A program made the position numbers and the translations under genes. From Candidatus Thioglobus sp. (GTDB taxonomy: Bacteria; Pseudomonadota; Gammaproteobacteria; PS1; Pseudothioglobaceae), in the NCBI GenBank assembly GCA_029936515.1, contig JAPYSK010000015.1:1-32167 (forward strand): DNA of 32,167 bases, in the 5' to 3' direction. The notes beneath the pieces are model-generated. The model was not told where the DNA came from, made no database searches, and saw nothing but the letters and a program-made list of their open reading frames with translations. Positions 1-32,167 of the stretch are shown here, piece after piece (the first letter of the stretch is position 1; every line of letters begins with the position of its first letter).

Positions 1-553
1 AGATGAGTGGAATATCTAGTTCATCATGAAGAGAATCAAGGTAAGGCAAAATTTCTTGTTTGCGTTTTAAATCAAGTGCAGATAAGGGTTCATCCATTAA
101 TAGAATATGGGGTTTAACTGCCAACGCTCTAGCAATTGCGACTCGTTGCTTCTCTCCACCCGAAAGTTGAAATGTCGTTCTATCGAGCAGAGGTTTTATA
201 TCTAATAAATTTATTATAGAATCAATAAAATCTTTCTCTGTGCTAGATGATCGCTTAACCCCATAATCGAGATTGCCCTGAACATTTAGATGATCAAATA
301 GACTTGCATCTTGAAAAACATAGCCAACTGAGCGCTGGTGAGGTGGTACAAAATTTTCTCCATCTTGCCAGATTGAATTACCAATTTTGAGAAACCCGCT
401 TTCACTCCTTTCTAAACCTGCGATAGCCCTTAATAAGCTTGTCTTGCCTGAACCTGAGGGGCCAAAAACTACAGTAATGCCTTTATCAGGAATACTAAAA
501 TCAGTATCAAGAATAAAATGCCCTAATCTAATGTTTAGCTTACAGTCAATCAC
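1..553 (-). CDS. modC: Molybdate ABC transporter ATP-binding protein ModC (3' end beyond window)
   Basis: ATPase subunit that would power molybdate import through ModB. Translating the minus strand from 553 gives about 184 codons. In order they show a Walker A motif GPSGSGKT, a Q-loop region (YVFQDASLF), the ABC signature LSGGEKQRVAIARAL and Walker B ILLMDEPLSALD. The start is a GTG at 553-551 that shares one base with the modB stop (TAG, 555-553), so the two are probably translationally coupled. The C-terminal part, including any TOBE/Mop regulatory domain, lies outside the window. Family assignment rests on the ABC motifs plus its position after modA and modB; as an isolated protein it could be another small-ion ABC ATPase. 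Confidence 0.93.
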   Translation of the reverse strand, partial: MIDCKLNIRLGHFILDTDFSIPDKGITVVFGPSGSGKTSLLRAIAGLERSESGFLKIGNSIWQDGENFVPPHQRSVGYVFQDASLFDHLNVQGNLDYGVKRSSSTEKDFIDSIINLLDIKPLLDRTTFQLSGGEKQRVAIARALAVKPHILLMDEPLSALDLKRKQEILPYLDSLHDELDIPLI

Positions 554-1239
554 TAGTCACCACTCCTCATAATTGAAAAACGGCGATTAAATAGATAAAC
601 AAATAGTAACATTATAAATGAAAGAATAAGCAAACCTCCGGATAGCCAGTGCGCCTGACCATACTCCATAGCCTCAACATGATCATAAATTGCAATAGAT
701 AGAACTCCTGTTTCTCCCGGTATATTTCCACCTATCATAAGTACAACACCAAACTCTCCTACTGTATGAGCAAATCCCAAGACAGCAGCAGTTATAAAAC
801 CAGAACGTGCTAATGGCACTGCAACAGTAAAAAACCGATCTAGTGGTGAAGCACATAAAGTGGCAGCAACCTCCATTGGGCGGCGACCAATCCCACTAAA
901 AGAGTTCTGAAGTGGTTGAACCACAAATGGCATCGAATAAATAACAGAGCCGACTACCAGACCTGTAAAGGTGAAAGCTATCGATACTCCTCCGAGCGAC
1001 TCCAACATTCCACCCACTGGACCATTGGGCCCAAGAGTTATCAACAAATAAAAACCTAGCACTGTTGGAGGTAAAACTAATGGTAACGCAATGATTGCTT
1101 CAAATACTACTTTAAATTTAAATCGGGTTTGTGAAAGCCACCATGCTATTGGAGTTCCTATTAACAAAAGAATTATCGTGCTCACACTTGCCAGTTTAAG
1201 AGTAACAATCAGAGCAGAAATATCAAATTCGTTTAGCAT
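553..1239 (-). CDS. modB: Molybdate ABC transporter permease ModB
   Basis: Inner-membrane permease of the molybdate importer, 228 aa, the usual size for ModB. Several hydrophobic segments are visible (near residues 8-32, 45-68, 85-110, 145-170 and 195-218). The cytoplasmic EAA-type coupling loop is recognisable around MEVAATLCASPLDRFFTVAVP. The sequence PLVLPPTVLGFYLL near the second segment is typical of ModB/CysU-type permeases. Its ATG overlaps the modA stop and its stop overlaps the modC GTG, so modA-modB-modC form one transcription unit read leftwards. Confidence 0.95.
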   Translation of the reverse strand: MLNEFDISALIVTLKLASVSTIILLLIGTPIAWWLSQTRFKFKVVFEAIIALPLVLPPTVLGFYLLITLGPNGPVGGMLESLGGVSIAFTFTGLVVGSVIYSMPFVVQPLQNSFSGIGRRPMEVAATLCASPLDRFFTVAVPLARSGFITAAVLGFAHTVGEFGVVLMIGGNIPGETGVLSIAIYDHVEAMEYGQAHWLSGGLLILSFIMLLFVYLFNRRFSIMRSGD

Positions 1240-2006
1240 TATGGTAATCCATATCCAGATTTAGAAATAATACTTAAAGATTCATCACTTTGAACAAATG
1301 ATAAAAACTCTTTCCCAATAGAGCTTTCCTTCAATAGGATTGCCTGCTGCTGAATTGGTTTATAAATTGACTGAGGCACTTCCCAGAATGAGCCTCTTAA
1401 AAAGAAACTCGGATTCTTAATCTGTGAGTAAGCAACAAAACCGAGTTTAGCATTACTACTGCTAACAAATTGAAATGTCTGTGTAATGTTTTCCCCGCGT
1501 ACCAATCTATCTTGCATATTATCCCAAAGCCTAAGTGACCTTAAAGCTTCTTCGGCAGATGCCCCATAAGGAGAAATTTTAGGATTAGCTATGGCTAAAT
1601 ATCGAAAATCTTTTTGGTTCAACACCAAACCTTCTGAGTCAATAAATCCATCTATAGAACTCCAAAGTACTAACTTTCCTAGAGCATATGTGTACCTTGT
1701 ACCAGTCTGAGCTTTTCCTTCTTTTTCTAGTAATCTTGGTCGCTCCTCATCTGCAGAAAAAAATACGTCAAAAGGAGCGCCATTCATTATTTGTGCAAAA
1801 TGTTTGCCTGATGAACCAGGAATTAGTACCACTTTGTGTTGTTGACCTGAAGAGCCACCTGTTTTTAACTCATAGCGCTTTGCAATTATTTTCATGGTTG
1901 GATAAAAGTTGCTTGCAACTGCTACTCTTAGTTCATCAGCAGCAACCTGTGTGGTACTTAATACATATATTATAAAAAAACAAGAGAGTAAATTTATTTT
2001 ATTCAT
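1239..2006 (-). CDS. modA: Molybdate ABC transporter substrate-binding protein ModA
   Basis: Periplasmic molybdate/tungstate-binding protein. The N-terminus is a signal peptide (MNKINLLS, a hydrophobic run, then a likely cleavage after VAA before DELRVAVASNF). Family hallmarks are the VAVASNF strand, PGSSGKHFAQI, the AP-FDVFFSADEERP stretch and the LAIANPKISPYG motif. I chose ATG 2006 because it gives a compact signal peptide; an in-frame TTG at 2015 would add three residues. Neither has a clear Shine-Dalgarno. The 209-base gap to the divergent Sel1 gene would hold the promoter; I see no convincing ModE operator there. First gene of modABC, overlapping modB by one base. Confidence 0.92.
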   Translation of the reverse strand: MNKINLLSCFFIIYVLSTTQVAADELRVAVASNFYPTMKIIAKRYELKTGGSSGQQHKVVLIPGSSGKHFAQIMNGAPFDVFFSADEERPRLLEKEGKAQTGTRYTYALGKLVLWSSIDGFIDSEGLVLNQKDFRYLAIANPKISPYGASAEEALRSLRLWDNMQDRLVRGENITQTFQFVSSSNAKLGFVAYSQIKNPSFFLRGSFWEVPQSIYKPIQQQAILLKESSIGKEFLSFVQSDESLSIISKSGYGLP

Positions 2007-2215
2007 ATTTATCAAATGACTAATCGGGAACGTTATTAAAATAATGAAAAAACACTAAATTTTTAAAAGGAAACACTAAGTCTATTTTATAGTGAATACT
2101 ACTTTTAATTAAAAAAATCAGAACCCTTCAAAGCTGCAAAAATAGAGACAACTATGTTAATATATCGAACAACCATTATCTTGCTATAAGATTCACAAAA
2201 CTAACAAGGAAAACA

Positions 2216-2752
2216 ATGTCAAATAAAAAAATTCTATTAACTTTTTTATTATCAATTACTATAGTTTTTAGTGCTTCCGCTGACTACCGAGATGGTGATG
2301 ATGCTTACGCAATAGGTAACTTTCAAGAGGCACATCTAGAATGGCTTAAAGTTGCCGAGCAAGGAGATGCTAGAGCACAATATAATGTAGCTTGGATGTA
2401 TGCAAATGGCAAGGGAACTTCTCAGGACTTTGAAGAATCCGTTAATTGGTATACAAAATCTGCTAAACAAGGATACGTTCACGCACAATACAACTTAGCA
2501 AACCTATACCTTAGAGGTAATGGTGTAACTAAAAATGATCATCTCGCCTTTAGTTGGTTTCTTAAAGCTGCTGAGCAAGGTGATGCACCTGCACAATACA
2601 ATCTAGGGCGTATGTACCTTCTTGGCAAGGGTGATGATAAAAATATTTTAGAAGGAAGATTTTGGATCAAACAAGCTTTAGAAAATAACGATGAATACAT
2701 CGGTATTCTTGCTCAACAAGTATGGGATGATTTTAAACTTGGCTCCTACTAG
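2216..2752 (+). CDS. Secreted Sel1-repeat (TPR-like) protein
   Basis: Small exported protein of 178 aa. A signal peptide covers about residues 1-22 (MSNKKILLTFLLS...SASA). It is followed by three Sel1-like repeats at roughly 46-80, 82-116 and 118-152, each with the A-Q/H-A-QYN-L-x-x-MY-x-x-G-x-G pattern. A purine-rich AAGGAAAA lies just upstream of the ATG. Sel1 repeats form alpha-alpha superhelices that scaffold protein interactions; no catalytic domain is present, so the specific partner is unknown. It diverges from modA and converges on the oxidoreductase at 2791-3825; I see no link to either. Confidence 0.85.
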   Translation: MSNKKILLTFLLSITIVFSASADYRDGDDAYAIGNFQEAHLEWLKVAEQGDARAQYNVAWMYANGKGTSQDFEESVNWYTKSAKQGYVHAQYNLANLYLRGNGVTKNDHLAFSWFLKAAEQGDAPAQYNLGRMYLLGKGDDKNILEGRFWIKQALENNDEYIGILAQQVWDDFKLGSY

Positions 2753-2790
2753 TTAGATAATATGATCAATACATAACAGTTGGTTTTTAA

Positions 2791-3825
2791 TTAAGCCTTT
2801 ACCGTGACAACTAAGCAAGACTTAATACTAACCTGTTCAGCCTCAATAATAGCGATTGATTCAGCGGCCTGATTTAGTAAAACAAGGTTACTTTCTTTAC
2901 CGCTTAGAATTTCATCAACAAAAGAGCGTATTTCAAACTCATAACCCATTCCTTTCTTTAATTCTATAACTTCTGATTGATGGCCAGAACGAAAAAGCTT
3001 AAGTGTTTCCTCGCTATCTAGTAAATAGCAAGCGGTACCATTTTCAAAGTTTGCAGTATACGACATGTTAAAGCCATATCCATCTTGCATCGTCCATGAT
3101 CCTTCAGCACTAACCAGAGGTACATCCATAGATTGTTCATAAATGTAATTAGTAACAACATGATCAATTCCACCGCTAGGTCCTTTATAGCCCTGACTAA
3201 AAACTGCCCTAGGCATCCCAAAGCAATAATTAATAAAATCAGTATCATGTACATGCAAATCCAATAATGCACCGCCACACTTTTCATGATTTGAATAAAA
3301 TGCTCCATCTGGTGGGCTAGTTTGACGCCTACAATTCAAAGATAAGCATTTACCATACACTTCGCTCTCTATTGCATCCTTTAACCAAACCCATGCAGGC
3401 CAGTATCGAAGACACATTGCAGACATAATATTAGAAGAAGAGTTTGTTGCCAATTGAACTATTTTTTTAGCTTCATCATAAGTACGCGCTAAGGGTTTCT
3501 CTACCAACACATGCTTTCCCTTAGCAAGTGCCGCCTCAACAAAAACAAAGTGTAGATTTGTTCCAACACAAATATCAACTAGTTCAATTTCTGGGTCATT
3601 GATTAGTTCCATCCCATCGATATATTTCCTAGCTTTGAGACCACCGACACTCCCTCTAGCCTGACCACTAATGTTGCCTTCTGCTTTGCTAGAGCCATCA
3701 AGTCGACTTTGTATTGAATCAGCAACAGCGATAACCTCAACATCACTTATTTGTGAATAAATATCCAAATGAGTTGAACCCATACTGCCTAGGCCGATTA
3801 CTCCGACTTTTAATTTTTTAGTCAT
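2791..3825 (-). CDS. Gfo/Idh/MocA family NAD(P)-dependent sugar oxidoreductase
   Basis: 344 aa, the normal length for the family. The N-terminal Rossmann fold begins KVGVIGLGSMGSTHLDIY; the EKP motif (HVLVEKPLART) near residue 110 carries the usual cofactor/substrate lysine. The C-terminal half has the sheet domain with GGALLDLHVHDTDFINYCFG, whose D/H pair is typical of catalytic residues. Members oxidise or reduce a ring hydroxyl of a sugar or inositol. Last gene of the leftward amino-sugar operon, 11 bases after the TIM-barrel gene. A second, unrelated-in-detail member lies at 4703-5857. Substrate cannot be told from sequence; the context points to a GlcNAc-containing or otherwise modified sugar. 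Confidence 0.85.
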   Translation of the reverse strand: MTKKLKVGVIGLGSMGSTHLDIYSQISDVEVIAVADSIQSRLDGSSKAEGNISGQARGSVGGLKARKYIDGMELINDPEIELVDICVGTNLHFVFVEAALAKGKHVLVEKPLARTYDEAKKIVQLATNSSSNIMSAMCLRYWPAWVWLKDAIESEVYGKCLSLNCRRQTSPPDGAFYSNHEKCGGALLDLHVHDTDFINYCFGMPRAVFSQGYKGPSGGIDHVVTNYIYEQSMDVPLVSAEGSWTMQDGYGFNMSYTANFENGTACYLLDSEETLKLFRSGHQSEVIELKKGMGYEFEIRSFVDEILSGKESNLVLLNQAAESIAIIEAEQVSIKSCLVVTVKA

Positions 3826-3836
3826 AGTTTTTAAAT

Positions 3837-4691
3837 TTAAGAACTAGTATTAAAATCAAATAATTGATCCATTGCAGCTGATGTACGAGACAAAATTGTC
3901 TCGTCCCAAGGTAACATTTCTGCAATTATTGTATTTTGATAGTTAATCGATTTAAGGGCCTCTATTGTCTCTTTCCAGGGAACATCTCCTGTGCCAATAT
4001 CACAAAAACTAAAGCTACCAGTCCAGTCAAAATTTTCTTGAAAATCTTTTATTTGAACTCTTTTTATTCTAGAATTAAGTAACTCAATCCAGTGCGGTGG
4101 GTATTGCTGATAACCAATCAGGTTGCCAACATCTAAATAAACACCTAATTTATTTGATTCAAAAGAGTCTACAAAATCTCTAAGTTCAATCGGTGAATAG
4201 AAAAACCCATTCCATACATTCTCCATACATAAATCAACATCAAGATCTTCTGCAATTGGTAAAAGTTGATTGATCGCATCTCTGATTCGATCTAAAGCCT
4301 TATCGTAACGAACTATCTCACTAGAGATTGGACTTTTAACCACTCCTGGCACAAACAATAATGCCTTACATCCAAGGTTACTAGCAACTTGGAGTGCATC
4401 TTTATGAAGACTAATTGACTTGTTACGAGTGGCCTCATCTTCACTTGTTGGACTTATACCCCAACTCATTCCACTAGCCAAACTGTCTACAAAAATGCCA
4501 GAGTCGTCAATTTTCTGACGGATGATTTCACATTCTGCTTTAGTAGTTGAGGTTTTTAAAACTCCCTCTGTGGAAATAGCTAATTCAAGTGCATCAAAAC
4601 CATACGTTTTTGTTTGCGCTAATGCAGACTCGATAGATTGGGTATTTGCTAGACCATTTTCAAAAGAAAGATAACTGATGCCTTTAATCAA
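3837..4691 (-). CDS. Sugar phosphate isomerase/epimerase family (xylose-isomerase-like TIM barrel)
   Basis: 284 aa AP-endonuclease-2/xylose-isomerase-like TIM barrel. Putative metal-ligand positions are visible: the glutamate in LCMENVW (about residue 156), the aspartate in VYLDVGN (about 186), the RVQIKD strand end and the late glutamate in IIAEMLPW. The start is TTG at 4691, chosen because AAGGAG stands at the right distance upstream on the minus strand and no good ATG follows early. It lies between two Gfo/Idh/MocA genes with 11-base gaps on both sides. That trio is typical of pathways that oxidise a sugar and then isomerise or eliminate; in 3-keto-glycoside pathways proteins of this fold cleave the glycosidic bond. 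Exact reaction unknown. Confidence 0.82.
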   Translation of the reverse strand: MIKGISYLSFENGLANTQSIESALAQTKTYGFDALELAISTEGVLKTSTTKAECEIIRQKIDDSGIFVDSLASGMSWGISPTSEDEATRNKSISLHKDALQVASNLGCKALLFVPGVVKSPISSEIVRYDKALDRIRDAINQLLPIAEDLDVDLCMENVWNGFFYSPIELRDFVDSFESNKLGVYLDVGNLIGYQQYPPHWIELLNSRIKRVQIKDFQENFDWTGSFSFCDIGTGDVPWKETIEALKSINYQNTIIAEMLPWDETILSRTSAAMDQLFDFNTSS

Positions 4692-4702
4692 AATCTTTCT
4701 CC

Positions 4703-5857
4703 TTAATATAATGAATCTAACTCATTCCACGTTTCAGTCATATCTACTATTTGACCTAAAACTCTACTTTCATCAATTGCCATAGCAACTAAACCAGCTG
4801 TGATAGCCTCCTTTGGTCCAACGGGTAAGGATTTTAAATCACCTCTAAGAAAGCTTGCAATATCATCGCACATTAGCTTATCCGCACCATAGTGTGAAGG
4901 GTAGTTTCCTGATTCAGGTGTGCTTGGATAGCTAAAGTCATGATCCTCTAGACATTCACCTGTTCGAGCGTCTGTAATCTTAAGGCCACCCCGACCAAAG
5001 TCTCCTTCAGCCATTCCACGACTTCCAATGATACAAAAGCGCCTCTGCTCATCTGGGACATTAATGCTTGTATGAAATGAAAAACTTACATTACCCGGAT
5101 ATTCTAATAACGCATTCTGATGATCAATAATATCAGCGTCACTTGTAAAAGGATCATCAGCACTTTCCCAAAAGGATAGTTTTTTTTGATAAACATCATC
5201 ATGCTCATCTCCAACAGGAGCCTCGGAAGGAATAAAATTATTACGCCCACCAAAACTCACTACTCTAGTTGGCCTATCACCAACAATACTGTTATAGAGA
5301 TCTATATCGTGACAGCACTTTTCTAACATAAAGCCGCCCGAAAATTTTTCTAGTCGCCGCCAGTCTCTCATAAAAAATGAGCCGTGATAAGGTGCAATAT
5401 GTTCATTGGCCTCAAGAGAGGTAATGTTACCCAAAGTACCAGCATCTATGATTCTTCGCAATTCTCGCATATGCACAGAATATCTTAAAACAAGGCCAAC
5501 TATTAATTGGTTTTCACCGTATTTTTTAATTAATTTAGCAAGACTGAAACTATCCGCTTTTGTTGTAACAATTGGCTTCTCTGAAAAAACCTTTAGACCA
5601 GCTTCTAGACCTACTCTTATATGTTCTAAATGAAGATGATTAGGAGATGCAACCCAAAGTAAATCAAGATTGCACTTGTCAATCATAGTCTGAAGATCTT
5701 CATATTGATTTAGATGAATTGAGTCTTCCTCAAGAAGTGATAATCCACATGGATCAGGGTCAACATACCCAACTAACTCTAACTCTGGCATATCTGCCTT
5801 AATCATCTTAAGAACATTTCCAGCTCTCAGACCTAAACCAACAATAGCAGTTCTCAT
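4703..5857 (-). CDS. Gfo/Idh/MocA family NAD(P)-dependent sugar oxidoreductase
   Basis: 384 aa, slightly longer than its neighbour at 2791-3825. The N-terminal Rossmann fold opens MRTAIVGLGLRAGNVLKMI, the EKP motif is in VFSEKPIVTTKAD (about residue 92) and the C-terminal catalytic signature is LEKCCHDIDLYNSIVGDRP. The C-terminal half has the GGLKITDARTGE and NYPSHYGAD elements seen in longer Gfo/Idh/MocA proteins. A Shine-Dalgarno (AAGGAGTTTA) precedes the ATG. Follows the transporter ATPase by 15 bases, so it belongs to the same operon. Probably an NAD-linked dehydrogenase for an imported sugar; substrate unknown. Confidence 0.84.
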   Translation of the reverse strand: MRTAIVGLGLRAGNVLKMIKADMPELELVGYVDPDPCGLSLLEEDSIHLNQYEDLQTMIDKCNLDLLWVASPNHLHLEHIRVGLEAGLKVFSEKPIVTTKADSFSLAKLIKKYGENQLIVGLVLRYSVHMRELRRIIDAGTLGNITSLEANEHIAPYHGSFFMRDWRRLEKFSGGFMLEKCCHDIDLYNSIVGDRPTRVVSFGGRNNFIPSEAPVGDEHDDVYQKKLSFWESADDPFTSDADIIDHQNALLEYPGNVSFSFHTSINVPDEQRRFCIIGSRGMAEGDFGRGGLKITDARTGECLEDHDFSYPSTPESGNYPSHYGADKLMCDDIASFLRGDLKSLPVGPKEAITAGLVAMAIDESRVLGQIVDMTETWNELDSLY

Positions 5858-5872
5858 AATTAAACTCCTTAG

Positions 5873-6964
5873 CTAATCTACTTGGCGATAAAGCGCCTGA
5901 CCTTGTATATTAAAAGCATGACATTTCGATGGATCTAAGGCTAAGTGGACTGTATCCCCCGGATTAACATTTGTATCACTCGGCAATACAGCGCAAAAAT
6001 CACTATTACCTTCAACAGATCCGTAAAGTATTACAGTTGCGCCGATATGCTCGACTACTTCAATATTCATTGGCAAGCCTTTATTGTCTGATGTGAGTTC
6101 GACATCTTCAGGTCGGATACCAACTTCAATTTTATCGCCTGTTTTTGTATTAGCAACTTCAACTGATAAATTTACACTATTTGAATCAGTAATATTAGCA
6201 GTTAATTGTGCGCCCTTAACTAAAATATTGCTTGCTTTTAGGAAATTCATCTTTGGGTGACCAATAAAGCCGGCCACAAATTTTGTTTTAGGATGATGAT
6301 ATAACTCCATTGGCGATCCGACTTGCTCAATTACACCATCACGTAAAACAACAATTTTGTCAGCCATAGTCATAGCTTCAATCTGGTCATGGGTAACATA
6401 AATCATTGTTGTTTGTAGATTTTGATGTAGCTTTGCTAATTCAACCCTCATGTCACCTCGAAGTGCTGCATCTAAATTCGATAATGGCTCATCAAATAAG
6501 AATACTTTAGGATTTCGAACGATAGATCGGCCAATAGCTACCCTTTGGCGTTGTCCACCAGAAAGTTGACCAGGCTTAAAATCCAAACGATCATTTAATT
6601 GCAAAATATCTGCAGCCTTAAAAACTCTTTCTTCCAACTCCTTTTCATTAACCTTTGCGACCCTTAATGGAAAGGCAATATTTTCAAAAACAGATAGATG
6701 TGGATATAGGGCATAAGACTGAAAAACCATGGAAATGCCTCGTTCTACCGGAGGTGCATTAGAGACATCTTGATCATCAATAATTACCTTACCGCTGGTA
6801 ACCTCCTCTAGCCCAGAAATAATCCTCAATAATGTCGTTTTTCCACAGCCAGAAGGCCCTACAAAAACAACAAACTCTTTGTCATTAATATCTAAATTAA
6901 TGTCAAATAAAACCTCTGTTTCACCAAAGCTTTTATAGATATTTTCAAGTTTTACAGTTGCCAT
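5873..6964 (-). CDS. Carbohydrate ABC transporter ATP-binding protein, UgpC/MalK type
   Basis: 363 aa ATPase of a CUT1-type sugar importer. It shows Walker A GPSGCGKTT (about residues 36-44), Q-loop MVFQSYALYPHLS, ABC signature LSGGQRQRVAIGRS and Walker B VFLFDEPLSNLDA, followed by the H-loop YVTHDQIEAMT. A C-terminal TOBE/OB regulatory region follows, with the IGRPEDV-type stretch IEVGIRPEDVELT, as in MalK and UgpC. AAGGA sits just before the ATG. It is separated from the binding-protein gene by 167 bases holding a hairpin, which may lower its expression relative to that gene. In the operon it serves the permeases at 8418-10240. Confidence 0.93.
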   Translation of the reverse strand: MATVKLENIYKSFGETEVLFDINLDINDKEFVVFVGPSGCGKTTLLRIISGLEEVTSGKVIIDDQDVSNAPPVERGISMVFQSYALYPHLSVFENIAFPLRVAKVNEKELEERVFKAADILQLNDRLDFKPGQLSGGQRQRVAIGRSIVRNPKVFLFDEPLSNLDAALRGDMRVELAKLHQNLQTTMIYVTHDQIEAMTMADKIVVLRDGVIEQVGSPMELYHHPKTKFVAGFIGHPKMNFLKASNILVKGAQLTANITDSNSVNLSVEVANTKTGDKIEVGIRPEDVELTSDNKGLPMNIEVVEHIGATVILYGSVEGNSDFCAVLPSDTNVNPGDTVHLALDPSKCHAFNIQGQALYRQVD

Positions 6965-7089
6965 TCTTTTTTCCTTAAAAAGAGCGCATTATCAGTGCAC
7001 ATTTAAATTTTCGATTGCTAAAGGTTAAAGCAAACTTAAGAAAGATGCTTATAAATGAGCATATTTTTGAAGTTAGCTTTAAAAATTCA

Positions 7090-7110
7090 AGGGCAGTATT
7101 TAGCTGCCCC
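7090..7110 (-). terminator. Intercistronic hairpin downstream of the binding-protein gene
   Basis: On the minus strand AGGGGCAG, a short loop and CTGCCCTT form a GC-rich stem directly after the binding-protein stop, followed by TGAATTTTTAA. The U-tract is weak, so this is more likely an attenuator or 3' stabiliser that favours binding-protein mRNA over the distal genes than a full terminator. That is the usual arrangement in binding-protein-dependent operons. Confidence 0.55.
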
Positions 7111-7131
7111 TGAAATAGTCAACTAATTGAC

Positions 7132-8337
7132 TTAAAGACCCTCTGCTAGAATTTCTGCAGCCTCTGCAACTAGATCAGCAGCAGAACCTTCACCCAAGAT
7201 CATGCCTTGGATGGCGCCGTTAATACCAGCTTGCAATGCTTTAAAGTCTTCAAACATTGGCTCAGGACCACCTCTGCCGATTGGATCTACAAATACTTGC
7301 CAATAGTCAGTAGTGTAGTAAACATCATCACGCATTTTCTCATATTGCAGAATTGGTGTTAAACCCCAACTCTTATCTAGGTCATACTGTGCTTCACCAG
7401 ATGAAAGAGCGGCAGCTAACTCCATTGCAAGACCTTCATTTGCAGAACCTTTGAATACCGCAATTGAGTCAGTAATCAACAGTGTTCCACTCTCACCACT
7501 TGGACCAGCAGGAATAGGCACAACGATTTCAGCAATATTTGCATTGTGTTGACCTGCGCCCCATGGACCATTGATGTACATTCCAATCTGACCATCATTG
7601 TACAACTGAGTCAGTTGAGAACGCTCATAGCCAGTTGGACCTTCTTGAGCAACACCAGCTAACTTACCATAGAACTCAAGTGTCTCAATAGCCTCAGGAC
7701 TGTTGAAAGTTATCTCACCAGTAGCTGCATCACTTACAGAACCACCATTACTATATAAGTAATTTAGGAATTGGTGCATAGTGTTATCAAAGTCTTTTCC
7801 AGTTATGCCAATACCTGCGGCTGAGGTATTGTCATTAACAGCCTTAGCCATATTGTAAAGCCCTGTCCAAGTTCTAGGAGCAACACAAGCTTCACCCGCT
7901 GCTTCAACTAAACCACAGTTGATGAATAGCGCTTTCGTAGAGAAAGCATGTGGGAAGCCCCAGAATTGACCACCATCAGAAACAGTAGCAAGAATACCTG
8001 GCTGATACAACGCCTGCTTTTCCTCAGAAATGTCAACTGGAATAATCAAGCCACTACGACCTAATTGCTTCAAGGTACGAGAACCAATATAAGCTAGTCC
8101 TACTGGATCACCAGCAGCAGCAAGCGTCATTGATTTATCCTGACACGTGCCCCAAGGAACCGCTTCTGCATTAACAGTGACACCAGCATGACTAGCTTCA
8201 AAATCAGCTATAACTGCTTTATCGGCTTCACGTATCTCACCTCCACACATAATCATGTGTACCTCTTCCGCTTGAACTGGCGCCATAAAACCCGCGCCAA
8301 TTACTGCTAAGAAGAGTGCTTTTTTTATATTTTTCAT
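7132..8337 (-). CDS. Carbohydrate ABC transporter extracellular substrate-binding protein
   Basis: 401 aa periplasmic binding protein of the family-1 (MalE/UgpB-like) class. A signal peptide covers residues 1-23 (MKNIKKALFLAVIGAGFMAPVQA, cleavage before EEVHMIMC). Features include an AGDPVGLAYIGSRTLKQL element, KAVNDNTSAAGIGITG and the late cleft motif YNDGQIGMYINGPWGAG, which is typical of sugar-binding proteins. AAAGGAGAAG precedes the ATG. It lies between permease and ATPase genes and is bounded by hairpins on both sides, which suggests it is the most abundant product of the operon. With the cytoplasmic GH20 enzyme, chitobiose or GlcNAc oligomers are the likely ligands, by inference only. 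Confidence 0.92.
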   Translation of the reverse strand: MKNIKKALFLAVIGAGFMAPVQAEEVHMIMCGGEIREADKAVIADFEASHAGVTVNAEAVPWGTCQDKSMTLAAAGDPVGLAYIGSRTLKQLGRSGLIIPVDISEEKQALYQPGILATVSDGGQFWGFPHAFSTKALFINCGLVEAAGEACVAPRTWTGLYNMAKAVNDNTSAAGIGITGKDFDNTMHQFLNYLYSNGGSVSDAATGEITFNSPEAIETLEFYGKLAGVAQEGPTGYERSQLTQLYNDGQIGMYINGPWGAGQHNANIAEIVVPIPAGPSGESGTLLITDSIAVFKGSANEGLAMELAAALSSGEAQYDLDKSWGLTPILQYEKMRDDVYYTTDYWQVFVDPIGRGGPEPMFEDFKALQAGINGAIQGMILGEGSAADLVAEAAEILAEGL

Positions 8338-8365
8338 TTACTTCTCCTTTATTTTTTACATCAAA

Positions 8366-8393
8366 TTACCAGATTTTAATAAATTTCTGGTAA
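8366..8393. promoter_or_regulatory. Inverted repeat TTACCAGA-N12-TCTGGTAA upstream of the binding-protein gene
   Basis: A perfect 8-base inverted repeat with a 12-base AT-rich loop sits between the second permease and the binding-protein start. In RNA it would be a hairpin marking the intercistronic region. In DNA the TGGTA half-sites match the motif in the divergent spacer at 12.3-12.5 kb, so an internal operator or promoter is also possible. Confidence 0.45.
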
Positions 8394-8417
8394 CACTTTA
8401 TGTGAGTATTTTAACTC

Positions 8418-9302
8418 TCACTCCTTTACTGCTCCTGAAGTTAACCCTGCTATGAGATGTTTCTGCATAAACAGGAAAATTAACAACACGGGCAGAACTC
8501 CGACAAGACTTGCGGCCATCATTTCGTTCCACAACACATCTTGATAACCAATAAACTCAAAAATACCAGCTGGTAGAGGCATATAGTCCCTATTCTGGTT
8601 AAATGTAATGGCAAATAAAAATTGCTGTGCATAAGCGCCAATGAAAATCGCGATACCAACAACAATTAAGCCTGGCACAGCCAAAGGCAATATAATGCGG
8701 CGTAATGTATAAAGGCGAGATGCGCCATCTACAAATGCCGCCTCCTCCAACTCATAGGGTATCTTCTCTAAAAAAGTTTTAAGTAGCCAAATACCTTGTG
8801 GTATAAGAAATGCAACACCCGGAATAATCATCGACCAGTATGTATTTAATAAACCATACATTCTCAATAATTTATATAAAGGGATCAGCAGAACTGCGCC
8901 AGAGAACATATTCACTGCTAGAAAAAGCGTGAGACTGACAGACTTGCCTTTAAAATTAAAACGTGCATAGGCATAAGCAGCAGGAACTACAAAACACAAC
9001 GAAATAGCGGTAACAGCACTTGCTAAAAATACACTATTAAATATATAACGCGGCAATTGAGGGACCGTTACCCACATATCTCTATAAGCCTGAAAGCTCA
9101 TTTTGTCTGACCAAAACCTGCTCATAAAATCAACAAAGCTCATTGTTTCTCCAAGTGGAATGTCAGGTCGGCTAAATAAATGAGTTAATGGTCTCAGTGA
9201 TGCAATAAACATTTCAACAAATGGAAGCAACATAAAAGTTATAAATAGTGCAATAGAAGTGTAAATTCCTATCTTGTGGAGTAATGAGTATTTATCCATC
9301 AT
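8418..9302 (-). CDS. Carbohydrate ABC transporter permease, MalG/UgpE type
   Basis: Inner-membrane permease of the CUT1 importer, 294 aa from the chosen start. It has six or so hydrophobic segments and the cytoplasmic EAA loop YELEEAAFVDGASRLYTLRRIILPLA, which contacts the ATPase. ATG 9302 overlaps the TGA of the preceding permease (ATGATG), giving coupled translation; a longer reading from 9389 would run deep into the upstream gene and is unlikely. The tail AGLTSGAVKE is typical of MalG-type subunits. Pairs with the permease at 9299-10240. Confidence 0.92.
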   Translation of the reverse strand: MMDKYSLLHKIGIYTSIALFITFMLLPFVEMFIASLRPLTHLFSRPDIPLGETMSFVDFMSRFWSDKMSFQAYRDMWVTVPQLPRYIFNSVFLASAVTAISLCFVVPAAYAYARFNFKGKSVSLTLFLAVNMFSGAVLLIPLYKLLRMYGLLNTYWSMIIPGVAFLIPQGIWLLKTFLEKIPYELEEAAFVDGASRLYTLRRIILPLAVPGLIVVGIAIFIGAYAQQFLFAITFNQNRDYMPLPAGIFEFIGYQDVLWNEMMAASLVGVLPVLLIFLFMQKHLIAGLTSGAVKE

Positions 9303-10240
9303 TTCTGAACTCCTGCATAGCCATACTTTTTGCCTAACCATCCCAAAACAGTTAAATAAATTAGTGAGAAAATGCCTAATAATAAGCAAACAAGAACTGC
9401 TCTAGTTGCTCCTGCGCCAAACTTATAGCTAAATATAGCTGTTTTAAAGGTGTCAATAATCAATGTTGTAGTTGCACCTCTCGGACCACCCTCAGTTAAG
9501 ATCCAAATAATTTCAAATGAATTAAATGTCCAAATTGCTGACAATAGTGCCATTGATATAACTGTAGGCATAATCTGTGGCATCGTAATTCTACGAAATC
9601 GGTACCATCGTGATGCACCATCAACATAGGCAGCCTCATATAAATCTTTTGGTACACCTTGAATAGCTGCTAAAAAGAACAAGCTAACCATCGGTGTCCC
9701 AATCCACACATCAGTCACAACTGCTGAATAAAATGCGCTCTGTTTATAAGCCAAAAAACTGAAAGGGCCATTTGTTATACCAACCATCTCTGCAAAGCTT
9801 GAAAGGAGGCCGAAATGACCGTTATAAAGCCATAGCCACCCAAAACAGCCTATAGCTATTGGAACTATCCATGGAGGCATAATTAATGCACGAAAAATCC
9901 CTCTTGCTCTTATATTACTTGCTAATAATGTTGCCCCAATCAAACCTAAAATTACTTTCAAACCAACAGAGAGGAACATCCAGTAAAAGGTTCTCGTGAC
10001 AATGGCAGGAAATTTACGCCCACCTATTACTTTTTCATAGTTCTCCCAACCTACAAAATCAGCTCCTTCCATCAGAGTTCCGAGGTTTGAATTAGTAAAA
10101 GACAAGCGAAAAGTTTCATAAAGAGGCCAAAGAACAACCAAAAACATACACAGGGCAGCGGGAGCAATTAATGCCCAAGCGAAAAGTGTTGTTGTTTGTG
10201 TCTTGGTTTTGGGCTTAAACATTTGAATGAACTGATTCAC
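9299..10240 (-). CDS. Carbohydrate ABC transporter permease, MalF/UgpA type
   Basis: 313 aa inner-membrane permease. It has an N-terminal transmembrane segment (LFAWALIAPAALCMFLVVLW), further hydrophobic helices and the EAA loop KDLYEAAYVDGASRWYRFRRITMPQ. The start is GTG at 10240, supported by a strong AAGGAGGG about ten bases upstream on the minus strand. It therefore overlaps the end of the GH20 gene by 26 bases. Together with the 8418-9302 permease it forms the heterodimeric channel of the sugar importer. Confidence 0.92.
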   Translation of the reverse strand: MNQFIQMFKPKTKTQTTTLFAWALIAPAALCMFLVVLWPLYETFRLSFTNSNLGTLMEGADFVGWENYEKVIGGRKFPAIVTRTFYWMFLSVGLKVILGLIGATLLASNIRARGIFRALIMPPWIVPIAIGCFGWLWLYNGHFGLLSSFAEMVGITNGPFSFLAYKQSAFYSAVVTDVWIGTPMVSLFFLAAIQGVPKDLYEAAYVDGASRWYRFRRITMPQIMPTVISMALLSAIWTFNSFEIIWILTEGGPRGATTTLIIDTFKTAIFSYKFGAGATRAVLVCLLLGIFSLIYLTVLGWLGKKYGYAGVQK

Positions 10241-12227
10241 TAGCCAAACCCTCCTTATTTATAGTTTTCGAATCAGACATGACATCAAAATTTTCACTAC
10301 GATAATAGTCCCACCCTATTTGATTGAATAAACTTCTAAAACTGTTATGAGCTAAAGTGCTCAATTCATTACCTTTCCTTTTATTGTTCTCATTTGACCA
10401 GGCGCTTTCTGATAGTCCAATAATTCTAGGGCACAACATTGCCTCCATATGACTATCATGTGTAATGGTTTCACTCCAAAGATGTCCTTGTATCCCTTCA
10501 ATATTTGCTTCCAATTCTGGCTCATCTGATGGAATAATTTGCCAATCAACTGTATCCTCTAAGGATACAATTGCTGCCCAATTAGCACCACGATCACTAT
10601 AGTTTTTACTTTGTGCCATATCGAAATAAATATGCTCTGCTGGACACAATACAACTTTATAGCCTTTGCGAGCTAGATCGTATCCTGATTCTAGATTCTG
10701 CCAACTAAATAAAAGTTTCTCAGATTTATTTTCTTTATAAGAGCCTTCCTCTGCTTCCTGCCAAGCAGCCGTTTTTTTATTATTAAACTCAACCCTAGCT
10801 GAGAGTTTATTAATAAACCAGGATGCTACATCTTTATTATTTTTGAGGTTATGTTTTTGTTTTAAAGCTTCAACTGCAGGAGATTTTTTCCAGCTTTCTG
10901 GTGCCACCTCATCACCACCTAGATGAATATACTCACCAGGAAATATTTCACATAAGTCATCAATTAAAGACTCAATAAGTGAAAATGTATCAGGCATTGC
11001 TGGGTTTAGAGTATTTTCATAATAGCCCTGAACTGAGACTTCATTGCTTTTGTCTCTTGGATCACGTGTAGTAGGGAAAAGCTGAATTAATGACATGTTA
11101 TGCCCAGGTAAATCAAACTCGGGCATTACATCAATATAATTAGATGACGCTCGTTCAATAACTTGCTTGATATCACTAGAGTCATAGCAACCACCAGTTG
11201 GGCTAAGGCCAGAACCAAAAATAGGGGGGACTAAAAGGTTATTGCCTCTAATGGCGGTAGCAGTGGCAAGTTCAGGATTACTATCAAGCTTAAAACGAAA
11301 TGCTTCATCATCAGTACCATGCCAATGAAACTTATTGAGTTTAAATAAGCTCATTAAATCGAGCAATTTCAACAAGCTATTAACAGAATAAAAGTGTCTC
11401 ACAGTATCTAGGTGTTGTCCTCTCCAACCAAAGCGTGGCTTATCGACAATAGAGCCACAAGGTATTAATTTATGATACATCTGATCTAATTGAATAAGAG
11501 TAACCAGTCCATAAAAGAAACCACACTCATCCCCAGAAGCAAGCTCTACAACATCACTAGTAATTGTTAGATGGTATGAAGAAGTATCAGGGAGTTTTTG
11601 AAATTTAAGTCTTAAAGAAGTTGAAACATTTTCAGATTGGTTGTTAGGTTTTGCAGACAATAAATCTATATTAATTCTGCTCCCAAGATCTGAGGCTGAC
11701 TTATAAGCTTTGGTCATCATCTCAGAATCATCTAAAAAAACATTAATTGGCTTACTTAAGTTACAAACACCAGCACTAGGACTCCAGAGATGAGGGTGTG
11801 GCACCAATCTTAATGACTCAGAGGGTAAATTATCTCCCGAAACTTGGAGGATTGATGCCACGGAGGAGATTCTTTCAAAATCAATATCCGTCATATCTAG
11901 ATAAATTGTATTTCCATTTAATACTTTTAGAAAGCCCCCTTGAGGCCCCCATGTATGATTCATTGGCTTATGTCTAAAATATTCATAGCCATATTTAAAA
12001 TTCCACTCCTCTCCAGGGCTCAATGTGAATTGTGAAGGATGTGAGAGCTCTGAATAGCCACCAACACTTTTAGAAACAATGCAATTCTCAACAGATTTAA
12101 TTGGAGAAAGTACACTAAAACAAAATAAAAAGTTATCAATTTTATGCGCACTATTATTTACCAATTTCGAGCAAAAATAGCCATCAGAATCAATTGAAGT
12201 TGTCATAACAAATTCTGTCGAGCTCAA
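10215..12227 (-). CDS. GH20 beta-N-acetylhexosaminidase, no signal peptide
   Basis: 670 aa glycoside hydrolase family 20 enzyme, expected to release GlcNAc from chitobiose or other beta-linked HexNAc oligomers. The N-terminal third resembles the carbohydrate-binding and GH20b regions of chitobiases. The catalytic barrel starts near FGWRGQHLDTVRHF (about residue 270), with FHWHGTDDEAFR and the catalytic Asp-Glu pair in YIHLGGDEV (D439-E440). GH20 uses the substrate acetamido group as nucleophile, positioned by that Asp. No signal peptide is visible, so it should act in the cytoplasm on imported oligomers. The start is TTG 12227 with AGAGGA upstream; ATG 12206 is the alternative. First gene of the leftward operon, overlapping the first permease. 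Confidence 0.92.
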   Translation of the reverse strand: MSSTEFVMTTSIDSDGYFCSKLVNNSAHKIDNFLFCFSVLSPIKSVENCIVSKSVGGYSELSHPSQFTLSPGEEWNFKYGYEYFRHKPMNHTWGPQGGFLKVLNGNTIYLDMTDIDFERISSVASILQVSGDNLPSESLRLVPHPHLWSPSAGVCNLSKPINVFLDDSEMMTKAYKSASDLGSRINIDLLSAKPNNQSENVSTSLRLKFQKLPDTSSYHLTITSDVVELASGDECGFFYGLVTLIQLDQMYHKLIPCGSIVDKPRFGWRGQHLDTVRHFYSVNSLLKLLDLMSLFKLNKFHWHGTDDEAFRFKLDSNPELATATAIRGNNLLVPPIFGSGLSPTGGCYDSSDIKQVIERASSNYIDVMPEFDLPGHNMSLIQLFPTTRDPRDKSNEVSVQGYYENTLNPAMPDTFSLIESLIDDLCEIFPGEYIHLGGDEVAPESWKKSPAVEALKQKHNLKNNKDVASWFINKLSARVEFNNKKTAAWQEAEEGSYKENKSEKLLFSWQNLESGYDLARKGYKVVLCPAEHIYFDMAQSKNYSDRGANWAAIVSLEDTVDWQIIPSDEPELEANIEGIQGHLWSETITHDSHMEAMLCPRIIGLSESAWSNENNKRKGNELSTLAHNSFRSLFNQIGWDYYRSENFDVMSDSKTINKEGLASESVHSNV

Positions 12228-12557
12228 TTTTTTATCCTCTTAGACTAATTTTTTTAAAAAAACCTTCATAAGGCGAAGTATGTTCACCACTTCACATAAA
12301 TAATTGGTAATGAAATGGTATTATATAACAGATATTAATTAAAAAGGAAATAAGATTAAAAAAAATTATCAATAAAGCTTTAATAATGCATTTAATATAG
12401 CTTTTAATCAAAAAAATATACAAATAAAATGGTATAGATAATAAATATTTATTTTATTTTTCCATTAACTTTTGAAATTGTATTAAAATATAATAGTACC
12501 AATTAAGTACCAATCTTCTATTTGAGGCTTGTTTTTATTTTTTTGATCACTGATTTA
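12228..12557. promoter_or_regulatory. Divergent promoter/operator region between the GH20-transport and gntR-nagAB operons
   Basis: About 330 very AT-rich bases with no gene. TGGTA motifs stand in pairs one helical turn apart: TTGGTA at 12304 and ATGGTA at 12315 on the plus strand, and GTACCAAT at 12496 and 12507 (TTGGTAC on the minus strand). A single ATGGTA lies at 12429. The outer pairs face each other and flank the two expected promoters. GntR/HutC regulators of amino-sugar genes (NagR, DasR) bind TGGT-containing operators, so these are the likely sites of the GntR protein encoded next door. I assign no exact -10/-35 because the region is too AT-rich to choose. Confidence 0.5.
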
Positions 12558-13310
12558 ATGACCGATATCAACAATCTTATAAATTTTTTAATGCCTTCTA
12601 ATGATAGTTCGGAGTCCCTGTATAAGCAATTATCTCGCTCACTTAACAGTGCAATTCAACAAGGTCTTTTGGCGCCTGGTGATGCATTAATGCCTGAGAG
12701 AGAATTAGCCTCTAAACTTAATTTGTCTAGAATTACTGTGCGTAAAGCAATTGACCAACTTGTTGATATTGGAATGTTAAATAAACGTCAAGGAGCTGGT
12801 ACAGTTGTTTCTGAAAGTGTTGATCTTGTTCTACATAAAAATCTTTCATCACTAAATAGTTTTTCAGCTGATATGAAAAAGCGAGGTTTAAAATCTTATT
12901 CAAGAATTATCCTACGTGAAGAGGGAAAAGCAACCCCAAAAGAAGCTCTTATTTTAAATTTAAATGAAGATGATTTTGTTCATCGATTAAATAGAGTCAG
13001 GTATTTAGTAAATGAGCCTCTTCTTTATGAAATTGCTGTTATTCCAGCATCAATCATATCTATTACGTCTGCTATTGATGAATCACTTTACGAGCTTCTT
13101 GAATCAAAAAAAATGAATCCAGTTACTGCAAAACAGAATATTCATGCAATCATTGCTGACGATAATTTAGCTATTAAGCTTGAAGTAAGCCCAGGAAGTG
13201 CCGTTTTATTTGTTGAAAGGAGAGGTAAGAATTCTAATGGTAGAGTAGTCGAATACACCCAGTCTTATTATCGTGGTGATCGCTATGACTATGTGGTTGA
13301 ACTCGGATGA
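12558..13310 (+). CDS. GntR family (HutC/NagR-type) transcriptional regulator
   Basis: About 250 aa from ATG 12558. An N-terminal winged helix-turn-helix runs roughly 18-85 (LYKQLSRSLNSAIQQGLL, MPERELASKLNLSRITVRKAIDQL, NKRQGAGTVV). It is followed by a UTRA effector-binding domain with LNRVRYLVNEPLLYE and the closing GRVVEYTQSYYRGDRYDYVVEL. UTRA members bind phosphorylated sugars such as GlcNAc-6-P or GlcN-6-P. An in-frame TTG at 12522 would add 12 hydrophobic residues not seen in the family; ATG 12591 is a shorter option. Its stop overlaps the nagA start (ATGA), so it is co-expressed with the pathway it probably controls. Confidence 0.9.
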   Translation: MTDINNLINFLMPSNDSSESLYKQLSRSLNSAIQQGLLAPGDALMPERELASKLNLSRITVRKAIDQLVDIGMLNKRQGAGTVVSESVDLVLHKNLSSLNSFSADMKKRGLKSYSRIILREEGKATPKEALILNLNEDDFVHRLNRVRYLVNEPLLYEIAVIPASIISITSAIDESLYELLESKKMNPVTAKQNIHAIIADDNLAIKLEVSPGSAVLFVERRGKNSNGRVVEYTQSYYRGDRYDYVVELG

Positions 13311-14461
13311 AGCAAGCACTAATAGGAGCTCAGCTATTCTCGGGCAAAGAGTTCTTTGACAATAGAGCACTATTAATTGATGGTGAAAATATTATCGATA
13401 TTATTAATGAGCATAATATTCCGAACAACTTTGAAACACAAAAATTAAATGGCGGTATTCTCTCTCCTGGGTTTATTGACCTTCAGGTTAATGGTGGAGG
13501 CGGGAAGCTATTTAACAACTCACCAGATAAACAGAGCTTAAATACAATAATAGAAGCACATCAACATTTTGGCACGACTAGCATTATGCCAACTGTTATT
13601 AGTGACTCGTTAAATGTTCTTAAGAGATGTACCACAACAATCTCTGAAGTGATTGAAAACAATAAATCCCTCTTAGGGGTTCATATAGAAGGTCCTTTCT
13701 TTAATGTTAAGTATCGTGGTGTTCATCAAAAGAAATACATCAATACGATTAACTCTGACTATTTAAACTTATTTGAAAGCTTAAAAGACTTTCCAGTCAT
13801 ACTCACTTTAGCACCTGAATGCATTTCTACTAAACAGTTGAAGCACCTAAAATCTCTTGGCTTTAAGATTCTTGCTGGGCATACTGATGCAAGTTATGAT
13901 CAACTTGAAGAGGCAATTAAATATGGACTAGACGGCTTTACTCATCTTTTTAATGCGATGGGACAAATTTCTGCACGTGAGCCTGGTGTTGTAGGCTCTG
14001 CATTAACTTTTGATAATGCTGCTGCGAGCATTATCGTTGATTTACATCATGTTCATCCATCTTTAATTCAGATGGCGTATAAGCAAAAACCTCAAGGTAA
14101 GCTCTTTTTTGTTTCAGACTCAATGGCGACAATTCATCATGGAAAGCCTTCTTTTGAACTTTATGATGAGGTAGTTAGTGAATCCAATGGGCGCATTATT
14201 AACTCAGAAGGAAAATTAGCCGGCTCTTCCATTACACAAATAGATGCTATCAAAAATGCCTATCAAAGTTGCAATATTCCATTGAATGATGCTATTGCTA
14301 TGGTAACTCGCTATCCTGCAGAATACTTAGGTGTTGCGAATTATCTTGGTTCATTAAAATCAGGTTACCGAGCTGATCTTACTCACTTTGACTTAGATTT
14401 TCAGGTACATAATGTGTGGGTCGCTGGCAAGCAGTTAAAACAAGAAACCCTATGCGAGTAG
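13307..14461 (+). CDS. nagA: N-acetylglucosamine-6-phosphate deacetylase NagA
   Basis: 384 aa amidohydrolase that removes acetate from GlcNAc-6-P to give GlcN-6-P. Landmarks in order: SPGFIDLQVNGGGG (about 53-66), metal-binding glutamate in GVHIEGPFFN (about residue 127), LAGHTDASYDQ and THLFNAMGQ with the metal histidines, and FVSDSM with the catalytic aspartate (about 271). The C-terminus ends in the usual GSLKSGYRADLTHFD strand. ATGA overlap with gntR at its start and a 10-base overlap with nagB at its end show one transcription unit. Confidence 0.96.
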   Translation: MKQALIGAQLFSGKEFFDNRALLIDGENIIDIINEHNIPNNFETQKLNGGILSPGFIDLQVNGGGGKLFNNSPDKQSLNTIIEAHQHFGTTSIMPTVISDSLNVLKRCTTTISEVIENNKSLLGVHIEGPFFNVKYRGVHQKKYINTINSDYLNLFESLKDFPVILTLAPECISTKQLKHLKSLGFKILAGHTDASYDQLEEAIKYGLDGFTHLFNAMGQISAREPGVVGSALTFDNAAASIIVDLHHVHPSLIQMAYKQKPQGKLFFVSDSMATIHHGKPSFELYDEVVSESNGRIINSEGKLAGSSITQIDAIKNAYQSCNIPLNDAIAMVTRYPAEYLGVANYLGSLKSGYRADLTHFDLDFQVHNVWVAGKQLKQETLCE

Positions 14462-15231
14462 TTATTCTTCCAACCGAACAAGAAGCAAGTGATTTTGCAG
14501 CTGACTTTATTGAGAAGTTGATTATTGAAAATGAAAACGCAGTCCTTGGTCTGGCAACTGGTAGCTCTGTTCTTTTAACTTATGAGACTTTAATTAAAAA
14601 GTATCAATCTGGAGAGATGAGCTTCAAAAATATAATTACCTTTAATTTAGATGAATATATTGGCCTGAAACCCAATCATACCAAAAGCTATCGGCATTAT
14701 ATGAATCAGAAGCTCTTTGACCATATTGATATAGATACTAAAAATGTTTTTATACCTGAATGTTTTAATCAGGATTATGAGTTGAGCTGTGAAAATTATG
14801 AATCTAAAATAAGACAGCATGGCGGAATAGACCTTCAATTATTAGGCATAGGGACCAATGGGCATATTGGCTTTAATGAGCCGACATCAAGTCTTAAATC
14901 AAGGACACGAGTAAAGACGCTCACTCAAAACACAATCACAAACAATTCACGTTTTTTTGAAAATAATGAAGTGCAACCTTCTATTGCAATTACTATGGGA
15001 ATTGGAACAATAATGGAAGCTCAAAATATTATTCTCATTGGCCTTGGTAAACATAAAAGTAAGGCAGTTGCTGATCTAATTGAAGGGCCAGTCTCTTCAT
15101 TCTGTCCTGGCAGTGTTCTTCAAAATCATAGAAATGCAGTGGTCGTTTTAGATAATCTTGCCGCATCCAATCTTAAGTTGTATGATTACTATATTCATAC
15201 AGAAAAAATGTACCTTAAATATATGTGTTAA
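14452..15231 (+). CDS. nagB: Glucosamine-6-phosphate deaminase NagB
   Basis: 259 aa enzyme converting GlcN-6-P to fructose-6-phosphate and ammonia. It shows LGLATGSSVLLTYE (phosphate-binding), FNLDEYIGL with the catalytic aspartate and LGIGTNGHIGFNEP with the catalytic histidine and glutamate. The GTNGH form rather than GxDGH is, as I recall, also found in Gram-positive NagB, so I do not treat it as a defect. I chose ATG 14452 (MRVVILPTEQEAS, the usual N-terminus) rather than an upstream in-frame ATG at 14416 inside nagA. It overlaps nagA by 10 bases and is last in the gntR-nagA-nagB operon. Confidence 0.95.
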   Translation: MRVVILPTEQEASDFAADFIEKLIIENENAVLGLATGSSVLLTYETLIKKYQSGEMSFKNIITFNLDEYIGLKPNHTKSYRHYMNQKLFDHIDIDTKNVFIPECFNQDYELSCENYESKIRQHGGIDLQLLGIGTNGHIGFNEPTSSLKSRTRVKTLTQNTITNNSRFFENNEVQPSIAITMGIGTIMEAQNIILIGLGKHKSKAVADLIEGPVSSFCPGSVLQNHRNAVVVLDNLAASNLKLYDYYIHTEKMYLKYMC

Positions 15232-15285
15232 GTGTTAACATTATCTAAATAAGTTGGTCTAGATTTATATAAAGGATGTATTAAG

Positions 15286-16014
15286 ATGAGTTTAATTTTT
15301 AAACAACTATTTGAAAATGAAAGTTGCACTTACACCTACATTTTGGCTGAAAGTGAAACAAGAGAAGCTGCAATTATAGATGCTGTCGACATTATGATGG
15401 AACGTGACACTGCCTTACTTAAAGAACTAAACCTTGACTTAAAATTTATCATCGAAACCCACATCCATGCTGACCATATAACTAGCGCCTGTCCTCTTAA
15501 AAAATACTACCCGAAAGCTAAAATTGTGATGGGCATGGAAAATGTTGACGCAGAATCCTGCTCTGACATTATGGTTAATGAGGGTCATGTTTTACCTATT
15601 GGTAATTATGAAATTAAAGCGATTGAAACGCCTGGTCATACCTTAGGCTGTATGTCGTATCTGATTGATAATAAATTATTTACTGGTGATTCCTTATTTA
15701 TTAGAAGTACTGGTCGCTGTGATTTTCAGGGCGGCTCTGCCAAAACTCTTTATAAATCGATTCATAAGCTATTTAAATTACCAGATTCTACTGAAGTCTA
15801 TCCTGCGCATGATTACAATGGCTTCTCAGTGAGCACCATTGGTGAAGAAAAGAAATTTAACTCGATGATTCAAGAAACATTTGACCAAAAAACTTTTATT
15901 AAAAACGTAAACAGTTTAAAACTAGATCCTCCAAAAAAAATAAAAGCCTCTATCCCTGCTAACCAGAGCTGTGGATTGATTTCAGCTCAAATTCTAAAAT
16001 CACCTTATAAATAA
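15286..16014 (+). CDS. ETHE1-like persulfide dioxygenase (MBL-fold)
   Basis: 242 aa metallo-beta-lactamase-fold protein. The metal motif THIHADH is at about residues 59-65, GHTLGCMSYL supplies a third histidine, the TGDSLFIRSTGRCDFQGG segment is the ETHE1/sulfur-dioxygenase hallmark (GRxDFQ), and VYPAHDYNG is the late histidine. The family oxidises glutathione persulfide to sulfite and glutathione with a mononuclear iron. This fits sulfur-oxidising metabolism, one reason I lean to a SUP05-like host. About 70 residues after the core (FDQKTFIKN...) resemble the C-terminal extension of the type. AAAGGATG lies upstream. The 54-base gap after nagB shows no terminator, so read-through is possible. 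Confidence 0.87.
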   Translation: MSLIFKQLFENESCTYTYILAESETREAAIIDAVDIMMERDTALLKELNLDLKFIIETHIHADHITSACPLKKYYPKAKIVMGMENVDAESCSDIMVNEGHVLPIGNYEIKAIETPGHTLGCMSYLIDNKLFTGDSLFIRSTGRCDFQGGSAKTLYKSIHKLFKLPDSTEVYPAHDYNGFSVSTIGEEKKFNSMIQETFDQKTFIKNVNSLKLDPPKKIKASIPANQSCGLISAQILKSPYK

Positions 16015-16060
16015 AGTTATTTGAACACATACTGAAATTTTTGAAATTACATTAAATATT

Positions 16061-16447
16061 ATGGACATAACAACCCCTGCAATTCTTTTTCCAGCAATAT
16101 CTTTACTTTTTGTAGCCTATACAAATCGTCTTCACTCACTAAGTGTTCTTATTAGAGCAATGACAACTGAGGGTAGCAATGAGTCAAAGACTAGACACAC
16201 GCAAGAGCAGCTAGATATTTTACAAAAACGTGTTACTTATATTAAAAGGATGCAGGTCTTTGGCATACTAAGTTTTATTTTTAACCTAATTACAATTATC
16301 TGTCTTTATATAAATTATGATTATCTTGCTAATTATATTTTTGGCTTTGGACTATTAATGCTGTCTGCATCATTATTTTTTACATTGCTCGAAACATTGA
16401 TCTCTACGAAAGCGCTGGGTATTCACCTTAAAAATTATAAGAGTTAA
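16061..16447 (+). CDS. DUF2721 family membrane protein
   Basis: 128 aa. An N-terminal hydrophobic stretch (TTPAILFPAISLLFVAYTNRL) is followed by a charged cytoplasmic middle with HTQEQLDILQKRVTYIKRMQ. Two membrane segments follow at about 67-86 and 92-113, as in DUF2721 proteins. Function of the family is unknown. It starts 46 bases after the persulfide dioxygenase in the same direction; its stop codon overlaps the stop of the opposite-strand pseudogene at 16444. Confidence 0.75.
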   Translation: MDITTPAILFPAISLLFVAYTNRLHSLSVLIRAMTTEGSNESKTRHTQEQLDILQKRVTYIKRMQVFGILSFIFNLITIICLYINYDYLANYIFGFGLLMLSASLFFTLLETLISTKALGIHLKNYKS

Positions 16448-16752
16448 ATTTCTATATCAAAAACAATAATTCCCTGATGTTCATCTTTGCTCATCGAAAC
16501 CAGTTTACTCCCTAGTAGACTATGCTCTGGATGTTCGTTATATTCAAGCAACGCTTTATGCTATCAAAGCTGGCGATAAAGCCAGAATTATATTCTGATG
16601 TTTTTTTTCTCAAAATCTAAATTATTTCCATAATCAAAGCCAACTAAACCATCAATCTTTTGTTTGAGACTTGAAAGGCTTTTGAACAATTTAAATTGCT
16701 TTGACTCAGTTACTTCAGATTTAAAGTTTAGAAATATGCAGTGCTTCAACAT
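16444..16752 (-). pseudogene. Frameshifted Dabb-domain (stress-responsive alpha/beta barrel) protein
   Basis: Reading leftwards from ATG 16752 gives a normal Dabb start (MLKHCIFLNFKSEVTES, then KQKIDGLVGFDYGNNLDF). The frame is lost at an eight-base T run (16601-16608; A run on the coding strand). In the next frame TSEYNSGFIASFDS continues the domain. A second one-base loss at about 16555-16557 shifts again, after which LLEYNEHPEHSLLGSKLVS and IIVFDIEI close it with TAA at 16446-16444. Dabb domains are about 100 residues, exactly what is recovered if both shifts are corrected. Either a recent pseudogene or two homopolymer sequencing errors. It precedes no promoter that I can identify. Confidence 0.8.
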
Positions 16753-16772
16753 CGCTTTCAAAACTTAAAGAA

Positions 16773-17771
16773 TTAAGACTCAGCGCCAATGTTGTCAGCA
16801 ATCAAGCATACCATTTCAAACATGATTGCATTGGCAACATGTGCTGTAATTTGATTAGGTGAATCAACAGTTGGCATCAAGCAAACCACGTCGCCACCAA
16901 TAACATTCTTACCACGAAGCCCTTGCAGCATTTGAAGTACATCAGGCATTTTAAAACCTTCAATTGCTGGCTCAAGATTTGCAACACCAGGTGCTACCGT
17001 AACATCTAGACAGTCTAAATCAAAAGTAATGTAAATAGGTGAATCACCAACACGCTCTTTAATCATTTCAATACAGCGTTCAACACCGTAATCATCATAC
17101 TGGTCTTTGGTGATAATCTCATAGCCCAACTCATAACTTGAATTAAGCCAGTCTAGAGTTCTTGTGTTGCCTCTAATGCCAACCTGAATACTTTTTGTTG
17201 CGTCTACAAAGCCGTCTCTAACTAAATAGCTTGCCCAGTGTGCAGCTGATTTTATGGCGCCTAAGAAATGATCAAGTTGGTGATATGCATCGGTGTGAGC
17301 ATCAAAATGAACAAGCACAGCTTTTTGACCACCCGTGAGCCTCGACTTAGGTCCAGCAATGGCCTGAAGAATTCCACCCGTAATAGAATGGTCACCGCCA
17401 ATTGAAACTGGTCGCGCACCAGTTTCAGCAATACCCTCATAAAACTCAGTAATACGCTCAATGCATTGCTCGTTATTATTAGCCTCAGGCAAAGGCACAT
17501 CACCCAGATCTCTAATCTCACACATTTCCCAAGGCGAAATACCAAACTTTAAATGCCCACGTCTGCCCTGCGCTGAAATATTTCTAACGGCTCTTGGGCC
17601 CAAATGTTGATCACGCTGAGTGGTTCCATTTCCAGTGCTATGAGGAACCCCAACAAGGGCAATATCACAGCCCTCAGGATCTGGATTATGAGGACAACGA
17701 AATAGCGTTGGTACTCCCCACCAATATAAACCATCCATCATGGTGGCATTATCTCTTGTTTTTTTATCCAT
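16773..17771 (-). CDS. Ureohydrolase (arginase/agmatinase family), divergent
   Basis: 332 aa binuclear manganese hydrolase fold. Metal motifs: GGDHSITGG (about 124-132), VHFDAHTDAYHQ (about residues 153-164) and the FDLDCLD aspartates (about 248-254). The normally conserved DP-x-x-x-PGTGTPE loop is replaced by DVTVAPGVANLEP, so the substrate pocket differs from a standard agmatinase such as the one at 25986-26954. It is probably active, since all metal ligands are in place, but likely on another guanidino compound. AAGGA precedes the ATG. A hypothetical exported-protein gene lies 28 bases upstream and an Ldh-type dehydrogenase gene before that, all minus strand, possibly one operon. Confidence 0.85.
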   Translation of the reverse strand: MDKKTRDNATMMDGLYWWGVPTLFRCPHNPDPEGCDIALVGVPHSTGNGTTQRDQHLGPRAVRNISAQGRRGHLKFGISPWEMCEIRDLGDVPLPEANNNEQCIERITEFYEGIAETGARPVSIGGDHSITGGILQAIAGPKSRLTGGQKAVLVHFDAHTDAYHQLDHFLGAIKSAAHWASYLVRDGFVDATKSIQVGIRGNTRTLDWLNSSYELGYEIITKDQYDDYGVERCIEMIKERVGDSPIYITFDLDCLDVTVAPGVANLEPAIEGFKMPDVLQMLQGLRGKNVIGGDVVCLMPTVDSPNQITAHVANAIMFEMVCLIADNIGAES

Positions 17772-17799
17772 TTCTAATCCTTATTGAAAGTGCTCTTAT

Positions 17800-18363
17800 T
17801 TACTCTATTTTTTCACTAATTTTACTAAGGATAGCTTTCTTATAAGGCACCTCTAACTCCTGTGATGCCCAAGCAGCAAAGCCTAAATCAACTTGCTGCT
17901 CCCATGTCTCAATAGGGTTTTTAAAGATTGTAACAGAGGTTTCTGTGGGAGCGGATAAAAATAATACCATCTCTTCAGCTTCTTCAGTTTGATTCTCTGG
18001 TGAGACATACTCGCTGATATCAATAAATTTAGCAATGTCAGTCATCCAGTAAATACAGTCTCGGTATTCTTTAGCAAGATTAGTTCCTTTTATATATTCT
18101 TGAGATAGCTTAGTTATCGCTTCAGTTTGTGCCGCAGTGATTTGTCCATTAGTCATCTCAATGTCAGTTCCATCGATCATGTGATAGGCGTAAAGTCTAT
18201 TCATAAGCGCCTCTCCTGCAGTGAGGCCTGACATTTCTGGCCTGGAAATCTCTATATAAATAAGCGCTGAACATCTAATAGCACTATTGGCAACATCTTT
18301 GTTTGCATAAGATGAGCCAATAAATCCAAAAGAGAATAATATGACTAAAAGTGTGTTTTTCAT
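17800..18363 (-). CDS. Exported protein of unknown function
   Basis: 187 aa with a clear signal peptide (MKNTLLVILFSFGFIGSSYA, cleavage before NKDVANS). The mature part is mostly helical, with two cysteines (in IRCSAL and RDCIYW) that could form a disulfide in the periplasm. I recognise no family. It lies 22 bases after the Ldh-type gene and 28 bases before the ureohydrolase, same strand, so probably co-transcribed. Confidence 0.72.
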   Translation of the reverse strand: MKNTLLVILFSFGFIGSSYANKDVANSAIRCSALIYIEISRPEMSGLTAGEALMNRLYAYHMIDGTDIEMTNGQITAAQTEAITKLSQEYIKGTNLAKEYRDCIYWMTDIAKFIDISEYVSPENQTEEAEEMVLFLSAPTETSVTIFKNPIETWEQQVDLGFAAWASQELEVPYKKAILSKISEKIE

Positions 18364-18385
18364 AAATAAGGTCTCATATAGTTTA

Positions 18386-19399
18386 TTAAGATTTAGTTAG
18401 AGACATAATTTTTTCATAAAGCTCTTTTGAAATAGTTATTTTCTCTGATTTTTCACGTAGCTTTCTTTTCTCAAGGCGCTTGTTGCCTGGTAGTCTTGTT
18501 GATGGTTGCTCAAGAATTGAACTAATAATAGTTTCAATTCGTTCAGCAAAACCATCTCCTGAAAAAAAGCTAGGGTCAATCGCAATAATTAGCTGCCCAA
18601 CACCTGGTGAGTCGCCTTCGGCATCAAGAAATGAACTCGCCTCAAAACCAAAGTTAGAGCCAGTAAGGCCAGCAGCAAGAACCTCAACCATCAATGCTAA
18701 GGCACTCCCCTTTGCATCACCAATAGGAAGCATCGCTCCTGCAAGCGCCCTTTTTGGATCAGTTGTTGGTTTGCCCTCATTATCTATCGCCCAGCCTTCA
18801 GGTATTTTTTCGTTTTGCTGGTTTGCAAGCATCACTTTACCGCGCGCCACTTTACTAAGACTCATATCAATCACCATTGGTGCGTCGTCTGCTCTTGGCG
18901 CAGAAAATGCAATTGGATTTGTGCCAAATAAAGCCTGTGTTCCACCCCAAGGTGGAATTGCCTTAGGTGTATTTCCAAACATTAAACCGATAAGACTATT
19001 CTCTGCTAAACGCTCAACATGTCGCCCAGCCTGCCCGAAATGATGAGAGCGCGAAATGCCAACAGCTGCAATACCGAAGCTCTTACAAGTTTTAGTTATC
19101 TCTTTAAGAGCTAAAGAGATTGCAGGAAAAGCAAAACCATGGCCTGCATCAATTCTAATAACACTGCCCTTGCTGCTAATAATTTTCGGGCTTACACTAC
19201 CATTAACCTTACCTGAAGATAACTGCTCTACATAAGACGGTATTCTTGAAAGACCATGGCCAGATTGGCCATCAAATTCTGCACTAATTAATGCATCAGC
19301 TACTTCTTTAGCATTATCCTTTGACGTTTCATGGTTTAATAAAGCATTAAATGCTAAATTCCATCCTTCCTTTTCACTAAGCTGCAATGTTTTTGTCAT
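18386..19399 (-). CDS. Malate/L-lactate dehydrogenase (Ldh_2) family oxidoreductase
   Basis: 337 aa NAD(P)-dependent dehydrogenase of the fold shared by AllD (ureidoglycolate), ComC (sulfolactate), DpkA (imino acid) and malate dehydrogenases, distinct from classical LDH. Motifs include the N-terminal SAEFDGQSGHGLSRIPSYVEQL, AAVGISRSHHFGQAG with the catalytic histidine (about residue 117) and the NAD-binding-loop FGTNPIAFSAPR. The C-terminal extension (RLPGNKRLEKRKLREKSEKI) fits the family. Substrate not decidable; a neighbouring ureohydrolase makes a nitrogen-linked 2-hydroxy or imino acid possible. Confidence 0.85.
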   Translation of the reverse strand: MTKTLQLSEKEGWNLAFNALLNHETSKDNAKEVADALISAEFDGQSGHGLSRIPSYVEQLSSGKVNGSVSPKIISSKGSVIRIDAGHGFAFPAISLALKEITKTCKSFGIAAVGISRSHHFGQAGRHVERLAENSLIGLMFGNTPKAIPPWGGTQALFGTNPIAFSAPRADDAPMVIDMSLSKVARGKVMLANQQNEKIPEGWAIDNEGKPTTDPKRALAGAMLPIGDAKGSALALMVEVLAAGLTGSNFGFEASSFLDAEGDSPGVGQLIIAIDPSFFSGDGFAERIETIISSILEQPSTRLPGNKRLEKRKLREKSEKITISKELYEKIMSLTKS

Positions 19400-19468
19400 T
19401 AATAGTCACTATAAATTTACAAATTAAATTATAGTTATACAGAAATAGTTATAGGGTTTTTATTTAGC

Positions 19469-19705
19469 ATGATTAATTTTTCTTTGAAAACAAAAATTCG
19501 TTTTTATTTAAGTCTCTTTTGGATATTTTTTTCATTCTTTATTGCCACTACTTATTCCAAACTAAATGGTGAAATAATGATAAGTTGGTTTGACCTTTAT
19601 AATGTTTATTGGCATATATTTTATTTAGTTAGTACCCCTATTTGGATATATTGGATAGTAATACTTCCCTATAAATGGATTAAGAAAATCGTCTCAAGTA
19701 AGTAG
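19469..19705 (+). CDS. Small membrane protein of unknown function
   Basis: 78 aa with two predicted membrane segments: FYLSLFWIFFSFFIATTYS (about 12-30) and VYWHIFYLVSTPIWIYWIVIL (about 46-66). It has basic ends (KIR, KWIKK), so both termini are probably cytoplasmic. AGGG precedes the ATG at some distance, so initiation support is weak. It stands alone between the divergent Ldh-type gene and the cupin. No family recognised. Confidence 0.55.
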   Translation: MINFSLKTKIRFYLSLFWIFFSFFIATTYSKLNGEIMISWFDLYNVYWHIFYLVSTPIWIYWIVILPYKWIKKIVSSK

Positions 19706-19786
19706 AAACAATTTTACAAAATTCACTATGAGTTATATAATCAAAGCAACACCAAGGTAGATTTTATTTATAAAAGGAGAAACATA

Positions 19787-20155
19787 ATGGCAAACTTAAC
19801 AAAAAAATCTTTTGACAATCCCGATGATTTGATATCACCCGATAAAACTCGCGCAGAAGTTCTTGAATTTGGAACAGTAAAAGCAATCAGAGTAACGGCG
19901 CAACCTGGATGGACGTGGTCAGAATGCATCAAACCTCATGTTGGTGGTGAAAGCTGTCAAGCAGGTCATTTAGGTGCTTGCGTTCAAGGGAGTATGCGTG
20001 TTACACATGATGATGGTACAGAGATGATTGTCAATGCAGGAGACGCCTACTCTATTTCTCCTGGTCATGATGGTGAGGTAATAAGTGACGAGCCTTTCAT
20101 TGGCTATGAGTTTAATAATCAAGGCAAATCTTTTGCAGTATGGGATAACGAGTAA
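19787..20155 (+). CDS. Single-domain cupin protein
   Basis: 122 aa. One cupin barrel: motif 1 is degenerate (PHVGGESCQAGHLGACVQGSMRV) and motif 2 is around VNAGDAYSISPGHDGEVI. Two cysteines and two histidines in motif 1 could bind a metal. An excellent Shine-Dalgarno (AAAGGAGAAA) precedes the ATG and a strong terminator follows, so this is a monocistronic gene. Substrate unknown. Confidence 0.82.
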   Translation: MANLTKKSFDNPDDLISPDKTRAEVLEFGTVKAIRVTAQPGWTWSECIKPHVGGESCQAGHLGACVQGSMRVTHDDGTEMIVNAGDAYSISPGHDGEVISDEPFIGYEFNNQGKSFAVWDNE

Positions 20156-20175
20156 AAACTAGGCAATAATAATAA

Positions 20176-20209
20176 AAATAAAGCCCTATTCATTAGGGCT
20201 TTATTTTTT
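20176..20209. terminator. Bidirectional rho-independent terminator
   Basis: A 13-bp stem (AAATAAAGCCCTA at 20176-20188 with TAGGGCTTTATTT at 20194-20206) and a 5-base loop, followed by T residues on the plus strand. The flanking A-rich left side gives a T-rich tail on the minus strand as well. It sits between the convergent cupin and GST genes and can end both transcripts. Confidence 0.88.
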
Positions 20210-20249
20210 CTAAGTCTCTAGTTAGCCTTCAGATTATGATGCAACCTCT

Positions 20250-20942
20250 TTATATACTGTCAGGTACGTCAAATGTATACTCATCAGATGAAGTTTTTCC
20301 ATGAGCATACGTTTTTATTTTCCATTCTCTGACACGAGGTGTTTTACTTACCTCCTGATATAGTTTTTTTAGTCTCTCGAAAGGATTAAGAATTTCTGGA
20401 GGAATATCATCAAGAACTCCTGAAGCAAACCAACCTAAAAGACCCCAAACAGCAATGTCAGCAATAGACATCTTACCCCCAACGAACCAATGTGAATTAT
20501 TAGAACTCAAAATGTCCTCTAAATAACCAAAGTATTTTGGTAAATCGTGATTAGTTAACTCAGCCCGCATTTCTTTCTTTTTAATTGGATCATTTTCTCG
20601 CATTGAAGGATTTAAAAGCTCATTTATGTCGGTAACAGTATCAATGATTTGATCTACTTCACCAGCCTCAATCATATCTTCAGGATACATACCGCTTAGC
20701 TTGCCACATATTCTAGCAATACCGCCCGTCTGAGCTATACTTTGGCCATTTATAACTAACACAGGCAGTTGCCGGAAAGGGATTAATGTGCCATCCTTCA
20801 ATTTCCCATTCTCTTGAAGGTAGCTAAACTCCTCACTATTAATCCTAAAATCATCAAATTTTATATCTGCAATAAACAAAGTTATTCTTGCTACTTCAGC
20901 ACGCCAAAAAGGCAAATCCAAATATATAATTTTTAAATCCAT
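20250..20942 (-). CDS. Glutathione S-transferase family protein (sigma-like)
   Basis: About 230 aa. An N-terminal thioredoxin-like domain begins MDLKIIYLDLPFWRAEVARI, with the cis-proline element FRQLPVLVINGQSIAQTGGIARICG, which supplies the glutathione gamma-glutamyl contacts. An all-helical C-terminal domain contains WFVGGKMSIADIAVWGLLGW. The start was set at ATG 20942 because GGGAGT lies about ten bases upstream; the TTG at 20957 overlaps that site. Conjugation or peroxide-reduction substrates are unknown. Convergent with the cupin gene. Confidence 0.86.
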   Translation of the reverse strand: MDLKIIYLDLPFWRAEVARITLFIADIKFDDFRINSEEFSYLQENGKLKDGTLIPFRQLPVLVINGQSIAQTGGIARICGKLSGMYPEDMIEAGEVDQIIDTVTDINELLNPSMRENDPIKKKEMRAELTNHDLPKYFGYLEDILSSNNSHWFVGGKMSIADIAVWGLLGWFASGVLDDIPPEILNPFERLKKLYQEVSKTPRVREWKIKTYAHGKTSSDEYTFDVPDSI

Positions 20943-21073
20943 TAATCTTACTCCCAATTATTTATATGTCTTCGTCATTAAGTATTCCATAGTCCAAGTT
21001 TACTCATACTAAGAATTTCAATCAAGTATAAATAAGCATAGAATGGAATTCTAAATTGCAATATAATCTTACT

Positions 21074-22054
21074 ATGAAAATCAAAACTATAATAATTTCA
21101 AAAAATGGTGGCCCCGAAGTTTTAGAGCTTAAAGAGTCTAATATAGGAAAACCTAGTCAAGATGAAGTCTTGATTGAGCATGTAGCAATTGGATTAAACT
21201 TTATTGATATCTATCACCGCTCTGGGCTTTACCCTGTTCAACTTCCTGCAGGAATTGGCTTGGAGGGATCAGGAATTATTAAAGGGGTTGGAAGTAATGT
21301 TAAGGACTTTAAAGTTGGAGATAGAATATCTTATTCTGGTCAGCCACTTGGTGCTTATTCATCTCATAGAATTTTTCCTACAAAGGATCTTGTTAAAGTA
21401 CCTGAAAATATTGATTTAGAGGTTGCAGCCACTCTAATGATAAAGGGATTAACTTGTTTTTACTTACTTCACAAAACTTACCCTGTCTCTTCTGGCGAAA
21501 CTATATTATTTCATGCAGCTGCTGGTGCCCTTGGTCAAATATTCTGCCAGTGGGCAAAAAGTTTAGGGTGCACTGTAATTGGTACAGTTGGTTCTGATAA
21601 AAAAATTGATTTAGCAAAAAAAAATGGATGCGATTATGTAATTAACTATTCAAAAGAAAACTTTCCAGAAAAAGTGTTGGAACTAACAAATGGTATTGGC
21701 GTGCCTGTTGTATATGATGGCGTTGGAAAAGACACTTTAGAAGGATCTTTAGAATGTTTAAAAATTAGAGGCATGATGGTTTCATTTGGAAATGCCTCGG
21801 GGCCACTGTCTGATATTAATGTTCAAAAATTGATTCAACCAAAAGGCTTATACCTTACAAGACCATCAGGGGCGCAATATTTTAGAACAAGAAATGACCT
21901 AGATGAGGGTGCTAAATTATTATTTGAAAAAGTTGGAAATGGAGAGATAAAAATAGAAATATTTAAAAAGTATAAATTAGATGAGGTGGTCCAGGCTCAT
22001 ACTGATCTTGAGAATCGAAAAATTACTGGGCCATCTGTAATTATTCCAAATTAG
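21074..22054 (+). CDS. NAD(P)H:quinone oxidoreductase / zeta-crystallin-like MDR enzyme
   Basis: 326 aa medium-chain reductase without the zinc-binding cysteines, hence QOR type. Motifs are the GroES-like N-terminal part with HVAIGLNFIDIYHRSGLYP and LPAGIGLEGSGII, and the Rossmann part with ILFHAAAGALGQIFCQWAKSLG (A-A-x-G-x-x-G-Q). The characteristic FGNASGPL and LTRPSGAQYF follow near the end. It uses NADPH to reduce quinones, enals or related compounds. ATG 21074 chosen over an in-frame TTG at 21056. Diverges from the GST gene. Confidence 0.92.
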   Translation: MKIKTIIISKNGGPEVLELKESNIGKPSQDEVLIEHVAIGLNFIDIYHRSGLYPVQLPAGIGLEGSGIIKGVGSNVKDFKVGDRISYSGQPLGAYSSHRIFPTKDLVKVPENIDLEVAATLMIKGLTCFYLLHKTYPVSSGETILFHAAAGALGQIFCQWAKSLGCTVIGTVGSDKKIDLAKKNGCDYVINYSKENFPEKVLELTNGIGVPVVYDGVGKDTLEGSLECLKIRGMMVSFGNASGPLSDINVQKLIQPKGLYLTRPSGAQYFRTRNDLDEGAKLLFEKVGNGEIKIEIFKKYKLDEVVQAHTDLENRKITGPSVIIPN

Positions 22055-22191
22055 TCTAATAACTTAATAACACCTCTACAAAAGTCCTAGAAAAATATTT
22101 CAGGATTATCTAACTGTATTGCTTAATTTTTGCTGACACATAAGGGTGAGTTTAGGTAATATTAGTTTTATAAAACAATCTAAGAAATATA

Positions 22192-23193
22192 ATGACTAAG
22201 AAACGCATACTATCTATTGATGGGGGTGGCATTAAAGGGGTTGTCCCTGCTGTAGTTTTATTCCACCTGGAAAAGCATCTTAAGCGACTCAGTAATAATC
22301 CCAATTCAAGAATTCATGATTATTTTGATTTATTTGCAGGTGCTAGTACAGGCGCCATAATCATCGCTGGCTTACTTACGCCTGACAACCATAACCAACC
22401 AAAATATACTACTAAAGAAATTATCGACCTTTACATTGAAAACGGTCATATTATTTTCAATGCTTCTTTGCTACAGGAAATAAAATCTGTTTCTGGATTG
22501 GTGAACGTTAAATACGACCCCGAAGGCTTAGAGTCTGTCTTCAATAAGTACTTTGGTAACACTCAGTTAAAAGATTTATTAAAGCCAACACTTATCCCAG
22601 TGTACGAACTATCAAGAGGGAAAAATTATTTTTTTCGTCAGCAAAAAGCACAAGCAAGTTTACGGCACAATTATTACGTGAGGGATTTGCTTAGGAGTGC
22701 TACCTCTGCAATTACTTACTTTCCGCCTTCTCAAATTTCTACAGTTGATCATAAAGAGCATCGTTGTTTTATAGATGGAGGCGTTTTTGCAAACAATCCA
22801 GCTCTTTCTGCCTACGCTGAGTTTCGCTATCACAATCCAGAGTTACATGCAAAAGACACTATGATGCTTTCACTTGGGACTGGAAGGCAAAGTACTCATC
22901 TTGATTGTGAAATAACCGCAAGTTGGGGTGCTGCAGAGTGGCTTTATCAGGGAGGCTTTATGACCTCTAATGCAATATCTTCTGTTTCTGATTATCAACT
23001 CAATGCAGTTTATGATAGTGCATCAAATTACCTTCGACTAGATACGTCATTTGATGACAGTCATTCTAGCAGCATGGATAACACTAAGAAGGAATATCTA
23101 GACTATCTCATATCTTTGGGTGAGAGTATAGCGAATGAAAGGAAAACAGATATTGAGAATTTTGCACAGAAATTAATTGAAAACTCGAATTAA
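22192..23193 (+). CDS. Patatin-like phospholipase
   Basis: 333 aa lipid acyl hydrolase with all patatin landmarks: the oxyanion motif DGGGIKGVVP (about residues 10-19), nucleophile serine in GASTGAI (about 51-57) and catalytic aspartate in DGGVFANNPA (about 191-200). No signal peptide or membrane anchor, so probably cytosolic or membrane-peripheral. CapV-type defence effectors share this fold, but no CD-NTase, sensor or other defence gene lies nearby. A single gene with its own upstream spacer of 137 bases; convergent with the FAD oxidase. Confidence 0.9.
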   Translation: MTKKRILSIDGGGIKGVVPAVVLFHLEKHLKRLSNNPNSRIHDYFDLFAGASTGAIIIAGLLTPDNHNQPKYTTKEIIDLYIENGHIIFNASLLQEIKSVSGLVNVKYDPEGLESVFNKYFGNTQLKDLLKPTLIPVYELSRGKNYFFRQQKAQASLRHNYYVRDLLRSATSAITYFPPSQISTVDHKEHRCFIDGGVFANNPALSAYAEFRYHNPELHAKDTMMLSLGTGRQSTHLDCEITASWGAAEWLYQGGFMTSNAISSVSDYQLNAVYDSASNYLRLDTSFDDSHSSSMDNTKKEYLDYLISLGESIANERKTDIENFAQKLIENSN

Positions 23194-23354
23194 TTTGTGA
23201 AGAAATCTATGGCTGATTAAAAACCTTGAATCCTTTTATGGTTTAAACAAAACTGTTTATTGTTCAATATGCCCCATAAATATTTATAGTTCTAAAAAAA
23301 ATTGCTTGATTTTGGAGGGTGGCAATATATGACTTTTGCATTTAAACAATATCT

Positions 23355-24767
23355 CTAAAAGCCCAATTTTTCCTCAACAAAACGATTACGAAAAACACCA
23401 TTTGGATCGTATCTAGAACAGACATCACGAAATCTGTCCATCTTTGGATAAAGTTGATTTAATTGTTCACTGTTTTGTGGGAACCACTTACCCCAATGTA
23501 TTCGCGCCTGAAACAGCTCAAACATACTGTTTGCTAAAAAAGTTGCCAATGCATGAAATTCATCTCTAGGCTCCTGGTAAGTAATAAAGCTAATTGCGTA
23601 CCAATCTTCAGATGTGCCAGATGCCATAGAGATTAATGTGTCATCCGGCATGATCCTACGAAAGCAGATTGGGTAGTGATGAGTATAGCGCCCTTTAATT
23701 GAAGATAGTGAATCTAACAGTTGTGCTTTTTGTAGCCTTTCAATGGTTAATTCTGAGAGCTGATGATTGCTATTATCTGCGTACTGCAAAATATCCTTAA
23801 CAAAACTAGCTGCCTCAATTACGCGAGATCGAACGACAAAAGCCTCAAGCTCTAAATGCCGAAACAATTCATGCTTCATCACAAGTGCCCGGTCACTTCT
23901 ATCAGTCACTACCCAATTTTGAAATACAAGAGAGGGCACAATGGAACGAAAAAAGATGTGCACTAATCGCCTACTTCGCAGAATTGATACAAGCAACTTC
24001 ATCACTAAATGCATACCAAGATCGATAACAAGAAACCAATATATTCGATAAATAGCAGCAAAACCTCGACGACTTAGTTCTGGGGAAACAAATCTCTCTT
24101 GGACAAAAAAGTACCAAGATTGTGGCATCAAAAAAAACTGCTGTAAAGGTGCCTGCTTCTCCAATACTAGGACCTCTTCGATTGTTTTACAAAACGTCGA
24201 TTTCTCTTGAACAAAATATTGCGGAATACAAGGCAGTGTCACTTCAACAACAACCCCAAGACATCCAAGAGAACACCTTCCCGCCTGAAGCGACTCGCCT
24301 TCAGTAATATTTACAATCTGAGCAGATTTACCAGTCTCATCAAAACAAGCTAATTGGAGTGACTCGATATAATGTGAGAGACTATGTTTGCCGGAACCAT
24401 GAGTACCTGTAGCAGTAGCACCAGCAATCGTTTGTTCAGCAATTAAACCAACTGAGGGTATCGTTAATCCTTTTCTGCTTAGTACAGCTAACAACTGTTT
24501 AACTTTACAACCAGCGCCTACAGTAACGGAAGTCTCGTGATTCTTTTCTTGGACCCTAATATAGTCAAAATGACTCATATCAATTAGTACGTCTTCAGTT
24601 TCAATCAGACCACTCCATGAATGCTTTGAAGCAACAACTCGAATTTTGCCACTGTTATGTTTTTGAAGAATATCAATCAACTCAACTCTGTTGTTTGGGG
24701 AGTAAATATGTTTTGGTTTAAAGCGCAAATTGCGACCAAAGTTTTCTACGATTTTAGCTTTCTCCAT
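23355..24767 (-). CDS. FAD-linked oxidase, sugar-1,4-lactone oxidase (ALO) type
   Basis: 470 aa. An N-terminal VAO/PCMH FAD-binding domain has VVASKHSWSGL, VGAGCKVKQLLAVLSRKGLT and the flavin-contact TIAGATATGTHGSGKHS (about residues 112-128). A C-terminal ALO domain ends in IHWGKWFP, YPKMDRFRDVCSRYDPNGVF and FRNRFVEEKLG. Relatives oxidise aldonolactones or alditols (L-gulonolactone, D-arabinonolactone, xylitol). The middle contains a hydrophobic patch (IYWFLVIDLGMHLVMKLLVSIL) suggesting membrane association. Its promoter is probably the one inside repeat copy R1, about 35 bases upstream of the ATG. Confidence 0.85.
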   Translation of the reverse strand: MEKAKIVENFGRNLRFKPKHIYSPNNRVELIDILQKHNSGKIRVVASKHSWSGLIETEDVLIDMSHFDYIRVQEKNHETSVTVGAGCKVKQLLAVLSRKGLTIPSVGLIAEQTIAGATATGTHGSGKHSLSHYIESLQLACFDETGKSAQIVNITEGESLQAGRCSLGCLGVVVEVTLPCIPQYFVQEKSTFCKTIEEVLVLEKQAPLQQFFLMPQSWYFFVQERFVSPELSRRGFAAIYRIYWFLVIDLGMHLVMKLLVSILRSRRLVHIFFRSIVPSLVFQNWVVTDRSDRALVMKHELFRHLELEAFVVRSRVIEAASFVKDILQYADNSNHQLSELTIERLQKAQLLDSLSSIKGRYTHHYPICFRRIMPDDTLISMASGTSEDWYAISFITYQEPRDEFHALATFLANSMFELFQARIHWGKWFPQNSEQLNQLYPKMDRFRDVCSRYDPNGVFRNRFVEEKLGF

Positions 24768-24773
24768 TTGAGT

Positions 24774-24870
24774 CTTATAATTTCAGTATCAATTTAAACC
24801 TAGTATAAATCTAGTAAGGATGAAAGTCCAAATTTCGTTTGATTTGTGAGTTAGGAAATATATTTAGCTA
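24774..24870 (-). repeat. Dispersed intergenic repeat copy R1
   Basis: Fills the gap between the acetyltransferase stop and the FAD oxidase start. Over 77 bases it differs from R8 at 7 positions by my count. It contains the core AAAGTCCAAATTTCGTTTG on the plus strand. The minus strand carries the promoter described at 24802-24831. Confidence 0.88.
24802..24831 (-). promoter_or_regulatory. Repeat-borne promoter for the FAD oxidase (R1)
   Basis: Minus strand: TTGGAC (24831-24826), 18 bases, TATACT (24807-24802). The start codon is 35 bases beyond the -10, giving a leader of roughly 28 bases. Confidence 0.6.
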
Positions 24871-24874
24871 TTTA

Positions 24875-25366
24875 CTAAGCTGGAGTATATTTCTCCAGTA
24901 CTATAGAATTTTCAATTTGTTTTGATGAAATTTTCCAATACTTGTTAAGTAATTGATTCGTTTGTTTTTTTGTATGGGCAACAAAACCAAATTTCTTATA
25001 AAACTGAATTGCCCAGATGGCATCTCGCCATGTACCAACAAGTATGACTGCACTTTTATTAATTTCAAATAAATGTTGCAACAATGATTTTCCAATGCCT
25101 ATACCTTGATAATTGGTTAATGTATAAGCATGCCTAATTAGAGTAACGTCTTGTAACTCCTGAATACCCATTACGCCAACTAATTTATTATCCTTTTTAT
25201 AACCAAATATACGAACACCGTTTTCAAATTCATTAATCAGTTCTTTTTCCAACATGTACGGTTCATGCCAACAATCATCTGGAATAACCCCCCTATACTT
25301 TAACGAAGCGTCATTAATTACAAAGAGAATCTTAGAAAGGTCTTTTTTTGTATATTCTATTATCAT
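24875..25366 (-). CDS. GNAT family N-acetyltransferase
   Basis: 163 aa single GNAT domain. Core motifs are GVMGIQELQDVTLIRHAYTL (strand beta 4), the acetyl-CoA pyrophosphate loop YQGIGIGKSLLQHLFE (Q-x-x-G-x-G, about residues 86-101) and the FYKKFGFV C-terminal motif. The N-terminus (INDASLKYRGVIPDDCWHEPYM) recalls YjaB/ArsN2-like members but the substrate is unknown. It sits between repeat copies R1 and R2, 5 bases after the former. Confidence 0.86.
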   Translation of the reverse strand: MIIEYTKKDLSKILFVINDASLKYRGVIPDDCWHEPYMLEKELINEFENGVRIFGYKKDNKLVGVMGIQELQDVTLIRHAYTLTNYQGIGIGKSLLQHLFEINKSAVILVGTWRDAIWAIQFYKKFGFVAHTKKQTNQLLNKYWKISSKQIENSIVLEKYTPA

Positions 25367-25378
25367 GATCTATTAGAA

Positions 25379-25434
25379 TCTACTATAAACTTATAACGGA
25401 TAAAAGTCCAAATTTCAATTGATGTGTGAGGGGG
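25379..25434 (-). repeat. Dispersed intergenic repeat copy R2
   Basis: Lies between the two GNAT genes, almost filling the gap. Core TAAAAGTCCAAATTTC followed by a variant AATTGATGTGTGAGGGGG. The spacer between -35 and -10 has little similarity to R1, yet its length is the same. Confidence 0.82.
25382..25411 (-). promoter_or_regulatory. Repeat-borne promoter for the GNAT gene (R2)
   Basis: Minus strand: TTGGAC (25411-25406), 18 bases, TATAGT (25387-25382). Only 16 bases separate the -10 from the ATG at 25366, so the transcript would have a leader of about 9 bases or none, consistent with the missing Shine-Dalgarno. Confidence 0.55.
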
Positions 25435-25439
25435 CTTTA

Positions 25440-25940
25440 TTAAAGGGTTAGTAAAAGGTCAACGCAAGACATTGTTTTTTTACGTGAAAGAAAATATTCT
25501 TCACACTCGCCTACTTCTTTAAATCCAAGTTTTCTTAGAACATTTGCTGAGGTGTTATTTCCTTTAATATAGCATGCCGTAATTTGTTTAAAGCTGGTCT
25601 CTTTTTTGACATATTTAATTAACCCCATTACCGCTTCAGTAGCATAGCCATTGCCCCAGTATTCCCTTCCTACCCAATAGCCTAAATCTAATTTATTATC
25701 TTCTTCCAGGTTTACGCCAACACCGCCTATCAAAGAATCATTCATAAATATACTAAATGTTAAATCATCATGGTTAATATTATTTAACCACTCTTCAGCT
25801 TTTTGTTCTGTATAAGGATAAGGAACATCTGATAGCCATTTTGCTACTTGCCAATCTCCGATTTGAGAGGCAATTAATTTCTTATTTATTGTTTTTACTG
25901 GTTTCTTTAAGACCAGTCTTTTTGTCTTAATTTGATTCAT
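25440..25940 (-). CDS. GNAT family N-acetyltransferase, RimJ/RimL-like
   Basis: 166 aa. Begins MNQIKTKRLVLKKP, typical of the RimJ/RimL group. LGYWVGREYWGNGYATEAV (about residues 87-105) is the acetyl-CoA loop and NTSANVLRKLGFKEVGE the C-terminal motif. ATG 25940 taken; an in-frame TTG at 25952 adds MIFL. It follows the agmatinase gene after a 45-base gap with no repeat in between, so the two may share a transcript. Substrate (ribosomal protein or small amine) unknown. Confidence 0.86.
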   Translation of the reverse strand: MNQIKTKRLVLKKPVKTINKKLIASQIGDWQVAKWLSDVPYPYTEQKAEEWLNNINHDDLTFSIFMNDSLIGGVGVNLEEDNKLDLGYWVGREYWGNGYATEAVMGLIKYVKKETSFKQITACYIKGNNTSANVLRKLGFKEVGECEEYFLSRKKTMSCVDLLLTL

Positions 25941-25985
25941 AAGAAATATCAACTCAATAAACCCTAATTATTAGCTAGAGTTAAT

Positions 25986-26954
25986 TTAAGTTTTTTGCTT
26001 TCTGGAATAGGCAAACAAGTTTGTAATTTCAAAAACCGTAGTTGCCGCAGACAATGAGGTTAATTCTGCATGATCATAAGCTGGAGAAACTTCTACAACA
26101 TCTGCAGAAATAATGTTTAACCCTGCCAATCCTCTTAAAACTCCTACAAGCTCTCGTGTTGTCATTCCTGCAATCTCAGGTGTTCCTGTACCGGGTGCAT
26201 GAGCAGGATCCAGAACATCAATATCAATCGATAAATACATTGGATTGTCTCCCACACGATCTCTAATGCGTTTAACAATATGGTCTATACCTTCGCTTTG
26301 GAATTCATCACAATGTATAACTTTAAAGCCTAATTCCTTATCCTTTTTTAGATCGTCTCTAGAATACAAGGGTCCTCGAATACCAACATGCATAGAGGCG
26401 CCCTCTAAGAAAAGTTTTTCCTCAGCCGCTCTTCGGAATGGTGTGCCGTGAGTATAAGGAGCTCCGTAATAGGTGTCCCAAGTATCTAAATGAGCATCAA
26501 AGTGAACGAGTGCGACTTGGCCATGATGATGATTGACTGCTCTGAGCAAAGGCAAGGCAATTGTATGATCTCCACCCAAGCTAATTATCCTATCTACTTT
26601 TCCCAACAGGTCTGTTGCCGCCTTTTGAATTTCCACAACTGCTTTTTCAATATTGTAAGGATTACAAGCTATATCCCCAGCATCGGCCACTTGTTGTTCA
26701 GCAAAAGGTTCGGTGTCATATGCCGGATGATACTGGGTACGGAGATGCCTTGAAGCTTGACGGATGGCCTGTGGTCCAAATCTAGCTCCAGGACGATAAC
26801 TAGTCCCTGCATCAAATGGAATTCCTACAATAGCCACATCACAATGCGAAACATCTCGGAGTTCAGGCAGCCTAGCAAAGGTGGAAGGGCCAGCAAAACG
26901 TGGAACTACAGTGCCACTGATTGGTTGAATAGGTGTGCTGTCTGAATTACTCAT
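25986..26954 (-). CDS. Agmatinase / guanidinobutyrase-type ureohydrolase
   Basis: 322 aa with all binuclear manganese ligands: SLGGDHTIALP (about 124), VHFDAHLDTWD (about 150) and SIDIDVLDPAHAPGTGTPE (about 240-258), the last canonical for agmatinases. The N-terminal part (VVPRFAGPSTFARLP, GIPFDAGTSYRPGARFGPQAIR) matches the agmatinase/GbuA/GpuA group. It would release urea from agmatine (to putrescine) or a guanidino acid. A perfect Shine-Dalgarno (AAGGAGGGG) precedes the ATG. Second ureohydrolase in this window and more typical than that at 16773-17771. Confidence 0.9.
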   Translation of the reverse strand: MSNSDSTPIQPISGTVVPRFAGPSTFARLPELRDVSHCDVAIVGIPFDAGTSYRPGARFGPQAIRQASRHLRTQYHPAYDTEPFAEQQVADAGDIACNPYNIEKAVVEIQKAATDLLGKVDRIISLGGDHTIALPLLRAVNHHHGQVALVHFDAHLDTWDTYYGAPYTHGTPFRRAAEEKLFLEGASMHVGIRGPLYSRDDLKKDKELGFKVIHCDEFQSEGIDHIVKRIRDRVGDNPMYLSIDIDVLDPAHAPGTGTPEIAGMTTRELVGVLRGLAGLNIISADVVEVSPAYDHAELTSLSAATTVFEITNLFAYSRKQKT

Positions 26955-26986
26955 TTCCCCTCCTTAGGTATAAATAGTTTTTTCAT

Positions 26987-27128
26987 ACTATAATTATATT
27001 TCAATTTAAACTTAGTAAAAATCTAAATTCTGTTTGATATGTGAGGGAGAGTTAATTAATGTATAGCCAAGAGCAATGAGCCTCCCCCTCATACCTTCAA
27101 AGTGTGAATATATATGCGAGGGATAGTA
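26987..27128 (-). repeat. Dispersed intergenic repeat copy R3 (long form)
   Basis: Long copy between the GGCT-like stop and the agmatinase start. The core is degraded (TCTAAATTCTGTTTGATATG replaces the usual core). On the right it continues with TAGCCAAGAG and TACCTTCAAAGTGTGAATAT, the latter nearly identical to R8. The -35 hexamer is altered to TTAGAT and the 18-base spacing is lost. A TATAAT at 26998-26993 is present but not at the family spacing, so the agmatinase promoter here is uncertain. Confidence 0.8.
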
Positions 27129-27149
27129 GATTTTTCATGTTTTTACTAA

Positions 27150-27590
27150 TTAATTTTCTGGCACAAAGGGTCTAATCCATTGCTCGACATAATCGTCAGG
27201 CAGATTGGCACTCTTAATACCTGCGTTAATTCTTTCAATATACTCAGCTTGAGGTTTACCCATGTCATTATCGGAAGCAACATAAACCAAGCAATCAAAA
27301 AGTCCTTCTTCCGTTTGAATGCTCAAAATATACTTATCATACATGCCTTCAGACACACATTCGTAGTTGTCTAAATACTCAATATCCTGTTCACTTAAGG
27401 TGAACACTTCCCCCAAAACAAAGGCATTCGGAGAAGGCTTAACGCTCGCATAACCCCCACTATTAATCAACCAAGCATAACCCGACAACCTTCCCGAAAT
27501 CAGATAATCTGACTCTGGACAACGAAGAGCCATTTGCTCCTTTGATAAGTTTGATCCATAGGCGAAGTAATAGCTTTTTAGATTAGTCAT
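27150..27590 (-). CDS. Gamma-glutamylcyclotransferase-like (AIG2/GGCT fold) protein
   Basis: 146 aa. Hallmark YFAYGSNLSKEQM at residues 8-20 (the substrate-binding YGSN turn), then GRLSGYAWLINSGGYASVKPS and YLDNYECVSEGMYDKYIL with the catalytic-type glutamate. Relatives form 5-oxoproline from gamma-glutamyl amino acids or act on gamma-glutamylamines, so glutathione or amine turnover is possible. The ATG directly abuts repeat fragment R4 with no Shine-Dalgarno, and the repeat promoter is missing there. Confidence 0.86.
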   Translation of the reverse strand: MTNLKSYYFAYGSNLSKEQMALRCPESDYLISGRLSGYAWLINSGGYASVKPSPNAFVLGEVFTLSEQDIEYLDNYECVSEGMYDKYILSIQTEEGLFDCLVYVASDNDMGKPQAEYIERINAGIKSANLPDDYVEQWIRPFVPEN

Positions 27591-27619
27591 AATTTTCGTT
27601 TGATGTGTAGGGGTGAGTT
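27590..27619 (-). repeat. Dispersed intergenic repeat copy R4 (fragment)
   Basis: Only the upstream block survives (TTTTCGTTTGATGTGTAGG on the plus strand), ending exactly at the GGCT-like start codon. The TTGGAC and -10 half is missing. It lies in the only divergent gap of this region. Confidence 0.7.
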
Positions 27620-27668
27620 TATTTTGAACTATAATTGACTTTCTTTAACAATATCACTGGAAATAATA

Positions 27669-28001
27669 ATGTCAATAAATTTCAAAACTTATAGCGACTT
27701 ATGGATAAAGCCAGTCAACGATAAAGAGACTGAAGGTTTGTCAGAAGTATTATCTGATGACTTTGTCTGGTCGAATGATAGATTTAATTGGGTAGTAAAT
27801 AAACAAGACACAATCGATTGGTGTAGAGATACAAATCTGATAGGTGTTGATTTTAGCGCTTATTATGAAAACGATGAGGTTTTAGTAGGAATACATACTG
27901 CTAGAGAGCCGAACGTTGCTGAATCAAGTGTAATGTTTATAGCTAAAATTAAAGATGATAAGATTGTCTCACACCACTATATTCGCGAATTTGATAGATA
28001 A
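27669..28001 (+). CDS. NTF2/SnoaL-like small protein
   Basis: 110 aa, the only plus-strand gene in the last 7.4 kb. The pattern is of a SnoaL/NTF2-like cone: an N-terminal helix with TYSDLWIKPVNDKET, SEVLSDDFVWSNDRF, then alternating strands ESSVMFIAKIKDDKIVSHHYIREF. No catalytic set is evident, so it may bind a small ligand. GGAAATAA precedes the ATG. Its TAA lies within repeat copy R5. Confidence 0.68.
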   Translation: MSINFKTYSDLWIKPVNDKETEGLSEVLSDDFVWSNDRFNWVVNKQDTIDWCRDTNLIGVDFSAYYENDEVLVGIHTAREPNVAESSVMFIAKIKDDKIVSHHYIREFDR

Positions 28002-28050
28002 AAGTCCAAATTTCATTTGATGTATGAGGGAGGGGGTATATGTATAAACT
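27994..28050 (-). repeat. Dispersed intergenic repeat copy R5
   Basis: At the convergent junction between the NTF2-like gene and aspA. The GATAAAAGTCC start of the core supplies the NTF2-like stop codon (27999-28001), and the repeat's right end runs into the aspA stop. The TTGGAC hexamer is intact but no TATAAT-like hexamer stands 17-18 bases away, as expected where no gene starts. Confidence 0.83.
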
Positions 28051-29448
28051 TTAGCGGATATTGGGCTTTGTAAGGTTATCCACATGCAAAACTTCGTTCA
28101 CCTGGTCTTCTGTCATTAAGCCTTCTTGAATAATAATCTCACGAACAGTAATCTCCTCTTTAAGTGCTCTTTTGGCAATTCGAGCTGATTCTTTATAGCC
28201 TAAATGAGGAGTAAAGAATGTCGCTATACCAGGACTTTGTTCAACATATTTTGCACATACTTCAACATTCGCAGTAATTCCATCTACACATTTTGTTCTT
28301 AGCATTACCATCGCATTAGTCATATAGCGTAATGAACGTAGTATGTTTACCGCCAAAACAGGCTCAAAAGCATTGAGCTGCATTTGTCCTGCTTCAGCGG
28401 CTAAAGTGATTACCAAATCATTTCCAATTACTTGAAAAGCGGTTTGATTAACAGCTTCAGGAATAACAGGATTAACTTTCCCAGGCATAATTGAAGATCC
28501 AGCTTGAACAGCAGGGAGATTTATCTCATTAAAACCGGCAATTGGGCCTGATGATGATAATCTTAAGTCATTAGATATTTTTGAAAGCTTTATAGCCACT
28601 CGTTTAAGAACAGAAGAGAACGACACAAAAGCACTTGTGTCAGATGTTGCAGCAATTGGATTTGGAGCTAGCACCAAAGGTAGTCCAGATAAATCTGCCA
28701 AGGCCTCTACCGCTATTTTTGGATAATCTAGATGACTATTAATACCTGTTCCAATAGCTGTTGCACCTAAATTGACCTCCAAAAATAATTGTGACATTTC
28801 TTCCAGCCTTTTAATATCATCTAATAAAGTATTACCGAAAGCAGTAAATTCCTGACCAAGACTCATTGGTACAGCGTCTTGGAGTTGTGTTCGCCCCATT
28901 TTAATGACACCGGCAAATTCGACACCTTTGGCATGAAAAGAATCAGACAGAGCTTTAATTGCCTCCAATAAAGGGTCATACTCTTTTAAAAATCCAACCA
29001 ATAAGGCAGTCGGATAGGTGTCATTCGTTGACTGTGACATGTTGACATGACCGAGTGGTGAGATAGCATCATAATCTCCTTTTTCTTTTCCGATGATTTC
29101 AAGTGCTACATTGGCAATTACTTCATTAGCATTCATATTAGTTGAAGTGCCGGCGCCTCCCTGGATTATCTCAACTACAAACTGATCATGGAACTCACCG
29201 TTGATAATTCTCTCACAAGCAGCGACTATTGGATGATAGATATCATCATCTAATAGGCCCAGTTTATTATTTGCTCGAGCACACGCAAGCTTAACCATGG
29301 CATAAGCAATAATAATATTTGGGTAGACTGAAATAGCAACATCAGCAATCGGGAAATTATCAACTGCGCGCTTAGTATGAATACCGTAATAAGCATCACT
29401 AGGTATTTTCATTTCACCTAAAAAATCAGATTCTATTCTGTATTTCAC
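28051..29448 (-). CDS. aspA: Aspartate ammonia-lyase
   Basis: 465 aa, standard length for aspartase. It deaminates L-aspartate to fumarate and ammonia. The superfamily signature GSSIMPGKVNPVIPE (about residues 317-331) with its catalytic-loop serine is intact. Also present are the GAGTSTNMNANEV and NMSQSTNDTYPTA motifs that bind the substrate carboxylates. Class II fumarase is the main alternative, but the N-terminus (YRIESDFLGEMKIPSDAYYGIHTKRA) is aspartase-like. A weak repeat promoter (R6) lies 90 bases upstream. Confidence 0.93.
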   Translation of the reverse strand: MKYRIESDFLGEMKIPSDAYYGIHTKRAVDNFPIADVAISVYPNIIIAYAMVKLACARANNKLGLLDDDIYHPIVAACERIINGEFHDQFVVEIIQGGAGTSTNMNANEVIANVALEIIGKEKGDYDAISPLGHVNMSQSTNDTYPTALLVGFLKEYDPLLEAIKALSDSFHAKGVEFAGVIKMGRTQLQDAVPMSLGQEFTAFGNTLLDDIKRLEEMSQLFLEVNLGATAIGTGINSHLDYPKIAVEALADLSGLPLVLAPNPIAATSDTSAFVSFSSVLKRVAIKLSKISNDLRLSSSGPIAGFNEINLPAVQAGSSIMPGKVNPVIPEAVNQTAFQVIGNDLVITLAAEAGQMQLNAFEPVLAVNILRSLRYMTNAMVMLRTKCVDGITANVEVCAKYVEQSPGIATFFTPHLGYKESARIAKRALKEEITVREIIIQEGLMTEDQVNEVLHVDNLTKPNIR

Positions 29449-29537
29449 AATCTCAAATAATTAATAAATGTACTATCAAGCAATAATAGCTATTTTTTTT
29501 GAGAATCATACGCTTATCAATTCTTAATTGAGAAATT

Positions 29538-29567
29538 ATTATTTAATTTGAACCTAGTAAAATCCAA
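29538..29567 (-). promoter_or_regulatory. Repeat-borne promoter for aspA (R6, weak match)
   Basis: Minus strand: TTGGAT (29567-29562), 18 bases, AATAAT (29543-29538). Each hexamer has one base changed relative to R1/R8 or consensus. The ATG is 90 bases downstream. Confidence 0.4.
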
Positions 29568-29630
29568 ATTTCGTTTGAAGTTTAAGATAGGGTGTATTAA
29601 TACTTAGCCGAGTACAAGAGGTTTTCCTCC
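29538..29630 (-). repeat. Dispersed intergenic repeat copy R6
   Basis: Between fdxA and aspA. It contains AACCTAGTAAAATCCAAATT, then CGTTTGAAG, then TTAATACTTAGCCGAG shared with R8, and ends at the fdxA stop. Compared with R8 it has lost about 14 bases between AACCTAGT and the core, so the -10 is a different TA-rich hexamer at the same spacing. Confidence 0.78.
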
Positions 29631-29981
29631 TTAGTCACCTTTGCCGGGTTTTTCAGAAAATAAATGCATCTTGCCATCTGGAAAATTAATAGGGTGATAT
29701 TTTTCGTGCTCTGGATCTGGGTCTCCGTTTTCAGTAATGTTTGGCCACATCATCTCAGTACTATATTTTCTATTGAACTCTACCCACTTATCGCCAGCTG
29801 GATCGGTATCAGGCAATATAGCTTCAACTGGACATTCTGGCACACATACATCACAATCAATACATTCTTCTGGGTTAATAACCAGCATATTTTCGCCTTC
29901 ATAGAAACAATCTACTGGGCATACTTCAACACAATCTAAGTGCTTACATTTGATACAATTATCGTTTACTATATAGGCCAT
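29631..29981 (-). CDS. fdxA: Seven-iron ferredoxin FdxA
   Basis: 116 aa ferredoxin of the Azotobacter FdI type. Cysteines match the known ligands one residue offset: C9, C17 and C50 for the [3Fe-4S] cluster, C21, C40, C43 and C46 for [4Fe-4S], with C12 and C25 free. The C-terminal tail after residue 55 ([18 protein letters not shown]) is the usual lid of this family. Low-potential electron carrier; partner unknown. Single gene between repeats R6 and R7. Confidence 0.95.
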
Positions 29982-30028
29982 TTAACTTTATTCAATAAAA
30001 GAAATTAAAAATATGATTCCGTGTTATT

Positions 30029-30098
30029 TTGAACTAAGTATATAACTATAAAAAATAAAAGTCCAAATTTCGTTTAATGTGTGAGGGAGACTGATCCT
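30029..30098 (-). repeat. Dispersed intergenic repeat copy R7
   Basis: Between the methyltransferase and fdxA. The core is intact apart from one base (TTTAATGTG for TTTGATGTG). The left arm, including the spacer between the hexamers, is unlike R1 and R8, but the -35/-10 distance is kept. Confidence 0.85.
30037..30066 (-). promoter_or_regulatory. Repeat-borne promoter for fdxA (R7)
   Basis: Minus strand: TTGGAC (30066-30061), 18 bases of AT-rich spacer, TATACT (30042-30037). The fdxA ATG is 56 bases beyond the -10. Confidence 0.6.
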
Positions 30099-30124
30099 CT
30101 ACTTCTAGTATCAAAAGCTCTAAT

Positions 30125-30754
30125 TTATTTTTTTCTAAATACCGTGATAATTACTTTGTCACTGCCATGATCTTTGTCTGGATTATTGCCATAGGCATAT
30201 ATTTCATGAAAATTAGGCTTGGTTATACTCCTTTCAATCTCTAAAATTTTTTTATCAAATCCAGCTTTTTTATATAACTTATAATGAATTGTAAAAACAA
30301 AAAGACCGCCAGATCTGGTGACTCTTAAAAGTTCATCTAATACATCTGGCCCGACATGACCATGAGTAAAAGTCCCTGCACTTACAATTGCTCCATAATG
30401 ATTGTCATTTATCAATAATCTTTTGGTAAGGTCTGCCTCAATTATTTTTGAATAGCAATTTTTTAATCTAGCAATATTTAGCATTTCAGGAGAAATATCA
30501 ATAGCATCCAGTTCTCTTGAACTTACATTTAAACACTGTCCAATGAGACCTGTTCCTGCACCAACATCTAGAATTGGAGTGTCTTTATTATTGGAATATT
30601 TATCAAAATATTTAGCTATTTCTAAAGGAGAGCGATAGTCATTTTGTTTAGCAAAATCGCTATCGTATGTAGAAGCCCAACTTCTATATAGATTTATAGA
30701 GTCTTCAGAAGTCTTTATTGAATATGCATCTTTTAAACCTTTTTTTTCTGACAT
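30125..30754 (-). CDS. Class I SAM-dependent methyltransferase
   Basis: 209 aa. Motif I is PILDVGAGTGLIGQCL (about residues 60-75) followed by the acidic ELDAIDISPEMLNIAR loop, then AIVSAGTFTHGHVGPDVLDELLRVTRSGGLFVFTIH as post-motifs II-III. The N-terminal part (LYRSWASTYDSDFAKQNDY) matches the small-molecule Methyltransf_11/25 group. Acceptor unknown. Downstream of repeat R8, whose promoter stands 35 bases from the ATG as in R1. Confidence 0.86.
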   Translation of the reverse strand: MSEKKGLKDAYSIKTSEDSINLYRSWASTYDSDFAKQNDYRSPLEIAKYFDKYSNNKDTPILDVGAGTGLIGQCLNVSSRELDAIDISPEMLNIARLKNCYSKIIEADLTKRLLINDNHYGAIVSAGTFTHGHVGPDVLDELLRVTRSGGLFVFTIHYKLYKKAGFDKKILEIERSITKPNFHEIYAYGNNPDKDHGSDKVIITVFRKK

Positions 30755-30760
30755 GTAATT

Positions 30761-30916
30761 CTTATAATTTCAGTATCAATCTAAACCTAGTATAAATCTA
30801 GTGAGATAAAAAGTCCAAATTTCGTTTGATGTGTGAGGGAGGGAATACTAATACATAGCCGAGTGAAATAGGGGGTCCCCTGTACCTTGAAAGTGTGAAT
30901 AAATATGCTAAGGAGG
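30761..30916 (-). repeat. Dispersed intergenic repeat copy R8 (long, best preserved)
   Basis: About 156 bases filling the gap between djlA and the methyltransferase. Parts from left to right on the plus strand: left arm CTTATAATTTCAGTATCAAT, AACCTAGTATAAATCTAG, core, GTGTGAGGGAGGG, ACTAATACATAGCCGAG, the self-complementary AGGGGGTCCCCT, and TACCTTGAAAGTGTGAATAA. Best model for the full-length element. Confidence 0.88.
30789..30818 (-). promoter_or_regulatory. Repeat-borne promoter for the methyltransferase (R8)
   Basis: Minus strand: TTGGAC (30818-30813), 18 bases, TATACT (30794-30789). Same geometry relative to the start codon as in R1 (35 bases). Confidence 0.6.
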
Positions 30917-30928
30917 ATTACACCTTAA

Positions 30929-31708
30929 TTAGCGCATGCCACGGTGCTTTTTAATGAGCTCATAAGCGCTAATGATTTCTTGGGTTTTTTCATTGGCTAT
31001 TTTTTTCATCTCCTCTGGCAAGCCTTTGGAAACTAATTTATCTGGATGATGCTGAGCTAACAATCGGCGATAGGCTCGTTTGAGCTCTTTATCAGTTAGA
31101 CTTTTATCCGCACCCAATATCACGTAGGCATCGTTAACTGTTAGTTGATTAGTATTGTTGCTAGTAGCGGAAAATTGCTGAATCAGACTCTCTAGCTCAT
31201 GAATAGGAAAGTGTAGTTTTTGCGCGATATATTTAAGTGCATCATGTTCTTTATCGTCAAACACGCCATCAGCATAAGTGGCTTGGATTTGAATCTCTAA
31301 AAACATGCGTATTAAGTGTGTACGCCTATGACTTTCAGTACGGAACTGTTCAAGCACTTCGTCTAGGTTGAAATCTTTGTGTTTGCCTTGGTTAAACAGG
31401 TCTTTTGCAACTTTTTGCATATCGTCTGATAATTGCATATGTTGCATAACTTGCTGTGCTAAGAGAATTTCAGACTTTGATACCTTGCCATCGACTTTGG
31501 CAATATAGCCCATAACTGAAAATACACTACTAAAAAATGCTGCTTGAACGCGCTGCTGATCGCCCGGACGATAATCTTTAGCGAATCCGCCAAAATTAGA
31601 CTTACGTTTAGAAAAATTACCCGCGAATGCCACACCAAGCATCGCACCTAGCGGCCCACCAATCATATAACCTAGTGCCCCACCTAAAACTGTTGTCCAC
31701 CAACTCAT
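30929..31708 (-). CDS. djlA: Co-chaperone DjlA (TerB plus J domain)
   Basis: 259 aa. An N-terminal glycine-rich membrane anchor (TVLGGALGYMIGGPLGAMLGVAFAG) is followed by a TerB-like helical domain about 50-165 (AKVDGKVSKSEI and YADGVFDDKEHD acidic motifs). A C-terminal J domain about 190-259 has the HPD tripeptide in LLAQHHPDKLVSKG. It anchors DnaK activity at the inner membrane. Length and domain order fit gammaproteobacterial DjlA. Upstream lies a spacer of about 190 bases with the inverted-repeat element at 31801-31862. Confidence 0.93.
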   Translation of the reverse strand: MSWWTTVLGGALGYMIGGPLGAMLGVAFAGNFSKRKSNFGGFAKDYRPGDQQRVQAAFFSSVFSVMGYIAKVDGKVSKSEILLAQQVMQHMQLSDDMQKVAKDLFNQGKHKDFNLDEVLEQFRTESHRRTHLIRMFLEIQIQATYADGVFDDKEHDALKYIAQKLHFPIHELESLIQQFSATSNNTNQLTVNDAYVILGADKSLTDKELKRAYRRLLAQHHPDKLVSKGLPEEMKKIANEKTQEIISAYELIKKHRGMR

Positions 31709-31800
31709 AATTATTACTCTATTTTTTGTTAAAAAACCAAGCTATATTTTGTACCAAACTTCGATAATTGCAAGCAAAAAGACAGAAAATATTTATTATC

Positions 31801-31862
31801 GATACACATCCTGTCAGGAACAATAGCTCCCCCGCAGGGGATTGATATTAAAGATGTGTATC
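31801..31862. repeat. Inverted-repeat element, possible structured RNA
   Basis: Perfect 10-base arms GATACACATC (31801-31810) and GATGTGTATC (31853-31862) enclose 42 bases. On the minus strand these hold a GC-rich hairpin (CCCCTGCGGGG with flanking CAAT/ATTG) and a small TCC-TGACA-GGA hairpin. Together they could form a three-way junction about 90 bases upstream of djlA. No T-tract follows, so it is not a standard terminator. No riboswitch class recognised. Confidence 0.45.
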
Positions 31863-31907
31863 TTGAGTTGAGAAGAAGAATAGTAAAAGTATAAGAAGTT
31901 TTTTCAT
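31848..31907 (-). CDS. 19-codon ORF with signal-peptide-like sequence
   Basis: MKKLLILLLFFFSTQDTHL, starting with ATGA overlap on the stop of the ORF upstream and ending inside the right arm of the inverted repeat. The hydrophobic run looks like the first part of a signal peptide cut short. It may be the 5' remnant of a lipoprotein or exported-protein gene (in another frame LLFLTGC, a lipobox-like motif, follows), or a short leader peptide. Weak case for a functional product. Confidence 0.3.
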   Translation of the reverse strand: MKKLLILLLFFFSTQDTHL

Positions 31908-32122
31908 ATACTTCTCCATTTTTCTAGTGCGATATAATTTTTAAAGTACCAATCTTTAAATTCAGGATTGGCTTTAAATTCTCCTGTCATTTGCTTTGAT
32001 GTAAATTGGTCTGACCTAAAACGCTGTGCTAACAATCTATAATCTTTTAATGTTTTCTCTTCGTCAACAAGCTTGTCAAATTGTACTTGTTCTTTTGCCT
32101 TCCAAGCTACACTAATTATAAG
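31904..32122 (-). pseudogene. 5'-truncated ORF of unknown family
   Basis: 73 open codons on the minus strand ending in TGA 31906-31904, with protein-like composition (AWKAKEQVQFDKLVDEEKT, QMTGEFKANPEFKDWYF, NYIALEKW). No ATG lies near its beginning, and an in-frame stop at 32125-32123 separates it from repeat R9. The TATAAT of R9 falls within its first codons, so transcription would start inside the reading frame. Reads as the C-terminal remnant of a gene whose 5' end was replaced by the repeat; an internal TTG or ATG start giving a 30-50 aa protein is the alternative. Confidence 0.45.
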
Positions 32123-32143
32123 TCACCTTGAGCCAAAGTCCAA
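32115..32143 (-). promoter_or_regulatory. Repeat-borne promoter in R9
   Basis: Minus strand: TTGGAC (32143-32138), 17 bases, TATAAT (32120-32115). The best -10 in the family with the optimal spacing. It would drive the truncated ORF, the 19-codon ORF and possibly djlA. Confidence 0.62.
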
Positions 32144-32167
32144 ATTTCGTTTGATGTGTGAGGGATG
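32134..32167 (-). repeat. Dispersed intergenic repeat copy R9 (cut by window end)
   Basis: The core and the following GATGTGTGAGGGA block are identical to R8 over 31 bases; sequence left of the core is unrelated to R8. The element probably continues beyond the window. Confidence 0.83.

Follow-up and report, generated by a model that had tools for sequence, protein, structure and literature searches.

The window, a stretch of 32,167 nucleotides that forms the entire contig C17 of the Candidatus Thioglobus sp. genome G000, carries nine copies of a short repeat between 24.8 and 32.2 kb, all in the plus orientation, in a region where most genes lie on the minus strand (Table 1). The repeat core is directional and ~32 bp long with the consensus AAAGTCCAAATTTCGTTTGATGTGTGAGGGAG, and a profile of 139 copies from related genomes contains a single strongly conserved stretch from about -4 to +28. 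The fifth copy, R5, scores 52.4 bits against this profile; 128 kb of first-order Markov sequence gave no match of 5 bits or more. A pattern search of the organism's own genome returned six copies, every one on this contig, and the reversed control returned none. A known RNA was rejected as a reading of the repeat, as an Rfam covariance-model search of positions 23300-32167 gave no match at E ≤ 1. R5 lies at a convergent junction, as the first-pass annotation had seen, between aspA and a plus-strand gene that the annotation named NTF2-like and that has no match in Pfam or NCBIfam. Genes throughout are mechanical ORF calls, and the genomes compared are one per species, many of them fragmentary; neither the shuffles nor the p-values take relatedness into account.

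Table 1. Coordinates of genes, repeat cores and shared modules in the window
Feature	Position	Strand	Remarks
R1 core	24823..24854	+	upstream of minus-strand FAD/ALO-domain oxidase gene; -10 TATACT at 18
R2 core	25403..25434	+	upstream of GNAT gene; -10 TATAGT at 18
Agmatinase + GNAT module	25465..26998		G017 (L067) 88.9%; to 26987, G021 (L063) 87.9%
R3 core	27018..27049	+	upstream of agmatinase gene; full right-hand module; best -10 4/6
R4 core (copy 27588)	27584..27615	+	left half degenerate, 7.3 bits; overlaps GGCT/AIG2-like gene start
NTF2-like ORF, 110 aa	27669..28001	+	own TAA abuts core; name from the first-pass annotation
aspA module	27994..29564		G017, 96.9% DNA identity; cores at both ends, different neighbours
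R5 bare core	28001..28032	+	without promoter module or right-hand module; between two native gene ends
Aspartate ammonia-lyase (aspA)	28051..29448	-	NF008909 over cut-off
R6 core	29559..29590	+	upstream of aspA; -10 AATAAT at 18
fdxA cassette, core to core	29559..30089		G017 contig C32 (L079), 90.8%
R7 core	30058..30089	+	upstream of fdxA; -10 TATACT at 18
Methyltransferase module	30084..30770		G016 (L017), 93.0%
R8 core	30810..30841	+	63.1 bits; upstream of methyltransferase gene; -10 TATACT at 18
R8 full right-hand module	30842..30916	+	~75 nt, GC-rich centre
djlA module	30917..31829		G017 (L079) 97.4%; L052 94.7% over 30917-31799
R9 core, contig end (copy 32139)	32135..32166	+	perfect TATAAT at 17 nt

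The endings of the two genes at the junction had been attributed to the repeat, with the TAA of the NTF2-like gene assigned to R5. The NTF2-like protein ends in ...REFDR; the last base of the TAA that follows is also the first base of the core, a one-base overlap with a stop that is the gene's own. All seven homologues with 43-77% identity (G019, G011, G018, G003, G042, G013 and G016) have the same terminal residue; a good core follows the stop in G019 (29.6 bits), decayed core likeness in G042 (-5 bits) and G003 (-8 bits) and doubtfully in G011 (-23), and no core in G018, G013 and G016 (-17, -54 and -43 bits, respectively). Two more distant matches, in G008 and G041 (26-28% identity), leave the C-terminus unaligned and are uninformative on the gene end. 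The AspA C-terminus, NLT[KR]PNI[RQH], stops at the same residue in nine of the ten homologues compared, all from other genomes; the tenth, from G002, is truncated, aligned just to residue 446 and different at its end. A core follows the AspA stop in G017 (57.3 bits) and G041 (22.8 bits), and none follows it in seven genomes (G016, G023, G006, G009, G010, G015 and G021). The aspA stop does sit where other copies read TAGCCGAG, as had been noted; the stop and next 12 nt (TAAAGTTTATACATA) are the same in G016, which has no core there, so the match is one of position and not of borrowed sequence. R5 ends before the native aspA 3′ sequence. Since homologues keep the same ends with or without a core, both stops are native and R5 is a bare core, and the repeat as the source of either gene's ending is wrong; the outcome is the one that the first-pass annotation had itself named as refuting its reading. 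An insertion shaping the 3′ end of the NTF2-like gene finds no support, while recombination probably did shape the junction, in another form than proposed, because unrelated gene modules meet at the repeat. Junctions of this type are common elsewhere: in a set of 167 copies, from which just those identical over 70 nt were dropped, 43 follow the end of a plus-strand gene and 32 of these are convergent.

The same set divides into 105 copies with a minus-strand gene start within 250 nt, the 43 that follow a plus-strand gene, 10 with neither and 9 that are cut. A -10 hexamer with at least five of six matches at a spacer of 16-19 from TTGGAC is present in 59 of the 105 and in 8 of the 43 (Fisher p = 2.5e-5, uncorrected for relatedness), compared with a rate of 7.9% for control windows placed in these flanks. 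Overall, a spacer of 17 is the most frequent, and 18 prevails in the window. A sigma-70-type promoter, with -35 and -10 elements at 16-19 nt before a gene start, is therefore predicted for over half of the copies beside such starts and not for R5, which keeps TTGGAC but whose best -10 at spacers 16-19 matches 3/6, in agreement with the first-pass annotation. These data indicate that the core supplies the -35 element (TTGGAC) where a gene starts beside it, and the promoter reading given earlier to the other copies gains support from the enrichment. R5 had further been described as the only copy lacking a downstream gene start; neither R5 nor R9 has a listed minus-strand start within 250 nt, and as R9 has a perfect TATAAT and a short ORF, the description holds only if that ORF is a gene. 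The ORF, of at most 72 aa, lies downstream of this TATAAT, core and ORF both falling within 31907-32166. The core scores 49.7 in copies of the promoter type and 48.8 in those of the R5 type (p = 0.76, uncorrected for relatedness), which suggests that the promoter role is true for many copies and is not what conserves the core.

Some copies are followed by a longer right-hand module, which exceeds the threshold in full form in 35 of the 167 copies and falls below it in 132, the right flank being cut in 3 of the 167. With respect to a terminator reading of this module, no protein gene ends before it at the coaE-side locus, where a tRNA-Met gene on the right strand ends ~200 bp before. At L121 6698-7092, the coaE-side array begins ~320 bp past this tRNA-Met gene, with a full right-hand module between.

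Within the genus, the core is present at up to three mismatches in 25 of 29 genomes, compared with 2 of 54 other genomes of the order. One genus genome that is 99% complete, G001, contains no core at this setting. Exact matches occur in 51 named stretches, mostly from Candidatus Thioglobus, Pseudothioglobus, SUP05 and gammaproteobacterial genomes; a few carry the labels Hellea, Rhodospirillales or PS1 clade, perhaps through mis-binning. Contigs C39 of G017 and C65 of G016 likewise have a core no more than 60 nt from one of their ends.

Modules of the window that are shared at 87-97% stand beside different neighbours in relatives. A set of 63 loci was drawn from 21 genomes and contains 187 cores, overlapping or duplicate loci such as L113 and L054 having been left out; in it, all 123 neighbouring core pairs within 6 kb are co-oriented, with a median spacing of 1333 bp. 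Homology between genomes (alignments of at least 300 bp and 80% identity) ends within the 60-bp core zone from -15 to +45 in 105 of 259 cases, compared with an expected 13.4 ± 4.5 and a maximum of 29 in 300 circular shifts, which keep core spacing within a locus and do not keep gene positions; the remaining 154 ends lie away from cores. Where the partner also has a core, left-side homology reaches the far right edge, with 30 of 38 ends at +23..+29, and right-side homology reaches the far left edge, with 19 of 35 ends at -5..-3 (ends at -15..+45 of cores of at least 25 bits, one HSP being countable in both directions). With a core-free partner, the 26 ends in the core zone are dispersed between -12 and +44. 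In copy pairs that share one flank only, the excess identity stops at the core, and the left and right flanks appear to be exchanged independently, linkage being lost inside ~+2..+22 (211 left-sharing and 55 right-sharing pairs). Taken together, the alignments indicate that the repeat is a real and widespread cassette boundary.

Across 34 gap pairs between filled and empty sites, the extra DNA has a core at both ends in 7, at one end in 7 and at neither in 20, and the last group shows core-free variation in the same regions as well. Five intervals account for the seven pairs with cores at both ends. A 5.2-kb interval of four units in G017 corresponds to a single decayed core in G021 and G014; the junction is ~20 nt off in the filled and empty sites of G017 and G041; the second alignments are short (187 and 176 bp) for G040 against G004 and G018; the interval is bounded by cores at both ends in G041 against G014; and G042 has one extra gene relative to G003. 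At the coaE-side locus, the flanks that enclose eight cores over 7 kb in G040 enclose one in G013. This single core of G013 has the conserved flank on one side and, on the other, a gene that matches G040's peptidyl-arginine deiminase-type gene (94.7% DNA identity); a second, weaker core lies beyond that gene.

Individual cases disagree on where within the core the crossover would lie, with G042/G003 placing it left of ~+14 and G041/G014 at the right end, and stricter left and right pairs gave no narrower interval than ~+2..+22. Cores reduced to their right half occur in five places (L024 10606, L148 1121, L145 3539, L181 5461 and L016 17718) and a left half alone in at least one (L155 4591); two places counted under both halves reflect one-base deletions, and several more are partial. 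In G021, DNA from upstream of aspA joins a right half-core at TTTGA. The half-cores and the linkage are only suggestive of the crossover location. An ORF of ~610 aa appears to end inside the half-core at L016 17718. No excision circle or live rearrangement was seen among these genomes, many of them fragmentary. A segment of at least 4.6 kb in contig C57 of G014 is present in two inverted copies with 100% identity (L112 1-4598 and L113 7112-11709), which may be an assembly artefact.

The cargo between cores is highly varied. One ORF of at least 60 aa is found in 78 of 123 core-to-core intervals and none in 7, and 124 of 184 ORFs run against the core. The 99 array proteins scanned, out of 156, are mutually unrelated, their joint alignment having served for scanning only, and touch 146 Pfam families, the commonest of which, among the 25 of 146 listed, occurs in five members. 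The families include acetyltransferases, methyltransferases, FG-GAP and MORN repeats, Rieske oxygenases and regulators, and this scatter is not like that of a single regulon. A defence cargo was considered and rejected, since among 25 of the 75 PADLOC families listed, 22 match one member each; mad2, mad3 and mad8 match two or three each. Acetyltransferases and ABC transporters are among the commonest PHROGs matches, with one match to a tail protein.

Searches for IntI, tyrosine and serine recombinases and Y1 transposases in the 29 genus genomes found no dedicated recombinase common to those bearing cores. The IntI model TIGR02249 has matches in all 29, not all of them complete, and none over the cut-off. 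Nearly all genomes have two Xer-like genes, and several core-bearing genomes, including G000, have just two tyrosine recombinase matches. The remaining tyrosine recombinases have a patchy distribution; four were inspected, and these adjoin tRNA-Arg, tmRNA or a tRNA-His/Arg/Pro cluster. Tyrosine recombinases beyond the two Xer-like ones were set aside as a shared enzyme. Serine recombinases (4/29 genomes) and a Y1 transposase (1/29) are too rare for this role. One of the tyrosine recombinase genes, of ~340 aa, lies directly between a core and the tRNA-His/Arg/Pro cluster in G014 (L171 11295-12773), and eight more genomes of the genus contain relatives of ~340-407 aa, of which one is interrupted by an internal stop. 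Integrases of ~400-420 aa lie beside tmRNA in G042 (L152) and G018 (L151) and beside tRNA-Arg in G006 (L156), each with a single core ~3-4 kb off. A phage or plasmid carrier was rejected because phage and plasmid collections gave no core match; viral contigs gave no exact 24-mer match, and no relatives of the NTF2-like protein were found in them.

The explanation put forward here is that gene-cassette arrays of this genus probably have their exchange boundaries at the core, R5 being one copy among many. Each unit would extend between successive cores, usually holding one gene, and cassettes would be gained, lost and reordered through recombination inside the core, for which a putative site-specific recombinase appears likelier than RecA alone. 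The core would double as part of a promoter, contributing the -35 element (TTGGAC) and upstream sequence, while over half of the cassettes with a start beside the core appear to bring a -10; with the two at the right spacing, an incoming gene could be expressed wherever it is inserted. R5 would join an opposite-running NTF2-like cassette, with its own stop, to the aspA cassette, which would explain why a -10 is missing from R5 and why neither gene takes its stop from it. It is quite possible, as a more tentative proposal, that this exchange is unrelated to integrons and acts on a directional site of ~32 bp; a putative new recombinase would work near the centre of the site (TTTGA), and the site would also form the upstream half of the promoter of each cassette, a single sequence then providing for both exchange and expression. 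Counting against the cassette-exchange reading are the lack of a dedicated recombinase in these searches, the homology ends off cores, the core-free gaps, the scatter of ends with core-free partners, the disagreement among crossover cases, the decayed core in G021 and G014 and the ~20-nt offset between G017 and G041.

It is also possible that the same boundaries arose through ordinary homologous recombination, with the co-oriented repeats providing short stretches of homology in flexible genomic islands, without a dedicated enzyme. This alternative shares the cassette reading, so that its odds overlap with those of the main explanation. It accords with the failure to find a universal dedicated recombinase and with the homology added by promoter and right-hand modules, which extend the 32 bp to ~170 bp with the core, and the parts of PMC12421898 and PMC4033161 drawn on here propose this mechanism for the islands of SAR11 and of further marine bacteria. 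With cores in both partners, however, the limits of homology cluster at the edges of the 32-bp core itself, whereas longer modules should spread them, and at least one of the five right-half-only cores is joined to non-core sequence at TTTGA. Like flexible islands, the arrays vary in gene content while occupying conserved places in the chromosome, some of which, in these genomes, are near tRNA or tmRNA genes; they differ in that a short conserved directional repeat marks the unit boundaries. In the tycheposons of Prochlorococcus, which are likewise marine genomic islands by tRNA genes, a tyrosine recombinase integrates a whole element at the tRNA, whereas the units here are mostly single genes between cores. 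A repeat that is only a promoter or operator, its regulon sites copied along with genes, is unlikely: the predicted -35 and -10 pairs, most often 17 nt apart and 18 nt in most window copies, fit over half of the copies beside minus-strand starts, but the 43 copies at the ends of plus-strand genes are equally conserved and mostly without a -10, the 99 scanned proteins span 146 Pfam families, and module boundaries fall at cores. The account in which an inserted repeat supplied both stops and shaped the 3′ end of the NTF2-like gene is scarcely credible; the TAA abuts the repeat and an ORF appears to end in the L016 half-core, yet the NTF2-like homologues without a core, like AspA in its seven core-free genomes, end at the same residue.

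The array works like an integron, yet fails two of its defining features. Integron arrays likewise have co-oriented short sites (here 123 of 123 pairs), mostly one gene per unit (78 of 123 intervals), highly varied cargo, an order that differs between relatives and, in at least one array here, adjacency to conserved chromosomal genes. In the sections of PMC8352920 and PMC1382264 relied on, attC has a conserved single-strand fold from paired R and L boxes and integron cassettes are mostly promoterless, respectively. The present arrays have no IntI over the cut-off in the 29 genomes and no conserved folded site, their boundary being the conserved 32-bp core, and roughly two thirds of the ORFs are oriented against the core, many showing a promoter-like combination of core -35 and cassette -10 (the 59 of 105 noted above, as a sequence match only). 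The RNAalifold consensus of the 35 full copies has an energy of 0.0, nine hand-picked copies gave a partial hairpin at -4.85, and for six full copies folded singly on the core strand the energies are -14.7 to -29.5, without a shuffled control. The missing IntI and conserved fold led to rejection of an integron as such, and with most copies below the right-hand-module threshold, a true integron or an integrase-less remnant in the form of an attC cluster has only a very slight chance of being correct, the single-copy folds and integron-like layout notwithstanding. Xer-dependent modules of the pdif kind, known from Acinetobacter plasmids and XerCD, are very unlikely too. A pdif site has 28 bp with XerC and XerD arms. 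Both systems place short sites between gene modules that are shuffled, and two Xer-like genes exist in nearly all genomes here; pdif sites alternate in orientation in the portion of PMC13141974 consulted, while none of the 123 neighbouring core pairs is oppositely oriented. A likeness of 9/11, by eye, to XerC arms printed in that portion was the reason for testing the genus's own dif, to which the best 11-mer of the core matches 8/11 at the XerC arm and 11/22 over both arms. This likeness is not beyond chance (P = 0.12-0.22 against shuffled cores and random window pieces), and a pdif/Xer origin was rejected. The plasmid collection gave no match to the core. No description of such arrays appears in the titles or abstract beginnings of the best-ranked open-access papers, which is weak evidence of absence, and a word search of the available text of the announcements of two SUP05-clade genomes (PMC4616169, PMC6424205) gave no mention of the repeat.

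The preferred reading, that the core marks exchange boundaries of cassette arrays, bears on how this group of marine bacteria varies its gene content. The ocean harbours SUP05-type bacteria in abundance. Should their variable genes be housed in arrays that have a defined exchange site, the genes that uncultured relatives have gained or lost would become readable directly from sequence, and the exchange site would be a handle for finding the enzyme. If the site is both the crossover point and half of a promoter, it would represent a solution to cassette expression other than the outside promoter of the integron. Whole genes appear to be swapped in and out of arrays at a 32-letter site across a group of ocean bacteria.
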